Source: Winogradskyella forsetii (GTDB lineage: Bacteria; Bacteroidota; Bacteroidia; Flavobacteriales; Flavobacteriaceae). From it: a stretch of DNA of 64,000 nucleotides. The first letter of the stretch is position 1, and each line of letters begins with the position of its first letter. The notes below the pieces were generated by a model. The model was given only the letters and a program-made list of their open reading frames with translations. It had not been told where the DNA came from and searched no databases. The translations under genes were made by a program, and so were the position numbers. Positions 1-64,000 of this stretch are shown here, piece after piece. The stretch lies in NCBI RefSeq assembly GCF_013394595.1, contig NZ_CP053348.1, positions 1,302,001 through 1,366,000 of the forward strand, given 5' to 3'.

Positions 1-1679
1 CAATCGTAGGACTGACGGCAACGGCGACTGAAAAGGTACAAGAAGATATTTTGAAGAGTTTAGGCATGCCAAACGCCGTTACTTTTAAAGCCTCATTTAA
101 CAGACCCAATCTTTATTATGAAGTACGACCAAAAACGAAAAATGTAGATTCAGATATCATTCGTTTTGTGAAACAGAATGAAGGGAAATCCGGAATTATT
201 TATTGTCTGAGTCGTAAACGTGTTGAAGAATTATCGCAAGTGCTTCAGGTTAATGGTATAAAAGCGGTGCCTTATCATGCAGGTCTCGATGCTAAAACCA
301 GGGTAAAACATCAAGATATGTTCTTGATGGAAGATACAGATGTTGTGGTGGCAACCATAGCTTTCGGAATGGGAATAGATAAACCAGATGTTCGCTTTGT
401 GATTCATCATGATATTCCTAAAAGTATTGAAAGTTATTACCAAGAAACAGGAAGAGCTGGTAGAGATGGAGGCGAAGGGCATTGTTTGGCTTACTATGCC
501 TATAAAGATATTGAGAAGCTTGAAAAATTCATGGCAGGGAAACCTGTTGCTGAACAAGAAATAGGGCACGCCTTATTGCAAGAAGTAGTGGCTTTCTCTG
601 AAACGTCTATGTCCAGACGAAAATTTATCCTTCATTATTTTGGCGAAGAGTTTGATAATGCAACAGGAGAAGGTGGCGATATGGATGATAATGTACGCCA
701 TCCTAAAAAACAGAAGGAAGCTAAAGATGACGTTCAGATTTTATTGGATACAGTACAAAAAACCAATGAAAAATATAAGGCCAAAGATTTGGTGCAAGTC
801 CTTGTCGGCAATTCAAATGCGCTCATTTCGTCTCATAAAACCGATACCCAAGATTTTTTTGGTATTGGAAAAGATAAAGATAAACGCTATTGGATGGCGT
901 TGATTCGTCAGGTTATAGTCGCTCGTTTATTAAAGAAAGATATTGAAACTTACGGTGTTTTAAGGTTAAGTAAAAGTGGCTTGGATTTTATAAAAAATCC
1001 AAAATCCTTTATGATGGCAGAAGACCATGTGTTCGATGAAGATACAAACGATGGTATTGTAACCAATACTAAAGGCGGTGGAGCAGTAGCCGACGAGAAA
1101 TTGATGAAAATGCTTAAGGATTTGCGGAAACGTAATGCCAAAAAATTAGGCGTACCTCCATTTGTGATTTTTCAAGACCCATCCTTAGAAGATATGGCGC
1201 TGAAATATCCTATTACGATAGACGAATTGTCTAACGTACATGGTGTAGGCGAGAGTAAGGCCAAAAAATACGGTAAGGATTTTGTGGGTTTAATTGCAGA
1301 TTATGTTGAGGATAACGACATCATGCGACCAGATGATATGATTGTAAAATCTACAGGAACAAACTCTGCTATAAAACTATACATCATACAAAACGTCGAT
1401 AGAAAATTACCTTTAAGTGATATTGCCTCTTCAAAAGGCATGGAAATGAAAGCATTTATTAAGGAAATGGAATCTATTGTTTTTTCAGGAACCAAGTTGA
1501 ATATCAACTATTGGATTGATGAGATTTTGGACGAAGACCAGCAAGAAGAAATCCATGAGTATTTTATGGAATCTGAAAGCGATAAAATAGATGATGCCAT
1601 AGAAGAATTTGATGGTGATTATGATGACGAAGAATTACGTTTGTATCGCATTAAATTTATGAGTGAGGTTGCTAACTAG
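1..1679 (+). CDS. recQ: ATP-dependent DNA helicase RecQ, 3' part (5' end outside window)
   Basis: SF2 helicase that unwinds recombination and repair intermediates. The frame is open from base 3 and begins at helicase motif III (GLTATAT), so the Walker A and DEAH motifs lie upstream of the window. The visible part carries the second RecA-like domain with motif VI (QETGRAGRDG), an RQC region, and an HRDC domain near the sequence LRKRNAKKLGVPP. The segment that normally holds the four zinc-binding cysteines (after SRRKFILHYFGEEF) has no cysteines. As far as I recall this is common in Bacteroidota RecQ. The tail is acidic. An internal TTG at 51 is not the true start. Confidence 0.93.
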   Translation, partial: IVGLTATATEKVQEDILKSLGMPNAVTFKASFNRPNLYYEVRPKTKNVDSDIIRFVKQNEGKSGIIYCLSRKRVEELSQVLQVNGIKAVPYHAGLDAKTRVKHQDMFLMEDTDVVVATIAFGMGIDKPDVRFVIHHDIPKSIESYYQETGRAGRDGGEGHCLAYYAYKDIEKLEKFMAGKPVAEQEIGHALLQEVVAFSETSMSRRKFILHYFGEEFDNATGEGGDMDDNVRHPKKQKEAKDDVQILLDTVQKTNEKYKAKDLVQVLVGNSNALISSHKTDTQDFFGIGKDKDKRYWMALIRQVIVARLLKKDIETYGVLRLSKSGLDFIKNPKSFMMAEDHVFDEDTNDGIVTNTKGGGAVADEKLMKMLKDLRKRNAKKLGVPPFVIFQDPSLEDMALKYPITIDELSNVHGVGESKAKKYGKDFVGLIADYVEDNDIMRPDDMIVKSTGTNSAIKLYIIQNVDRKLPLSDIASSKGMEMKAFIKEMESIVFSGTKLNINYWIDEILDEDQQEEIHEYFMESESDKIDDAIEEFDGDYDDEELRLYRIKFMSEVAN

Positions 1680-1978
1680 TTTCCCTTTGTCCTGTGGACA
1701 TTTAATTCAGTTGTTTATATTTTATTTATTTTGATTCATTGAATCTTCGATGTCCCCAAAGTGGAAAGTTTGAAGTCGCAGTCTCTCTCGACAGCTATAG
1801 GGATTAGGAGATTAGTTGTCCATTTAAAAATTTAGTTTTTAAAGTATCATTTGAACCACGTCAAGCCTCTGAGAATCTCTGCGTAATAACTCTTTGCCAA
1901 TGATCTAAGCCGCAAAAAATTTGTGAAAATTAGTGAAATTCGTGTCAGAAAAATAACGAACACATTATTTAGAAAACT
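1680..1978. other. Intergenic region without a gene
   Basis: About 300 bases between convergent recQ and a small minus-strand gene. I see no ORF worth calling. It holds a decayed palindrome (listed separately) and phrases such as TCTGAGAATCTCTGCG and GTGAAAATTAGTGAAATTCG, which look like degenerate dispersed intergenic sequence. Confidence 0.5.
1786..1803. repeat. Decayed palindromic dispersed repeat, copy 1
   Basis: TCTCGACAGCTATAGGGA is an imperfect palindrome. It continues into GATTAGG, exactly as a second copy at 20699-20716 does, so the two are likely members of one dispersed intergenic family. Confidence 0.5.
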
Positions 1979-2419
1979 CTATTCTTCCTCATCGATAGCG
2001 TTGTCAACAACATACTTACTAAACAAAATATCATGCTTCTTAACGTTAAGCTGAATGCTTTTTAGTGTAGCATTTTCCAACTTTTTTACTTCACTTTCCT
2101 CAACCTGAAAATCAATCTTAGTCACATTTCGGCCTTTTATATCAGAACCTTCAGATTCAAATTCTGGCATATCAGATTTAAGTTTTAATTCAAAATTATT
2201 GCCAGCAAAATAAAGTGTGGCACCAGTTTTACATTTTACTTTCAGTTGTCCAACAATAACCGTTTGAAAAAAGAAATAACCGCCCAATTCATTCAAACCA
2301 GCAAAAAGCACATTGTTTTCAGAGACTCCAAACGGTCTGTTCTCTACGTCAGTTATAATTGCCTCAACGGTATCCTCGGATTTTGTTTCAGAGCCGAAGA
2401 GTTTAGATAAAAATGCCAT
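1979..2419 (-). CDS. Conserved hypothetical protein (about 146 aa)
   Basis: I do not recognise the family. The product begins MAFLSKLFGSE, has no signal peptide or membrane segment, and ends in an acidic tail (DNAIDEEE). It is mostly alternating hydrophobic and polar residues, suggesting a small beta-rich soluble domain. The frame stays open to 2470, but the extra N-terminus (MKYLKFELIKLVLKK) is poor in character and MAFLSK is the better start. It is convergent with recQ and separated by 7-bp-unit arrays from the divergent isomerase gene. Confidence 0.65.
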   Translation of the reverse strand: MAFLSKLFGSETKSEDTVEAIITDVENRPFGVSENNVLFAGLNELGGYFFFQTVIVGQLKVKCKTGATLYFAGNNFELKLKSDMPEFESEGSDIKGRNVTKIDFQVEESEVKKLENATLKSIQLNVKKHDILFSKYVVDNAIDEEE

Positions 2420-2570
2420 GTCGTTTTTTTTCAAAACTAACTTTATTAATTCGAATTTCAAATATTTCAATGTTTAAGTGGCGGTTTTTCTTTGGCTATC
2501 GTCAATAAGTATTTTATTTCTTTGGGCAGTTTTGAGACTTCTTTGTGGAACTTTGTGTTATAGCTTTTTA

Positions 2571-2764
2571 AGCACGAAGCACGAAGCACGAAGCACGAAG
2601 CACGAAGCACGAAGCACGAAGCACGAAGCACGAAGCACGAAGCACGAAGCACGAAGCACGAAGCACGAAGCACGAAGCACGAAGCACGAAGCACGAAGCA
2701 CGAAGCACGAAGCACGAAGCACGAAGCACGAAGCACGAAGCACGAAGCACGAAGCACGAAGCAC
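2571..2764. repeat. Heptanucleotide tandem array, about 27.7 copies of AGCACGA
   Basis: An almost perfect run of the 7-bp unit AGCACGA. Because 7 is not a multiple of 3 and the unit makes no stop codon, every frame on both strands is open; the predicted peptides (repeats of STKHEAR or VLRASCF) are artefacts. Perfect homogeneity suggests recent slippage expansion or a very active repeat. Confidence 0.97.
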
Positions 2765-2769
2765 CAATC

Positions 2770-2811
2770 CGTCATCTGTCATCCGTCTTCCGTCTTCCGT
2801 CTTCCGTCATT
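2770..2811. repeat. Second heptamer array (CGTCTTC type), 6 copies
   Basis: Six successive 7-bp units: CGTCATC, TGTCATC, three CGTCTTC, then CGTCATT. It lies 5 bases after the AGCACGA array and has a different unit of the same length. Confidence 0.85.
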
Positions 2812-2866
2812 TTCCCACTAACCATCCAAATCTTCAATCTAAATTCGTAAATCATAAATCATTGAC

Positions 2867-2874
2867 TATCTTTG
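2867..2874 (+). promoter_or_regulatory. -7 promoter box of the PPIase gene
   Basis: TATCTTTG matches the Bacteroidota TAnnTTTG -7 element and lies 24 bases before the ATG at 2899. The heptamer arrays end about 55 bases upstream, so array length could change upstream promoter context. Confidence 0.6.
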
Positions 2875-2898
2875 CACCTTCAAACAAAAGAAAACACA

Positions 2899-3834
2899 AT
2901 GCAAGACGGTTTATACGCAAAATTCAACACCACCAAAGGTGAAATATTAGTAAATTTAGAGTTCGAAAAGGCTCCAGGAACAGTTGGTAATTTTGTGGCA
3001 CTAGCAGAAGGAAACTTAGAAAATTCAGCTAAACCACAAGGAAACCCTTATTATGATGGTTTAAAATTCCACAGAGTTATCCCAGATTTTATGATACAAG
3101 GTGGTTGTCCACAAGGTACAGGAACGGGAAACCCTGGTTATAAATTTGATGATGAGTTTCATCCAGATTTAAAACATGATGGTCCTGGTGTATTGGCTAT
3201 GGCAAATTCAGGTCCTGGAACTAATGGTAGCCAATTCTACATTACGCATGTTGCTACGGATTGGTTAGATGGAAAACATACGGTTTTTGGAAACGTAGTT
3301 GAAGGACAGGATGTTGTAGATGCTATTGCGCAAGGCGATAAAATTGAAAGCTTAGAAATTATAAGACAAGGCGACTCGGCTGAAAAATTTAACGCCATTG
3401 AAGCGTTTAGAACTTTTGAAGGCTCTCGTGAAAAGCGTATTGCAGCAGAACGTGAAGCGGCAAGAGCAGAGTTGGATAAGTTAGCGGAAGGATTTGACGA
3501 AACAAAATCTGGTTTACGTTATAAAATCATTCAAAAAGGTGATGGTAAAAAAGCTGAAAAAGGACATACGGTTTCTGTTCACTATAAAGGTCAATTGTCT
3601 GATGGTACAGTTTTCGATTCGTCATACAAAAGAAATTCCCCTTTAGATTTTCAAGTAGGCGTAGGTCAAGTGATTCCAGGTTGGGATGAAGGCATTTGTT
3701 TACTTAACGTTGGTGATAAAGCACGTTTGGTAATTCCTAGCGATTTAGCTTATGGTGCCGCTGGAGCAGGAGGTGTAATTCCACCAAATGCAACCTTGGT
3801 TTTCGATGTGGAATTAATGGATGTGAAAGCCTAG
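2899..3834 (+). CDS. Peptidylprolyl isomerase, cyclophilin-FKBP fusion
   Basis: Catalyses cis-trans isomerisation of X-Pro bonds with two unrelated catalytic domains in one chain. Residues 1 to about 165 are cyclophilin ([13 protein letters not shown], then [14 protein letters not shown]). A charged helical linker rich in E, R and A follows. Residues about 215-311 are FKBP ([32 protein letters not shown]). This is the dual-family immunophilin arrangement described in Flavobacterium. There is no signal peptide, so it is probably cytoplasmic. ATG at 2899 is preferred over the upstream 2872 frame extension because it lies just after a -7 box and begins at the cyclophilin fold. Confidence 0.95.
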
Positions 3835-3870
3835 ATTTATCTAATTTAAGTAACAAAATAGTAAAAGAAT

Positions 3871-3897
3871 CGTCTCACTTATAGTGGGACTTTTTTT
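3871..3897 (+). terminator. Rho-independent terminator after the PPIase gene
   Basis: GTCTCACT-TAT-AGTGGGAC forms an 8-bp stem (one G-U pair) followed by seven T residues. Confidence 0.85.
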
Positions 3898-3933
3898 ATG
3901 TTCAAAATTAAACGCAACCAAACCATTTTCAAA

Positions 3934-4638
3934 ATGAAACTAAAAACACTTCTTTTAGCACTATTACTTTCATTCATAGTTTTTAATTGTTCAAAAAACA
4001 TCGACTATTCAGAAGCCTTTAAAAAAGAGACCTCAGGAAGTTACATTTATAATCCAGATGATTTAATTGAGGTTTATTATGAAGATAACACACTGTATCT
4101 AAATTGGAGAGGTGGAAAAATTAAACCCGTTGCATTAGATACAAACGAATTTTTTGTGGCAGATATGTATAAGAAATTCCGTTTTGTGCAACATCCAGAA
4201 ACTAGACAGCGCTATTTGTCTGTAATTTCAGAAGAAAATGAAAATCAAATGACCTACGATTATCTAAAAGCACCAGAAGGTTATAAAACACCAAGCGCTC
4301 ATCTAAAAGAAGGTAATTATGACAATGCACTAGCTGGTTATTTGGAAATTAAGAAACAAGATTCAACAAGTATCTTTATAAATGAACGGGATTTTAATCG
4401 CATGGGTTACCAAAACATACGAAAACATGACTATGAAAAGGCGATTGAAATATTAAAAATAAATGCTGCTTTACATCCTGAAAGTGCCAATGTATATGAT
4501 AGTTTAGGAGAGGCTTATCTATTACATGGCGATAGTTTACAGGCCTATACTAATTATAAAAAGACGTTAGAAATTAATTCTGAGAACAGACAGGCTAAGG
4601 AGTTTGTAAATGCCTATGTAGCTAATAGTAAAGAATGA
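3934..4638 (+). CDS. TPR-containing lipoprotein
   Basis: A probable lipoprotein: MKLKTLLLALLLSFIVFNC places a cysteine after a hydrophobic segment, in a lipobox-like context (FNCSK). The middle is a beta-rich domain I do not recognise. The last third has two TPR-like helix pairs (YDNALAGYLEIKK; ANVYDSLGEAYLLHGD), so it probably binds a peptide or partner in the periplasm. The frame opens at 3898, but that ATG sits inside the tail of the preceding terminator, so ATG 3934 is chosen. Confidence 0.75.
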   Translation: MKLKTLLLALLLSFIVFNCSKNIDYSEAFKKETSGSYIYNPDDLIEVYYEDNTLYLNWRGGKIKPVALDTNEFFVADMYKKFRFVQHPETRQRYLSVISEENENQMTYDYLKAPEGYKTPSAHLKEGNYDNALAGYLEIKKQDSTSIFINERDFNRMGYQNIRKHDYEKAIEILKINAALHPESANVYDSLGEAYLLHGDSLQAYTNYKKTLEINSENRQAKEFVNAYVANSKE

Positions 4639-4686
4639 TCACTCTCAACTTATGAGGTTTTTTGGGTCTTTTATACTGAAAATTCC

Positions 4687-4694
4687 TAACTTTG
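4687..4694 (+). promoter_or_regulatory. -7 promoter box very close to the start codon
   Basis: TAACTTTG fits TAnnTTTG, with TTTG (4661-4664) about 22 bases upstream as a possible -33 element. Only 4 bases separate the box from the ATG at 4699, so the transcript may be leaderless. Confidence 0.55.
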
Positions 4695-4698
4695 CGAC

Positions 4699-5127
4699 AT
4701 GTTAAGTATAAGGCATAGCAATTTGTATTCGGAAGTTTTAAAAGAACTGAACTACGAATTTGGCGATGTTTTTATTTTTGATGGTTTTGTGATATCAGAA
4801 GTAAAGGAAGGTGTAAGCTATTCTTGGGAACTACATGGAAAACCTACCGTTAAAGCTGTAGTTGACTTCTTAAAAACCGATGGTAGCGATGTAGTTTATA
4901 TATCCCATAGAATTAATTCTTATTCTGTAGTACCAATGGATTGGCTTAAATTTTATAAGCAAAGTCTTAACTTAAAAGGTTACGGTATTGTCACATATAA
5001 TAATGTTAGTACGATAAGTTCTGTAATTGAAAACCTATTTTTTAAAAAGCAAATAAGACGATTCATTACAATTGAATCCGCTATACAATGGGCAAAACTC
5101 ATTGATCTAGTAGAAGCGAATGATTGA
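4699..5127 (+). CDS. Conserved hypothetical protein (142 aa)
   Basis: I do not recognise this family with certainty. It is a soluble alpha/beta protein without signal peptide. The C-terminal pattern (IRRFITIESAIQWAKLIDLV) loosely resembles the end of SpoIIAA/STAS-like domains, but this is weak. It is a single gene with its own promoter box, and the ATG lies where transcription would be expected to begin, pointing to leaderless or near-leaderless translation. Confidence 0.7.
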   Translation: MLSIRHSNLYSEVLKELNYEFGDVFIFDGFVISEVKEGVSYSWELHGKPTVKAVVDFLKTDGSDVVYISHRINSYSVVPMDWLKFYKQSLNLKGYGIVTYNNVSTISSVIENLFFKKQIRRFITIESAIQWAKLIDLVEAND

Positions 5128-5364
5128 CCAATGTATCATTTCTTATTTGTGTTCTTTTAGTCAACTTTGACATAAGCCTGCCTATATTTTAGAAGTCTAT
5201 TATACTAGATCATAAACCATCCATCCAATTTTATTATTGTAAACAATTTTATTCAAGCTCTAAAGTTGTCTTAAAATTCAAGATTTTTCTATTAAAGTTC
5301 TTTTTTTAATAGTCATACCAAGCAATATTTTATAATTTTATCGAAAATCAAAAAACACAACTTT

Positions 5365-6837
5365 ATGAAACGACTATTACTTAATTTATTTACTGTTCTT
5401 GGCTTTGTCGGTATACTTTCTGCGCAATATACCACGCCAGATACAGGTATGACCTATAGCTTGGATGATCTTGTTGCGGCAAGTCCTGCGACTATTTCAG
5501 TATCAGGCACTACCTATACTTTAGTGGAAGACCTTACCATTTCTGCGACGGATACGTTTCTTATTAATTCTGATGCAACTTTAGAAATTGGAGCAGGTAT
5601 AAGAATTACCATTTTTGGAACCTTTAACGTCGATGCTAGCAGTGTAATGTTTACTGCTGTAGATACAAACGCACCTTATGATGGCTTTCGTTTCGAGGAA
5701 TTTTCAGATATTAATATTCAAAATGCTACCATAGAGTATGGCGGTGGTTTGAGAGTGTTAACAGAAACCTTCACTATTAATAATTGTTTAATTACCAATA
5801 ATGTTTCTGGTGTTTCTACGGGAGGCGTTATTGGACTTTCTAGAGGAATGCCTCAAATTACCAATAACACTATTACCTTTAATGAAACTACAGGCATTGG
5901 ATCTGGAGCTACAAATCAAGTTTCTCCTTATATTTTTAATAATTATTTTGAAGGTAATAATCAAGCCAACTCTAACCGACCACAAATTAATTTAGGACCT
6001 TCACTTACTGATCAGCCGACTCAAATTATTCAGAACACGGTAAAAGGTGACCGTAATTTAACATTGGTAGGCGGCATTTCTGTTTCTGACTTATTGGGTT
6101 CTGGAGGTGTGAACGCCATCATCGATGACAATATTATAACTGATAATCGTTATGGCATGGTCATTCAGAGTAACAATGTGACTGCGTTTATTAGAAATAA
6201 TGTAATTGAAGACAATGATACGCAAGGTGCTCCTTTTCAAGGTGGAAGTGGTATTTCATTGGTGGCCTCTGTGGAAGGGAATAACATTATTGCCAGTGGT
6301 AATGAGATCCGAAGAAATTTATGGGGCATTACGCTTCAAGGTGAATCCATGATAAACTTGGGTGACAATGTTGATAATGTTGGGCAAAATGTATTTTCTG
6401 ACAATGGTAATGGTGGCGCAACCTATGCGCTTTTCAACAATACAGACAATCCATTGACGGCAATGCACAATTGTTGGGATGAAAACAATGTTCCTAATAC
6501 ACTTGCAGATGCAGAAGCTGTAATTTCACATCAAAACGATGATAATACTTTGGGATTAGTGACGTTTGACCCAGTTGATTGTGCATTTTTAGGTGTTGAT
6601 GATTTGGCTTTTAATGGGTTTAGCATTTATCCGAACCCTACAGATGGCCAACTGAACTTTGATAATAATACGGCTTTTGAACATTTAAATGTTTATAGCA
6701 TCGATGGGAAATTGATAACCGAAAAAACGCTTCAATTAGGAGCCAATGCCTTACACCTTGATTTGAATTCTGGTATTTATATGTTGGAATTTAATGGAGA
6801 AAGCGCTAGAGTGATTAAAAAACTGGTGATTAAATAG
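5365..6837 (+). CDS. Secreted beta-helix protein with T9SS C-terminal sorting domain
   Basis: A secreted, possibly surface-attached protein. A signal peptide (MKRLLLNLFTVLGFVGILSAQ) is followed by many imperfect repeats rich in N, G and I (NNVIEDN, SGNEIRRN, DDNIITDN), as in right-handed parallel beta-helices of the pectate-lyase or NosD type. Residues about 415-490 form a Por secretion C-terminal domain (FSIYPNPTDGQLNF ending in KKLVIK), the substrate tag of the type IX secretion system. No catalytic residues can be assigned, so the ligand or substrate is unknown. It is monocistronic, with a terminator just downstream. Confidence 0.9.
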   Translation: MKRLLLNLFTVLGFVGILSAQYTTPDTGMTYSLDDLVAASPATISVSGTTYTLVEDLTISATDTFLINSDATLEIGAGIRITIFGTFNVDASSVMFTAVDTNAPYDGFRFEEFSDINIQNATIEYGGGLRVLTETFTINNCLITNNVSGVSTGGVIGLSRGMPQITNNTITFNETTGIGSGATNQVSPYIFNNYFEGNNQANSNRPQINLGPSLTDQPTQIIQNTVKGDRNLTLVGGISVSDLLGSGGVNAIIDDNIITDNRYGMVIQSNNVTAFIRNNVIEDNDTQGAPFQGGSGISLVASVEGNNIIASGNEIRRNLWGITLQGESMINLGDNVDNVGQNVFSDNGNGGATYALFNNTDNPLTAMHNCWDENNVPNTLADAEAVISHQNDDNTLGLVTFDPVDCAFLGVDDLAFNGFSIYPNPTDGQLNFDNNTAFEHLNVYSIDGKLITEKTLQLGANALHLDLNSGIYMLEFNGESARVIKKLVIK

Positions 6838-6861
6838 TTTTTTAATAGATTGATATGGAAA

Positions 6862-6890
6862 AGCTTCATCTTTTGGATGGAGCTTTTTTA
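6862..6890 (+). terminator. Rho-independent terminator after the beta-helix gene
   Basis: GCTTCATC-loop-GATGGAGC stem with one G-U pair, followed by a run of T residues. Confidence 0.8.
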
Positions 6891-7161
6891 TTTAGTCATG
6901 TTGGTCATTAAATTTGTTGTAAGCCTGTTTGCCTGTAGGGAGGTACAACAAAGCTTGCGGAGATTAATATGAGCGAATAGTTGCCAAAGGAAAGAGTAAA
7001 AAATGGCGTTGATAGGCTTTTGTAATAAGCTCTTGAAACAGGCTTTTGCAAAAGTAAAATCAGGTTCAATATATGATGCAGAATATAAAAAAAGGACGTA
7101 AGTGAAAAATTAATGTGATTTTAGTTGTTTTTTAGCACAGTACTTTGTTACCTGTAGTGCT
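6891..7161. other. Intergenic region
   Basis: I see no gene. The right end (about 7140-7160) contains GTTACCTGTAGTGC, which reads in reverse as GCACTACAGGTAAC and resembles the ends of the structured element at 7857-8025. It may be another copy of that boundary. Confidence 0.45.
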
Positions 7162-7653
7162 TTATTTTTCAGCTATTATTTTGTTTAGTCGTGGTTGTAA
7201 AATCCAAATTCCAATGATGAAAAAATAGATTAAGAATATTTCTGCAACTAAATCAGCTGTTTCATATTCTTTACTTAATTCTGCTCTTTTTATTGTTTTT
7301 GCAGAATATATTGTAATTTTTGCAATTGCTATAAATCCGATAAATATACTCAGAATTATAATCCACGTATCAATTCTGTCATAAGTTCTCATTATACTAT
7401 CTCGATAATTTATTGCTAAAGGAATTAGTGAAAGCGAATATAAAATCCACCAAATATTCATACGCTTAATTAATTCAAGATTGTTTTTGTTTAGAACTTT
7501 TCCAATAGAATAAATCCAGAGTAAAAAAAGTAAGAAGTATATACCAAATGAAATAAACCAAAAGTCAGATTTTATAAAAAGCGACAATTGAATAGCTCCT
7601 AAAATCCAAATTAGAAATAGTTGCCAATGTTTTAATCTTAGAAATATTTTCAT
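7162..7653 (-). CDS. Small multi-spanning membrane protein
   Basis: I do not recognise a functional family. The product has about five hydrophobic helices (for example LFLIWILGAIQLSLFI and IFLIYFFIIGIWIL). Its ATG overlaps the stop of the 68-aa gene upstream by 4 bases, so the two are probably translated together. Both lie in one unit bounded by related structured repeats, so this looks like gene-cassette cargo. The base composition is very A/T-rich. Confidence 0.7.
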   Translation of the reverse strand: MKIFLRLKHWQLFLIWILGAIQLSLFIKSDFWFISFGIYFLLFLLWIYSIGKVLNKNNLELIKRMNIWWILYSLSLIPLAINYRDSIMRTYDRIDTWIIILSIFIGFIAIAKITIYSAKTIKRAELSKEYETADLVAEIFLIYFFIIGIWILQPRLNKIIAEK

Positions 7654-7856
7654 TTATTTCCTTTTAAAAGATGTTTTACAGCAAGTCTATATAAAAATAT
7701 TGCAACTCCAAATGTTACAAAAATATGAACAACATCTAAGACAATCTCATTTCCAATTAAATTGCTCAAAAGAGGAATGACCATGGCAATTGCTATCGTT
7801 CCACCAATTATAAATCCAATTATTCCAAATAAAATTTTGAGTAAGGTTATTTTCAT
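7650..7856 (-). CDS. Small membrane protein (68 aa)
   Basis: Two predicted transmembrane helices (LFGIIGFIIGGTIAIAMVIPLL and VVHIFVTFGVAIFLYRLAV) and a basic tail. No known family recognised. It is the first gene of a two-gene unit with the 163-aa membrane protein (4-base overlap), and its start lies just inside the edge of the structured element at 7857-8025. Confidence 0.65.
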   Translation of the reverse strand: MKITLLKILFGIIGFIIGGTIAIAMVIPLLSNLIGNEIVLDVVHIFVTFGVAIFLYRLAVKHLLKGNK

Positions 7857-8025
7857 GCGTGGTGTTTTTTCAGCATTACAGGTAACGTGATTGTGTAAGC
7901 GTCAGTAACGGCAAAAAGCGTTAGTATTTTTCCGTTGACGCAACTAAGTTAGTTAAAACGGCTGAATTTCCGATAGGGAATTCAGTAGTTATTGCGTTTA
8001 CACGTTGTTGTGTGTAGTGTTTAAT
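7857..8025. repeat. Structured intergenic element with inverted ends (cassette boundary-like)
   Basis: A 169-bp spacer with nested inverted repeats: GCGTCAGTAACGG (7899) against CCGTTGACGC (7932), and CTGAATT (7962) against AATTCAG (7979). The two ends mirror each other (CATTACAGGTAACGTG at the left, ACGTTGTTGTGTGTAGTG at the right). Related ends recur at 7140-7160 and 8519-8560. This resembles a folded recombination site (attC-like) or a non-autonomous mobile repeat. Confidence 0.55.
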
Positions 8026-8514
8026 TCAGTCATTTTCTTTTTTCATTTCAGCTTTTATTCGGTCAGCTGATTTTGCTATGAACAATAACAGAATTATTGC
8101 TACAATATTTATATTCAATTCAATTATGTCAGGATTTGCATTTCGAGATAAATTCCAATTTGCAAATCCAAAGTCAAGTCCAACAATAGTGTCATTAGTC
8201 AATTCAGTCGTTATTCGAAGATAAATTCCGATTGCAAAATCAAAAATGTAACCAAATAGGACAAAACTAATAACTTGAGTCGCTTGTGAAAAAAGAGATA
8301 GATTTAAACCTTTCTGATATTTTTTTTGAATGAGTAAAATTCCGCTATAAATTGAAATTCCGCATAGAGTAATAAATAGTGAAAGTGAAAAAATGAAAAA
8401 TCCGTTTGAATTCAACTTATCATAAACCCTTAAATAAATGAGTAATAATCCGAATATTCCTCCGATAATTTCATAGTATGCTAAATATTCAATTCGTTGG
8501 TAGATTTTTTTCAT
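8026..8514 (-). CDS. Small multi-spanning membrane protein (162 aa)
   Basis: Four hydrophobic segments (GGIFGLLLIYLRVY; FIFSLSLFITLCGISIYSGILL; VISFVLFGYIFDFAIGIYL; NINIVAIILLLFIA) with a charged C-terminus. I do not recognise a family. The gene is flanked by related structured repeats (7857-8025 on the 3' side, TTACACACAACTCGTTATATAG on the 5' side when read on the plus strand), so it looks like a separate one-gene cassette beside the two-gene cassette at 7162-7856. Confidence 0.65.
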   Translation of the reverse strand: MKKIYQRIEYLAYYEIIGGIFGLLLIYLRVYDKLNSNGFFIFSLSLFITLCGISIYSGILLIQKKYQKGLNLSLFSQATQVISFVLFGYIFDFAIGIYLRITTELTNDTIVGLDFGFANWNLSRNANPDIIELNINIVAIILLLFIAKSADRIKAEMKKEND

Positions 8515-8666
8515 TCACGCTTTTTTTACATTACACACAACTCGTTATATAGTAACCTTTATAATACATATCCTGTAAACAAGCCAGGATAACAACACTT
8601 TTCTATTTTTATTTCTAATTTTATAAAATTAGTCAAAACTCTAAAGACCTATATAGTTAGTCCCAC

Positions 8667-9020
8667 TCACTTCTTCAAAACCAAACTCAACTGCTTCCCA
8701 AAAACACCAGAAATACCAGCAGCCAAACCGCCAACAACTCCTGTCACTAACATCAATACATAAGGATTGCCACCTAAAGGTAAAAGCACCGCAATACGTT
8801 TCGCCAATATGTAATCGTTGCCACTACTCAATACAAAACTATAAACAAACCATAAAACTAGAATGGCAAAAAAGGGTACAAAAAATACCGCTACTTTTTT
8901 AAGCGGCATAAATAAAGCGGTCGCAAAAGCCGCAACCATAACTGACCACCAAGGCAGTACTAATGATAATACATAGGCTACTATAATGGTCACTATAAAA
9001 TTGAGAATATTTTTGCTCAT
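8667..9020 (-). CDS. Hypothetical membrane protein (117 aa)
   Basis: Four predicted helices, the last one glycine-rich (VTGVVGGLAAGISGVFG). No family recognised. Its start codon overlaps the stop of the penicillin acylase gene (TAATG), so the two are translationally coupled. The partner is an envelope enzyme, which suggests an envelope-located role. Confidence 0.75.
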   Translation of the reverse strand: MSKNILNFIVTIIVAYVLSLVLPWWSVMVAAFATALFMPLKKVAVFFVPFFAILVLWFVYSFVLSSGNDYILAKRIAVLLPLGGNPYVLMLVTGVVGGLAAGISGVFGKQLSLVLKK

Positions 9021-11431
9021 TACTTGGTTGGTGTTAGTATTTGTGTGCTAATGATAGCCTCTGTGGCTTTATCGCTTTGCAGAAAATTGAGACTGTGGTA
9101 TTCGCCAGCAGCCCAAGTGTCTATAAAATTATCGTAGTATTTACTGCCAGGATTACCCGATTGTCCGCCAGGATAAATGCCCAATGCGGTAGGAGGTGAG
9201 GTCATTTCTACAATCATGCGCCAAGAGGGTCCCCAATTTTCGGAAGTCGCATTGACAATATTTTTACCGCCTCCAATAGGAATATCAAATCTTGAAAAGG
9301 CTGGTAAGGCTTGTAATAAATGACCAGCAAATGTGCCTTTGTAATTTACCCAGTTGAGGTCTCCGTTTATGGCTTTCCAATCATTTAAGTTTTTAACCGC
9401 TTTACTAAAACTGAGTTTGAATAAGTCTCTAGCTGTTTCTTTTTCAGGTGTATCTTTCATGTCCATAAAGTCATCATCGCCTTTATTTTTTAATAAATAA
9501 ATGGTTTGGTAGGTGAACGGCGTTTCTAAGGCAGTATCCTCAACTTCAAACTCGTCCCAAACCATATCGTAGAGAACGTCCCACCAAGCATTCCAGATAC
9601 TTGGGCCTTTTTCGTCTTTATCATTATTGTATTGCCATTCTTCAGCAATATCATAAATTTCCTTTTCTTCCTTGGTTAAGTTAGACACATCCATGGTTTT
9701 TAACATATAGGGCATCAATTCATCTGCTTTAAGGTTGTAATTATTGTTGTGTAAATCCTTAAAGTCTTGAACACTAAATTTAGCCTTCGAATTAAAAAAA
9801 TCATTTATCACACGATTTCTATAGGTTTCATAACCATCATTAAAAACATAATAGGGATAAGCTTCATCTACAGGAGATTGATTGGCAGAACTCACAAAAC
9901 CACGCTCCGGATTTTTGGTGTGCGCGTTGAATTGCTGCGGAATATAACCTTGCCAATCGTTTTCAGGTTTAGAGCCGTCCATTACAAATTTGCCTTGGCC
10001 TTCCCATTTATTAGGAAATAGACCTTGAACCCACAAGGCAATATCGCCATCGGTGGAAGCAAAAACGATATTTTGGGCAGGCGCTACCCAATACTGTAAT
10101 GCCTTTTCGTAATCATCATAACCTTTTGCCTTGTTCAGTTCTGTAAATGTTTTTTGACCATTCCCAGAAATATGTCCTGCCCATTTCATGGCATAACCCG
10201 ATAATTCATTATCAGATTTAAAGTTTTTGTCATAAACAACTGGGCCGTGATGTGTATAAAGCACGGAATCTTTATAGCTTTCCTGACCTTTAATTTTGAT
10301 TTCTTCAACTCTAACAGAAACCGCTTTCCATTGGTTATCAAATTTATATTGCGTTCGGTCGTTGTTAAATTCAATTTTATACCAATCAATCACATCGCGT
10401 GTAGCATTGGTTTCGCCCCAAGCAATATGTTCGTTAAAACCGGAAATTACAGCCAATGCGCCTGGTAATGTGGCACCAAACGCATTATGATTTGGTGTGC
10501 TTAATTGCATCACAAACCATATAGAAGGTAAGTTGAGACCCAAGTGTGGATCGTTTGCTAAGATGGCATTTCCTGTTGCTGATTTTTCGTCCGAAATTGC
10601 CCAATTGTTACTGCCATAATTAGGATCTGGTTTATCAATGGTTTCGGCGATGGAATCTAAAACGGGTTCGCTATTTGGATCAGGTGTTTGCGGCACATCG
10701 ATATAACTCCAATCGGTTTCTTTTGGAATGATGGGATCCGTAATGTCAAAGAAATCCGGAAACAATAAATCAAATCGTTCTTTTCCAAATAGTCGTAGGG
10801 CATTGGTGTATTCCATATCTTCATCGCCACCAGCCAGCATTTTAGTCATATACATTAAGAGCAACGCTGTTTTTTTAGGCGTCCAAGCTTCAGGTTTGTA
10901 ATCCAATAATTTATATTCAACAGGATAAGTTTTTGAGTTGAGTTGGTTGATATAACTGTTAACGCCATCGGCATAGGCCTCAACAATAGCCATCATAGTT
11001 TTATCTTCCGACATTTTACTCAGTGTTTGTTCAGCGCCATAGACCATGCCTCGTCTGCGTTCTTGTCGGTCGTAGTTCAGGGCTTTTTCTCCAATAATTT
11101 CAGATAAACGACCCGCTGCTGCATAGGTCTGGAATTCCATTTGCCAAAGTCTATGTTTAGCGGTTATATAACCTTGTACTCTGTATAAATCGAGTTCGTT
11201 TTGTGCGAATACATGTGGAATCAATTCCGCATCATAATATACTGTGACTTTATCTTTTAATTCGGGAATGGAGATATTTCCAGAAATAGCTTCATCGGTT
11301 TCATTTTGCCAGACGCCTGAGTAAGGGTTAAGGAATTTTCCAATGGGAGGAATTGCGCCGAATTTGGTGTTTAAAGCGAAAAAAATGCCTACCGTTAATA
11401 GGAAGGACAGAATGAGTTTAAAATACGTCAT
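9020..11431 (-). CDS. Penicillin acylase family Ntn-hydrolase
   Basis: Periplasmic amidase of the Ntn-hydrolase superfamily. These are made as a precursor and cut by autoproteolysis so that a serine becomes the N-terminus of the beta chain. The expected site is seen at NYGSNNWAIS, with Ser at about residue 274. The N-terminus (YFKLILSFLLTVGIFFAL) is a signal anchor. The alpha-chain part contains RLWQMEFQTYAAAGRLSE and the beta part contains NDPHLGLNLPSIWF and QNIVFASTDGDIALWVQG. Length (803 aa) fits the family. The natural substrate cannot be read from sequence; acyl-homoserine lactones or other N-acyl compounds are known for relatives. Confidence 0.92.
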   Translation of the reverse strand: MTYFKLILSFLLTVGIFFALNTKFGAIPPIGKFLNPYSGVWQNETDEAISGNISIPELKDKVTVYYDAELIPHVFAQNELDLYRVQGYITAKHRLWQMEFQTYAAAGRLSEIIGEKALNYDRQERRRGMVYGAEQTLSKMSEDKTMMAIVEAYADGVNSYINQLNSKTYPVEYKLLDYKPEAWTPKKTALLLMYMTKMLAGGDEDMEYTNALRLFGKERFDLLFPDFFDITDPIIPKETDWSYIDVPQTPDPNSEPVLDSIAETIDKPDPNYGSNNWAISDEKSATGNAILANDPHLGLNLPSIWFVMQLSTPNHNAFGATLPGALAVISGFNEHIAWGETNATRDVIDWYKIEFNNDRTQYKFDNQWKAVSVRVEEIKIKGQESYKDSVLYTHHGPVVYDKNFKSDNELSGYAMKWAGHISGNGQKTFTELNKAKGYDDYEKALQYWVAPAQNIVFASTDGDIALWVQGLFPNKWEGQGKFVMDGSKPENDWQGYIPQQFNAHTKNPERGFVSSANQSPVDEAYPYYVFNDGYETYRNRVINDFFNSKAKFSVQDFKDLHNNNYNLKADELMPYMLKTMDVSNLTKEEKEIYDIAEEWQYNNDKDEKGPSIWNAWWDVLYDMVWDEFEVEDTALETPFTYQTIYLLKNKGDDDFMDMKDTPEKETARDLFKLSFSKAVKNLNDWKAINGDLNWVNYKGTFAGHLLQALPAFSRFDIPIGGGKNIVNATSENWGPSWRMIVEMTSPPTALGIYPGGQSGNPGSKYYDNFIDTWAAGEYHSLNFLQSDKATEAIISTQILTPTK

Positions 11432-11543
11432 GTAAGTGAATTATTGAGACTCTAAAAATAGGGAAATATATAGTAATCCTTAACACGAATTATAACAAAT
11501 CATTGGTTCTAGAACATGGAAGAGATACACTGTCGTAAATTAT

Positions 11544-11584
11544 GAACACTGAACACCGAAAACCGAACACCGAACACCCTACAC
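11544..11584. repeat. Heptamer array (GAACACC type), about 6 copies
   Basis: Successive 7-bp units GAACACT, GAACACC, GAAAACC, GAACACC, GAACACC and CTACACC, abutting the stop codon of the DUF721 gene. Confidence 0.75.
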
Positions 11585-11881
11585 CTAACGAAGCACCAAT
11601 TTTTTGACCACCTCTTTTCTAAGGGATTCATTGAGCATTTTTATGATTTTTTCGGTACCATAACTCAGCTCTTCTCGCAGTACACTGCTACTTAATTGCA
11701 CATAAAGCGTATCGTGTTTTAACTCTATGGCAGTCGTGTAATTGTTGACGCCATTTCCCATCAAATTTGCCCAAGCTTCGCGCACATCTACTTTGTCTAA
11801 ACCCGATTGTAAATTGTTGGTTTCTACAAACTCTTTTAGAATATCTTGAATGGGTTGATTGTCGTTTTTTCGTTTTGCCAT
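11585..11881 (-). CDS. DUF721 (DciA-like) protein
   Basis: Small DUF721 protein of 98 aa starting MAKRKNDNQPIQDILKEFV. DUF721 includes DciA, the ancestral replicative-helicase operator. The core pattern REAWANLMGNGVNNYT...LYVQLSSSVLREEL...ESLRKEVVKKLVLR fits. It lies downstream of recF in the same direction, as in many Bacteroidota, which supports a DNA metabolism role. The frame extends to 11896, but MAKRK is the family-like start. DciA function here is inferred, not shown. Confidence 0.82.
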   Translation of the reverse strand: MAKRKNDNQPIQDILKEFVETNNLQSGLDKVDVREAWANLMGNGVNNYTTAIELKHDTLYVQLSSSVLREELSYGTEKIIKMLNESLRKEVVKKLVLR

Positions 11882-11948
11882 CTTTAGTTGCCGCAAAAGC
11901 GGTCATCTATTTAATAGGATTACACTTTAGTTAGAGTTTACTAAGTTA

Positions 11949-11956
11949 CAAATTTA
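11949..11956 (-). promoter_or_regulatory. Possible -7 promoter box of the DUF721 gene
   Basis: Read on the minus strand this is TAAATTTG (TAnnTTTG), about 68 bases before the start at 11881. Confidence 0.4.
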
Positions 11957-12017
11957 ATAAGTTATTTAGGTATTGAAGCTGTTACGAATTGTTGCTTAAT
12001 AAACTTATGATGACCTA

Positions 12018-12506
12018 TTACTCTTCTAAATCTAATTTTATAGGTGTATAGCGTTTATACACATAAATGTTCTCATCTTCATTTAGGATTCGAAGTTGGT
12101 CTGAAGTCGCTTCCAAAACCGTTTCTTTCCAATTGGCATAAGGTGTAGAATAATAAATGTTTAATTTATTATTTTCAATTTTCAATTCTAAGGTCTCAGC
12201 ATCAGCAGAGGTGAAGTAGGTGTCATTTATACCTGGTTTTAGTTTTTTCCGAAAACCTTTCAAACTATCGTTCACACTTATATAATCTATGGTTTCATTA
12301 AATTTATATTCTTTTTTACGGCCATCTGCCATGGTTACTTCTTCAATTTCCCAATAACCTTCTACATGTGGAATGTAAGTTTCAGGATTCTCGGAGCAGC
12401 TGAAAAAACCAAACATAATAACGACCAGAAAAATACACTTGAAATAAAAAAGATTGCCACAGCCACGCTTTTGGCGAGGCTTCGCAATGACAATAATGTT
12501 TTTCAT
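12018..12506 (-). CDS. Putative lipocalin-like lipoprotein
   Basis: An outer-membrane or periplasmic lipoprotein candidate: a hydrophobic stretch ([14 protein letters not shown]) ends in a lipobox cysteine near residue 37. The mature part starts with a lipocalin-like pattern ([15 protein letters not shown]) and is beta-rich. The start overlaps the recF stop by 4 bases. The first 20 or so residues ([14 protein letters not shown]) are encoded by a hairpin repeat of the GTCATTGCGA...GCAATCT type, so the long N-terminal region before the signal helix is probably repeat-derived, or the real start is downstream. Confidence 0.75.
12451..12491. repeat. Hairpin repeat of the GTCATTGCGA family, copy 1 (inside a coding 5' end)
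   Basis: On the minus strand GTCATTGCGAAGCCTCGC is followed by CAAAA and GCGTGGCTGTGGCAATCT. ATTGC pairs with GCAAT and GCCTCGC with GCGTGGC, giving a nested hairpin. A second copy lies at 47678-47705. Confidence 0.65.
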
Positions 12507-13582
12507 AACTTGAAAATTTTATAAGATTGATGAATTTGTTTTACAACTTCTTCAGTACGTTCTGCATGCGTATCACTGATAAAGATTTGCCCGAAATGCT
12601 CATCATCCACTAAACTGATAATTTGTGCTACTCTGTTTTCATCCAACTTATCAAAAATATCATCTAAAAGGAGGATAGGCGAGACGCCACTTTGTTGTTT
12701 TATAAAATCGAATTGCGCTAACTTCAAAGCTATGAGAAATGATTTTTGTTGCCCTTGACTTCCGAATTTTTTAATCGGAAAATCATCAATCAAAAACACC
12801 AAATCATCCTTATGTGTACCAACACTGGTGTATTGCAACGCTTTATCTTTATTGATATTTTTGTTCAATAAATCCTTTAATTCAGCATCAAACAAATCAC
12901 TTTTGTACTTTAAATCTATTACTTCTTTGCTTTGGCTAATGGCTTCGTAACGCGATTTGAAAATCGGAATAAAGGTTTTTAAAAAAGCATCTCTTTTTTT
13001 AAAAACTTCACTTCCATAGGTGTGGAGTTGTTCGTTATAAATAGCCAGTGTATCTTCATTAAACGTATTGTTAAGCGCAAAATATTTTAAAAGTGCATTC
13101 CGTTGCGCTAACACTTTGTTGTAACTGATAAGTTCGGTTAAATAACTTTTATCACTTTGCGAAATTACACTGTCTATAAATTTACGGCGCGTATCGCTAC
13201 CTTCAATAATTAAATCGCGATCAGCTGGCGAAATAATAACCAAGGGAATAAAACCAATGTGCTCACTGAATTTTTCGTAAGCTTTAGCATTTCGCTTAAT
13301 GATCTTTTTCTGTCCTCTTTTTAAGGAGACGATGATTTTTTCCTCGCGGTCATTTTTAGTAAAATGCCCATCGACCACAAAAAACTCAGCATTGTGGTTG
13401 ATATTCTGAATAGCGATGGGATTAAAGTAACTTTTTCCGAAAGCTAGATGGTAAATGGCATCAAGCGCATTTGTTTTTCCGATGCCATTAGCACCAACAA
13501 AACAATTGATTTTAGCGTCGAAATCGAAAACCTGACTTTCAAAATTTTTGTAATTAATTAAAGATAGTGTGTTTAGATTCAT
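12503..13582 (-). CDS. recF: DNA replication/repair protein RecF
   Basis: ATPase of the SMC-like RecF family that acts with RecO and RecR to load RecA at gaps. Walker A is [10 protein letters not shown] (residues 30-39), Walker B is [13 protein letters not shown] near residue 300, followed by the D-loop/H region ([12 protein letters not shown]). Length of 359 aa is typical. It heads a minus-strand operon with the lipoprotein gene (4-base overlap) and then DUF721. It is transcribed divergently from the TPR protein gene. Confidence 0.97.
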
Positions 13583-13691
13583 AAAAAACGAATAGTTCCC
13601 CTGATTTTATTGCTGTAACAAAGCTTTTAGACTTGAATTTAATTATTCAAAAATAACGAATAAATAGGCTTTTAAATCCCAATAAAAATTT

Positions 13692-13699
13692 TATTTTTG
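13692..13699 (+). promoter_or_regulatory. -7 promoter box of the TPR-ribH operon
   Basis: TATTTTTG fits TAnnTTTG and lies 22 bases before the ATG at 13722 in the divergent recF region. Confidence 0.6.
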
Positions 13700-13721
13700 C
13701 GCACGCACAAAATGACAAGTA

Positions 13722-14486
13722 ATGGCAACATATAAGAAAAGAGGCTACAAACCAAAAACCAAAAAAGAGAAGGAAGAAATTGTTGAAGACGATTCAACAA
13801 CAGCTGAGGTATTTAATACCTTGGACGAAGGCGCTTCCAGAACTGAGGAATGGGCGGTTAAAAACCAAAAATACATTATAGGTATCGTTGGAGCAGTAGC
13901 TTTAGTGGTTTTAGGATATTTAGGTTACAATAAAGTAGTCGCTGAGCCTAAGGCAAAAGACGCTATGAATGAAATGTACACGGCTAAATCCTATTTTGAC
14001 GAAGCGGTTAATGGTGCCTCAGCAGATTCACTTTACAGAATGGCTTTAGATGGTGGTGAAGGTAAGTATGGTATGTTAGATATCATTAATGAATATGGTG
14101 GAACACCAGCAGCGAATCAAGCGAACTATTATGCTGGTATGGCGTATTTGAATCTTAAGGATTATCAGAATGCCATTACGTATTTACAAAATTTTTCTAG
14201 CGATGATAAGATGTTAAACCCAATCGCTAAAGGTGGTATCGGTGATGCATTTGTCCAATTAGAGCAACCAGAAGAAGCTTTGGGATATTACGAAAAAGCA
14301 TTTAAGGCGAACGTCAACGATTTTACAACGCCTTTATATTTAATGAAAGCGGCTAGAGTTGCTATCGATTTAGGTCAAAATCAAAAAGCTCTTGATTATT
14401 TAACACGAATTAATTCTGAATTCTCTTCATCAAATGAGGCGAAAGATGCGGATGTATTAATAGGAAAAGTAGAAGCAAGCTTATAG
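13722..14486 (+). CDS. Membrane-anchored tetratricopeptide protein
   Basis: The N-terminal 50 residues are very basic then acidic (MATYKKRGYKPKTKKEKEE), followed by one transmembrane helix (about 51-70) and a helical domain with TPR-like repeats (ANQANYYAGMAYLNLKDYQNA; AKGGIGDAFVQLEQPEEALGYYEKA). The topology resembles YfgM-like proteins: N-in anchor and TPR domain outside. Function is probably as an envelope chaperone or scaffold partner (inference). ribH follows after 3 bases, so the two share an operon. Confidence 0.85.
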   Translation: MATYKKRGYKPKTKKEKEEIVEDDSTTAEVFNTLDEGASRTEEWAVKNQKYIIGIVGAVALVVLGYLGYNKVVAEPKAKDAMNEMYTAKSYFDEAVNGASADSLYRMALDGGEGKYGMLDIINEYGGTPAANQANYYAGMAYLNLKDYQNAITYLQNFSSDDKMLNPIAKGGIGDAFVQLEQPEEALGYYEKAFKANVNDFTTPLYLMKAARVAIDLGQNQKALDYLTRINSEFSSSNEAKDADVLIGKVEASL

Positions 14487-14489
14487 CCT

Positions 14490-14996
14490 ATGGCAACTGC
14501 AAATCATAATTTATCGAACTACGATAAAGCTACAATCCCAAACGCGAAAGATTTTCGGTTTGGGATTGTTGTTTCTGAATGGAATGATAAAATTACCGAA
14601 GGCTTATGGCAAGGTGCTTTTGATGCCCTAATTGATTGTGGAGCAATTAAACAAAACATTATACGTTGGAATGTGCCAGGCACTTTTGAGCTCACTTATG
14701 GCGCAGCCCGAATGGGTAAAAGTATTTATGCAGATTCTGGTATGTTGGATGTCATCATAGTAATAGGTTGCGTAATTCAAGGGGAAACCAAACATTTCGA
14801 TTTTGTATGTGAAGGTGTCACCCAAGGCATAAAAGATCTGAATCTTAAAGGTGATATTCCTGTGATATTTTGTGTGCTTACCGATAACAATATGCAGCAA
14901 TCCATTGACCGTTCTGGTGGTAAACATGGGAACAAAGGTACGGAAGCGGCAATTGCGGCGATTAAGATGGCGGCTTTGCGTAAGGAAACTATGTAA
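14490..14996 (+). CDS. ribH: 6,7-dimethyl-8-ribityllumazine synthase
   Basis: Penultimate enzyme of riboflavin synthesis. It condenses 5-amino-6-ribitylaminouracil with dihydroxybutanone phosphate. The substrate-site motifs are present: WNDKITEGL, VPGTFELTYGA, IGCVIQGETKHFDFV with the catalytic His near residue 102, and the C-terminal part SGGKHGNKGTEAA. Length of 168 aa is normal. It is in an operon with the upstream TPR gene. No FMN riboswitch is visible upstream. Confidence 0.96.
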   Translation: MATANHNLSNYDKATIPNAKDFRFGIVVSEWNDKITEGLWQGAFDALIDCGAIKQNIIRWNVPGTFELTYGAARMGKSIYADSGMLDVIIVIGCVIQGETKHFDFVCEGVTQGIKDLNLKGDIPVIFCVLTDNNMQQSIDRSGGKHGNKGTEAAIAAIKMAALRKETM

Positions 14997-15008
14997 GTGC
15001 TAAGTCCA

Positions 15009-15029
15009 CAGTCTTCAGTTGGCAGTCAC
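15009..15029. repeat. Degenerate heptamer stretch (CAGTCTT, CAGTTGG, CAGTCAC)
   Basis: Three 7-bp units between ribH and the TTACTGC-type array, suggesting a decayed older array of the same period. Confidence 0.4.
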
Positions 15030-15083
15030 GTTGCCATCAAAAAATTCATAATAATATTTGATAGTAAGTTAAAATTTAATTTT

Positions 15084-15141
15084 GCTTACTGCTTACTGCT
15101 TACTGCTTACTGCTTACTGCTTACTGCTTACTGCTTACTGC
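15084..15141. repeat. Heptanucleotide tandem array, about 8 copies of GCTTACT
   Basis: Eight perfect copies of the 7-bp unit GCTTACT between ribH and the next gene. It keeps all frames open, so the small ORF across it (14997-15221) is not called as a gene. Confidence 0.95.
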
Positions 15142-15191
15142 CAACCCACTCTGGCATCCTTTTTGTTTATAATTTTAAGGAATCCTTAGGC

Positions 15192-15220
15192 TTTGTTTTC
15201 TTGTATTTTCAGTACTTTTG
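15192..15220 (+). promoter_or_regulatory. Promoter of the small gene/mutL operon
   Basis: TTTG (15192-15195), 17 bases, then TACTTTTG (15213-15220) gives a good Bacteroidota -33/-7 pair about 30 bases before the TTG start at 15250. Confidence 0.6.
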
Positions 15221-15249
15221 ATGTTAATCAAGTTTAATTTACAAGTCAC

Positions 15250-15465
15250 TTGTTTAATCAAAGAAAAAATAAACGATTTACATATAAATCTCGACTTCAG
15301 GATTCCGATAACAGAAAGTCGAAAGACGACTTGGAGGCTAAATGGAATGAAATTAAAGGAAATAGTAAGCGACGTGGAAATTTTTTAACGTCTTTACCTT
15401 TTTTAATTATCATGTTAGTTTTGCTTTTTGTTTTAATTTATATCCTCGAAGGATATATTAAATAA
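15250..15465 (+). CDS. Small membrane protein (71 aa), TTG start
   Basis: A basic N-terminal region (NKRFTYKSRLQ) is followed by a single C-terminal transmembrane helix (FLIIMLVLLFVLIYIL). No ATG lies between the in-frame stop at 15235 and the coding region, so TTG 15250 is the likely start. The next gene has the same plan (KNRKYNYKPRF plus C-terminal helix), so the two look like diverged duplicates. They lie between ribH and mutL, a usual flavobacterial position. Function is unknown. Confidence 0.7.
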   Translation: MFNQRKNKRFTYKSRLQDSDNRKSKDDLEAKWNEIKGNSKRRGNFLTSLPFLIIMLVLLFVLIYILEGYIK

Positions 15466-15472
15466 GGATATT

Positions 15473-15757
15473 ATGGGATTAATGAAATTGAAGAAGAATC
15501 GAAAGTATAATTATAAACCTCGTTTTTACAAAGGTGATGGAAGCCCTTTTGAGCTAAAACATAAATTCGATGACCAAAGAACAACAGTGAATCCTGCAAA
15601 AGGAATTAAAGGTAAATTAAACGCGGCAATAGATGATTATAATCACAATCCTGATACAAATGTTAACAGGCGTGTTCTTATTATCATCGCAATTTTAGTG
15701 TTTTTATTTTTGTTCATTATTGGTTTTGACCTTTCTATTTTTCTCCCAAAAAGCTAA
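15473..15757 (+). CDS. Small membrane protein (94 aa), likely paralogue of the preceding gene
   Basis: Basic N-terminus with the motif KKNRKYNYKPRF, a hydrophilic middle, and one C-terminal helix (VLIIIAILVFLFLFIIGF). AAGGA lies a few bases before the ATG, one of the clearer ribosome sites here. The stop overlaps the mutL start (TAATG), so it is translationally coupled to mutL. Function is unknown; the location alone does not prove a role in repair. Confidence 0.75.
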   Translation: MGLMKLKKNRKYNYKPRFYKGDGSPFELKHKFDDQRTTVNPAKGIKGKLNAAIDDYNHNPDTNVNRRVLIIIAILVFLFLFIIGFDLSIFLPKS

Positions 15758-17616
15758 TGTCAGATATTATTCAACTTTTACCAGACCATGTTGCGAATCA
15801 AATTGCGGCTGGTGAGGTGGTACAACGTCCAGCTTCGGTAGTTAAGGAACTATTGGAAAATGCCATAGACGCCAATGCCACTGAAATAAAACTCATTATT
15901 AAAGATGCTGGTAAAACACTGGTGCAAGTTATAGACGATGGCAAAGGTATGAGCGTTACCGATGCACGACTGAGTTTTGAGCGTCATGCCACTTCAAAGA
16001 TTAGAGCTGCTGAAGATTTATTTCAACTGAATACCAAAGGATTTAGAGGAGAAGCTTTGGCAAGTATTGCTGCGATTGCGCATGTAGAATTAAAAACCAA
16101 ACAAGACGATGACGATTTAGGTACTGCCATTGTTATTGAAGGTAGTGAGGTAAAATCCCAAGAGGTTTCCGTCACGCCTACAGGAACTTCGGTGGCCGTA
16201 AAGCATTTATTTTTCAACATTCCGGCGAGACGAAATTTCTTAAAGTCAGATACCGTAGAATTACGCCATATCACGGACGAATTCCATCGTGTGGCCTTAG
16301 CACATCCTAATATTGCTTTCGCCTTTTATCATAATGGGAGTGATTTGTTTAATGTACCCAAAGAAAATTACAGGCAACGTGTGGTTCATATTTTTGGTAC
16401 AAAAACGAATGAAAAATTAGTGCCTGTTGAAGAAGACACTGAAGTATTGAAGATTTCAGGGTTTGTAGGCAAACCTAATTTTTCCAAGAAAACAAAATCC
16501 GAACAATTCTTTTTTGTGAATCAACGGTTTATAAAGAGTCCTTATTTGAATCATGCCATAAAATCGGCATTTGAAGGGTTGCTGAAAGACGGTTACCATC
16601 CCAGTTACTTTTTGAACCTTACGGTGGACCCAAAATCGATTGATATCAATATTCATCCGACAAAAACAGAAATTAAGTTTGATGATGAGCACACACTTTA
16701 CGCTATTTTACGTTCGGCCGTTAAGCATAGTTTAGGGCAATTTAATATTGCTCCAGTTTTGGATTTTGAACACCAGAGCAATTTAAACACGCCGTATAAT
16801 TATAAAGATAAACGTGCTTCTACACCAGCGATTGAGGTTGATCGGAATTTTAATCCTTTTTCGAACGATTCAAGTGGCAGTCAACAAAAAACGAGTCGCA
16901 ATACAGGATTTAAATCTGCACCTGCAGCATCTTGGGAAAGTTTGTATGTAGGTTTAGAGTCTAAAGGCAATACGTCGCCATCTGATTTTAGTGAGGTCAC
17001 ATTTGAAAGTGATTCTAAAAATGAATCTATTTTTACAGATTCGTCTATTGAAACTAGGAAAACAACCTTTCAATTGCAACAAAAGTATATTGTGAGTACA
17101 TTGAAATCTGGCATGTTGATAATTGACCAAAATAGAGCACACCAGCGGATTTTGTATGAGAATTTTCTGAGGCATATTACGATTAAAGAAGCCACAAGTC
17201 AACAATTATTGTTTCCATTGCAATTACATTTTACACCGAATGAAACAAAAATTATTGACGATTTAAAAGCTGACTTAGAACATACGGGTTTTGTGTTTTC
17301 AGAATTAAATGGCAAAGGCGTTACCATAACAGGCGTGCCTGTAGGTGTGCCAGAAAGTGAAGTGTCGATTATTTTAGAGCAGTTAATTAGCGATGTAGAA
17401 AATGATGTGCCAGACACCCATTTTAGTGCTGCAGATTTATTGGCAAAATCCATGGCTAAGAGCTTGGCCATAAAAAATGGACAATCGTTAAACAGTACAG
17501 AACAAGAACACATGGTAAATAGTTTGTTTGCCTGTAAGGAACCTAATGTATCACCAACCAATAGACCTACGTTTATCACCATGGCAGTTGATGATATTGA
17601 GAAAAAATTTATGTAG
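15757..17616 (+). CDS. mutL: DNA mismatch repair protein MutL
   Basis: GHKL ATPase that couples MutS mismatch recognition to downstream repair. N-terminal motifs are KELLENAIDANA, DDGKGM and GFRGEALASIAA. The middle linker is serine/asparagine rich. In the C-terminal dimerisation domain the endonuclease signature region reads IDQNRAHQRILYENF instead of the usual DQHAxxE pattern, so the metal-binding histidine and glutamate are changed, although C-terminal FACKEPNVSPTNRPTF resembles the second motif. Endonuclease activity is therefore uncertain. Length of 619 aa is typical. Confidence 0.96.
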   Translation: MSDIIQLLPDHVANQIAAGEVVQRPASVVKELLENAIDANATEIKLIIKDAGKTLVQVIDDGKGMSVTDARLSFERHATSKIRAAEDLFQLNTKGFRGEALASIAAIAHVELKTKQDDDDLGTAIVIEGSEVKSQEVSVTPTGTSVAVKHLFFNIPARRNFLKSDTVELRHITDEFHRVALAHPNIAFAFYHNGSDLFNVPKENYRQRVVHIFGTKTNEKLVPVEEDTEVLKISGFVGKPNFSKKTKSEQFFFVNQRFIKSPYLNHAIKSAFEGLLKDGYHPSYFLNLTVDPKSIDINIHPTKTEIKFDDEHTLYAILRSAVKHSLGQFNIAPVLDFEHQSNLNTPYNYKDKRASTPAIEVDRNFNPFSNDSSGSQQKTSRNTGFKSAPAASWESLYVGLESKGNTSPSDFSEVTFESDSKNESIFTDSSIETRKTTFQLQQKYIVSTLKSGMLIIDQNRAHQRILYENFLRHITIKEATSQQLLFPLQLHFTPNETKIIDDLKADLEHTGFVFSELNGKGVTITGVPVGVPESEVSIILEQLISDVENDVPDTHFSAADLLAKSMAKSLAIKNGQSLNSTEQEHMVNSLFACKEPNVSPTNRPTFITMAVDDIEKKFM

Positions 17617-17619
17617 CAT

Positions 17620-18372
17620 ATGAGACAAGGGATAACAGATGCGGTTAAGCATTTATTGATTATAAATGTGGTAGTGTTTATTGGAACATTAGCTATTGGT
17701 AATGGTGAAGCCTTTTATCAGTGGTTTGCGCTTTATTTTCCTCAAAATCCGGCTTTTCAACCATGGCAAATTGTGACACATATGTTTATGCATGGCAACT
17801 TTATGCATATTGCATTCAATATGTTTGCTTTATGGATGTTTGGCACGGCTGTAGAGCAGATTTTCGGGTGGCAGAAATTCATCATATTCTATTTGCTTTC
17901 AGGTTTAGGTGCTGCGGTTATTCAAATCGCTTTTTTATATTTTCAATTTAATACAGGTTTATCCACGTTGGTTGAGTCTGGTTTATCCCAAACCGAAATT
18001 ATTAGTGTACTAAGTGAAGGCAAATACAATACGGCTTGGGTACCTCTTTTAGGAGATAATTTTGATGGTTTTGTAAGTGCATTTAACAGTACCATGGTTG
18101 GAGCATCTGGCGCCATTATGGGTGTTTTAGTGGCTTTTGGAATGTTGTTTCCTGAGAATAAATTAATGCTGATTTTCTTACCAATACCAATAAAAGCGAA
18201 GTACTTTATACCAGCAATTATCGCTTTAGATTTGTTTTCTGGTTTAACAGGTCAATCTATATTTAGTCCAAGTAATACGGCTTATATGGCTCACGTTGGT
18301 GGTGCACTTACGGGATTTCTGTTAATGTATTTTTGGAAGAAAAATGAAAAGGATAAATACCGTTGGAATTAA
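17620..18372 (+). CDS. Rhomboid family intramembrane serine protease
   Basis: Polytopic protease that cleaves transmembrane segments. The HGNFMHIAFNMFALWMFG region (loop 1 and helix 2), the catalytic serine in GASGAIMG (Ser near 163) and the catalytic histidine in AHVGGALTG (His near 225) are all present, so it should be active. Helices span most of the 250 residues. It starts 3 bases after mutL and is followed at once by a second rhomboid. Substrates are unknown. Confidence 0.94.
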   Translation: MRQGITDAVKHLLIINVVVFIGTLAIGNGEAFYQWFALYFPQNPAFQPWQIVTHMFMHGNFMHIAFNMFALWMFGTAVEQIFGWQKFIIFYLLSGLGAAVIQIAFLYFQFNTGLSTLVESGLSQTEIISVLSEGKYNTAWVPLLGDNFDGFVSAFNSTMVGASGAIMGVLVAFGMLFPENKLMLIFLPIPIKAKYFIPAIIALDLFSGLTGQSIFSPSNTAYMAHVGGALTGFLLMYFWKKNEKDKYRWN

Positions 18373-18374
18373 TC

Positions 18375-19247
18375 ATGAGCACTATTCAAGATTTAAAATA
18401 TAAGTTCAATAACCTCGATGTTTTCGGTAAGATCATTGCCATTAATGTGGTGATCTTTATCGTTGGTCTCATTTTCGAAGCTCTGTTACGTATCGATTTG
18501 TTTACGTATTTTGAGTTGCCTTCTGATGTCATGGATTTTCTGTTTCAACCATGGTCTTTAATTACTTATGGTTTTTTACATAATGGCATTTTTCATGTGA
18601 TATTTAATATGTTATTCCTTTATTATTTATCACGTGTCACAACCAATTTGTTCCGATCGAAAATGATATTGAATATTTATTTATTAGGGATTATTTGTGG
18701 TGGACTGGCTTTTTTGGCCTTTAATAATCTTATGCCTGCATCATTCTTCTCTGGAAAGGGAATTTTAGTAGGTGCTTCTGCAGGTGTTAGTGCGCTGTTA
18801 CTTTTCGTAGCCGCTTATATGCCTAATAGTGAAATACGTTTGTTCAATGCATTTAACGTAAAGTGGAAACATATTGCGATGGTTTTTGTGGGTTTTGATT
18901 TGATTAGAATGCTATCTGGTCTCAATCAAGGGGGTTATGTCGCTCATTTTGGAGGTTACCTATTGGGTTATATTTATGCTACCCAACTCACAAAGGGCAC
19001 AGATATAGGAGCAGGTTTTGAGCGGATGATGGATCGTATTGTAAGTTGGTTTAAACCAAAATCGAATCTAAAAACAGTTCACAAAAATAAAACTAAAAGG
19101 ACAACGTCTCGCAAGACTAAAACAGGGTCAGAAGCGTTAAGTAAGCAGAAAAAGATAGATGCTATTCTCGATAAAATCAGTAAAAGTGGTTATGAAAGTT
19201 TAACAGCTGACGAGAAGGCATTTTTATTCAAAGTAGGTAAGGATTAG
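18375..19247 (+). CDS. Rhomboid family protease with C-terminal DUF6576-like tail
   Basis: Second rhomboid, starting MSTIQDLKYKF two bases after the first one stops. Catalytic serine in LVGASAGVSA (Ser near 135) and histidine in VAHFGGYLLG (His near 191) are present. Unlike its neighbour it has a cytoplasmic tail: a basic linker (KTKRTTSRKTKTG) and a short helical domain (IDAILDKISKSGYESLTADEKAFL) found at the end of many Bacteroidota rhomboids. ATG 18375 is preferred over the frame start at 18363, which would overlap the upstream gene. Confidence 0.93.
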   Translation: MSTIQDLKYKFNNLDVFGKIIAINVVIFIVGLIFEALLRIDLFTYFELPSDVMDFLFQPWSLITYGFLHNGIFHVIFNMLFLYYLSRVTTNLFRSKMILNIYLLGIICGGLAFLAFNNLMPASFFSGKGILVGASAGVSALLLFVAAYMPNSEIRLFNAFNVKWKHIAMVFVGFDLIRMLSGLNQGGYVAHFGGYLLGYIYATQLTKGTDIGAGFERMMDRIVSWFKPKSNLKTVHKNKTKRTTSRKTKTGSEALSKQKKIDAILDKISKSGYESLTADEKAFLFKVGKD

Positions 19248-19288
19248 TTAAAATTCCTCCAGAATCGTCGGGATTATGGGAAATAAGT

Positions 19289-20311
19289 ATGAAAGGTTTA
19301 AAATTTAGTAGTAAAATCATATTTGCACTCAATTCGTTGGTGGCATTTTTATTGCTTATATCTTACATATTGCCATACATTCCTCCCAAAAGCTTTGCTA
19401 CATTATCTGTATTAAGTTTAGGTGTGCCTTTGCTTATTTTGTTAAATGTTATTTTCTTTATTTATTGGTTGCTCAGAGTAAAAAAACAAATGATTTTATC
19501 TTTAGTCGTTTTGTTATTGGGTTGGAACTATATCAATTCCATGTACAAATTTTCATCTTCAACAAAGGTGAACGATGATGGGAATTTTACAGTAATGTCT
19601 TTTAATATTAGGCTTTTTAATAAGTATGATTGGCTGAAGGATAAAACCGTAAAAGATAGTATTCTAAACTTCATAAAAAAGGAACAACCAGATGTGTTGT
19701 GTCTTCAAGAATATCCTAGAAGCGAGCAGGTAAGATTAGAGGGTTATCATAATTTTAATGCCACTTACAATAAAGGGGTTAGAGGTGGTCAAGCCATTTA
19801 TTCTAAGTTTCCCATTGTTAATTCTGGTTCATTAGAATTTCCTAATACACTTAATAATGCAATTTTTGTCGATATTGTAAAACAACAAGACACAATTCGG
19901 GTTTACACTTTGCATTTACAATCTTCTGGAATAAACGCTGATGTGGAAAAACTTAAAAAAGAAACTTCGAGTCACTTGTTTAAACAAGTTGGAACAACAT
20001 TTAAAGCACAACAGGACCAAGTCGAATTGTTCTTAGCGCACAAAGCAAAAACTAATTACAAAACAATTATAACAGGCGATTTTAATAATACAGCCTATTC
20101 CTATATCTACAGAAAAGTGAAAGGCGATGATTTTATAGACACATTTGAAGAAGCTGGTAACGGCTTTGGAAGAACTTACGATTTTAAATTTTTCCCGATG
20201 CGCATCGATTTTATTTTGGCGGACAAAGATTTTACCGTCAATGGTTTTAAAACCTTCGATAATTTACTTTCAGATCATTACCCTATAAAAACCACATTAA
20301 AATTACCGTAA
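19289..20311 (+). CDS. Endonuclease/exonuclease/phosphatase (EEP) family membrane protein
   Basis: Three N-terminal transmembrane helices (about residues 9-88) are followed by an EEP domain: VMSFNIRLFN, DVLCLQEYP with the metal-binding Glu, TLHLQS, ITGDFNNTAYS, and SDHYPIKT with the catalytic Asp-His. The family cleaves phosphodiesters in nucleic acids, lipids or inositol phosphates. The membrane anchor suggests an extracytoplasmic substrate (inference). It follows two rhomboid genes in the same direction and ends one base before a convergent gene. Confidence 0.9.
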   Translation: MKGLKFSSKIIFALNSLVAFLLLISYILPYIPPKSFATLSVLSLGVPLLILLNVIFFIYWLLRVKKQMILSLVVLLLGWNYINSMYKFSSSTKVNDDGNFTVMSFNIRLFNKYDWLKDKTVKDSILNFIKKEQPDVLCLQEYPRSEQVRLEGYHNFNATYNKGVRGGQAIYSKFPIVNSGSLEFPNTLNNAIFVDIVKQQDTIRVYTLHLQSSGINADVEKLKKETSSHLFKQVGTTFKAQQDQVELFLAHKAKTNYKTIITGDFNNTAYSYIYRKVKGDDFIDTFEEAGNGFGRTYDFKFFPMRIDFILADKDFTVNGFKTFDNLLSDHYPIKTTLKLP

Positions 20312-20312
20312 T

Positions 20313-20621
20313 TTACATCAATCCACAATCGGCAATGTCTGCAATGATGTGAATAACTAACCCCAAACCAATCAATCGTGTTTTTTTTGGAATCAACAAC
20401 AATACATAAACAGCTATTGCATAATAGGAGTGGAGAGGATGGAAATTGATACTACAACGGTTAGGATCAAAAATAGGATTAGCCAATAAATGATCTAAAT
20501 CTATCAACATGCCTAAAATCATGATGCCATAAGCTTTAAGCCAATAATTTTTGTAAAACGCAAGGGCAACGACCAAGGGTAAGCCGAAATGAATACCGTA
20601 ATGGGTAATGGATTGAATCAT
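20313..20621 (-). CDS. DUF6122 family membrane protein
   Basis: Small polytopic protein with conserved His and Asp residues in membrane-edge motifs: HYGIHFGLP, GMLIDLDHLLA, HPLHSYYA, VIHIIADIADC. The arrangement (DLDH, HPLH, H-x3-D) resembles membrane-bound metal-dependent hydrolases of the YdjM type, which is a plausible but unproven role. It ends the minus-strand run that includes wbqC, lepB, dapB and parAB. Confidence 0.82.
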   Translation of the reverse strand: MIQSITHYGIHFGLPLVVALAFYKNYWLKAYGIMILGMLIDLDHLLANPIFDPNRCSINFHPLHSYYAIAVYVLLLIPKKTRLIGLGLVIHIIADIADCGLM

Positions 20622-20698
20622 TTTTTGTTTAGTTTAATAGCACTGACATCTCTTTTTGACATTCCACCTAATTGGATTTCTAGGATTATCGCCTTGAG

Positions 20699-20716
20699 TC
20701 CCGATAGTTATAGGGA
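20699..20716. repeat. Decayed palindromic dispersed repeat, copy 2
   Basis: TCCCGATAGTTATAGGGA, followed by TTAGG, is two mismatches from a perfect palindrome (TCCCGATAGCTATCGGGA). It matches the copy at 1786-1803 including its flank. Confidence 0.55.
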
Positions 20717-20730
20717 TTAGGGGTGTTTTT

Positions 20731-21348
20731 TCAAGTTTTTAATTTCTGCCTTTTCAAATACAATTCCGTATTCGGCCCTTCATTAAATAGTAAATCTAAA
20801 ATACTAAGATTAGAAATAAAACCATGTTTCTCAGTAAACACTTGTGTGTAGGGTTCAAAAGATGATACTTTAACAGTACGCTTGGCTAAGTTTCTGAAAT
20901 CAGTTTTTCCTATGGGTTCTTTTTCAAAAGTTGAAGTATACATTGGTTCGATATGCAATTGAAGAGCACTTAAAAGCACTTCAAATGACTTCAAATTGAA
21001 ATCTAAAATATATTCAAATTGATTCTCAAAAAGAGGTATGAGGTCATCGATATAGAATTCAAAAAAAGGCGACATACGATAAGCCGATTGTAAAGACTTT
21101 AAATGTTGAATTTGCCATGATTCTTCATTGGCAATTTTTACATTTTTATACAATTGCCGGTTGTTCTGGGAATAACTCACAGGAACAGTTAATGCCATTT
21201 TACCATTGGCACCATATATTTCCGTTCGGTTTCTGTATGATTGTTTTTGGTAATTATCGGAGACTTCAAAATGAACGGCATCTGCATTTACCATAGCCCA
21301 AAAGTGTGCTATGTTTGGGAAATATGTAGGGTAAATGAGACTGTTCAA
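20731..21348 (-). CDS. WbqC family protein
   Basis: WbqC-like protein of 205 aa. Recognisable are the N-terminal YPTYFPNIAHFWAMVNAD, QKQSYRNRTEIYGANG, LTVPV, and the distal FISNLSILDLLFNEGP. WbqC proteins are linked to surface polysaccharide gene clusters, but the reaction is not well defined; an acyl or aminoacyl transferase role has been suggested. The start overlaps the lepB stop by 4 bases, so the genes are coupled. Confidence 0.88.
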   Translation of the reverse strand: MNSLIYPTYFPNIAHFWAMVNADAVHFEVSDNYQKQSYRNRTEIYGANGKMALTVPVSYSQNNRQLYKNVKIANEESWQIQHLKSLQSAYRMSPFFEFYIDDLIPLFENQFEYILDFNLKSFEVLLSALQLHIEPMYTSTFEKEPIGKTDFRNLAKRTVKVSSFEPYTQVFTEKHGFISNLSILDLLFNEGPNTELYLKRQKLKT

Positions 21349-22949
21349 AATTTAGCTTTCTTCTTCTTTCTCCACTTATTGAAAAAGGTAATTCCTAAAA
21401 TAAGAACAATGAAAGGAATCAGGTAAGACGTACGTTCATTGCCACCACTTACAGTCGTAAATATTCTGTCCCAACGGAAACTCCAGTTTTTAATACCGTC
21501 GTTAATGCCGTCAATACTCATCCAAATAAAAACAGGTTTACCAAAAATATGATCGTTCGGAACGAATCCCCAATATCTACTGTCAATAGAATTGTGTCTG
21601 TTATCGCCCATCATCCAATAATAATCTTGTTTAAAGGTATAAGAAGTTGCTGGCTCGTCGTTTATGAAAATTTGGTTACCTCTAGTCACTACGTTGTTCC
21701 CTTCGTATTCTGAAATGGCGCGTTTGTAAATAGCAATGTTATCCATATCCAAATTGATAGTTTCTCCAGCTTTTGGAATCCATAAAGGGCCAAAGTTGTC
21801 AACGTTCCAGCTGTAATTTGGATCCCTTGGGAAAATATTTCCGTTTTTGCCTTTAGGTTGTATTACTGGAGTCACCGATGCGACTTCAGGATGCAATTTT
21901 AGTTGCGCAATAGCTTGGTCTGTTGCTGCGGGAATTCCATAAGAACCTTCACTCGTTCCGTAACCTAAGCCATCTGTGATATCATATTTTTTTAAAATTT
22001 CAAAAATTCTTGCTGGCTGCAGTTGACGCTTAAATTTAACATCATAAGAAAACTGCAAATGTGATCTTGGAGGTAATTTATTTTGTTTTCCGTTAACAAA
22101 GACATAACCATTTCTGACTTCCAAAGTGTCTCCAGCAACTCCGACACACCGCTTAACTAAGTTTGTTTTTTTATCAATAGGCTTGTAGTAATTACGATCA
22201 GGATTAAAATCGTTCATATTCAGCAATGTGTCTGCTGGTTGATTGAATACTACAATATCATTTCGCTCTACATCTTCAAAACCGGGCAATCTAAGAAACG
22301 GCAATTGGAGTTTGTTCATCCAAGAGCTGTTCCGTTTTTCATAATTATCGTTAAACAAATATGATTTTTGACCAATAATAGGAATGGTATCATGCACCAT
22401 TGGTGCTGCAACTGTGGTCATAGGTGTTCTGGCACCATAATGCAATTTACTAACAATGAGAAAATCGCCGACCAATAAGGATTTTTCTAAGGATGACGAC
22501 GGAATAACAAACGGTTGAAAGAAATACGTATGTACAATCGTTGCCGCGACAATAGCGAATAGAATGGAGGTAATCCATTCGCCTGTTGATGTTTTTGGTT
22601 TTAAGGTTCTGTCTTCAATATAATGGACATCTGCGGCGTAATTCAAATAGTACAAATAGAAGCCTAGCGTCACGATACATAGCAGTGCATCTAATTTACT
22701 GTCTTTTCCAAAAGCCCTTGCCGTTTCCACCCAAACCGCAGGAATCATAATTAAATTTACGATAGGCAAAAACATTAAAATCACCCACCACCATGGACGT
22801 GAGGTAATCTTCATCAACACAACGGCATTATAAACCGGTACAAAGGCTTCCCAAGCTTGTCTTCCAGCTTTAACGTATAATTTCCACGTGCCTAAACCAT
22901 GTATAATTTGTAGAATGAGTAAAAAGTAAAACCACTGTGTCCAGCTCAT
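21345..22949 (-). CDS. lepB: Signal peptidase I with N-terminal DUF5684-like membrane domain
   Basis: Removes signal peptides from exported proteins. The catalytic serine is in VIPSSSLEKSLLVGD (Ser near 153) and the general-base lysine is in NLVKRCVGVAGD (Lys near 266). The box MMGDNRHNSIDSRYWGFVP is near residue 450. Two features enlarge it to 534 aa: an N-terminal 120-residue membrane domain of the DUF5684 type (WEAFVPVYNAVVLMKI) and a long insertion in the periplasmic domain. A C-terminal helix and KKKKAKF tail end the chain. This enlarged form is known in Bacteroidota. Confidence 0.95.
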   Translation of the reverse strand: MSWTQWFYFLLILQIIHGLGTWKLYVKAGRQAWEAFVPVYNAVVLMKITSRPWWWVILMFLPIVNLIMIPAVWVETARAFGKDSKLDALLCIVTLGFYLYYLNYAADVHYIEDRTLKPKTSTGEWITSILFAIVAATIVHTYFFQPFVIPSSSLEKSLLVGDFLIVSKLHYGARTPMTTVAAPMVHDTIPIIGQKSYLFNDNYEKRNSSWMNKLQLPFLRLPGFEDVERNDIVVFNQPADTLLNMNDFNPDRNYYKPIDKKTNLVKRCVGVAGDTLEVRNGYVFVNGKQNKLPPRSHLQFSYDVKFKRQLQPARIFEILKKYDITDGLGYGTSEGSYGIPAATDQAIAQLKLHPEVASVTPVIQPKGKNGNIFPRDPNYSWNVDNFGPLWIPKAGETINLDMDNIAIYKRAISEYEGNNVVTRGNQIFINDEPATSYTFKQDYYWMMGDNRHNSIDSRYWGFVPNDHIFGKPVFIWMSIDGINDGIKNWSFRWDRIFTTVSGGNERTSYLIPFIVLILGITFFNKWRKKKKAKF

Positions 22950-23012
22950 AACGTTGTATTTTGTCTAGTATCGGTTGAAAAATATTTTATTCTGTTTTAA
23001 ATCTTTGGCAAA

Positions 23013-23714
23013 TTAACCAATGTTTAACACATCTTTCATACTAAAGATGCCTTTTTTGTCCTTAATCCATTCAGCAGCAATTACAGCTCCCATCGCAAAA
23101 CCTTGTCGGCTGTGCGCTGTATGTTTGATGCTTATGGCATCTATTTCAGAATTATAGGTAATTTCATGCGTGCCTGGAACATTCTCGATGCGCTTGGCTT
23201 CAATATGGATTTCATTGGATTTTGGTTGATCTAAAGTCCAGTTGGTGTAATTGGTTTGCTCAATAATTTGTTCGGCCAAAGTAATTGCCGTACCGCTTGG
23301 TGCATCCAATTTTTGCGTGTGATGGATTTCTTCAATTTCAGTCGAATAGTCAGGAAAGCCAGATAGTAAAGTCGAAAGTTTTTTATTGAGTTCAAAAAAA
23401 AGATTCACTCCCAAACTAAAATTTGACGCGTACAAAAATGTCCCGTTTTTTTCTTTGCAATACGCTATCACGTCATCATATTGCTCTAACCATCCAGTGG
23501 TGCCTGAAATGACAGGAACTCCAGCATCTAAAGCCTTTTTAATATTAAAAACTGCCGCAGAGGGTATGCTGAAATCTATAGCCACATCAGCATTTTTAAA
23601 ATCGTAATCGGAAGAGGCATCTTCAACTTTTAAGGTAATGCTGTGGTTGCGATTTAATGCAATCTCCTCAATACTTTTTCCCATTCTGCCATAACCGAGT
23701 AAAGCTATTTTCAT
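23013..23714 (-). CDS. dapB: 4-hydroxy-tetrahydrodipicolinate reductase
   Basis: NAD(P)H-dependent step in the diaminopimelate/lysine pathway, also needed for peptidoglycan. The N-terminal Rossmann motif is LLGYGRMGKSIE. AIDFSIPSA and GTTGW follow. The catalytic site is EEIHHTQKLDAPSGTA with the conserved His-His and Lys. Length of 233 aa is slightly short but normal for the phylum. It lies between the DUF5683 gene and lepB on the same strand. Confidence 0.97.
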   Translation of the reverse strand: MKIALLGYGRMGKSIEEIALNRNHSITLKVEDASSDYDFKNADVAIDFSIPSAAVFNIKKALDAGVPVISGTTGWLEQYDDVIAYCKEKNGTFLYASNFSLGVNLFFELNKKLSTLLSGFPDYSTEIEEIHHTQKLDAPSGTAITLAEQIIEQTNYTNWTLDQPKSNEIHIEAKRIENVPGTHEITYNSEIDAISIKHTAHSRQGFAMGAVIAAEWIKDKKGIFSMKDVLNIG

Positions 23715-23785
23715 TTTTTGTAATTGATTATTTTAATAACGTATCGAAAAGTTGCCATAATAATGTTTCAAATGCCCATTATGGA

Positions 23786-24391
23786 CTAAAATTTAAAATT
23801 GAGTGTTAATCCCAAATCCGAAGTATTCTCCATTTCATTATATTGATAATGTGGACTTAAGCTTAAGTTCTCATCGACGTTGAATTGTAATAAATGGGCA
23901 TCGACATTAGCGTCAATGATATTTAGGGCATAAAGACCAAAAGTTATTAAGAGCGATAATTCCTTATTTTTTCTAAACTGTTCTTGCGCTCTAATAAGGC
24001 CATCATTTGAAATTAATGGTGTTCCTCCAGAGCCATAAAATTCATCATCTTTAAAACCCGCCAAACGACTTTTATAGGCCTCTCTATAACGGTCATATTG
24101 TCTGTCGTTTCGCACGTAGAAGTAAACGCCTGCACCAATCGCTCCCCAAACAATAGGAATTTTCCAATACCTTTTATTATAGGCCTGACCTAAACCAGGA
24201 AATATGGCAGAATAAAATGCTGCTTTTGCAGGTCGTAAGGGATCAATCTCCTTTTTAATCAAGCTTTCATTGGCGATGATCGGACTTTCCTCAATAGAAA
24301 CACTCGTACTATCTTTTTCTATCTGGGAAAATGAAAAAAGGACTGAAAACAAGCACAGAAAAAGACAGAAGAACGCTTTATTTGTTATCAC
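23786..24391 (-). CDS. DUF5683 domain protein
   Basis: Exported small protein with signal peptide (AFFCLFLCLFSVLFSFSQ). The DUF5683 core is AAFYSAIFPGLGQAYNKRYWKIPIVWGAIGAG followed by NDRQYDRYREAYKSR, with two hydrophobic helices. Function unknown; nearly always beside parB in flavobacteria. Its start overlaps the parB stop by 14 bases, so it is in the par operon. Confidence 0.9.
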   Translation of the reverse strand: MITNKAFFCLFLCLFSVLFSFSQIEKDSTSVSIEESPIIANESLIKKEIDPLRPAKAAFYSAIFPGLGQAYNKRYWKIPIVWGAIGAGVYFYVRNDRQYDRYREAYKSRLAGFKDDEFYGSGGTPLISNDGLIRAQEQFRKNKELSLLITFGLYALNIIDANVDAHLLQFNVDENLSLSPHYQYNEMENTSDLGLTLNFKF

Positions 24392-25283
24392 GCTGTACTA
24401 ATTTTTTAATACGGTTAAAATCTTCTTCCGAATGAAATGGTATCGTGATTTTTCCACTGCCATTGTTCGCTATTTTAACATCTATTTTGTGGCCAAAGTA
24501 TTCTGAAAAGTCTTTAACGCCTTTTTTTATGTATTTAGGGATTTCAGCTTTAACAGCTTCTGGTTTTGTAGGAATATCCGAATTCAAATTCTTTACCAAT
24601 TGCTCAGTCGCTCTTACGGATAACTTATTAGTAATGATTTTTTCATAAACCTCAAGCTGATCGACCTGATCTTCAATATTAACCATGGCTCTTCCGTGGC
24701 CCATACTTATAAAACCATCACGCATTCCGGTTTGGATGATGGGATCTAACTTTAATAAACGCAAATAATTAGCAATTGTAGATCGTTTTTTACCCACACG
24801 TTCGCTCATTTGTTCTTGTGTGAGGCTAATTTCGTCAATTAAACGTTGATAAGACAATGCAATTTCTATAGGATCTAAATCTTGGCGTTGAATGTTTTCA
24901 ACCAAGGCCATTTCCAAAGATTCTTGGTCATTAGCGATTCTGATATACGCTGGAATCGCTTGTAAGCCTATTAATTTTGAAGCTCTAAAACGACGCTCAC
25001 CAGACACTAATTGGTAGTTGTTGAAAGCTAATTTTCTAACCGTTATAGGTTGAATAACGCCAAGCTCGCGAATGGAAGAAGCGAGTTCTCTTAAAGATTC
25101 TTCATTAAAGTTGGTTCTAGGTTGAAAAGGGTTAACCTCGATACTATCAATATCGAGTTCCACAATATTTCCAACGACCTTATCTGCATTTTTATCTTCT
25201 GCGGAATTGATATCGTTTTCAGGATCTTTCAACAAGGCCGAAAGTCCTCTACCTAATGCTTGTTTTTTTGTTGCCTTCGCCAT
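24378..25283 (-). CDS. parB: Chromosome-partitioning protein ParB
   Basis: CTP-dependent DNA clamp that binds parS near the origin. The N-terminus GRGLSALLKD is the conserved opening, followed by the ParB/Srx domain (VNPFQPRTNF; GVIQPITVRK; LVSGERRFRA with the CTP-binding GERRxRA box), the HTH (LTQEQMSERVGKKRSTIANYLRLLKL), and a C-terminal dimerisation part. It starts one base from the parA stop. No parS palindrome was recognised in the window. Confidence 0.97.
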   Translation of the reverse strand: MAKATKKQALGRGLSALLKDPENDINSAEDKNADKVVGNIVELDIDSIEVNPFQPRTNFNEESLRELASSIRELGVIQPITVRKLAFNNYQLVSGERRFRASKLIGLQAIPAYIRIANDQESLEMALVENIQRQDLDPIEIALSYQRLIDEISLTQEQMSERVGKKRSTIANYLRLLKLDPIIQTGMRDGFISMGHGRAMVNIEDQVDQLEVYEKIITNKLSVRATEQLVKNLNSDIPTKPEAVKAEIPKYIKKGVKDFSEYFGHKIDVKIANNGSGKITIPFHSEEDFNRIKKLVQRDNK

Positions 25284-26050
25284 TATAATTCATTTTTCTT
25301 AATCAGCTCTTTTGCCAAGCTAAGGTAATTGGCTGCGCCTTTACTACTTACATCATAATTGATAATGCTCTCGCCATAACTTGGTGCTTCGCCCAAACGT
25401 ACATTCCGCTGAATAATAGTATCAAAAACCATATCGCTGAAGTGTTTTTGTACTTCTTCTACGACCTGATTGGATAAACGTAAACGCGAATCGAACATCG
25501 TTAAAAGCATGCCTTCGATATCTAACGCTTCATTATGTATTTTCTGTACACTTTTAATAGTATTTAACAGTTTGCCTAAACCTTCAAGTGCAAAATATTC
25601 ACATTGAATAGGAATTATTACGGAGTCTGCAGCGGTTAGAGCATTCAAGGTTAATAAGCCCAAAGATGGCGCACAATCTATTAAGATATAGTCGTAATCT
25701 GACTTTAAATCTTCAATCGCCTTTTTAAGCATATACTCACGTGACTCCTTATCTACCAATTCAATTTCAATAGCGACAAGATCGATATGAGCAGGAATAA
25801 CATCCACATTCGGTGCGTTAGAGGATACTATGGCATCTTTTGCTTTGGCAGAATGCTCTATGAGTTGATAAGAACCTATCTCAACCGTATCGACATCGAT
25901 ACCCAAACCAGAACTGGCATTAGCTTGTGGATCTGCATCTATTAATAGGACTTTCTTCTCTAAAACTCCTAGGGAAGCCGCTAAGTTTACTGAGGTTGTT
26001 GTTTTACCAACACCTCCTTTTTGATTTGCTATGGCAATGATTTTACCCAT
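25283..26050 (-). CDS. parA: Chromosome-partitioning ATPase ParA (Soj-like)
   Basis: Walker-type ATPase that works with ParB to move origins. The deviant Walker A motif is KGGVGKTTT with the signature lysine, Walker A' is DADPQANASSGLG, and Walker B is YILIDCAPSLG. Length of 255 aa is typical of chromosomal ParA without a regulatory N-terminus. It is the first gene of the parA-parB-DUF5683 operon, with a -7 box about 30 bases upstream. Confidence 0.97.
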   Translation of the reverse strand: MGKIIAIANQKGGVGKTTTSVNLAASLGVLEKKVLLIDADPQANASSGLGIDVDTVEIGSYQLIEHSAKAKDAIVSSNAPNVDVIPAHIDLVAIEIELVDKESREYMLKKAIEDLKSDYDYILIDCAPSLGLLTLNALTAADSVIIPIQCEYFALEGLGKLLNTIKSVQKIHNEALDIEGMLLTMFDSRLRLSNQVVEEVQKHFSDMVFDTIIQRNVRLGEAPSYGESIINYDVSSKGAANYLSLAKELIKKNEL

Positions 26051-26077
26051 TAAATAATTTGGTTATAAATATGAGTT

Positions 26078-26085
26078 CAAAATTA
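26078..26085 (-). promoter_or_regulatory. -7 promoter box of the parA operon
   Basis: On the minus strand it reads TAATTTTG (TAnnTTTG), 28 bases before the ATG. Confidence 0.5.
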
Positions 26086-26156
26086 CGATTATTTACGAGT
26101 TTATAAAATTGAAGTTGTTAATAGTTATGAGCATCACAACGGCCTTAAATCTTTGG

Positions 26157-27059
26157 TCATTTATTCTTTTTAGCACGAATCATTTTTTCCAAATCATCCC
26201 ATTGATCTTCACTAACATCAGATAGCATATTGAATTCTCCTGCGCCTTTTAGCCATTCGCCGCCATCTATGGTAACCACTTCACCGTTCATATAAGCAGA
26301 AAAGTCAGAAACCAAATAAGCCGCTAAATTGGCTAATTCTTGATGCTCGCCAACTCGATTTAAGGGTACTTTTTTTGCCATGTCAAATTTTTCCTGAAGA
26401 TCGCCTGGCATCAAACGGTCCCAAGCGCCTTTGGTAGGAAATGGTCCTGGTGCAATAGCATTGAAACGCATACCATACTTTGCCCATTCCACAGCGAGAC
26501 TTCTGGTCATCGCCAAAACGCCTGCTTTGGCTGCGGCACTTGGCACAACGTACCCAGAGCCTGTCCAGGCGTAAGTGGTTACAATACTCAGTACATTGGT
26601 GTTGGTTTGCTTAGTGTCTATCCAATGCTTACCAAAAGCCAACATACAGTTTTTGGTGCCTTTTAAGACAATATCTATAATAACATCAAACGCTCGTGGC
26701 GACAAGCGTTCTGTTGGTGAAATAAAATTACCGGCTGCATTATTCAATAAAATATCTACTTTACCGAATCTTTCAATAACCGCCTTTCGCATAGCCTCAA
26801 CTTGATGGTATTCTCGTACATCACATTGTACAGGTAAACATGTGCCACCAGCTTGCCCGACCGTCTGGCGGGTTTCGGTTTCCAATTCCTTTGCGGTGTT
26901 TTTTAGTTTATCTAAATCGCGAGAGGTAATCGCAACGTCAGCGCCGAGTTCTAAGAAATATCGGGTCATAGCCTTTCCTAAGCCGCTTCCGCCACCAGTG
27001 ACTACAATTGTTTTTCCTTTGAGGGCGTCGTCTCTAAGCATTTTTTTTGTATGGTTCAT
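26157..27059 (-). CDS. SDR family oxidoreductase, 2,4-dienoyl-CoA reductase-like
   Basis: Short-chain dehydrogenase with cofactor motif TGGGSGLG, the NNAAGN motif, and a proline-rich loop (APGPFPTKGAWDRLMPG). The overall pattern (NNAAGNFISPTERLS; FNAIAPGPFPTKGAW) matches bacterial and peroxisomal 2,4-dienoyl-CoA reductases that help degrade unsaturated fatty acids. The canonical YxxxK tyrosine is absent in the expected place (SAAAKAGV has only the lysine), as in that subfamily. A 7-residue insertion (RQTVGQA) before GGTCLPVQCDVR is encoded by a palindromic GC-rich 21-bp segment. Confidence 0.88.
   Translation of the reverse strand: MNHTKKMLRDDALKGKTIVVTGGGSGLGKAMTRYFLELGADVAITSRDLDKLKNTAKELETETRQTVGQAGGTCLPVQCDVREYHQVEAMRKAVIERFGKVDILLNNAAGNFISPTERLSPRAFDVIIDIVLKGTKNCMLAFGKHWIDTKQTNTNVLSIVTTYAWTGSGYVVPSAAAKAGVLAMTRSLAVEWAKYGMRFNAIAPGPFPTKGAWDRLMPGDLQEKFDMAKKVPLNRVGEHQELANLAAYLVSDFSAYMNGEVVTIDGGEWLKGAGEFNMLSDVSEDQWDDLEKMIRAKKNK
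26851..26871. repeat. In-frame 21-bp palindromic insertion in the SDR gene
   Basis: The plus-strand segment GCCCGACCGTCTGGCGGG (within 26854-26872) is an imperfect GC-rich palindrome in an A/T-rich gene. It encodes RQTVGQA on the minus strand, residues I do not expect in relatives. Insertion by a small repeat is inferred. Confidence 0.45.
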
Positions 27060-27102
27060 TTTATAAGTGAGTGTTTTGTTTTACTTGTTACCGCATTGAA
27101 AA

Positions 27103-27733
27103 GCTACAGCGTAGCGCAATATCAATAGAAACAGCAAGGTGCAATAATTATAGCCACAGCGTGGCGAAATTAATCATCATTAAAAATATAAGCAGAATTA
27201 AAGTCAATATCATAAGCATTTAGAAAGCCAATATATTCTTCTTTAAATGATTTAGATTGATGTTGTTCTTCTTGATTTTTTATATAGTTAACAATTTTTG
27301 GAACCTGAGATTGACTAACAGTAAATGCTCCAAAACCACTTTGCCATTCAAATTTACAATTTATCAATTGTTTATCATTAATCCACTTAGATGAATTGGC
27401 TTTAATATCCCTAATTAAATCAGAGAGAGTACAGGTTGGTTTGGTGCCAATTAATAGATGCACATGATTTGGCATTCCGTTAATAATCATTAATTTTTGC
27501 TCTTTGTTCGAGATTATACCCGTAATATATTTGTACAACTCATCTTTCCACTTCGTGGCAATATGATTATCTCTGCCTTTTACAGCAAATACAATATGAA
27601 AATAGAGTTGTGTGTAGGTGTTAGCCATTTTATTATAATGTCGCTCCTATGGCATTATTTATTAATATTTCGCCACGCTGTGGCTATTAATTGCTGTGTT
27701 TCTTTTTCTATTGATATGACGCCACTCTGTGGC
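27103..27733. mobile_element. REP-associated transposase unit with four flanking REP hairpins
   Basis: A Y1 transposase gene is enclosed by REP-like 13-mers: GCTACAGCGTAGC (27103-27115), GCCACAGCGTGGC (27153-27165), GCCACGCTGTGGC (27672-27684) and GCCACTCTGTGGC (27721-27733). The spacer ATATCAATAGAAACAGCA on the left is matched in inverse on the right (TGCTGTGTTTC...CTATTGATAT). So the two outer pairs form an inverted BIME-like arrangement round the gene. Confidence 0.75.
27170..27628 (-). CDS. REP-associated/IS200-like tyrosine transposase (Y1 HUH family)
   Basis: Single-strand DNA transposase of 152 aa. The HUH motif is in MPNHVHLLIG (H55, H57) and the catalytic tyrosine is in VNYIKNQ (Y115, with Q119), the order expected for TnpA of IS200/IS605 or REP-associated (RAYT) types. 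Length, ORF integrity and both active-site motifs suggest it is functional. REP hairpins on both sides favour a RAYT domesticated with its REPs over a plain IS200. It stands between an SDR gene and the mutase operon. Confidence 0.92.
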   Translation of the reverse strand: MANTYTQLYFHIVFAVKGRDNHIATKWKDELYKYITGIISNKEQKLMIINGMPNHVHLLIGTKPTCTLSDLIRDIKANSSKWINDKQLINCKFEWQSGFGAFTVSQSQVPKIVNYIKNQEEQHQSKSFKEEYIGFLNAYDIDFNSAYIFNDD

Positions 27734-27810
27734 TATTTGTACACTGTCTTTAATACTATGTTTACAGTTAACGCGTTATGTACTTCATTAAATAGCTGTT
27801 TTATAGCATT

Positions 27811-28791
27811 TCACTCATGTGGTACAATAGAATTTATATCGTTATTGAGGTTTTTGTTTTGTTGTTCGTTTAAAAATACTAAAATCCTTTCGAAATAAGC
27901 GTCTCCGCCGACTTTCCATACGTTGGAATGATTAGCGGCATCTATTTCTATAAATTCTTTATCAACACTTTTTAATTTTGAAAAATTAGCTTTTCCGTAT
28001 TTGATATGGATGCGTTCGTCCGCATTGCCATGAACCATGAGAATAGGTTGATCTATACTTTCACAATATTTGATGGGTTGAGCATCGTTTACATCAAATT
28101 CTGCGATACTTCCTGTTCTATTCACCAAGTAATTTGAAAAAGGGGAGAAGCTAAAGCCAGCATGTAAATCGAAATAATCATTTACAATGGTCTTGAAGTT
28201 TGAAAAGGTGCTTTCAACGATGCCGAATTTAATTCTTTTGTCATAATCCATAGCTTGCAAAGCAATGGCTCCACCTAAAGATTGTCCCCAAATACCAATA
28301 TGATTTAAGTTTTCGTTTTTAGCTAAATAATCAATGAGTTCTTGAATATCCTTCTTTTCACGGACGCCAAACGTACAGAATTGTCCTTCACTTTCACCAT
28401 GTGCTCTTGAGTCTAAGGCTACTGAATTGAATCCGTTTTCAGCTAGAAACGTGCTTAAATCGAAAAATGTATTCTTGTTAGAGCGAATACCATGAAGCAG
28501 TATAATAGTGGCTTTGGTTGAATCTAAACTTGAAAACGTTAATCTGGCGGATAGTTTAGTACCATCAAATGAACTAATCGTAAGGTCTTTTCTTTTAATT
28601 TTTCCATTATCCTTTGCGGCAATATCGAAATCAATATTTTTATTTCTTTTTATGAGGCCAACCACCGGATTTCGTATTTCCGAAATGAGTCTTGGAACAA
28701 AAAAATGTGTAAGGAGTATGCCTAAAATCACTAAAATTAGAAAAGTAATTTTTATGATTTTGGTTTTGGACAATCTAATTGTTTTATTCAT
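27811..28791 (-). CDS. Alpha/beta hydrolase with N-terminal membrane anchor
   Basis: One transmembrane helix near the N-terminus ([20 protein letters not shown]) then a serine hydrolase domain: oxyanion-region [10 protein letters not shown], nucleophile GIWGQSLGG, Asp in [10 protein letters not shown] and His in DAANHSNVW. The substrate cannot be told; relatives are annotated as BAAT/acyl-CoA thioester or peptidase-like hydrolases. The ATG overlaps the mutB stop (8 bases), so it is the last gene of the mutase operon. TTG 28794 is an alternative start. Confidence 0.88.
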
Positions 28792-30910
28792 CAATCAAAA
28801 TTTCTAAAATCTGAATAGCCGCATCGCTAATCTTTGTGCCTGGTCCAAAAACGGCCACAGCACCAGCATCAAATAAATATTGGTAATCTTGTTTTGGAAT
28901 GACGCCTCCAACAATGACCATAATATCATCTCTGCCATACTCTTTTAGTTCTTCAATCACTTGCGGAACCAATGTTTTATGTCCTGCTGCTAAAGAAGAT
29001 ACGCCTAAAATATGAACATCATTCTCAACGGCTTGCTTTGCTGCTTCTTTAGGTGTTTGAAACAATGGTCCAATATCCACATCAAAGCCTACATCAGCAT
29101 AACCTGTAGCGACTACTTTAGCGCCTCTATCATGACCATCTTGTCCCATTTTGGCAATCATAATTCGAGGTCTGCGACCATCTTGTTCTGCAAACTGGTC
29201 GGCCAGTTCCCTTGCTTTCTGAAAACTTTTATCGTCTTTTATTTCTTTACTGTACACGCCTGAAAATGATTTAATTTGTGCCTTGTAACGCCCGAATTCT
29301 ACCTCTAGAGCATCGCTAATTTCACCTAAAGTCGCTCGTTTTCTTGCGGCATCTACCGCTAAAGCTAATAAATTATCCTCACTTGTCTTTGCTGCTTTCG
29401 TTAATTTAGATAGTGCTTTAGTTACCGCATCATTATCACGACTAGCTTTAATTTGCTCCAATCGTTCAATTTGTTGTAAACGAACGGTTTGGTTATCGAC
29501 TTCAAGTGTGGAAATAGGATCTTCTTGTTCTAATCGATATTTGTTCACGCCAACAATAATATCTTGCCCTGAATCTATACGTGCTTGCTTTCGTGCTGCA
29601 GCTTCTTCGATTCGTAATTTAGGGATTCCGGCTTCAATGGCCTTAGTCATTCCACCTAATCCTTCAACTTCTTGGGTAAGTTTCCAGGCTTCTTTAACAA
29701 TATCATCTGTTAATTTTTCGACATAGTAGCTTCCGGCCCAAGGGTCAACGGTTTTTGTGATCTGCGTTTCTTCTTGAAGATAGATCTGTGTGTTTCTCGC
29801 AATACGTGCTGAAAAGTCTGTTGGTAAAGCGATCGCTTCGTCCAAAGCATTAGTGTGTAAGCTTTGGGTGCCACCAAAAGTGGCTGCTGAGGCTTCTATA
29901 CATGTTCTGGCGACATTATTAAAAGGGTCTTGCTCAGTTAAACTCCAGCCAGACGTTTGGCAATGCGTTCTTAAGGCCAAAGATTTTGGATTCTTTGGGT
30001 TGAATTGTTTTACCAGTTTTGCCCAAAGCATACGTGCAGCGCGCATTTTTGCGATTTCCATAAAATGATTCATGCCAATGGCCCAAAAGAACGATAGGCG
30101 AGGAGCGAAGGTGTCAATATCCATACCGGCATCTAAGCCTTTTCTTATGTATTCTAAACCATCCGCTAAAGTATAAGCTAATTCTATATCACAGGTGGCG
30201 CCAGCTTCTTGCATGTGATAGCCAGAAATACTGATACTGTTGAATTTGGGCATGTTTTGGCTCGTGTATTCAAAAATATCTGAGATGATTTTCATGGAAG
30301 GTGTTGGTGGATAGATATAGGTGTTTCGCACCATGAATTCTTTTAAAATATCATTTTGAATGGTTCCTGCGAGCAGTTCTGGTTTTACACCTTGTTCTTC
30401 GGCAGCGACAATATAAAAGGCCATAATTGGTAGTACTGCACCATTCATGGTCATGGAAACCGACATTTTATCTAGTGGGATCTGATCGAAGAGAATTTTC
30501 ATGTCCTCAACCGAATCAATAGCGACACCTGCTTTGCCAACATCGCCAACCACGCGTTCGTGATCGGAATCGTAGCCTCTGTGTGTTGCCAAATCGAAAG
30601 CTACGGATAATCCTTTTTGTCCAGCAGCAAGGTTTCGTCTGTAAAATGCATTACTTTCTGTAGCCGTTGAAAAACCAGCATATTGTCTTATAGTCCATGG
30701 TCGGCGAACATACATGGTGGAATATGGGCCACGAAGATTTGGTGCAATACCTGCAACGAAATTGAGGTGCTCTAAATCTTCAATATCTTTTTTTGAGTAG
30801 GTGGATTTGACTGCGATATTTTCAGCGGTCAGAAAGTTGTTCTTTTCTTCGTGCTTGGAGTTTCGAGCTTCATGCTTTAAGGTTAGGTGTTGAAGGTTTT
30901 TTCTGCTCAT
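28784..30910 (-). CDS. mutB: Methylmalonyl-CoA mutase, large (B12-binding) subunit
   Basis: Adenosylcobalamin enzyme that interconverts succinyl-CoA and methylmalonyl-CoA, here probably in propionate and odd-chain or branched amino-acid metabolism. The TIM-barrel part shows [19 protein letters not shown] and [14 protein letters not shown]. The cobalamin-binding signature [13 protein letters not shown] lies in the last 130 residues. Length of 708 aa is normal. The N-terminal region contains [10 protein letters not shown], encoded by degenerate heptamers of the AAGCACG type, just where the family is variable. A lipoprotein gene separates it from the small subunit. Confidence 0.97.
30850..30877. 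repeat. Degenerate heptamer stretch inside mutB
   Basis: Plus strand units CGTGCTT, GGAGTTT, CGAGCTT and CATGCTT follow each other at 7-bp spacing. The first equals the unit of the array at 2571-2764 read in reverse, and the encoded peptide ([10 protein letters not shown]) resembles the array peptide (STKHEAR). Confidence 0.6.
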
Positions 30911-31551
30911 AACGTCATTTTTTCTAAATAATGGTCAAAATTCACTTCAAAAGGCGTTGTAACATTTATTAGTGCAGACTTATTATTCGATGAAACGAAA
31001 TAGACATGCTGAAACGCTTGGTGCTGAAGTTTTCTGTTTTCAACCTTAAAGATTGCTTTAAATACCTGTGTGCCGTTATTGTTGTTGTGTTTGGCTGTAA
31101 TTTTAGTATAATCTAAGTCGGTTGTGTCAGATAGTTTATCTTGATTTTGTCTAATTATACCTAACAGATATTTAGCATCTTGCCTTGTGATCGGTGTGTA
31201 GGGAATTGTATTTATGGTATAAGAAGAGTTTACGGTCTTGTCGAAAAAAATGTAAAGATTTCCTGCCATTTCTCTCATGTTTTTAAATCGTGTTTGCTCA
31301 ATTTTCAAATTATTGTTATCAATCACTAACGAATCGATTAAGTTCGAATATTCAACCGCATTATATCTTTTGAAACTATTGGGAAGAAATATTTTGATAC
31401 CGTCGTTTTCTAGGAAATGTTTAGTTCCGATTACTTGGTCTTGTGCTGTTAGTTGAGTCCAGTTATTAATTTCTTTTGCGACTTCCATGCATGATGTGAA
31501 TAACAGCATGACTGTGCAAAAAACTAGAACTATAGATTTTCTCAATACCAT
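30907..31551 (-). CDS. Hypothetical lipoprotein between the two mutase subunit genes
   Basis: Signal peptide with lipobox ([18 protein letters not shown]) and a beta/alpha mature part without a family I recognise ([37 protein letters not shown]). It overlaps mutB by 4 bases and starts 3 bases from the mutA stop, so it is fully inside the mutase operon. A lipoprotein there is unexpected for a cytoplasmic enzyme and its role is unknown; it may simply be a passenger. Confidence 0.75.
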
Positions 31552-31554
31552 GTT

Positions 31555-32955
31555 TTATTCGTTTCTTAATCTATTGATTTCCAAATTTTCAGACAATCTT
31601 TTCTCTATTATTGGTTCAATTAAGGTTTTCCGTTTTTCAATTTTTAAAAATGGACTGATTTCTAAGTCGTTTTTCATTTTATCAGCCAAATTAGGATGTT
31701 TATTTGTTCCTAAAAGCACTAATTTTTCAGCATCAAAATCGGCTTGTTCTTTGGCGGCACATTCTTTAATTTTTCTTTGGATAGTGCCTTCTTTTAGTTG
31801 ACTTAAAAAGCCGCCATTCGATTCTATATCTTTAAAAAGATCGAGTGCTTTTTCGGTTAATTGTTCAGTTAAACTTTCAATATAATAAGCACCATCTGCT
31901 GGATTATTGACTTTGTCAAAATAACTTTCATGCTTTAAAACCAACAGTTGATTTCTTGAGATGCGTTCTCCAAATTCGTTGGTGTTATGGAATATGGCGT
32001 CATAAGGTAAATTGCATACGACGTCTGCTCCGCCAAGAATAGCACTCATGCATTCCGTCGTGGTGCGTAGCATGTTGACGTTATAGTCATATATCGTTTT
32101 ATTGCGTTTACTTGGTGTGGCAATGATTCTACAATTTGGATTGATCTCATATTCCGATGCCAATGTTGTCCATAATAAGCGTAAGGCTCTAATCTTGGCA
32201 ATTTCGAAGAAATAGTTCGAGCCTGTGGCGATATTGAATGTGATTAGAAGTGATTGCTTCGCTTCGTTAGCAATTTCGTTATTCAAATAATGATTTAAAT
32301 ATTCATTGACATGCGCCAAACCGTAAGCTAATTGTTGTACTATGCTTGCGCCTGCATTTTGGTATAAACTTAAATCAACACTCATTTGATGCGTTGATTT
32401 TACTATCGCTTCAAACTTACCGTGATCATCTTTTAGATTATTGAACCAGTTGCCAGTTTTGGCTAGGTTGCCAATGATGTCTGTGTGGATATGTATTTTT
32501 GATTTTTGAGGACGAGCTGTTTTGACTGCACTCAACATAACAGCTTGTAAATTTTCAACAAAGGTTTCAGAAATAAAATCACATTGAATATCGATACTTA
32601 CGTTGTCAAAATCTAAATTTTCAAACAAATCTTCAACCGAAACGTTTTCATCTTCAATATGGAATATTATGTTTTCTGCGCCACGTTCTAAAGCATTAAG
32701 AGCTTTTAAATTGGCGTCTTTTGCACTGGCGACTGAAATGGATTGGGCAATTTCCCAGTCGGTGGCTTTACTTTTTGAAACTTCTGGTAAAGTTTCAAAG
32801 TCATCCGCATGATAAAATGGTTTGACATCAATGCCTTCGTTGGTTTTCCAGATTAAGGTGTCGTTATAGTCGGCACCTTTGAGATCCACTTGTATTTTCT
32901 GTTTCCACGCTTTTGAAGTAACGGGTGCAAAATCTTTAAATAAGGATTTACTCAT
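31555..32955 (-). CDS. mutA: Methylmalonyl-CoA mutase, small subunit
   Basis: Partner of MutB in the heterodimeric mutase. It keeps the barrel fold with MSVDLSLYQNAGASIVQQLAYGLAHVNEYL and GSNYFFEIAKIRALRLLW, but has no cobalamin DxHxxG motif and ends soon after the barrel (466 aa), shorter than many small subunits (about 600 aa). The missing part is the C-terminal B12-like domain, a form I believe is usual in flavobacteria. First mutase gene in the operon, overlapping the septum protein gene by 8 bases. Confidence 0.93.
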   Translation of the reverse strand: MSKSLFKDFAPVTSKAWKQKIQVDLKGADYNDTLIWKTNEGIDVKPFYHADDFETLPEVSKSKATDWEIAQSISVASAKDANLKALNALERGAENIIFHIEDENVSVEDLFENLDFDNVSIDIQCDFISETFVENLQAVMLSAVKTARPQKSKIHIHTDIIGNLAKTGNWFNNLKDDHGKFEAIVKSTHQMSVDLSLYQNAGASIVQQLAYGLAHVNEYLNHYLNNEIANEAKQSLLITFNIATGSNYFFEIAKIRALRLLWTTLASEYEINPNCRIIATPSKRNKTIYDYNVNMLRTTTECMSAILGGADVVCNLPYDAIFHNTNEFGERISRNQLLVLKHESYFDKVNNPADGAYYIESLTEQLTEKALDLFKDIESNGGFLSQLKEGTIQRKIKECAAKEQADFDAEKLVLLGTNKHPNLADKMKNDLEISPFLKIEKRKTLIEPIIEKRLSENLEINRLRNE

Positions 32956-33274
32956 CTTCTTTTTGTTTCACTATGCTGTCTTCGTATTCAATGATATAGA
33001 TATCTTCGTTGGCCTTTTTCATATAGTAGTTTTCACGTGCTGTACGCTCAATGCCTTCGTCTGTGCTCAACTCCTTAATGGCTTTGTTGTCTTTTGCCAT
33101 TTCGTTTTTGTAGTGTTCTTTTTGGTATTCCAATTCTTCAATGTCGGTATTCAATTCATGATGAAACAACCAGGAATGCGCGTCAAAAAACAGCATCCAA
33201 ACTACAAAGACCACTATTACAATGGCATAGATGTTTTTAAACGGTTTGATATATTTAGAATTGAAGAATTCCAT
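32948..33274 (-). CDS. FtsB/DivIC-type septum formation protein
   Basis: Bitopic cell-division protein: short basic N-terminus, one helix (NIYAIVIVVFVVWMLFF), then a coiled coil (NTDIEELEYQKEHYKNEMAKDNKAIKEL) and the conserved GIERTARENYYMKKANEDIYII segment. These proteins stabilise FtsL and FtsQ in the divisome. It shares a base with the udk stop and overlaps mutA, so it sits in a long minus-strand operon. Confidence 0.9.
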   Translation of the reverse strand: MEFFNSKYIKPFKNIYAIVIVVFVVWMLFFDAHSWLFHHELNTDIEELEYQKEHYKNEMAKDNKAIKELSTDEGIERTARENYYMKKANEDIYIIEYEDSIVKQKEDE

Positions 33275-33879
33275 TATAGTTTTTCGTTGATTATAGTTTT
33301 AACGATATCTACGGCAACAGTGTTGTATTTGTTGTTCGGAATTATGATATCCGCATATTCTTTCATCGGTTCAATAAACTGTTGGTGCATTGGTTTTAAG
33401 GTGCTTTGATAGCGTTGCAACACCTCATTGATGTCTCTACCTCGCTCTGTAATATCGCGTTTTAAACGACGAATTAGTCGCTCGTCAGAGTCGGCATGAA
33501 CGAATATTTTAATATCGAAAAGCTCGCGGATTTCTGGATGGGAAAGGATAAGGATGCCTTCTACAATCATTACCTTTCTTGGTTTGGTGACTATGATATC
33601 ACCTGTTCGGTTGTGTTTTACAAATGAATAAACCGGTTGATTAATGGATTTGCCCTCTTTTAAATCTTTAAGGTGTTGTTCTAATAATTCAAAATCGATG
33701 GACCTTGGGTGGTCGAAATTTATTTTCACACGTTCTTCAAAGCTTAAATGTGATGTATCCTTATAGTACGAGTCTTGGGAGAGGACTCCAACTTGTCCTT
33801 CGGGTAACTCCTGTAAAATGGTGTTGACCACTGTTGTTTTTCCGCAGCCTGTACCACCAGCTATTCCTATAATAAGCAT
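33274..33879 (-). CDS. udk: Uridine kinase
   Basis: Phosphorylates uridine and cytidine in pyrimidine salvage. P-loop GIAGGTGCGKTTV is at residues 5-17. DSYYKD, NFDHPRSIDFELL, KVMIVEGILI and RRLKRDITERGR follow in family order. Length of 201 aa is typical. It is the first gene of the udk-divIC-mutA-lipoprotein-mutB-hydrolase series, with a -7 box about 30 bases upstream. Confidence 0.97.
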   Translation of the reverse strand: MLIIGIAGGTGCGKTTVVNTILQELPEGQVGVLSQDSYYKDTSHLSFEERVKINFDHPRSIDFELLEQHLKDLKEGKSINQPVYSFVKHNRTGDIIVTKPRKVMIVEGILILSHPEIRELFDIKIFVHADSDERLIRRLKRDITERGRDINEVLQRYQSTLKPMHQQFIEPMKEYADIIIPNNKYNTVAVDIVKTIINEKL

Positions 33880-33906
33880 ATTTAATCGAGATTTGTTAGC
33901 GTCCTA

Positions 33907-33914
33907 CAAATTTA
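33907..33914 (-). promoter_or_regulatory. -7 promoter box of the udk operon
   Basis: Reads TAAATTTG on the minus strand, 28 bases before the udk start. Confidence 0.5.
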
Positions 33915-33937
33915 ATTATTTAAGTATGATATTGTGC

Positions 33938-34381
33938 TTATAACTCGGAAACTTTCTCAACCGTAACAAAGTTCTCAATAGTATTTCCCCAGCTATTGTT
34001 AATGTAATTCATAACATCGGCGACTTCCTCATCTGAAAGTCCTAAAGGCGACATTGTACTATTGTAAGTAATGCCATTGACTAAGATTTCTCCAGACATG
34101 CCGTATTTTACGGCTTTGATGCTTTGGGTTTGATTTTCCCTTAAATAATCTGAACCTGCTAATGGTGGAAATGCTTTCGGTACGCCTTTGCCGTTTGGCA
34201 TATGGCAGGTCACACACATGTCGTCGTAAACGTTTTTACCTCTGATTATACTGGCTTCAAGTTTCGATTGATCTTGTTTGGAGATAGTGTCATTTTGAGC
34301 GCTGAGATTGGATTTCTTAGTATTTGAATTGCATGAAAGGAACATTAATGCCATTATGCCTACAATAATTATTTTGCTCAT
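33938..34381 (-). CDS. Cytochrome c lipoprotein
   Basis: Class I cytochrome c with lipobox (IIVGIMALMFLSCNS), haem site CVTCH, a downstream PLAGSDYL region and an axial Met in TMSPLGLSDEEVADVMNYI. It probably takes electrons from the adjacent sugar dehydrogenase, with which it overlaps by 4 bases. Because the dehydrogenase is frameshifted, the pair may no longer work. Confidence 0.9.
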   Translation of the reverse strand: MSKIIIVGIMALMFLSCNSNTKKSNLSAQNDTISKQDQSKLEASIIRGKNVYDDMCVTCHMPNGKGVPKAFPPLAGSDYLRENQTQSIKAVKYGMSGEILVNGITYNSTMSPLGLSDEEVADVMNYINNSWGNTIENFVTVEKVSEL

Positions 34382-35477
34382 TTTTTAATCAATTTTACGA
34401 TACCTAAATTTTCAATACCAACGTAAATAAAGCCGTCAGGTCCTTGCTCTACACAGCGGACACGTCCTAAACCGTCAAGTAAACGTTCTTCCTTAACCAC
34501 TTTGTTATCTTTTAATGTGCACATGTCTAGGTATTTAAATTTTAAGGATCCGACAAGTAAATTGCCTTCCCAATCGCCATATTTGTCACTATCGATAAAT
34601 GCCATTCCGCTTGGCGCAATCGAAGGAACCCAATAATGAAGTGGTTGTTCCATGCCTTCCTTTTTAGTGATATCCGTAAATGATGTGCCGCTATAATTAA
34701 CACCATAGCTAATTACTGGCCAGCCGTAATTTTTTCCTGCTTTGATTATGTTGATTTCATCACCACCTTTTGGGCCATGCTCGTGAGTCCATATGTTTTT
34801 AGTTTCGGGATGAAGGGTCATGCCTTGTGGATTTCTGTGTCCATAAGAGTAAATAGCTTTTTTAGCATTTTTTTCGTTTACAAATGGATTGTCGTCAGGG
34901 ATTGAGCCGTCATCATTCAATCGGTAACTTTACCACCATCTTTAGTGATATCTTGTGGGTTTTCATCACGACTGCCGCGTTCACCAATGGTAAAAAATAA
35001 ATAACCATTTTCATCAAAAACCAAACGCGACCCAAAATGTTGACCTTTGGTTGTGTTTGGTGTGGCTTTGTATAGAACTTCCAAATCCTTTAAGTTGTTA
35101 TTATTGAGTTTTGCTCTTGCTATAGCTGTATGGCCTCCTGAACCTTCGCCTTCAGAAGAAGCATAAGAAAAATAGATCCAATTGTTGGTTATATAATCTG
35201 GATGTAAAATAACATCCATTAAGCCCCCTTGACCACGAACATAGATCTCAGGTAATCCTGACACAATCGTTTTTTTCCCATCTTTAAAATGGATTAGCTC
35301 ACCTGATTTTTCAGTAATGAGCATAGAATCATCTGGTAGAAAAGTAAATCCCCAAGGAATATTGATCTCGGGAACTACAATTTCATGGGTGTTTTGGGTA
35401 TTGATTGGATTCTTGTCTTGAGCACAGGCTAGAGTACTGGTAAGAATTATACTGATATAAATATTTCTTAATTTCAT
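34378..35477 (-). pseudogene. PQQ-dependent aldose sugar dehydrogenase, broken by a 1-base frameshift
   Basis: Glucose/sorbosone dehydrogenase family beta-propeller with a lipoprotein or signal N-terminus (SIILTSTLACAQ). The N-terminal part (34917-35477) has INIPWGFTFLPD and GQGGLMDVILHPDY and runs to GGKVTD then stops. The C-terminal part (34378-34920) starts NDDGSIPDDNPF and has YGHRNPQGM and HEHGPKGGDEIN. Adding one T to GTTACC at about 34930 restores GGKVYRLNDDGSIP. The break could be a true mutation, a sequencing error in a T run, or slippage. The ATGA overlap could allow the second half to be made separately. The frame 5' of 35477 is tRNA antisense and not coding. Confidence 0.85.
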
Positions 35478-35547
35478 ATTTAAAAATCTTATAAGGAGAT
35501 TAGTTTTTAAAGTTAGACAAATGTTATTGGATTCTAAAGAAAAACTA

Positions 35548-35555
35548 TATATTTG
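35548..35555 (+). promoter_or_regulatory. -7 promoter box of tRNA-Pro
   Basis: TATATTTG with TTGG 17 bases upstream. It lies 26 bases before the tRNA. Confidence 0.6.
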
Positions 35556-35581
35556 CAGTCCGAAAACGGGAAACCAAAATT

Positions 35582-35656
35582 CGGGGTGTAGCGTAGCCCG
35601 GTTATCGCGCCACGTTTGGGACGTGGAGGCCGCAGGTTCGAATCCTGCCACCCCGA
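35582..35656 (+). tRNA. tRNA-Pro (anticodon TGG)
   Basis: Full cloverleaf: acceptor CGGGGTG pairs with CACCCCG, anticodon stem CCACG/CGTGG encloses TTTGGGA (anticodon TGG at 35617-35619), and the T arm is GCAGG-TTCGAAT-CCTGC. Discriminator base A; no encoded CCA. Its 3' end is the attachment site of the downstream island and remains intact after integration. Confidence 0.97.
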
Positions 35657-35658
35657 CT
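35642..35658 (+). other. attL (17-bp attachment repeat)
   Basis: ATCCTGCCACCCCGACT: the last 15 bases of tRNA-Pro including the discriminator plus 2 flanking bases, identical to 57714-57730. Confidence 0.9.
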
Positions 35659-35680
35659 AAAATGAATACCAATAGAAACT

Positions 35681-35714
35681 AAAACCTTGTAAATCGTATG
35701 ATTTACAAGGTTTT
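35681..35714. terminator. Bidirectional terminator just inside the island
   Basis: A perfect 15-bp inverted repeat (AAAACCTTGTAAATC with its complement) round a GTAT loop, ending in TTTT. It would end the tRNA transcript in the integrated state. Confidence 0.8.
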
Positions 35715-35755
35715 ATGGTTTTTGGGCTATCATAAGAATTGAATTAATATGGTTT

Positions 35756-35811
35756 AATTCGGTTCACAATTCGGTTCACAGTTTTAAAACACAAAAAGTG
35801 TGAACCGAATT
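35756..35811. promoter_or_regulatory. Probable integrase arm-type sites, left end (three copies)
   Basis: AATTCGGTTCACA occurs at 35756-35768 and 35768-35780 as direct copies and at 35799-35811 as an inverted copy. A fourth copy is at 57643-57655 near attR. Arrangement near both ends fits arm sites bound by the integrase N-terminal domain. Confidence 0.65.
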
Positions 35812-35888
35812 GATACTTAAAATACTGTAATTGAAATAGTTGATTTGACTTTCGTCTTGAACAAATGTTTAACTAAAAGACGACAACT

Positions 35889-37148
35889 ATGCAATCACAA
35901 ACCACCTTTACCCTGTCATTTTGGGTTAATGCTACACGCATAAAAAACAATCAAGTTTCAGTTTTTGGTAGAATTACTGTAAACGGTAAGCGTGCAAATA
36001 TCAGTTTACAAAGAAAAGTAATCCTATCTGAATGGGATTCCAACAAAGGTAGAGCGCGTGGAAATAAGCAAGAATCTCGATTACTCAACAGATATTTAGA
36101 CCAGGTCAAAAATAGAATTTACGAAGCTCACGACGAACTTGTAAAAGAAAAGACCTTTATCTGTGCTCAATCTATTAAAGCAAGGTTTTTGGGAGAAGAT
36201 AACGAAGAATATTCTTTACTAACATTGGTCGATTACCACAACACCCAAATGAGCGAATCTTTAAGTTATGGTACTTTAAAGAATTACTTCACAACTCAAA
36301 AGTATATCAAACTGTTTCTGACCAAAAAGAAAATACAAGATATCTATTTATCTCAAATCACATTTCGGTTTTTAGTTGACTTTGAAAAATTCCTTCGTTT
36401 ATATGTTCCAGAGGACCATCAAAAGAAAATGGAAAACAACACGGTGATGAAGCATATTCAAAGACTTCGTAAAATGGTAACATTGGCCTATAAGATGGAA
36501 TGGATAGATAAAGATCCTTTTATAAAATTCAAACCAACGTACATCAAGAATGAACGTGAGTTTTTAAGTGAAGATGAACTGCAAACCATTATCGAAAAAG
36601 AATTTGAGATTGAAAGATTGGAACTCGTAAAAGATTTATTTGTGTTTAGTTGTTATACAGGCTTATCATATATAGATGTCATGAACCTTAACGAAGATAA
36701 TATCGCTATTGGTATTGATGGTGGTAGATGGATAATCACTAACAGACAAAAAACACACAATAAAGTAAAAATACCAATATTACCTATAGCTGAAGAATTA
36801 ATTAAAAAGTATAACGGTCACATCAAAACCAAGAAAACTAAAACTTTGTTTCCTAATATTTCAAATCAAAAGCTAAATTCATATTTAAAAGAGATTGCAG
36901 ATATCTGCAGTATAAAAAAAAATCTAACATTTCATATAGCAAGACATACATTCGCAACAACAATAACTTTAAGTAACGGTGTCCCAATAGAAACCGTTTC
37001 TAAACTGCTAGGTCATACTAAAATTGCTACAACACAGATCTATGCAAAAGTTATCGAGAGAAAAGTAAGTGATGATATTACAGCTCTTAAAAATGTTCTT
37101 TCTTCCAAACAGAAGAATAAAACGGAGGTAAATAGAAATGTTAATTAA
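35889..37148 (+). CDS. Tyrosine recombinase/integrase of the island
   Basis: Site-specific recombinase of 419 aa with an N-terminal arm-binding domain, a SAM-like core-binding domain (about 100-200, YGTLKNYFTTQKYIKLFL), and a catalytic domain. The His-x-x-Arg box is FHIARHTFATT, the second His is LLGHTKIATTQIYAKV with the nucleophile Tyr. The first catalytic box reads CYTGLSYIDVMNL, with Ser in place of the usual Arg, as in IntDOT-type integrases of Bacteroidota elements. It is 230 bases from attL and overlaps the convergent AraC gene by 4 bases. Confidence 0.94.
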   Translation: MQSQTTFTLSFWVNATRIKNNQVSVFGRITVNGKRANISLQRKVILSEWDSNKGRARGNKQESRLLNRYLDQVKNRIYEAHDELVKEKTFICAQSIKARFLGEDNEEYSLLTLVDYHNTQMSESLSYGTLKNYFTTQKYIKLFLTKKKIQDIYLSQITFRFLVDFEKFLRLYVPEDHQKKMENNTVMKHIQRLRKMVTLAYKMEWIDKDPFIKFKPTYIKNEREFLSEDELQTIIEKEFEIERLELVKDLFVFSCYTGLSYIDVMNLNEDNIAIGIDGGRWIITNRQKTHNKVKIPILPIAEELIKKYNGHIKTKKTKTLFPNISNQKLNSYLKEIADICSIKKNLTFHIARHTFATTITLSNGVPIETVSKLLGHTKIATTQIYAKVIERKVSDDITALKNVLSSKQKNKTEVNRNVN

Positions 37149-38035
37149 TTCAAATTCCTGAAAGCACTTGGCGTTTGTCCAACCTGCTGTTTAAATAAAC
37201 GCGTGAAATGTTGCGGATAACTAAAACCCAATTCATAAGCTATTTCACTGATAGATTTACTATCATCAAAAATGCGTTCTTTGGCCACATTGATAACTTT
37301 CGATTGAATATAATCCTGTGCAGATTTACCTGTTTCTTTTTTGATTAAATCACCAAAATAATTAGATGATAAATTTAAATGCTCTGCAAAATACTGTACC
37401 ATTGGGAAGCCAATTTCTTTTGATTTATTAGAAGAGAAATAATCATTCAATAGAATTTCAAAACTTGACAAAATATCAGAATTTATATGCTCACGCGTAA
37501 TAAATTGACGATCGTAAAAACGGTCACAGTAATTTAAAAACAGTTCTATATTAGAAGTAATCAACTTTTTGCTGTGCTTATCTACATTCTGTTGTAATTC
37601 GAAATTGATTTTAGCAAAACAATCCATTACAATTTGCTTTTCTTTTTGCGAAATATGTAAGGCTTCGCTAGATTGATATTGGAAAAAACTATAGTTATTC
37701 ATCAAACCAGCCAAAGGAGTTCCTAATAATAAATCAGGGTGAAACGCCAATCCGTGTCCCATAGGTTGGTATTCATCCGTTTTATTTATAACGTCCACTA
37801 CTTGTCCAGGAGACACAAATACCAAGGTGCCTTCTTGATAATCATAGGTTTGTTTTCCGTATTTTATATCACCACATTTTACATCTTTCAAAAACACACA
37901 ATACAAATCAAAATACATTTTAGATCCAGTACGTTTTTCTGCTTGTGAAAAATCAATCACATTGACCAACGGATGAAAGGTTTGTTGTTGGTTAAACTTA
38001 TTATAGTCACTCACGGTTTTAAAATCGTATTCCAT
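37145..38035 (-). CDS. AraC family transcriptional regulator
   Basis: N-terminal cupin-like ligand domain (YQEGTLVFVSPGQVVDV) and a C-terminal pair of HTHs (LSSNYFGDLIKKETGKSAQDYI; ISEIAYELGFSYPQHFTRLFKQQVGQTPSAFR). It is divergent from the aldo-keto reductase operon, with a 167-base shared control region, so it very likely regulates that operon. Start MEYDFKTVSDY at 38035 is preferred over 38056. Confidence 0.9.
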   Translation of the reverse strand: MEYDFKTVSDYNKFNQQQTFHPLVNVIDFSQAEKRTGSKMYFDLYCVFLKDVKCGDIKYGKQTYDYQEGTLVFVSPGQVVDVINKTDEYQPMGHGLAFHPDLLLGTPLAGLMNNYSFFQYQSSEALHISQKEKQIVMDCFAKINFELQQNVDKHSKKLITSNIELFLNYCDRFYDRQFITREHINSDILSSFEILLNDYFSSNKSKEIGFPMVQYFAEHLNLSSNYFGDLIKKETGKSAQDYIQSKVINVAKERIFDDSKSISEIAYELGFSYPQHFTRLFKQQVGQTPSAFRNLN

Positions 38036-38135
38036 AGCTTCAAAATTATGTCTCAAAATTAGTTAAAAGAATCATTAAAATTCTATTAATAAGCTTAATC
38101 AGTAATATTGGTAGGTCAATCCGTAATTGGTGTAA

Positions 38136-39050
<915 letters not shown>

Positions 39051-39070
39051 TAATCTTTAAAGCAATAACT

Positions 39071-41214
<2,144 letters not shown>

Positions 41215-41216
41215 AG

Positions 41217-41828
41217 ATGAATTTTTCAAAACCGATTATATACCTTTTTTCTCTATTTCAAATGCTTTGTTTTTCAGCTTGTGGTCAAGAAAAAGACAAT
41301 CAAGTAACCCCAAAAGGTGATATGCTAATTGTTTATCTATCCAGAACAAAAAATACGGAAACCGTTGCAAAAATTATTCAAAAGCAAGTAGGTGGTAAAT
41401 TGGTAGAGTTAGAATTAGTAAACCCTTATCCGGAAAACTACAAAGAAATTGTAGCACAGGTGGATCGTGAAAATGAAGAAGGGTTTTTACCCGAATTGAA
41501 AACCAAAATCAACGATTTAGATAGCTATGGAACCATATTTCTCGGTTTCCCTACTTGGGATATGCAGATGCCACCACCAATGAAAAGTTTCTTAACCAAT
41601 AATGACTTAAGCGGAAAAAAGGTCATTCCATTTAATACCAATGCAGGTTATGGCGTAGGAAGCAGTTTTAAAACTGTTGAGAAGCTTTGTACCAATTCAA
41701 CCATTTTAGAAGGCTATTCTACCAAAGGCGGCATTGAACGAGATGGAATTTTATTTGTAATGGAAAGTGAAAAATTAATTGAAGTAAAAAGGCAAGTAAC
41801 AAATTGGTTGCAAAAAATAGGTTTTTAG
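41217..41828 (+). CDS. Flavodoxin family lipoprotein
   Basis: A lipobox (FSLFQMLCFSACGQ) leads into a flavodoxin domain: phosphate loop YLSRTKNTETVAK, GFPTWDMQMPPPMKSFL and NAGYGVGSSFKT. Related proteins accept electrons through FMN. Being exported, it could pair with the Tat-exported reductase (inference). Starts one base after the AKR stop and its 3' end overlaps the ORF of the next gene only in an unlikely extension. Confidence 0.88.
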   Translation: MNFSKPIIYLFSLFQMLCFSACGQEKDNQVTPKGDMLIVYLSRTKNTETVAKIIQKQVGGKLVELELVNPYPENYKEIVAQVDRENEEGFLPELKTKINDLDSYGTIFLGFPTWDMQMPPPMKSFLTNNDLSGKKVIPFNTNAGYGVGSSFKTVEKLCTNSTILEGYSTKGGIERDGILFVMESEKLIEVKRQVTNWLQKIGF

Positions 41829-41848
41829 TAGTTAAAACAACAGACAGG

Positions 41849-42544
41849 ATGAAATCATACAAAGAAGTAATAATTGTACTATTAATAAGCTGTATCAGCT
41901 TTCAATTAAAAGCACAGACACTCGATAAACAACAACAGAGCATTGCTACCATTGCAGCATTAACCGCCAAAGGTGATTGGGATAATTTAAAGACAGGATT
42001 ATCTCAAGGTTTAGACAATGGCTTGACCATTAACGAGATTAAGGAAGAATTGGTGCATTTATACGCTTATACAGGATTTCCAAAAAGTATTAGTGGTCTT
42101 AAAGTCTTTATTGAAGTATTAGACGAAAGAAAGGTCAATGGAATTAAGGATATTCAGGGTAAAGAAGCATCACCTATTGATGATAGTAATGATAAGTACG
42201 AACGAGGAAAAGAGGTTTTAGAAGAATTATTGCAAAGCCCTTTACCCGAAACACAGCCTCAATACCAACAGTTTTCATCTGAAATCGATAAGTTTTTAAA
42301 AGAACATCTATTTGCTGATATATTTGAACGTGATGTATTGAGTTACCAACAACGAGAACTAACAACCGTTTCGGCGTTAATCGCTTTGGGTAATGTCAAG
42401 CCAATGTTACGTTCACACTTAAAAATCTGCATTATTCAAGGATTTACCAAAAAACAAATGGAGCATTTGGTTGAAACATTAAAGCCTTATTTAAAAAGAA
42501 AGAAGATAAAATCTGCTAAAAAAATTATTAAAGAATTAGAATAG
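41849..42544 (+). CDS. Carboxymuconolactone decarboxylase-like exported protein
   Basis: Signal peptide (MKSYKEVIIVLLISCISFQLKAQ) followed by two CMD-type helical repeats (IATIAALTAKGD...NDEGLTINEIKEEL-like and VSALIALGNVKPMLRSHLKICIIQGF). The AhpD-type CxxC motif is absent, so peroxidase activity is unlikely. Start 41849 (MKSYKE) gives a proper signal peptide; the frame is open from 41804. CMD genes often occur beside AraC, AKR and cupin genes as here. Confidence 0.85.
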   Translation: MKSYKEVIIVLLISCISFQLKAQTLDKQQQSIATIAALTAKGDWDNLKTGLSQGLDNGLTINEIKEELVHLYAYTGFPKSISGLKVFIEVLDERKVNGIKDIQGKEASPIDDSNDKYERGKEVLEELLQSPLPETQPQYQQFSSEIDKFLKEHLFADIFERDVLSYQQRELTTVSALIALGNVKPMLRSHLKICIIQGFTKKQMEHLVETLKPYLKRKKIKSAKKIIKELE

Positions 42545-42640
42545 ATACATCTGTAACATTGGTATAAGCAACTGTAATACATATAAGTATAACCATATTA
42601 TTATTCCGAAATTTGACATATGAATTTAATATTTAAAAAA

Positions 42641-44083
42641 ATGAAACAAATTATATTATCCTTATTTGCTCTTGGGTTATTCAGCTTTTCCAATGCACAG
42701 ACTAATGAAAAAAGTTTATTGACCATTCAGAAACAAGGTGTTTTTGCGGTTGGCGGTACTGTTGTTGAAGCCGAAGGAACATATAATCCCAACAATCCTA
42801 AAACTGAAGGACAGACTTTACACGTTGACCACGCTACGGTACAATATCAAATACCTGCTGATGCTCGTAAATTACCATTAGTGTTTTGGCACGGTTACGG
42901 TCAAACTGTAAGAACTTGGCAAACTACAGCTGATGGACGCGAAGGTTTCCAAACGATTTTTTTAAGAAAAAACTATCCTGTTTATCTAATTGACCAACCA
43001 CGAAGAGGCCAAGGAGGAAGAAGCCCACAGGAAACTACAATTCCAGCAACACCAAACGAACAGTATTGGTTAGGTATGTTCCGTATTGCCAAGGGTGATG
43101 ACTATATGTCCAACGTACAATTTGATAAAAGCCCTGAAACCTTAAATCAATTTTATAGACAAATCAGTCCCGATTTGGGTACTATAGATTTTGAAGTCAA
43201 TACTGATGCAGTTTCGGCTTTGTTTGATAAAATAGGGAATGGAATATTGGTAACCCATTCGCATAGTGGTGGCCAAGGTTGGACAACAGCTATCAAAAAC
43301 GAAAATATTAAGGCGATTGTATCTTATGAACCCGGAAGTGGTTTTGTGTTTCCAGAAGGTGAAGCGCCTTCAGCAATGGAAAGTGCAGGAGGCACATTAG
43401 AAGCAGTTAGTGTTTCTAAAGCAGACTTTTTAAAACTCACCAAAATTCCTATCATCATTTATTATGGCGATTTTATTCCTGAAACACCATCCGAATTTTA
43501 TGGCACAGACAATTGGCGTACACGTTTAGCAATGGCTAAATTATTTGTAGCAACCATCAATAAATATGGTGGCGATGCAAAAGTGGTTCATTTGCCAGAA
43601 ATAGGAATTAAAGGCAATACGCATTTCCCGATGTCAGATTTAAACAATAAGGAAATTGCAAAATTAATGGCTGATTGGTTAACTGAAAAAGGTTTAGATA
43701 AAACTTCAAATAGTGAAACTTCAATGGATGAAGAAATCAAAACACTCTCAAAGGCAAAGTGGCAATGGATGGCAGATAAAAATGTAGATAGTCTTTCAAA
43801 TCTTTTTCACGAGAAAGCAAAATTTGTTCATATGGGCGGCACTTGGGGAACAGAACGTGAGTTACAAGTAATTAAAAGTGGTGGTATTTGGTATAAAAAA
43901 GCCGATGTGCATAATGTTTCTGTAGAAATATTTGGCAATACCGCCATTATTTGGAATGAAATAACACTATTAGCAGTAGTAGGCAACAACGAAGTAAGCA
44001 ATCGTTTTATGGTTACAGAAGTGTATCAAAAAAATGGTAATGATTGGAAATTGACCAACTTAACATTCTCAAAACTGCTGTAA
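42641..44083 (+). CDS. Alpha/beta hydrolase fused to a SnoaL/DUF4440-like domain
   Basis: Exported protein (MKQIILSLFALGLFSFSNAQ). Residues about 20-345 are an alpha/beta hydrolase with LVFWHGYGQTVRTW and the nucleophile elbow LVTHSHSGGQG; the His is probably in KGNTHFPMSD. After a short linker, residues about 362-480 are an NTF2/SnoaL-like domain (SKAKWQWMADKNVDSLSNLFHEKAKFVHMGG). Such fusion suggests the second domain processes or binds a related product. Start 42641 is preferred over 42620. A 96-base spacer separates it from the previous gene. Confidence 0.88.
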   Translation: MKQIILSLFALGLFSFSNAQTNEKSLLTIQKQGVFAVGGTVVEAEGTYNPNNPKTEGQTLHVDHATVQYQIPADARKLPLVFWHGYGQTVRTWQTTADGREGFQTIFLRKNYPVYLIDQPRRGQGGRSPQETTIPATPNEQYWLGMFRIAKGDDYMSNVQFDKSPETLNQFYRQISPDLGTIDFEVNTDAVSALFDKIGNGILVTHSHSGGQGWTTAIKNENIKAIVSYEPGSGFVFPEGEAPSAMESAGGTLEAVSVSKADFLKLTKIPIIIYYGDFIPETPSEFYGTDNWRTRLAMAKLFVATINKYGGDAKVVHLPEIGIKGNTHFPMSDLNNKEIAKLMADWLTEKGLDKTSNSETSMDEEIKTLSKAKWQWMADKNVDSLSNLFHEKAKFVHMGGTWGTERELQVIKSGGIWYKKADVHNVSVEIFGNTAIIWNEITLLAVVGNNEVSNRFMVTEVYQKNGNDWKLTNLTFSKLL

Positions 44084-44113
44084 CCCAAATTAAAACTAAA
44101 AATGATAAATGCA

Positions 44114-45166
44114 ATGAAAAAATTAATAATCACAATAACAATGTCAATAATCGCTATTAATTCAGTAAGTGCTCAATACCATCAAAAAGCAGAGGAAAAT
44201 CCATTTTCATTGGTCTATGATGGAGCAATTACAGAAAATGTAAAAGGAAAAGTAAATATCTATCCAGTTATATACAAACTCAACGGAATTGATATTGCTG
44301 CCAATGTTTATACGCCGGCAAATTATGACGCTTCAAAAAAATATCCGGCAATAACAATTGCACACCCTAATGGCGGTATTAAAGAACAGACCGCTGGACT
44401 ATATGCACAAAAATTGGCAAAAGCAGGTTACATAACCATTACAGCCGATGCATCCTACCAAGGTGCAAGTGGTGGTGAACCGCGTCATACAGACAAACCA
44501 CAATTCCGTACGGAAGATATTCACGGTATGGCTGATTTTATTTCACAATATTCAGGAGTTGATACAAACCGTATCGGTGCTTTAGGTATTTGTGGCGGCG
44601 GCGGTTATACACTAAAGGCAGTTCAAACAGATAAACGATTTAAAGCTGTAGCAACCTTGAGTTTGTTTAATACTGGAGTGGTTCGAAAAAATGGCTTTTT
44701 GAATTCGCAAGTTTCAACTATTCAAGAAAGGTTAAATCAAGCATCAGAAGCAAGAGAACAAGAAACTTCGGGTGGTGAGATTATGTATTCTGGTGTCGAT
44801 GGAATTACAGATGAAGCATTAGCAAAAGTTTCAACACTTTTTTATAAACAAGGGTATGAATATTACTTTAGAACCCACACACATCCTAATTCAACTTTTC
44901 TTTATACCACAAGCAGTTTGATGGATTTAATGTCTTGGGATGCTACCGACAATATTGACCTCATAGATCAACCACTATTAATGATAGCAGGTAGTGAGGC
45001 ACAAACATTATACTTAACTTTGGACGCTTTTCCAAAAGCAACTAATGCTAAAACCAAAGAATTATTTTTAATTGATGGTGCAACACATATCGAAACGTAT
45101 TGGAAACCTGAATATGTATCACAAGCAGTAAATAAATTGGTTAAATTTTATCAAGCAAATCTTTAA
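44114..45166 (+). CDS. Dienelactone hydrolase-like alpha/beta hydrolase
   Basis: Exported (signal peptide MKKLIITITMSIIAINSVSAQ). The oxyanion region is ITIAHPNGGIKEQ. The nucleophile elbow reads LGICGGGGYTL, with Cys in the nucleophile position as in dienelactone hydrolases. Acid and His are probably in IAGSEAQ and DGATHIETYW. It lies 30 bases after the fusion hydrolase in the same operon. Substrate is unknown. Start 44114 is chosen over 44102. Confidence 0.88.
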   Translation: MKKLIITITMSIIAINSVSAQYHQKAEENPFSLVYDGAITENVKGKVNIYPVIYKLNGIDIAANVYTPANYDASKKYPAITIAHPNGGIKEQTAGLYAQKLAKAGYITITADASYQGASGGEPRHTDKPQFRTEDIHGMADFISQYSGVDTNRIGALGICGGGGYTLKAVQTDKRFKAVATLSLFNTGVVRKNGFLNSQVSTIQERLNQASEAREQETSGGEIMYSGVDGITDEALAKVSTLFYKQGYEYYFRTHTHPNSTFLYTTSSLMDLMSWDATDNIDLIDQPLLMIAGSEAQTLYLTLDAFPKATNAKTKELFLIDGATHIETYWKPEYVSQAVNKLVKFYQANL

Positions 45167-45177
45167 AACCTTAAAAA

Positions 45178-45651
45178 ATGAATTTTAACAATAGTTTAGT
45201 CATATTATTGGTTGGAGCTGTCCTATTTTCTTGCAATCAAAAACAAACAAATAATACTGTAGAACAACAATCTTTGGTTTTTCCAAAAGGGAAATTAATT
45301 GAGAATAATAATTTTATTGGTAATGCTTATTTATCAATGATGGTTTACGCAGATAGTATCAATAAAAATTCTGTTGGAAATGTCACTTTTGAACCTGGGG
45401 CAAGAACAAATTGGCATTTGCACCCAAACGGCCAAATCATTTTAGCTATTGATGGTAAAGGTTATTATCAGGAAAAAGGGAGTCCTAAAAAAATATTACA
45501 AAAAGGAGATGTTGTAAAATGTCCTGCCAACATTCTACATTGGCACGGAGCAGCAGAGAATAGTGAGTTTATTCAAGTTGCCATTACAAGTAGAATTGAT
45601 GGCTCTACGGAATGGCTTGAAAGTGTGAGTGATGAAGAGTATAAAAATTAA
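45178..45651 (+). CDS. Cupin domain lipoprotein
   Basis: Lipobox (LLVGAVLFSCNQK) plus a single cupin: metal-site motif 1 GARTNWHLHPNGQIILAIDG and motif 2 CPANILHWHGAAE. Similar cupins occur beside CMD and AKR genes. Last gene of the AraC-linked operon, closed by the terminator at 45680. Confidence 0.9.
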   Translation: MNFNNSLVILLVGAVLFSCNQKQTNNTVEQQSLVFPKGKLIENNNFIGNAYLSMMVYADSINKNSVGNVTFEPGARTNWHLHPNGQIILAIDGKGYYQEKGSPKKILQKGDVVKCPANILHWHGAAENSEFIQVAITSRIDGSTEWLESVSDEEYKN

Positions 45652-45679
45652 ATATAAATTTAAAGACTGCCTCTAAATG

Positions 45680-45704
45680 AATGGTCTGTAAAGACCATTT
45701 TTTA
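45680..45704 (+). terminator. Terminator of the oxidoreductase operon
   Basis: AATGGTCT-GTAA-AGACCATT, an 8-bp perfect stem, followed by T residues. It overlaps the ATG at 45681, making that ATG unlikely as the rteC-like start. Confidence 0.88.
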
Positions 45705-45725
45705 TTCATAAAACAACACTACTTA

Positions 45726-46559
45726 TTGAACTTTACCAACAAAATAAATAATTTAAACGAACAGCTCAATTTTATTAACCTTGAAATAGACGACCCAATT
45801 GAACAGTGTGAAAAGGCAATAGGAATTATTGTTACAGCTGTTGAAAGCTTGAAGAATCAAATAAGTAAACGAAAGTTTAAGTCGCAAGTGGAAGAAATTA
45901 AATTCTTTAAAGAAATAAAGCCACAGTTCACTTCAAAACTAATATACTATAATAAAATTTATAAAATCGAAACCAAAAAACCTCGTGGAGGTCGTAGAAT
46001 TGTAAAGAAATATTATAGAGAAGAGCTGCAAAAATTAAAACGTTTTTTTGATTATGAACTAGAGTTTTATAAATATTATAGAACAGGAAGTGCTTATCTT
46101 GATTATAAATATTTTGTACGGGGAAACTTTGACATTAAATTAAGTTTGGATTCATTGTATTTTGAATCAGACTTAACATTTGCAACACTTCACAGTTATA
46201 AAGTAGCAAAAATTAAGGCAAACGATTTACTAGAAGTATTTATTGAAAATAAGCTTCAAGAAACAAATAATAGTTATAGGCAAAAATCACAACACAAACC
46301 CAACTCGGGTTTAATCTGGACTGGCTCAAAAGTTTCTCTAATAGAGCTATTATATGCATTACATTCTGAAGGGGTGTTTAATAATGGTGCAGTAGATTTA
46401 AAGGACATCGCTTTATACTTTGAGTCCGTATTTAATGTTAATCTAGGTCAGTACAGACGTACATTTTTAGAGATAAGAATGAGAAAATCAAACAGGACAA
46501 AATTCATAAATTCCTTAAAAAAGATTCTTTTAAAAAGAATGGATGATGCCGATTACTAA
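45726..46559 (+). CDS. RteC family regulator
   Basis: Homologue of RteC, which controls excision of CTnDOT-type elements. Diagnostic pattern: NEQLNFINLEIDDPIEQCEKAI, EIKFFKEIKPQFTSKLIYYNKIYKIE, and C-terminal LIELLYALHSEGVFNNG. The ORF begins with ATG 45681, but its first codons are a terminator stem, so a TTG at 45726 (LNFTNKINN) is a better start. It lies directly after the cargo operon and before the replication-type genes. Confidence 0.9.
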   Translation: MNFTNKINNLNEQLNFINLEIDDPIEQCEKAIGIIVTAVESLKNQISKRKFKSQVEEIKFFKEIKPQFTSKLIYYNKIYKIETKKPRGGRRIVKKYYREELQKLKRFFDYELEFYKYYRTGSAYLDYKYFVRGNFDIKLSLDSLYFESDLTFATLHSYKVAKIKANDLLEVFIENKLQETNNSYRQKSQHKPNSGLIWTGSKVSLIELLYALHSEGVFNNGAVDLKDIALYFESVFNVNLGQYRRTFLEIRMRKSNRTKFINSLKKILLKRMDDADY

Positions 46560-46641
46560 AAATCCTTCACAACACAATCCCCGTTGTGAATAAAGATTAT
46601 CAAATTCTTTCATATTTGCCAAACGAAAGTCAAATCACATT

Positions 46642-46688
46642 AATAGCTACTGCTGCGAATGTAAATTCAAGGCGGTAGCTATTTTAAA
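46642..46688 (+). terminator. Hairpin between the RteC and HTH genes
   Basis: AATAGCTACTGC (46642) and GCGGTAGCTATT (46672) pair with one mismatch over an 18-base loop, followed by TTTT. Terminator or attenuator. Confidence 0.6.
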
Positions 46689-46703
46689 CTAAAATCTTTT
46701 ATT

Positions 46704-46982
46704 ATGGCAGCAACAATCATTACTACTGAAGATCTTCGAGAATTTAAACATGAATTATTAGAAGATATCAAAGAAATCATTAACCATCAATCAGGTTTTA
46801 CACCTAAAAAGTGGCTAAAGTCACTAGAAGTTAGAGACCTTTTAAGTATCTCACCAGGAACATTACAAAATCTTCGTATTAACGGAACTTTACCATATAC
46901 CAAAGTTGGTGGCGTAATCTATTATGATTATGAAGAAATTCAAAAAGTAATGGAAGACAATAGAATTCATAATAAATTCTAG
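46704..46982 (+). CDS. Helix-turn-helix (excisionase-like) protein
   Basis: 92-aa protein with a coiled N-terminus (TTEDLREFKHELLEDIKEII) and a MerR/Xis-like winged helix: WLKSLEVRDLLSISPGTLQNLRINGTLPYTKVGGVIYYDYEEI. This family is common in mobile elements of Bacteroidota beside integrase and replication genes and could be an excision factor. Function inferred. Confidence 0.88.
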   Translation: MAATIITTEDLREFKHELLEDIKEIINHQSGFTPKKWLKSLEVRDLLSISPGTLQNLRINGTLPYTKVGGVIYYDYEEIQKVMEDNRIHNKF

Positions 46983-47009
46983 TTCTCACGAGAGTGGGAA
47001 TCTTTCCAT

Positions 47010-47675
47010 ATGCAAAATGTCAACTACATAAAACACCTAAAAGGTGTATTCATTCAATTCTCAAAAGATAGTCGATTAAACCCAACACATATAAGTTTGT
47101 ATGTAGCACTATTTCAAATTTGGAATAGTAATCGGTTTATGGAGGAATTCTATATCAATCGTGAAGAGATTATGGGTTTTTCAAAAATTGGTTCTAAGTC
47201 AACATATCATAAATGCATTAAAGAATTAAATCATTGGAAATATATCATCTATTACCCGTCACACAATCCATTTAAAGGAAGTAAAATTAAGATGTTCAAT
47301 TTCGAGACAAGCTCTAAACAAGTAGTGGACTCATACAATCCTAAAAATGGACAAGCATTGGTATCTATTAATAAACATATACAAACAAATAAAAACATTA
47401 ATAAACTTGACCAGCCAAAAAATGAAAAAGAGGTCATCGATTTTTTCAAAAAAGAAAACTGGTCAAAAATTGAAGCACAAAAATTCTATAATCATTATCA
47501 AGGAATCGGTTGGAAAGTTGGAGGGAAAACAAAAATTGTCAATTGGCAAGCAACAGCCAAAAATTGGATGCTAAAAGCTGAAGAAATAAAAAGTAAAGAA
47601 ACTCAAAAATCAGTTAGCCAAAATCAAGACAACCTAAAGACTAGTAAAAACAAAAACTACAACGAACCACTCTAA
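47010..47675 (+). CDS. Replication-associated winged-helix protein (probable)
   Basis: N-terminal winged-helix-like region (LKGVFIQFSKDSRLNPTHISLYVALFQIWN; EEIMGFSKIGSKSTYHKCIKELNHW) and a C-terminal DnaD-like helical pattern (EVIDFFKKENWSKIEAQKFYNHYQGIGWKVGGK-type, then NWQATAKNWM). This resembles phage and plasmid replisome organisers. The next gene is a DnaC-like ATPase, so the pair probably starts or helps replication of the excised element. Not proven. Confidence 0.72.
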   Translation: MQNVNYIKHLKGVFIQFSKDSRLNPTHISLYVALFQIWNSNRFMEEFYINREEIMGFSKIGSKSTYHKCIKELNHWKYIIYYPSHNPFKGSKIKMFNFETSSKQVVDSYNPKNGQALVSINKHIQTNKNINKLDQPKNEKEVIDFFKKENWSKIEAQKFYNHYQGIGWKVGGKTKIVNWQATAKNWMLKAEEIKSKETQKSVSQNQDNLKTSKNKNYNEPL

Positions 47676-47677
47676 CT

Positions 47678-47705
47678 GTCATTGCGAACCCAATGAAGCA
47701 ATCTT
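47678..47705. repeat. Hairpin repeat of the GTCATTGCGA family, copy 2
   Basis: GTCATTGCGAACCCAATG followed by AAGCAATCTT: ATTGC pairs with GCAAT. Same outer motif as the chromosomal copy at 12451-12491, placed directly after a stop codon. Confidence 0.6.
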
Positions 47706-47717
47706 AATAAGCATCAG

Positions 47718-48380
47718 ATGAACAACATAAAACCACACATTATAATAGAAAAAGGAGTTCAATACCAATTAGGCGAACTAAATGATAATAATATTTCATA
47801 TGATTTCAATAAAATTCTAATATACCTAGACGCAAAAGGGAAATTACTGTTTGGTAAAAACTTCAAGATTTATGAAGAAGATGAGGTAGTACTATACAAG
47901 CTGTGTATTTATTTTATTAGGGATTTTGAAGCATGCAAAAAATTAGAACTAGACCCAAACAAGGGCATTTTATTATCAGGGCCTGTAGGATGCGGAAAAA
48001 CAAGTTTAATGAAATTACTTCGTAACATTGTGCCTCATCACAAACCCTATGAAATCATTCCTGCAAGAAACATAACTTTTGCATTTAACAATATTGGTTT
48101 TAAAACCATTGAAGAATATGGCAATAGTAGTTTTTACTGCTTTGATGATTTAGGTGTTGAAACAACCGGAAGACATTTTGGTAAAGACTGCAACGTTATG
48201 GGAGAAATTTTGTTATCACGTTACGATTTATTTTTTAAACACGGTATTAGAACACATGCAACTACCAATCTAAACGCACAAGAATTGGAAGAAAGATATG
48301 GTAATCGTGTACGTTCTAGAATGCGTCAATTGTTTAATTTGATAGCTTTTGATAAGGAAAGTGTTGATAAGAGGGTGTAA
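47718..48380 (+). CDS. DnaC/IstB-like AAA+ ATPase
   Basis: Helicase-loader type ATPase of 220 aa. Walker A GPVGCGKTSL near residue 90, Walker B FYCFDDLG, sensor-1 HATTNL and the arginine RVRSRMRQLFN. In this setting, after a DnaD-like protein, it probably loads the host DnaB helicase on the element. IstB of insertion sequences is the alternative, but no IstA partner is present. Confidence 0.88.
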   Translation: MNNIKPHIIIEKGVQYQLGELNDNNISYDFNKILIYLDAKGKLLFGKNFKIYEEDEVVLYKLCIYFIRDFEACKKLELDPNKGILLSGPVGCGKTSLMKLLRNIVPHHKPYEIIPARNITFAFNNIGFKTIEEYGNSSFYCFDDLGVETTGRHFGKDCNVMGEILLSRYDLFFKHGIRTHATTNLNAQELEERYGNRVRSRMRQLFNLIAFDKESVDKRV

Positions 48381-48420
48381 AAGAAGTTTAGACGTGCATT
48401 GTTATTCGGTATTAACTCAA

Positions 48421-48428
48421 TATATTTG
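48421..48428 (+). promoter_or_regulatory. -7 promoter box of the candidate defence operon
   Basis: TATATTTG (TAnnTTTG), 28 bases before the ATG of the XRE gene. Confidence 0.6.
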
Positions 48429-48455
48429 TCTAATACACTAATAAATTGTGTCAAT

Positions 48456-48653
48456 ATGAGTATAAATCGTATTAAAGTAGTTTTGGTAGAAAATGGAATA
48501 AAAAACAAGTGGCTTGCAAAAGAGCTTGGTAAAAGTGAGTCTACTATTTCTAATTGGTGTACTAATGAAAGTCAACCATCTCTTGAAACGTTATTAGAAG
48601 TAGCAAATGTGTTAGATGTTGATATTAGAGAATTATTAATACCTACTAAATAA
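48456..48653 (+). CDS. XRE family HTH regulator
   Basis: 65-aa cro/C1-type protein (KNKWLAKELGKSESTISNWCTNESQPSLETLLEVANVLDV), with all five helices of the HTH_3 fold. As first gene of the operon, two bases before the GHKL gene, it resembles the C (controller) proteins of restriction-modification operons and probably sets the expression of the genes that follow. ATG 48456 is chosen over 48399 because the promoter box lies between them. Confidence 0.92.
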   Translation: MSINRIKVVLVENGIKNKWLAKELGKSESTISNWCTNESQPSLETLLEVANVLDVDIRELLIPTK

Positions 48654-48654
48654 T

Positions 48655-50967
48655 ATGGCAGAAGTACCATTTACTGTATCTGCTCGAACTGCAAGATTAA
48701 TAGGTCAAGAAAACTTTGCTAATGCGGGTGGTGCAATTATTGAATTGATTAAAAACTCATATGATGCTGATTCAATAATTGGAATTGTGGTAGTTGACCC
48801 TATTGATGATCAAATTTTTATTATTGACGGGGGTATTGGAATGACAGAAGAAAAGATAAGAAGCCATTGGATGATTATTGGTACTGACGATAAGCTAGAA
48901 GACCCTTTTTCTACTGACTCAAGAGTTAAGACCGGAGCTAAAGGGATTGGAAGATTTGCGATAGATAGACTGGGGTCTAAATGTGATATGTTTACAAAAC
49001 CAATAGATAATGAAAAAGTTATCAAATGGTCTGTAGATTGGGAGAAATTCAATCAAAAATCTGCTGTTATTTCAGATATAAAAGCTGATTTAAATACAAT
49101 TGAAGATGAGAGTATTATTCATTTAGCTAAAGATATTTTAACTAGCTATGGTATTGATGATTCTATTTTTGAAGAATGGACGGAGGATAAGGGTACGATA
49201 ATTAGAATTAGTGAATTACGAGATGACTGGCATCAAAAAGCTATTGCGATACTTTATTCTAATTTAGAATTATTAGTGCCACCTAAAATTGTGTCAAAAT
49301 TCGATATTCATTTATTTTCTTCCTTAAACCCTATTGGGTATGGAAAAGTTGATTCAACTGTTTGTGATGATTATGATTATAAGATTGTATCAACAAATGA
49401 TGAAGAGGGAAATGTTAATATAAAAATATATAGAAATGAATTAAATTTCGATGAATTAGATATGATTGGTTTTTTTAATTCAGAAATAGTAGAAAATTCA
49501 CCAGAAATATATGGTAAAGAAATATTTCATCAAGGTTATTTTGAACATAATACAACTTTGAAAGGTCTTTTACCAGGTTTTAATGATGTTGATAATAATA
49601 TAGCAAAGATAGGTTCGTTTGATTTTGAGTTCTATTTTATGAAGAGAGGTGGTGGTCAAGAAAAAGATGAAATTCAAAAATACCCATATAAAAGTGTTAA
49701 TTATAGAGATAGAGTTAAATGGTTGAATGAATTTGGAGGAATAAAACTATTTCGCGACTATTTTAGAGTGAGACCTTATGGAGAAGTTAGAAGTAATTCT
49801 TTTGATTGGTTAGATTTAGGAAAAAGAGCATTACAAAATCCAACTGTAACTCGTCCAGGCTATAAAGTTAGACCTCAACAAACATATGGTATTGTTAATA
49901 TTTCTCGTATTCACAATGTTTCCTTTGAGGATAAATCAAGTAGAGAAGGTATTCAAGAAAATGACGCTTTTGCTCTTTTTAAAAATATACTAATTGAGAT
50001 TATTAATGTTTTTGAAAATGATCGTAATCAAGTCATGATGACCTTGAAGAAGATTTATGATGAAAATAATAAAAGGGAGCAGGCGAAAGAAGAGGCCAAA
50101 AATAAAGCTAAAGAGAAACAGTCAGGTAAACCTTCGGATGACCCAAATGAAGAGGATACAGATACTTTGGTAAAAGGTGTTCTTGCCTTTGAGGAAGAAA
50201 ATGAAGATTTAAAAGATGAGCAAAAGTTGCTTCGAGTACTTGCTAGTGCAGGTATGATAGTTACTTCTTTTGCACACGAGTTAAAAAATATGAGTGACAG
50301 TTTGTTGCCAAGAACCTCTGATTTGAAATTGATATTATCAGGTTTAATTGATAAAAATAAGATTGATGAATTACCAGAAGAGCTTAATCCTATAATTTTA
50401 ATAAATGACATTCAAGAACAAGATAAAAAACTTAAACATTGGTTGGACTTCTCTTTAGGAGCAGTAAAGAAAGATAAACGAACTAGAAAAAATATAGATC
50501 TTGTTGATTATCTTATAAAGTTCGAAAGGTTATGGAATTCCATATTACAAAAAAAGAAAATAGAGTTTTCAATAAAAAGAGGAGTGTTTTCAGAGGTCTT
50601 TTTTAAAGGACACGAGATTGATTTAGATAGTATTTTTAATAATCTGATTGCTAATTCAGTAGATGCGTTCAATAGGTCTGATGCAACTGATACACGAAAG
50701 ATTGAATTTAGGTTTGAATACGATATAAAAACAGGTATAAGTGTTGTTTATGAAGATTCGGGTCCTGGTTTAGAAAAGGAAATAGTAGATCCTAACAAAA
50801 TATTTTTACCATTTGTAAGCACAAAAAGGGATGAACATACAGGAGAACAAATTGGAACAGGTTTGGGTATGTGGATTATAAAATCTGTAATAGATGAGTA
50901 TAATGGATCTATTAGGTTGTCAAAGGTCAGACCGGGTTTTCAAATTAATATAAAACTTCCAGCATAA
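48655..50967 (+). CDS. Double-GHKL ATPase/histidine kinase of a candidate defence system
   Basis: 770 aa with two Bergerat-fold ATPase modules. The N-terminal one is MORC/Hsp90/MutL-like: N box AIIELIKNSYDAD (E30, N34, D37), DGGIGM (58-63) and GAKGIGRFA (94-102). The C-terminal one is histidine-kinase-like: phosphoacceptor candidate SFAHELKN (H541), FNNLIANSVDA (661-671), DSGPG (701) and GTGLGMW (734). A charged coiled segment (about 465-525) joins them. The next gene is a receiver protein, so signalling by phosphotransfer is likely. MORC-like GHKL ATPases are known in restriction-modification operons; the kinase half is what is unusual. No signal peptide or membrane helix. Confidence 0.9.
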   Translation: MAEVPFTVSARTARLIGQENFANAGGAIIELIKNSYDADSIIGIVVVDPIDDQIFIIDGGIGMTEEKIRSHWMIIGTDDKLEDPFSTDSRVKTGAKGIGRFAIDRLGSKCDMFTKPIDNEKVIKWSVDWEKFNQKSAVISDIKADLNTIEDESIIHLAKDILTSYGIDDSIFEEWTEDKGTIIRISELRDDWHQKAIAILYSNLELLVPPKIVSKFDIHLFSSLNPIGYGKVDSTVCDDYDYKIVSTNDEEGNVNIKIYRNELNFDELDMIGFFNSEIVENSPEIYGKEIFHQGYFEHNTTLKGLLPGFNDVDNNIAKIGSFDFEFYFMKRGGGQEKDEIQKYPYKSVNYRDRVKWLNEFGGIKLFRDYFRVRPYGEVRSNSFDWLDLGKRALQNPTVTRPGYKVRPQQTYGIVNISRIHNVSFEDKSSREGIQENDAFALFKNILIEIINVFENDRNQVMMTLKKIYDENNKREQAKEEAKNKAKEKQSGKPSDDPNEEDTDTLVKGVLAFEEENEDLKDEQKLLRVLASAGMIVTSFAHELKNMSDSLLPRTSDLKLILSGLIDKNKIDELPEELNPIILINDIQEQDKKLKHWLDFSLGAVKKDKRTRKNIDLVDYLIKFERLWNSILQKKKIEFSIKRGVFSEVFFKGHEIDLDSIFNNLIANSVDAFNRSDATDTRKIEFRFEYDIKTGISVVYEDSGPGLEKEIVDPNKIFLPFVSTKRDEHTGEQIGTGLGMWIIKSVIDEYNGSIRLSKVRPGFQINIKLPA

Positions 50968-50968
50968 A

Positions 50969-51619
50969 ATGAGTTACAAAGTAGCATATATAGACGAAAT
51001 GGATTCTGATATTAGATCCTTTAAAAGAAGTGTATTATTAAGAGCTAATGAAAAGTTTGAGGTTGTAGCAATAAAACCAAAGGCTAATATAAATGATACA
51101 GTATCAATGATTTTTGAAAATTTTGTAGATGCTGTTGTCGCAGACTTTAGATTATCAGAGGAAGACCCAACAGTTCACTATAATGGTTCTGACTTGATAA
51201 AAGAGGTTCTAAACATAAGAGATGACTTTCCTGTGTTTATTTTGACTTCATTTGAAGATGATGCGGTGGACCAAGGTTTCGATGTTAATATTGTTTATGA
51301 AAAAGTAGATGTGCAAGAAACTTCGAAGTTTTTTGATAAAGTAATTTTGCAAATTAAAAAGTATAAGGCTAAAATAGAATCTGCTGAATTAAGAATTCTT
51401 GAACTTACTGAAAAAAGGAAAAATAACCCTCTTACTAATTCAGAGGAACAAGAATTTTTAGAGCTAGACTCTTTAATTGAAAAATCTTTAGATAAACAGT
51501 CTAAAATTCCAGTAGATTTAAAGGCTACTACAAATTCAGAGAGACTAAAGGAATTACTTAATAAGGCAGATAAGATAATTGAAGCAATAAATAAGAAGAA
51601 TTTGGATGGAGAAAATTAA
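50969..51619 (+). CDS. Receiver (REC)-like response regulator protein
   Basis: Residues 1-125 look like a CheY-type receiver: acidic pair DE (9-10), phosphoacceptor Asp in VVADFRL (D59), Thr in ILTSF (T93) and Lys in YEKVD (K112). The rest is a helical coiled-coil region with no DNA-binding domain, so its output would be protein contact, perhaps with the nuclease or methyltransferase. It starts one base after the kinase stop and overlaps the HNH gene by 14 bases. Confidence 0.85.
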   Translation: MSYKVAYIDEMDSDIRSFKRSVLLRANEKFEVVAIKPKANINDTVSMIFENFVDAVVADFRLSEEDPTVHYNGSDLIKEVLNIRDDFPVFILTSFEDDAVDQGFDVNIVYEKVDVQETSKFFDKVILQIKKYKAKIESAELRILELTEKRKNNPLTNSEEQEFLELDSLIEKSLDKQSKIPVDLKATTNSERLKELLNKADKIIEAINKKNLDGEN

Positions 51620-52178
51620 TTTTAGAAGCAAAGCGCCTATTCGAACATATTCTGGAAAAAATTATACCAATTATAGAAAGTATAAGCCTTATTTAAAGGA
51701 AGATTTTAATGGTAGATGTGGATATACTGATTGTAGTCAACTTTGGTTTGGAGGTTCAAATAGTTTCCATATTGATCATTTTAAACCAAAATCGATTCAC
51801 CCTCATTTAGAAACAGAGTATGCAAATTTAGTGTATTCTTGCTCTTATGTTAATATAGCAAAGGGAGATGATGACTCTGATTATTTAGATCCATGTGAAG
51901 ACGATTATAACCATCATTTTTATAGAGATAGAGTTGGCAATATTTTTCCAATGACTCAATCTGTGAAAGCAAATTATATGTTTTCTAAAATGAAGCTATA
52001 TTTAAAAAGATATTCTGTAATTTATATGTTAGATTTTTTAAGGCAAAAAATGAGCTTGATTAGTGAAATGATTTCTGATATGAAGGAAGGAGAGGATAAA
52101 AAGGAGTTATTAATGTTGCAGGGAGAATTAGCAGTAGAGTTTTTGGAATATTTAAAATACCTAGAAGTTGAACAATGA
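51606..52178 (+). CDS. HNH endonuclease
   Basis: 190-aa protein with an HNH core: FNGRCGYTDC (C38, C43), FHIDHFKPKS (H55, D57, H58) and YANLVYSCSYVN (N74, C79, N83). The layout, with the His-Asp-His-Phe-Lys-Pro-Lys-Ser box, resembles PtuB-like/TIGR02646 nucleases used in phage defence, but zinc-ligand spacing is altered. It would be the nuclease of the operon. It overlaps both neighbours (14 bases upstream, 4 downstream). Confidence 0.88.
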   Translation: MEKINFRSKAPIRTYSGKNYTNYRKYKPYLKEDFNGRCGYTDCSQLWFGGSNSFHIDHFKPKSIHPHLETEYANLVYSCSYVNIAKGDDDSDYLDPCEDDYNHHFYRDRVGNIFPMTQSVKANYMFSKMKLYLKRYSVIYMLDFLRQKMSLISEMISDMKEGEDKKELLMLQGELAVEFLEYLKYLEVEQ

Positions 52179-53770
52179 AAAAAAAAGAAATAGGTTCATA
52201 TTACACACCACTTCATTTAGCAAAATTTATTGCTGATTACTGCTTGTCTCAAATAGAGAAGCCTAATATTACTGTGCTTGAACCAAGTGTTGGTGATGGT
52301 AATTTTGTACAGGCTATAAATGAAATTGAAGCATTAAATAATTTTAATAAAATCAATTTAACGATTGTAGAAAGAGAAAATACGGAATTAAAAAAAGCAG
52401 TAAAAAAGAACAAGAATAAGTCTATAAAAGTAACCGCTTTAAATAAGGATTACCTTAATTTTCATTCTGATAGCAAAAAGAAATTTTCAGCCATACTAGG
52501 AAATCCGCCTTATGTAAAAAGTAATTATCTTACTGACGAGCAAAAGAAACTAGCAAAAGAGATTCATTTAGAACAAAATCTTTCAGATAGAAAAATTAAT
52601 AATATTTGGACATCATTTTTAATTAGTGGTATATCTAAATTACAGTCGGATGGGCTATTGGCTTTTGTGCTTCCTCTAGAGTTGTTACAAGTTAAGTTCA
52701 CTGAAGAAATTCGCAACTTGCTTAAAAAATCTTTTGAGCGTATTGAGATTTTTATGTTTGATGAGCTTCAATTTTTAGAATGTAAAGGTCAAGATACAGT
52801 ATTGTTAATCGGTTATAAAAAACATAAAGTACCAGGTACATTTTACACAACTATAAAGTCTATGGAAGAGCTTCAAAATAGAAGTTTCAGATTATATAGT
52901 AATGAAAGTGTATCTGAATCCAATAAAAAGTGGACTCACCATTTTATAACACCGGAAGAGCATACATTTCTTGAGAATATAAAAAAAGACTTAAATCTAG
53001 TTTCCGATTATGTAGATAATAAAGCAGGTATTGTAACAGCAGCAAATAACTATTTTATTGTTGATAAGGAAACTTTAAATAATTACGAATTAGAAGAGTA
53101 TGCAAAGCCTATCGTGCAAAAAGGATTCTTTGTAAATGGATCTGTTACTTTTAATAAACATGATTATTCAAAATTAATAAAGAATAATAAGCCTGCATTT
53201 TTATTAGATTTTAACGATTTAGATATTCAAAACATTCCTTCGAATGTACAGGATTATATAGCTTTAGGAGAAGAAGAAAAGCTTCAAGAGAGATTCAAAT
53301 GTAAGCAACGCACCAATTGGTACCAAGTGCCAAATATTGCAAAACAATCAAAGGCATTTTTCTTTAAGAGAGCTCATGAATATCCTAAATTATTGAAGAA
53401 TGAGGCAAATGTTTTTGTAACCGATAGCGCTTATAATGTTACTATTAAAGATGATTTTAATTTAAATGATTTTATATTCTCATTCTATAACTCATTAACG
53501 CTCGCTTTTGCTGAATTGGAAGGACGTTATTATGGTGGTGGTGTTTTAGAGCTTACACCAAATGAGTTTAGGGTGCTGCCTATACCAATGGCTGTTCACA
53601 ATGATTTTAATTCATATAAAAAGGACTTTAAAGGTAAACAAGATATTAAGGATGTACTATTTAAATATAATTATCAAATTTTAAATAGCTCTCTTAATCT
53701 TAATCCAGAAGAGATTAATAAAATTGAATCAATTAGAAAGAAATTGGTTAATAAAAGACATCGTAAATAG
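52175..53770 (+). CDS. N6-adenine DNA methyltransferase (Eco57I/TaqI-like)
   Basis: 531-aa gamma-type amino-methyltransferase. GSYYTP (7-12) and SAM motif I LEPSVGDGNF (35-44) lead to the catalytic NPPY (110-113). The C-terminal half (WYQVPN; VFVTDSAYNVTIK; YYGGGVLELTPNEFRVLPIP) matches TaqI-type target-recognition regions. It would modify host DNA to protect it from the HNH nuclease, or provide the recognition specificity. It overlaps the HNH gene by 4 bases (ATGA) and is the last large gene of the operon. Confidence 0.94.
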   Translation: MKKKEIGSYYTPLHLAKFIADYCLSQIEKPNITVLEPSVGDGNFVQAINEIEALNNFNKINLTIVERENTELKKAVKKNKNKSIKVTALNKDYLNFHSDSKKKFSAILGNPPYVKSNYLTDEQKKLAKEIHLEQNLSDRKINNIWTSFLISGISKLQSDGLLAFVLPLELLQVKFTEEIRNLLKKSFERIEIFMFDELQFLECKGQDTVLLIGYKKHKVPGTFYTTIKSMEELQNRSFRLYSNESVSESNKKWTHHFITPEEHTFLENIKKDLNLVSDYVDNKAGIVTAANNYFIVDKETLNNYELEEYAKPIVQKGFFVNGSVTFNKHDYSKLIKNNKPAFLLDFNDLDIQNIPSNVQDYIALGEEEKLQERFKCKQRTNWYQVPNIAKQSKAFFFKRAHEYPKLLKNEANVFVTDSAYNVTIKDDFNLNDFIFSFYNSLTLAFAELEGRYYGGGVLELTPNEFRVLPIPMAVHNDFNSYKKDFKGKQDIKDVLFKYNYQILNSSLNLNPEEINKIESIRKKLVNKRHRK

Positions 53771-53785
53771 TTATTGTTTTTCAGT

Positions 53786-53911
53786 ATGAATTTCGAAAAT
53801 CTCATAGCAATAGTATCCTCTTTAATGGGAATTTATACATTCCTAAAGTCAGAGATTTCTTTTATTTCACTTTTAAAAAAAACAAATTTTAAAATAATTT
53901 GTCCCAAATGA
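53786..53911 (+). CDS. Possible 41-aa membrane peptide downstream of the methyltransferase
   Basis: Starts 16 bases after the methyltransferase stop: MNFENLIAIVSSLMGIYTFL then a lysine-rich end. It has one hydrophobic helix. It could be a small operon member or the remnant of a larger membrane-anchored protein. No family recognised. Confidence 0.35.
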   Translation: MNFENLIAIVSSLMGIYTFLKSEISFISLLKKTNFKIICPK

Positions 53912-54600
53912 AATTTTTGTGTCACGTTTAATTATTTATAATCAATAAGTTAAATCTGAAAAGGGTCATGGGTTCTGACCCCTTATTTTAAATAAAATAG
54001 ATCTTTTCAATTTCCCCACAAGCCAAAATCCAGTTTTCTCGTTCCTCAAAACCCTCTGTCTTTTGGTTTGTTCCGCTATCCAACGCGCATGTAGTTTTTG
54101 GTTGCCAACGCTCACACAGCACATTGCTTCTTTTGCTTAAAGTGCTATTTTCATAATTGTCTAATCAAAAAAGCAAAGAGCTGTTCCCAACGCTCACACC
54201 AAAAACTACCCAAAGCTATGTTTACATAATGCGCAGTTATAGTAGCATTCATTCACTTTCTGTACTATAACGCCATTATGTAAAATATCCGCTCACCAGC
54301 CGCCAATTCCGAACTCAAATTGAAGTGTAGAACACACAATATTTCCATCTTTTCCCCACCACCCACTTCAACGGTGTAGGTTACAGCAATTATTAATGTT
54401 TGCCAAGTGTCTGCGGTAGGATGCATTACATTCGCTCAATCCCTTATCAGGGAATCGCTCTTTCCATTTACCCACCTCAACACCGCGCATAAAAAAAGAG
54501 CATTTTTTAGAAAATGCCCTTTATTTATCTTTCCAACCGCTCAACATCAATAATCACTTCCACCTACGTCACTTTGCCCCAAAAGAATTAGATTTGTTTA
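53912..54600. other. Structured non-coding region of the island
   Basis: About 690 bases without a convincing gene. Contents: an inverted repeat GGGTCA/TGACCC (53963-53981); a 12-bp perfect inverted repeat GTAGTTTTTGGT (54091-54102) with ACCAAAAACTAC (54198-54209); a 13-bp direct repeat CCAACGCTCACAC (54105-54117 and 54187-54199) inside it; and a long hairpin TTTACATAATG...GTTATAGTA (54221-54244) with TACTATAAC...CATTATGTAAA (54263-54284). Together these could form an origin of replication or transfer, or a structured RNA. Confidence 0.6.
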
Positions 54601-55590
54601 ATGAATAATTATTTAGATGAATATAAATATGTTAGTGAAGTATTATCAAAATACGGATGGTTTATTAATGGAGAAATAATTGGAGGTGATTTCGATAGGA
54701 TAAAATTACTTTGTGAAGAAATAGAGTCTAAAAATTACGATAAAGATACTTGTAATGAAAAAATTAATTATTTATTAAGCCCTATAATATTTAATCCTTA
54801 TTCAAGAGCATTTGTTAATTATAGGTTTCTAATTTTACCTCATTTGAATAAGTTTTCTCATTTGGTTGATAAAGCAACTTTTCACTATTTTAAAAAAGAT
54901 TTACTGTCTTCAATTAATTGCTTAACACCAGTAATTGAGGGTGTATTGTTATCATACAACAGTTGGTCAATAGATGAGGGTAAAAGAAAACCATCATTAA
55001 AGGAATTAGTTGAAAATATATGTGCAAAAGAAGGCGAATTTAGACATCATTTGAGAAAACTTTATAATGCTTCTTTAAAGAACTGTCTTCATAATTGGTT
55101 TTATGCAAATACAAATAGTTTTGATTTTGAATCTTCAAATTTAAATAGACACTATATCAGCCATAGTTTAGGCAACGATAATTATTATTCCATTTCCGAA
55201 TGTAATAGAATGTTTTCGATAGTAAATCTTCTTTGTGAAATTATAGCAATTGAAAGCAGATATTTTCCTGCTTTTATACCAGAGAATATTCCCGAAATTG
55301 ATGACCGAGTTAATTTGTACTATGAACTAATGTGGAAGAGAATATCTTTAAAAAAAGCGTTATCTGAAGAAGAAAGATTATTAAACCAAAACAAGTATTA
55401 CGTTAGTCAAGAATCATTATTGAATTTTAGAGAAATTGTTGAAGCTGAAAATAAAAAACACAATGATTTTTCAAATTCATTTAACACAGAAGAAAAGGAA
55501 AAAGTATCTAAAATCAATAGACCTTTTCCCTTTATCGTTAAATTAAAAAAATTAAGGTTTAGGTTTTTTGGTCAAAGACCGAAGCAATAA
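54601..55590 (+). CDS. HEPN-like uncharacterised protein (329 aa)
   Basis: All-helical soluble protein without known family name. The motif NLNRHYISHSLG (R183, H188) fits the R-x4-6-H pattern of HEPN RNases, preceded by a helix with Glu (LTPVIEGVLLSY), as in several abortive-infection proteins. So an RNase or defence role is possible but not shown. The end is basic (KLKKLRFRFFGQRPK). Its last 39 bases overlap the 3' end of the convergent minus-strand gene. Confidence 0.7.
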   Translation: MNNYLDEYKYVSEVLSKYGWFINGEIIGGDFDRIKLLCEEIESKNYDKDTCNEKINYLLSPIIFNPYSRAFVNYRFLILPHLNKFSHLVDKATFHYFKKDLLSSINCLTPVIEGVLLSYNSWSIDEGKRKPSLKELVENICAKEGEFRHHLRKLYNASLKNCLHNWFYANTNSFDFESSNLNRHYISHSLGNDNYYSISECNRMFSIVNLLCEIIAIESRYFPAFIPENIPEIDDRVNLYYELMWKRISLKKALSEEERLLNQNKYYVSQESLLNFREIVEAENKKHNDFSNSFNTEEKEKVSKINRPFPFIVKLKKLRFRFFGQRPKQ

Positions 55591-55722
55591 TGATACTATA
55601 AAACTCACGGTAGCACCCACAGCAGCCAAAATAATGGTAGTAATTATATCTTCAACACCTATATTCACGATTGTTGATAAGAAAATACCACCAAAAAAAC
55701 CAGCTTTTGTAGTATCATCCAT
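55552..55722 (-). CDS. Small membrane protein of the DUF5675 module
   Basis: 56 aa starting MDDTTKAGFFGGIFLSTIV, one or two helices (IITTIILAAVGATVSFIVSLLL) and a basic tail (RSLTKKPKP). Start 55722 overlaps the stop of the previous gene (ATGGATGA); the frame is open to 55743. Last gene of a four-gene minus-strand operon; size and charge are holin-like, but function is unknown. Confidence 0.6.
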   Translation of the reverse strand: MDDTTKAGFFGGIFLSTIVNIGVEDIITTIILAAVGATVSFIVSLLLRSLTKKPKP

Positions 55723-55960
55723 TATCTGTTGCATTTGCTTCAATTTCAGATTTATCTTTGTCAGTTACTACTGCTTGACTTACTGCAGTAGCTACAGTTC
55801 CAGCAACAGTCATATAAGTAGCAATAGTAACCAATAGAGCAGGCATACTAATTGGAGCGGCTATGATAGTACCACCTGCAGTAGCAAGAGCAATACCAAT
55901 ATTTCGCAAGGTTTTAAAAAATTTAGGAGTTGGTTTTTTATAGCGTTCTAAAATATTCAT
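55715..55960 (-). CDS. Small membrane protein (81 aa), holin-like
   Basis: Basic N-terminus (LERYKKPTPKFFKTLRN), then two hydrophobic helices (IGIALATAGGTIIAA; LLVTIATYMTVAGTVATAVSQ) and an acidic tail (DKDKSEIEANATD). The layout recalls small holins. It overlaps the DUF5675 gene by 23 bases, so its synthesis depends on it. No family recognised. Confidence 0.65.
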   Translation of the reverse strand: MNILERYKKPTPKFFKTLRNIGIALATAGGTIIAAPISMPALLVTIATYMTVAGTVATAVSQAVVTDKDKSEIEANATDNG

Positions 55961-56360
55961 GATTTTGTGATTTAATAGTTAATAAAATGGGTTCTTTTCG
56001 GTCTTTAGATTGATAAGCCAAAGACAATAATTTTTGCATAGCATCTTTAGAGTATATGCCTTTACCGATGCCACTTAAATAAGTTACTGGAGCAATGCAA
56101 CCCTCTAAATCATTTAAAGCATCATTTGCGGGATGAAAGAGAATAAAACTTCTGTCTTTTACATCTTGTAAAATCAAGTGATGTTTAAACCGTTTAGAAA
56201 AACGAGTTTTAATCTCATATTGTCCTTCAGGAATACAAGAAATACTACGTTTATTATCTTTCCAAGGTAACTCAATGGTGTGGCAAAGAAATTTATCAGA
56301 GTAAAAGAGAGTACCATTGGTACCCTCTTTAAAATAGGCTCTATAAAGAGTTAAATCCAT
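55938..56360 (-). CDS. DUF5675 family protein
   Basis: 140-aa protein with IPEGQYEIKTRFSKRF, then FILFHPANDALNDLEGCIAPVT. The His and Cys in that block (FHPAN...GCIAP) resemble the active-site layout of L,D-transpeptidase (YkuD) folds, so a peptidoglycan role is possible; this is inference from motif only. It follows the 251-aa gene after 2 bases and precedes two small membrane proteins. Confidence 0.82.
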   Translation of the reverse strand: MDLTLYRAYFKEGTNGTLFYSDKFLCHTIELPWKDNKRSISCIPEGQYEIKTRFSKRFKHHLILQDVKDRSFILFHPANDALNDLEGCIAPVTYLSGIGKGIYSKDAMQKLLSLAYQSKDRKEPILLTIKSQNHEYFRTL

Positions 56361-56362
56361 AA

Positions 56363-57118
56363 TTATGGAGTGTCTACAATAACAACTGCTAAAGCGTTGT
56401 ATGCACCATTCTTAAGCTCGTACATTTGTCCGTTTACCTCTTGATAAAACTCAACACCTAAAACCTGTACAATAGGTAATGTAGAGTTTGCGGTTAATGA
56501 AGCTGTCAAAGCTATTGGAGCTGTATCTGCAGCAGAATAAGGTAAAATTGCAGTCTCATCATTTTCAAATGTTGAGGTCTCATTTTCGAAATCCAATTCA
56601 GAAGCACCCATTACCACCTTAAAATGGGTCGTTCCTGTCGGAGCTGCAACTCTAACAGTTGGGGAAAAGGCAGCAATATTCAAAGTTGCATCACCAGAAA
56701 CACGGTCAAAAGCTTTTGTAAATGCAGCAAATAAAGTAGCACCTAATTTACCATTCAAATTAAATTCAAAGCTTTCCAATAAGCTTAAATTACCATCTTG
56801 AAGTGTTCTTAACCCTCTTTCATTAGTAGTGTCAGTCTTAACAATTGCCAAAAGATCTTTTGTTAAACGAGAAACTACTCGTTTGTCTTTTGCATTCTGC
56901 AAAAGCACACGAATAGCATTTCGTAATACTTTACCACCCTTACCTGCACGTCCAAATTCAGACCCATTTTCACGTGTTCTCTGAAACGCAGGATCATTCG
57001 CAATACGATTGGCATCAACGCCACCTTTTTCGCGTGCTAAATGTCCATCGCTAGTTTTGTAAAAGGAAATACCACCAATAGTTCCTTTTAGTTTAATAAT
57101 TCCAGTTTGTTTTGCCAT
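56363..57118 (-). CDS. Conserved protein of unknown function (251 aa), possible structural protein
   Basis: Begins with a conserved MAKQTGIIKLKGTIGGISFYKTS stretch, then a basic, Arg-rich segment (FQRTRENGSEFGRAGKGGKVLRNAIR), and a C-terminal Ig-like beta region (FSPTVRVAAPTGTTHFKVVMGASELDF). Similar proteins occur in mobile regions of Bacteroidota, but no function is known to me. As first gene of the module with holin-like and DUF5675 genes it may be a phage- or satellite-derived structural protein. Confidence 0.7.
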   Translation of the reverse strand: MAKQTGIIKLKGTIGGISFYKTSDGHLAREKGGVDANRIANDPAFQRTRENGSEFGRAGKGGKVLRNAIRVLLQNAKDKRVVSRLTKDLLAIVKTDTTNERGLRTLQDGNLSLLESFEFNLNGKLGATLFAAFTKAFDRVSGDATLNIAAFSPTVRVAAPTGTTHFKVVMGASELDFENETSTFENDETAILPYSAADTAPIALTASLTANSTLPIVQVLGVEFYQEVNGQMYELKNGAYNALAVVIVDTP

Positions 57119-57186
57119 AATAATTCATTTTTTGATTAATATTTCAAATCACGTAACTTTATGGCTTGTTGTAAAAAATCAAATTC

Positions 57187-57255
57187 CGTTTTTGGTCATA
57201 CATTCCGATAAAACCAAAAACGTCATTAAAATATTGATAACACTATCGTGTTGTC
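57187..57255. promoter_or_regulatory. Two hairpins in the divergent control region
   Basis: CGTTTTTGGT (57187-57196) pairs with ACCAAAAACG (57213-57222), and GATAACAC (57236) pairs with GTGTTGTC (57248) round TATC. They lie between the divergent 251-aa protein and the HTH gene and could be operators. Confidence 0.4.
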
Positions 57256-57337
57256 AACATTTTAACAACGCATCATCACTATCATCATAAATTAATTAAG
57301 TATGTTTAATCCATAGATAAAGCATACATGAAGTATC

Positions 57338-57535
57338 ATGAATCAGAAAAGAGCTTGTATATACCCAAAAGATATTCAGCGTATCACAGGACGTAGTGAA
57401 CGCTATGGACGTAAGCTTTTAAATGACATTAAAAACTACTTTGGAAAAGAATCTTACCAATTTATTACAATTAAAGAATTCGTTGAATACAGTGGAATTG
57501 AAGAGGAAATTGTCAACAAATATTTAATAGATTAA
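57338..57535 (+). CDS. Small HTH protein near the right end (possible excisionase)
   Basis: 65 aa: KDIQRITGRSERYGRKLLNDIKNYFGKESYQFITIKEFVEYSGIEEE-type pattern with a helix-turn-helix (IQRITGRSERYGRKLL). It lies 180 bases from attR, next to the right arm site, so an excision-directionality role is reasonable, unproven. Confidence 0.75.
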   Translation: MNQKRACIYPKDIQRITGRSERYGRKLLNDIKNYFGKESYQFITIKEFVEYSGIEEEIVNKYLID

Positions 57536-57642
57536 TCATACTATTTGATACAAATTGACTGGTTTTAATGGATTTAAAATCGTAAATTTGTAATAAGACG
57601 TTCAGATAAAAAATACTACTTCAAACTAACAGATAGGTCTAC

Positions 57643-57655
57643 AATTCGGTTCACA
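57643..57655 (+). promoter_or_regulatory. Probable integrase arm-type site, right end
   Basis: AATTCGGTTCACA, identical to the left-end copies, 58 bases from attR. Confidence 0.65.
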
Positions 57656-57713
57656 CTGTTTTAGTCTACTTCTGAAAGTATTGATTTTACAGCATAGTGG
57701 CAGTTTAGTTATC

Positions 57714-57730
57714 ATCCTGCCACCCCGACT
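57714..57730 (+). other. attR (17-bp attachment repeat)
   Basis: ATCCTGCCACCCCGACT, identical to attL in tRNA-Pro. Bases upstream of it do not continue the tRNA, so only the 3' end is duplicated. Confidence 0.9.
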
Positions 57731-57741
57731 TTAAAAGAAAA

Positions 57742-57767
57742 AGCTCAGCATTTGCTGAGCTTTTTTT
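57742..57767. terminator. Terminator right of attR
   Basis: AGCTCAGC-ATT-TGCTGAGCT with a T run: the original downstream terminator of tRNA-Pro before the island entered, also serving the minus-strand genes. Confidence 0.85.
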
Positions 57768-57780
57768 ATGTCATATAAGT

Positions 57781-57933
57781 TTAGAACCATTCAAAGTGAA
57801 TCCCAGAGGCAATCACTGCGATAGCTAAAATAATTAGGGTAATGATTATAAATTTTGCTCCAAATTTAGTTTTTTCATCTTTTTGGAAGATATAATCCCT
57901 CCTTTTTTCATCGTCTTCTTTTACGAATTTCAT
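57781..57933 (-). CDS. Small single-span membrane protein (50 aa)
   Basis: MKFVKEDDEKRRDYIFQKDE, then FIIITLIILAIAVIASGIHF and WF at the end. A charged cytoplasmic head and one helix. It sits 12 bases downstream of the aldehyde dehydrogenase gene, so is its operon tail. It is a flank gene, not part of the island. Function unknown. Confidence 0.6.
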   Translation of the reverse strand: MKFVKEDDEKRRDYIFQKDEKTKFGAKFIIITLIILAIAVIASGIHFEWF

Positions 57934-57945
57934 AATTTATTAGTT

Positions 57946-59310
57946 TTATTGGTTAATGTATACTGTTTTCTTATTGACAAAGGCTAACATGCCCTCTTTT
58001 GATAATTCGCGACCATAACCTGAAATTTTTGTACCACCAAAAGGTATCCTCGGATCGGATTTCACCATTTCATTGATGAAAAAAGCACCATCTTCAATTT
58101 CTGAAATACGTTTGGATGCAGATTTATAATCTGATGTAAAAACCATGGTGCCTAGGCCAAATTTAGAGTTTGATGCTGTATTGTAAGCTTCATCTTCCGA
58201 TTCCACTTTTATGATCGCAGCAACTGGTCCGAAAGTTTCTTCTTTGAATACGGGCATTTCAGCAGTGATATTGGTTAAGATGGTGGGTTGGTAATAGGCA
58301 CCATCCCGTTTGTTCCCCAATGCCACTTTTGCACCTAAATCAATAGACTTTTGAACTTGTTCTTCTAAAGTGTCTGCTAAATCTTCGCGAGCTAAACAAG
58401 ACATTGTTGTATCTTCTTCTAACGGATTTCCGTAGTCTAATTCTTTGACTTTTGATGTAAACTTTTTGAGGAATTCGTCATAAATACTTTCAACCACAAT
58501 AAATCGTTTGGCTGCAATACAACTTTGTCCAGAATTCTGCATTCTCGCTTTTACTATGGTATCGATGTGTTTATTTAAATCGGCATCTTTTAAAATGATG
58601 CAGGCATTATTTCCGCCTAATTCTAAAAGTGAAGGTTTCAAGTTTTTTCCTGCAAGTTCAGCTATTTTCCGTCCAGCTTTTTCACTTCCTGTTAAAGAAA
58701 CTGCCTTAACGATTTCATTCGCCATGAGCGTTTCTATGGCATCATGGTCTGTGATGAGGGTTTGAAAACAACCCTTAGGAAATCCTGCGTCGATGAATAG
58801 TTTTTCAATTGCAACAGCACATCCAGTAACGTTGGAGGCGTGTTTTAAAAATGCTACGTTTCCAGCGATTAAGGTCGGAATAGCGAAACGGAAAACTTGC
58901 CAAAATGGATAATTCCAAGGCATAATGGCTAAAATGCAACCTAATGGATCATAACTGATATAGCTTTCATGGGCATCCGTTTCAATGATCGCATCTCTTA
59001 AAAATTGATCGGAATTTTTTATGTAGAATTCAACTAGGTAAATGCATTTTTCAATTTCAGCTTCACTTTCTTGAATTGGTTTACCCATTTCATTTGTTAT
59101 GAGTTGACTTAGTTCCAATTTCTTCTTAAAAACTTCATCGGCCAAATTTTGTAATAATTTCAAGCGCTCATTAATCTTTTCTTGTTTCCAAGTTTTAAAA
59201 GTGGTTTCAGCTAATTCTAATTTGTCATTTAATTTGGACTTAGAATCTAATTTATAAGTTTCTAAATGATTTCCATTAAAAGGATTATATGTTTTAATAC
59301 TTGTTTTCAT
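57946..59310 (-). CDS. NAD(P)-dependent aldehyde (succinate-semialdehyde) dehydrogenase
   Basis: Oxidises an aldehyde to its acid; the closest family pattern is the succinate-semialdehyde dehydrogenase/GabD-like group of 450-460 aa. IMPWNYPFWQ, SLTGSEKAGR, LELGGNNACI with catalytic Glu, NSGQSCIAAKRFI with catalytic Cys, and the end GGTKISGYGREL are all present, so it should be active. Substrate is inferred from family. A TAAATTTG box lies 21 bases before the start. Confidence 0.93.
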   Translation of the reverse strand: MKTSIKTYNPFNGNHLETYKLDSKSKLNDKLELAETTFKTWKQEKINERLKLLQNLADEVFKKKLELSQLITNEMGKPIQESEAEIEKCIYLVEFYIKNSDQFLRDAIIETDAHESYISYDPLGCILAIMPWNYPFWQVFRFAIPTLIAGNVAFLKHASNVTGCAVAIEKLFIDAGFPKGCFQTLITDHDAIETLMANEIVKAVSLTGSEKAGRKIAELAGKNLKPSLLELGGNNACIILKDADLNKHIDTIVKARMQNSGQSCIAAKRFIVVESIYDEFLKKFTSKVKELDYGNPLEEDTTMSCLAREDLADTLEEQVQKSIDLGAKVALGNKRDGAYYQPTILTNITAEMPVFKEETFGPVAAIIKVESEDEAYNTASNSKFGLGTMVFTSDYKSASKRISEIEDGAFFINEMVKSDPRIPFGGTKISGYGRELSKEGMLAFVNKKTVYINQ

Positions 59311-59330
59311 TTAATATAATAGTTGTTGCT

Positions 59331-59338
59331 CAAATTTA
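59331..59338 (-). promoter_or_regulatory. -7 promoter box of the aldehyde dehydrogenase gene
   Basis: Reads TAAATTTG on the minus strand, 21 bases before the ATG. Confidence 0.5.
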
Positions 59339-59452
59339 ATTTTATCTTACCTATTAACTTAATGCGATTACTAAAATATTTAACGCTAACAATAAATAGC
59401 ATTACAGCTAAAATAGCTAGGTAAAGAGTCAAGTTCTTTTGAGCAAAGAGCT

Positions 59453-59460
59453 TATCTTTG
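59453..59460 (+). promoter_or_regulatory. -7 promoter box of the YtxH-holin-DUF6327 operon
   Basis: TATCTTTG (TAnnTTTG), 49 bases before ATG 59509. Confidence 0.5.
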
Positions 59461-59508
59461 ACATACAGCAAAGTGCTGAGAATTAAAAATAATCAAAAAA
59501 ATCAAAAC

Positions 59509-59841
59509 ATGAGTAATAACGGAAATACAGTATTAGGAATTTTAGCAGGAGCTGCTACAGGCGCAATCTTAGGTATATTATTCGCTCCAGACAAAGGTAG
59601 TGTGACCAGACAAAGGCTTGCAGATGAGGCAGCAACAAAACGCGATTACATGGCTGATAGAGCATCTGAATTACGGGATTCTTTAGGTCATACCATCTCT
59701 ACCCAAAAGGAAAATTTGGATCATCAGGTTGAAGCTATTGTATCTAACGCAAGTTATAAAGCAGAAGATGTCATTACGACTTTAGAATCTAGATTGAAAG
59801 ACTTAAAAGCTAAGAACAAGAATTTACAGAAAAAAGCATAA
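59509..59841 (+). CDS. YtxH domain protein
   Basis: General-stress type protein: glycine/alanine-rich N-terminal helix (VLGILAGAATGAILGILFAPDKGS) and a long amphipathic helical region. The N-terminal YtxH motif GxLFAPDKG is clear. Start ATG 59509 (MSNNGN) is preferred over 59458, which falls inside the -7 box. It heads a three-gene run with a holin-like and a DUF6327-like protein. Role in stress is inferred from relatives. Confidence 0.88.
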   Translation: MSNNGNTVLGILAGAATGAILGILFAPDKGSVTRQRLADEAATKRDYMADRASELRDSLGHTISTQKENLDHQVEAIVSNASYKAEDVITTLESRLKDLKAKNKNLQKKA

Positions 59842-59844
59842 TTG

Positions 59845-60192
59845 ATGAGTGTATTTGATGATATAAATCACACTACAGATAAGGCTTCTCATATTGGTGA
59901 GCGCTATATAAAGGCGTCTCACCAATATTTTAGGTTGAAGGTTTTTCAACAGTTAACACTTTCTTTAAGTTTAGCAACGAAAGTCATAGCGTTTGGCAGC
60001 TTTATGTTCGCTGGTTTGCTGTTTTTATCAATAGCAGCAGGTATTGAGATAGGTAAGGCGGTGAGTAGCTATTCCCTTGGATTTTTGCTAGTTGGTATCG
60101 CTTATTTTGTAATATCCATTATAATATATATGATGAGAGCTAAATTTAATACCTACATTATTAAGAAACTAGGATCAAAATTTTTTAACTAA
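59845..60192 (+). CDS. Phage-holin-like (DUF1469/Phage_holin_3_6) membrane protein
   Basis: 115 aa with two helices (AFGSFMFAGLLFLSIAAGI; FLLVGIAYFVISIIIYM) and a helical N-terminal half. The YqjE/DUF1469 type usually accompanies YtxH- or ElaB-like proteins and is a stress membrane protein, not a lysis gene. ATG 59845 lies 4 bases after the YtxH stop; a TTG just before it is less likely. Confidence 0.85.
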   Translation: MSVFDDINHTTDKASHIGERYIKASHQYFRLKVFQQLTLSLSLATKVIAFGSFMFAGLLFLSIAAGIEIGKAVSSYSLGFLLVGIAYFVISIIIYMMRAKFNTYIIKKLGSKFFN

Positions 60193-60193
60193 C

Positions 60194-60400
60194 ATGAAAT
60201 CATATACTACTTTTAAAGAGATTGATAACGATTTGAAACGTCATAAGTTAGAGCGTGATATTGCTTGGGAAGAACTGAAACTAATTAAAAGCGAATTCAA
60301 GGAAGATCTACATCCATTAAACTGGGTCAGTACGGCATTGAAGGTTACTGGAAAATACAGTTTTATCGCTATGATCAGAAAATGGATTTTTGGAAAATAA
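60194..60400 (+). CDS. DUF6327-like small protein
   Basis: 68 aa, highly charged helix (SYTTFKEIDNDLKRHKLERDIAWEEL) with a hydrophobic C-terminus (YSFIAMIRKWIF). Third gene of the YtxH operon, one base after the holin-like gene. The YtxH-holin-DUF6327 order is recurrent in flavobacteria; function unknown. Confidence 0.75.
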   Translation: MKSYTTFKEIDNDLKRHKLERDIAWEELKLIKSEFKEDLHPLNWVSTALKVTGKYSFIAMIRKWIFGK

Positions 60401-60402
60401 AT

Positions 60403-61434
60403 TTATTGAGTCTTTACTTTTGAAATAATTTGCTTTTTAAATTCATTTGGCGATATCCCATATTTTTCCTTAAAAATTTTTGAAAAATAACTTCTACTAG
60501 TAAAACCAATGGAATATACAATTTGAGAAATATTCAAGTCCGTTGTTTTTACTAGGTTCCTAGCTTGTTCTAGCCTTATATGACGAATAAATTCAGTAAC
60601 TGTTCGTTTGTATAGAAACTTAAAACCATCTTGAAGCTTAGCTTGAGACAGACCATAATCTAAAGACATTTGATCTAAGGAGTATTGTTTTGCAGGTTCT
60701 TTTTGTATAATGTCACAGATTTTCTTAACCGTTCTCAGTTCTTGTTTCATTAATGATTTAGGAAGTTTTCTGCCACTGTTCTGTCTATTATGCTGCTGAA
60801 TGTGAAGTGAAAGGATTTCATAAACTTTGGCTTCAATTTTCAAAATACGCAACATTCCTTTGGACTTAATATTGTGAATTGATTTCACGTCGTCCGCCAT
60901 TTTTAAATTCAACTCGCCATAATGCACAAATCTGTTCTCTTGATCACTATCTACAAAAACTTCATATAATTTTTTGTTTAGGGAAGAAACATCAGTTGTT
61001 CTTTTCTTTAGGAATTCCTTCCGTACAATCTGAATGACATTTATCTGCAGCTTTTCATTCTTAGGAAAGTGCAAGTAATTCACACCTTCAGACTTATTAG
61101 CGAAAATTACAGATTGAAATTGTTTGGTTTTATGCTCTTCGTTTTGTGCACCTAAGCGATGTGTAAAAGCACCTTTAAGATTATAAATAAATCGGATGGG
61201 GTTGAAATCTTCAGCCTCAATTCTTAGGATAAATTCCTTATAAAATTTAATATCAAAATCCAGTAAATTAACGCCCCAATCGAACGGAATATAAGTGATT
61301 TTACCACGCGCATTGGCATTGTCAATAGTCATGGTGTATTCACCCCAACGTTCTTCGATAGTTCCGTCCAAATGCTCACTGATTTGAGTCAGGATATCTC
61401 TAGTGTTCGAAGGTGTTAATTTTATTTCAATCAT
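60403..61434 (-). CDS. AraC family transcriptional regulator
   Basis: 343 aa. The N-terminal 220 residues are beta-rich with no cupin I can name. The C-terminal double HTH is clear (MSLDYGLSQAKLQDGFKFLYKRTVTEFIRHIRLEQ; NISQIVYSIGFTSRSYFSKIFKEKYGISPNEFKK). It is convergent with the YtxH operon and divergent from the hemerythrin gene, so either could be its target. Confidence 0.9.
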   Translation of the reverse strand: MIEIKLTPSNTRDILTQISEHLDGTIEERWGEYTMTIDNANARGKITYIPFDWGVNLLDFDIKFYKEFILRIEAEDFNPIRFIYNLKGAFTHRLGAQNEEHKTKQFQSVIFANKSEGVNYLHFPKNEKLQINVIQIVRKEFLKKRTTDVSSLNKKLYEVFVDSDQENRFVHYGELNLKMADDVKSIHNIKSKGMLRILKIEAKVYEILSLHIQQHNRQNSGRKLPKSLMKQELRTVKKICDIIQKEPAKQYSLDQMSLDYGLSQAKLQDGFKFLYKRTVTEFIRHIRLEQARNLVKTTDLNISQIVYSIGFTSRSYFSKIFKEKYGISPNEFKKQIISKVKTQ

Positions 61435-61635
61435 GCTGTTTAATGAGTGTTATGTCGAATTTAAGGTCTTCTAAGCGAAAAATTAAATTAATAAAAAGAA
61501 ATGTAAAATTAGACTAATAAAATGGAACTTCATAAAATTTTCAATAAACATCAATTTAACAGGAAATAAACTCCATATAGGCTAAAGCAGTTAAGCATTG
61601 ACGCGATAGAGCAAATTTAATGGCAACTGTATCTT

Positions 61636-61643
61636 TATTTTTG
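61636..61643 (+). promoter_or_regulatory. -7 promoter box of the hemerythrin gene
   Basis: TATTTTTG, 26 bases before ATG 61670. Confidence 0.45.
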
Positions 61644-61669
61644 TTGATAAACCACAAAATAAGACCATT

Positions 61670-62104
61670 ATGAATATTTATGAAGCCATTAGAAAAGATC
61701 ATGACATCCAACGTAACTTATTGGATAAGTTGGTTGATACGTCTGGTGATACAAAAACTCGAAAAGATTTGTTTAAAGAGCTTCGCAAAGAGCTGACGCT
61801 TCATGCCAATGCAGAAGAAAGACACTTTTATAAACCATTGATTCCAACAGATAAGATGCAAGATCACGCAAGGCATGGCATTGCAGAGCATCATGAAATT
61901 GATGAACTTGTTGAACAATTGGAGAAAACCGAGATGGATTCTTCTGCTTGGTTAAAAATTGCTAAGGATTTAAAACATAAAGTTGAGCATCATTTGGAAG
62001 ATGAAGAGCATTCATTTTTTCAACTTTCAGGTAAAGTATTCAGCGAAAAACAGAAAGAGGAGTTAGCGACTAAATATAATGGTTATATGCAAGAGCATAG
62101 ATAA
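61670..62104 (+). CDS. Hemerythrin HHE domain protein
   Basis: Di-iron four-helix protein of 144 aa. Metal ligands appear as IRKDHDIQ (His), HANAEERHFY (His, Glu, His), RHGIAEHHEID (His, Glu) and KVEHHLEDEEHSFF (His, Glu, Asp, His). These bind oxygen, NO or iron in stress responses. It stands alone under its own promoter, beside stress-type genes (YtxH, PA2169-like). Confidence 0.92.
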   Translation: MNIYEAIRKDHDIQRNLLDKLVDTSGDTKTRKDLFKELRKELTLHANAEERHFYKPLIPTDKMQDHARHGIAEHHEIDELVEQLEKTEMDSSAWLKIAKDLKHKVEHHLEDEEHSFFQLSGKVFSEKQKEELATKYNGYMQEHR

Positions 62105-62457
62105 TTTTTAGAAATAAGGCTGAAGGCTTAGCTATCAATTTAGATTTAAAAGATTGGTTTTACACTGATATTGGAGATTTAATTTGATGGCTTTTTTATT
62201 GTAAATCGTCAGGTTATGAAAATCAAAAGCCTTCATATTTGACATGGTTTTCCTTTTGTTAACGGCATTTTATCATAAAATGTGTTAAGATTCATGGCCA
62301 TGATTAATCGCGTCAATTTCTTCTGCAATTGAACTAATGAATGCTTTAAATGTGAGCTAATTTAGATGATATAAAATGAGTGTTGAAATAAACATTTGGG
62401 ATGTAATAAGATGAGCATCTTAAAAAAAATCATTTATAATTTTAAACATAATATAAA
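62105..62457. other. Intergenic region without a gene
   Basis: About 350 A/T-rich bases between the hemerythrin and PA2169-like genes. I see no ORF, RNA gene or clear terminator. Confidence 0.5.
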
Positions 62458-62907
62458 ATGGCAACATACACAGAAGAAGTAGGAAAAAAGCTAAATGCTT
62501 TATTAGAAAAGAATTATGATGGCGAAAAAGGCTATCATAAAGCAGCAGAAAACACAGATCATGTTGGATTAAAGACTTATTTTGGTCGTAAAGCACAGGA
62601 AAGAAAATCCTTTGGGCACGATCTTAAGTCAGAAATCAGAACTTTTGGCGAAAACGTTGATAAGGGTGGAAGCTTAACGGGCTCAGCACATAGAACATGG
62701 ATGGATGTTAAAGCTTTATTTTCGGCAGATGACGCAGAGTCAATGTTAGAGGAAGCGATAAGAGGTGAGAAGGCAGCTGTTGACGAATACAACGATGTAT
62801 TACAAGACACGAGTTTGCCAAGTAGCACTAAGTCGATTTTACTATCTCAGAAAAATCAAATTGAAAGTGATTTATCTCAAGTGAAATCATTGGAGAATTT
62901 GAAATAA
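62458..62907 (+). CDS. PA2169 family four-helix-bundle protein (DUF2383)
   Basis: 149-aa ferritin-like helical protein: LNALLEKNYDGEKGYHKAAENT, YFGRKAQERKSFGHDLKSEI, TWMDVKALFSADDAESMLEEAIRGE and VDEYNDVLQDTSLP match the family, with Glu and His at potential metal positions. Family members are stress-induced; function is not settled. It is followed by a terminator. Confidence 0.92.
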   Translation: MATYTEEVGKKLNALLEKNYDGEKGYHKAAENTDHVGLKTYFGRKAQERKSFGHDLKSEIRTFGENVDKGGSLTGSAHRTWMDVKALFSADDAESMLEEAIRGEKAAVDEYNDVLQDTSLPSSTKSILLSQKNQIESDLSQVKSLENLK

Positions 62908-62932
62908 ATTCTAAAATTAACTAGAATTTTGA

Positions 62933-62967
62933 AAAGCGTTTATTATTTATTTAATAAGCGCTTTTTT
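62933..62967 (+). terminator. Terminator after the PA2169-like gene
   Basis: AAAGCGTTTATTA pairs with TTAATAAGCGCTT with one bulge, then a T run. Confidence 0.75.
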
Positions 62968-63255
62968 ATGCGGTTATGATTTGTAATTTGGTAGTAAACC
63001 ATCCAAAATTAGAAAATTTAGAGTCTTTAAATAGCATTTTTTCTGTTTTATAATTTTTCCAAAATCCATTTTTATCCGCAATAGTTCAAGTTTAGTTGTG
63101 GATTTAAAGATAAAGGCTCACTTAAATACGATTTATAAAACCATTTAAGATTATTAAATATGTTAACGTTAAAACTTATTTTTTTTGCGATAGTTTTTTA
63201 TGTATTCAGGATAACAAAAAATGTTAATAATCACTTACTTGCATAAAAAATAAGT
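62968..63255. other. Intergenic region
   Basis: About 290 A/T-rich bases. I see no gene; the region before 63256 has no clear -7 box. Confidence 0.45.
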
Positions 63256-63960
63256 ATGTTTTATAAATTATCTAATACAAGCGATGTATTGAAAATTGAG
63301 GATGCTTTTGATGCTAAATTTAAATACCCACTACTTTACAAAACCGCTCCAATAATAAACGGACTTTCAGAACAGTCCTTACCAGTTATTACCATGAATA
63401 ATCCCAAACAGATTGATTATGCGATTTGGGGAATATTGCCACAGGATTATAAAGAAGATTGGGATAGTTTTCAGAATCTTACCAACACGCTCAATATTTC
63501 TTTAAATAAAATCAATGCTTTAGATTGGGCTTATCCGTTGCTAAATGAACAACGATGTATAGTTGTTGTTTCCGGTTTTTTTACATCTTTTTTATATGAT
63601 GGAGAAGTATATCCATTTTATGTCTATGAAGAAAATCACAAACCATTTGCTTTGGCAGGCATTTATTCGACTTTAGCCGACGGTTTTTTATCAGTAAGCC
63701 TAATCACTTCGGCATTAAAAAATAACTTCAAAAACATTCACAATATAGGACATGAATTTCCGATTGCCATGGATGATGCGCATTGTAAAAACTGGTTGAG
63801 CAAAGATTTGGAATTGTCAAATTTTGGCATAGAAAATATTGATAGGCTCGAATTAAAAGCACATACCATATCAAGGGAATTTTATAAAAATGATATTATT
63901 TACGATAACGTATTAGAACCTGCCAATTACATTGGTTTGCCTAAGCTTTCCTTGAAATAG
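63256..63960 (+). CDS. SRAP/YedK-like protein with degenerate catalytic site
   Basis: Looks like the SOS response-associated peptidase (HMCES/YedK) fold: NGLSEQSLPVITMNNPKQIDYAIWGILP and LNALDWAYPLLNEQRCIVVVSGFFTSFL correspond to the MCGR-to-WGLxP and GFYEW regions, and IGHEFPIAMDD corresponds to the HxRMP loop. But the N-terminal catalytic Cys is lost (MFYKLSN instead of MCGRY) and the catalytic Glu of GFYEW is Thr/Ser (GFFTSF). So it cannot form the usual abasic-site crosslink and may have another role. Complete within the window. Confidence 0.8.
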   Translation: MFYKLSNTSDVLKIEDAFDAKFKYPLLYKTAPIINGLSEQSLPVITMNNPKQIDYAIWGILPQDYKEDWDSFQNLTNTLNISLNKINALDWAYPLLNEQRCIVVVSGFFTSFLYDGEVYPFYVYEENHKPFALAGIYSTLADGFLSVSLITSALKNNFKNIHNIGHEFPIAMDDAHCKNWLSKDLELSNFGIENIDRLELKAHTISREFYKNDIIYDNVLEPANYIGLPKLSLK

Positions 63961-64000
63961 GAACCTGAAATAGTAAAATTAATATTCATTGTTTTACTTA

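Follow-up and report, generated by a model that had tools for sequence, protein, structure and literature searches.

Restriction is normally decided by a nuclease that reads DNA directly. Detocs, a phage defence system with a histidine kinase and a receiver, uses a nucleoside phosphorylase as its effector and is not known to include a methyltransferase. Closer to the locus described here is a prediction made for the histidine kinase-like HEF_HK (PF19191) and the receiver-like Response_reg_2 (PF19192): in the sections of Bellieny-Rabelo 2021 (PMC8011034) that concern them, the pair is tied to restriction-modification (R-M) systems and paraMORC ATPases, and such two-component pairs are speculated to control R-M. 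The paraMORC/MORC R-M operons, as presented in parts of Iyer 2008 (PMC2292703), bring together genes for a GHKL ATPase, a nuclease and a methylase, as does our locus, and paraMORC1 is noted there with HNH. These parts of the 2008 text differ from the situation described below in that they contain neither "receiver" nor "response regulator", while "histidine kinase" occurs just in spelling out GHKL.

Within the window, by which we mean the whole 64,000-nucleotide stretch of Winogradskyella forsetii DNA that was analysed, ORF calls revealed a tight five-gene operon on the + strand in the order XRE-K-R-H-M. With a probability of roughly 0.6, we consider K-R-H-M to be a putative defence operon of the restriction type that is mobile and is controlled by a His-Asp phosphorelay. 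Its features are as follows, where the 88 systems are the window and 87 others, selected as described below.

48456..48653, + strand: XRE-type HTH protein, 65 aa (Pfam HTH_3, 1.2e-12)
48655..50967, + strand: K, MORC-like ATPase fused to a histidine kinase, 770 aa (Pfam, PDB profiles, residue conservation)
48730..49086, + strand: N-terminal GHKL domain of K (HATPase_c_3), residues 26-144 (Pfam, 6e-16)
50272..50460, + strand: DHp-like region of K, residues 540-602 (conserved H541, aligned motif, model helices)
50275-50277, + strand: codon of the predicted phospho-acceptor H541 of K (invariant in 88/88 systems)
50611..50961, + strand: C-terminal CA/HATPase_c domain of K, residues 653-769 (Pfam, 4.6e-18)
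50969..51619, + strand: R, stand-alone receiver with a C-terminal extension (weak Pfam Response_reg, PhoP profile match)
51143-51145, + strand: codon of D59 of R (invariant in 88/88 systems)
51606..52178, + strand: H, PtuB-like HNH nuclease (Pfam, PADLOC, PDB profile)
51777-51779, + strand: codon of H58 of H (88/88 systems)
52175..53770, + strand: M, Eco57I-type N6-adenine DNA methyltransferase (Pfam and PADLOC searches)
52502-52513, + strand: NPPY motif of M (N110/P111/P112/Y113)

The ORFs and their spacing are as the first-pass annotation had reported for a tight five-gene operon, with one base between XRE and K and between K and R, and overlaps of 14 bases (R-H) and 4 bases (H-M). The ORF list has a TTG at 48399 for XRE; we took the ATG at 48456 as its start because this fits the HTH domain.

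K combines HATPase_c_3, DHp and HATPase_c regions in a single protein, as judged from Pfam, PDB profiles and a structural model. Weak domain calls were settled by comparing profiles of relatives with PDB sequences, and the numbers given for such matches are profile positions. Positions 525-769 of K match the histidine kinase LvrB (1.2e-15), and positions 550-773 match the kinase of 2c2a/3dge, presumably HK853 (2.8e-15), whose SHEL histidine is aligned with the H541 motif. A match to MORC3, which we take to be the human protein, spans positions 26-200 only (4.6e-7); in MORC/paraMORC ATPases an S5-type domain comes after the GHKL domain. The matches in K agree with Pfam and bear out the earlier description of K as a double-GHKL protein whose ATPase also carries a histidine-kinase module. 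E30, N34 and D37 of the N-terminal GHKL domain are present in 86/88 systems, the remaining two being gapped, and N663, N667, G734, G736 and G738 in the C-terminal domain are found in all 88. In an AlphaFold2 model of K based on 61 sequences (mean pLDDT 80, pTM 0.70), an alpha/beta region at the N-terminus and an alpha/beta domain at the C-terminus enclose two long helices (437-489 and 499-538) and the DHp-like helices (540-546, 552-564 and 579-602).

R matches Pfam Response_reg weakly and under the cut-off (E 0.023), and its best NCBIfam match is a response regulator, at 20.2 bits against a cut-off of 300. Among PDB sequences, its profile matches the PhoP response regulator (1.5e-5), and the C-terminal extension weakly matches a coiled-coil chain. 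Pfam found no DNA-binding domain in R, consistent with the proposed receiver without DNA-binding output. Besides the invariant D59, K112 is present in 87 of the 88 systems, T93 in 86 (with Ser in the other two), D9 in 85 and E10 in 83. H541, D59, T93 and K112, which had been singled out from the window alone, were the correct key residues and are invariant or nearly so.

The single H sequence matches the PADLOC PtuB model (1.5e-15) and its profile matches PtuB among PDB sequences (5.9e-4), while the Pfam HNH match is just under the cut-off (6e-4). N74 is as conserved as H58 (88/88), and N83 is present in 87/88 systems. The window copy is without two of four Cys, which are kept in 50/88 and 49/88 systems. 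The second Cys of each HNH CxxC pair is replaced jointly, with C/C in 49 systems, T/V in 34 and other combinations in five; the window H has T and V at residues 41 and 82 (51726-51728 and 51849-51851). One lineage has possibly lost a zinc site. M matches Pfam Eco57I (2e-12) and M_Eco57I_C (4.5e-34), and its NPPY motif is conserved, with N110 in 87/88 systems, P111 and P112 in 88/88 and Y113 in 85/88.

The HEF_HK pairs resemble K-R in having a kinase with N-terminal HATPase_c_3 and C-terminal HATPase_c domains, a receiver-like neighbour and an R-M setting, and some HEF_HK occur with HNH_2. C5 methyltransferases are conspicuous at HEF_HK loci, whereas K-R-H-M has an Eco57I-type N6 methyltransferase and a PtuB-like HNH. 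HEF_HK was not found in K (searched at E 0.1 for the window and at E 0.05 for the loci L040 and L032) or over the cut-off in the window's own genome, and Response_reg_2 was not found in the window R at E 0.1. Pfam detected HEF_HK in the K proteins of L159, L177 and L178, and Response_reg_2 in their partners. These HEF_HK kinases and the window K fall in separate groups of the K tree, where 25 close kinases among the 61 rows are grouped (support 99) and the three HEF_HK kinases lie elsewhere; the tree was made by a quick method with a midpoint root, each of its six labelled groups forming one side of a branch and 13 rows being unlabelled. As both defining Pfam models are missing from the close clade, we rejected membership of K-R-H-M in the HEF_HK family.

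H falls in the same HNH group as Septu PtuB and the retron HNH effectors. Septu was rejected because K, being a GHKL protein, gave no PtuA match at E 0.01 and a methyltransferase is present, and a retron HNH effector (TIGR02646) because H scores 35.5 bits against the NCBIfam cut-off of 52.15. No reverse transcriptase was found among the Pfam matches of the five gene products. Detocs is alike in kinase and receiver, and K-R-H-M differs from it by the HNH and the methyltransferase. A PADLOC search gave no Detocs-named match, with a database (PADLOC-DB 2.0.0) that may not include Detocs. Residues 8-198 of K resemble the N-terminus of BbrUII/HgiDII restriction enzymes (NF050001, 2.6e-11), with a score of 42.8 bits against a cut-off of 550.

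Neither PADLOC nor NCBIfam gave a system name for K or R, and we found no published account of a K-R-H-M operon in the open-licence PMC literature. The legend of Fig. 6F in the DefensePredictor study (PMC13092281) names HATPase and REC in predicted systems, which may overlap with K-R-H-M. The first-pass annotation had matched the locus to no named system; our searches found none either, yet the idea of a phosphorelay attached to R-M is not without precedent because the 2021 paper had predicted such a pair. Our best reading is that K-R-H-M is a variant, not previously named in the sources searched, of a class known from prediction.

For the distribution of K-R-H-M, contigs were scanned with an alignment of seven K sequences, and the best 80 of 456 relatives by K similarity were used. 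Close-K loci were those with a K BLAST score above 220 bits and a length above 690 aa. There were 100 of these, excluding L001-L004, which duplicate the window and L139-L141 in shorter form. The set of 88 systems was formed after dropping L109 and L139, whose K is identical to that of L108 and L068, respectively. All four genes were identified by profile in 89/100 close-K loci, including altered ones: L032, where an IS66 adjoins the altered start of K, L080 and L086, in which H and M respectively are split, and L122, whose M is at a contig end. Four of the 11 incomplete loci stop at a contig end (L054, L059, L088 and L123). Another six (L127-L132) have an upstream N6_Mtase ORF, over the Pfam cut-off in five and just under it in L127, and L060 has a broken R, of which a 70-aa piece alone is left. 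The K pieces of L034 and L038 were under the length cut-off; an N6_Mtase ORF lies downstream in L038.

R and H are adjacent in 87/87 distinct full systems, with M on the downstream side in 83 of them and on the upstream side in four. Median gaps are 1 base for K-R, -4 for R-H and -4 for H-M (87, 87 and 83 systems). Because the four genes recur jointly in distant phyla with such tight gaps, their association goes beyond chance. Isolates labelled Bacteroidota, Bacillota (Paenibacillus) and Pseudomonadota are among the carriers, as are MAGs, whose labels may be wrong, assigned to Campylobacterota, Thermodesulfobacteriota, Verrucomicrobiota, Saccharibacteria and Methanolobus. Within the window's phylum, a close K (E <1e-120) was found in 4/395 sampled genomes, its own included, and is accompanied by R, H and M in each of them. 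The co-occurrence that the first-pass annotation had proposed as a check is therefore seen across several phyla. Kinase-receiver pairs mostly without HNH or methyltransferase neighbours were not the pattern in the close clade, where the four contig-end loci are the only ones in which no methyltransferase was found. Just 20/100 close-K loci have an XRE-like ORF in the 700 bp before K. XRE was on this count rejected as a core member, and its earlier inclusion as a part of the system gives way to an accessory or optional role.

We analysed covariation in 87 systems, leaving out L032 with its altered K start. When the 151,956 K-R column pairs were ranked by mutual information in a reduced alphabet, four of the best five joined DHp positions 576, 577 and 585 to R positions 16, 20 and 23, the DHp-R region tested being 0.7% of the K-R column pairs. 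Interface pairs never entered the top five across 60 permutations. With the full 20-letter alphabet the interface signal is weak: the pair (585,20) ranks eighth and the other interface pairs lie outside the top twelve. A charge-swap scan, made without preselected positions, covered K-R, K-H, K-M, R-H and R-M, and its bar was at least 10 systems of each orientation and zero like-charged. Six of 152,914 K-R pairs passed, and five of these six join the DHp to helix 1 of R; the sixth, K387-R176, is outside the DHp-receiver interface. No pair passed for K-H (0/134,746), K-M (0/361,089), R-H (0/35,956) or R-M (0/96,354), and there were no passes in 200 permuted K-R pairings. Since permutations break relatedness, comparison with the other protein pairs is a fairer control.

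At the position pair K585/R20, 46/87 systems have opposite charges and none have like charges. Among 40 representatives below 55% identity, with the bar set at 5 of each orientation, four of five K-R swap pairs are at the interface, with K50-R16 outside it, and no K-H or R-H swap pairs were found. Same-branch co-changes number 4-6, against 1.05-1.22 expected, for four K-R pairs that were chosen after the scan. Kinases and receivers classically dock through the DHp of the one and helix 1 of the other. According to PMC5231405, which cites Skerker 2008 and Weigt 2009, the equivalent positions of different kinase-receiver families covary. Direct docking of K and R is well supported by these sequence patterns, and phosphotransfer from H541 of K to D59 of R is very likely. 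This part of the original proposal is upheld by residue conservation together with interface covariation.

K-R-H-M might be a conventional type II R-M system, with a sequence-specific HNH and a cognate methyltransferase, in which K-R just tunes expression or activity. Consistent with this, the HNH and N6 methyltransferase genes are adjacent, a methyltransferase lies near every close-K locus not ending at a contig end, and an XRE is present, as in controller-protein R-M systems. We examined the coupling of the four proteins by a mirror-tree analysis of distances in 85 systems, leaving out L032, L122 and L080. Distances correlate strongly for K-R (0.87), R-H (0.80) and K-H (0.73), against 0.37, 0.32 and 0.25 for M with K, R and H. 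Given K, the partial correlation is 0.50 for H-R and -0.02 for H-M, so that H and M are uncoupled. M has also been swapped between loci: L046 and L091 share an M that is 94% identical, versus 43, 32 and 51% for K, R and H, while L065 and L100 have K, R and H that are 63, 60 and 62% identical versus an unrelated M (17%). Swapping is not uniform, since 36 systems with a short M show tighter K-M (0.72) and H-M (0.49) links, the latter in keeping with a type II system.

These comparisons support M as an exchangeable module. Because H evolves with K-R and M is swapped, H is probably not an M-matched type II enzyme of the classical kind, and recognition within the HNH enzyme itself is unlikely because M is interchangeable. 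That H does not co-evolve with M also casts doubt on the earlier statement that an HNH and a methyltransferase together make up a normal R-M core. With R having no recognised DNA-binding domain either, we regard a conventional type II system as rather improbable.

Alternatively, K-R could gate M or feed back on K rather than act on H, the HNH being a Septu-like effector with another trigger. PtuB-like HNH enzymes are known in other systems, and the swap scan contained no direct R-H interface signal. Peaks of mutual information between R and H may be clade signal, and no fused R-H ORF was seen among the loci whose ORFs were examined. Against this alternative, R and H remain correlated given K (0.50), the plain R-M correlation is just 0.32, and the R and H genes are adjacent in every distinct full system. 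This makes control of M or K instead of H unlikely, albeit the strongest of the rival explanations considered here.

The operon is carried as cargo in the right half of an integrative element of ~22 kb at tRNA-Pro (35642-57730), delimited as follows.

35642..35658, + strand: left att repeat, 3' end of tRNA-Pro (17 bp repeat)
35889..37148, + strand: integrase adjoining tRNA-Pro (Phage_integrase, 5.5e-17)
57714..57730, + strand: right att repeat, exact 17 bp copy of the 3' end of tRNA-Pro

The tRNA-Pro, the adjoining integrase and the 17 bp repeats confirm the tRNA island recognised in the first pass. Other cargo of the element includes an RteC protein (Pfam) and, by eye from translations, aldo/keto reductases and hydrolases. 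For a 329-aa ORF after the operon (54601-55590), searches of Pfam, PADLOC and NCBIfam yielded nothing at the thresholds applied. Elsewhere, 19 loci on viral contigs were found by the K-alignment scan, where a scan with a single K sequence found nothing, and phage records gave two weak partial matches. Plasmid matches came from 123 records; among the 40 matches listed, five belong to the close type, at 31.6-41.3% identity, and the other 35 are below 25%.

Carriage by an integrative element, plasmids and viral contigs would also fit an addiction or abortive-infection module of a mobile element, in which the nuclease would be the toxin, the antidote would be methylation, K-R or both, and defence would be a by-product. 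The discussion in PMC8011034 mentions that R-M systems can kill cells losing them. On the other hand, an ATP-driven kinase relay arguably exceeds the needs of a simple addiction pair, and we consider this the least probable of the explanations weighed.

We scanned 136 flanking proteins from 34/46 loci with long enough flanks; they matched 70 PADLOC and 139 Pfam families, of which the 25 most frequent in each set were listed. Some flanking genes match the PADLOC cyclase, SduA and AriA models, as seen without a comparison set, and the Pfam families listed include mobile-element and housekeeping ones too. In L040, the nearest relative, the operon is directly followed by the gene (10776-13496) for a protein of 907 aa that matches STAND-like NTPases and TPRs. 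L034, on the Klebsiella variicola plasmid pBM374-1, is a decayed copy with an N6 methyltransferase, K in three pieces, a receiver and an HNH, and lies near the annotated anti-phage gene ppl.

In the wider K superfamily, at ~24-30% identity, loci often lack an HNH, and receivers with other outputs occur. Distant K genes are often preceded by a methyltransferase: by BLAST, 18/30 upstream genes cluster with the C5 methylase of L142, and others include N6_N4_Mtase (L146) and Eco57I (L137). AspBHI/Mrr-type restriction enzymes are modification-dependent, and one of them (L169:9868-11109) occupies the usual methyltransferase position of the wider family. The gene after a distant K is receiver-like, either stand-alone or several hundred residues longer, with the designation as a receiver not established for all of these partners because several are without a Pfam match. 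In L036, L037, L151 and L157, whose kinases form one group, K and its partner are followed by a metallo-beta-lactamase-fold protein in place of the HNH. In four other loci (L142:9839-10915, L149:6830-7915, L162:6700-8013 and L177:3780-5375), the receiver-like partner ends in an output domain that bears a TPxCD-like motif. Two groups of this domain were linked by comparing profiles (E 1.3e-7) and a third weakly (1.8e-4, probability 48), with no assignment to a fold or family.

Taken as a defence operon run by a phosphorelay, K-R-H-M would work as follows. K, probably soluble and dimeric, may detect a signal inside the cell through its MORC-like N-terminal ATPase; the likeliest signals are DNA that is foreign or unmethylated, or a complex of M bound to DNA. 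The long K helices would relay this state to the DHp/CA kinase, predicted to autophosphorylate H541 and pass the phosphate to D59 of R, a step strongly supported by sequence. Operon structure, co-evolution and analogy suggest that the phosphorylation state of R would switch the HNH nuclease H, which would cut DNA. M would mark self DNA as an interchangeable module, and XRE, where present, probably times expression. A bolder version, which we put forward as a tentative possibility, is that the nuclease has no sequence specificity of its own: the plug-in methyltransferase would recognise the DNA, the MORC-like ATPase would read its methylation, and the phosphorelay would fire the HNH post-translationally. 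K-R-H-M would then belong, as a single branch, to a superfamily whose kinase clades each retain a particular output, namely an HNH, a metallo-beta-lactamase fold or a fused domain.

In K-R-H-M, a signalling relay appears to be interposed between recognition and cutting, and the enzyme that sets the self mark appears exchangeable. If true, this would amount to reversible, threshold-setting control over DNA cleavage. It could explain how R-M islands enter a naive host without killing it, and would provide a function for bacterial MORC-like ATPases fused to kinases.
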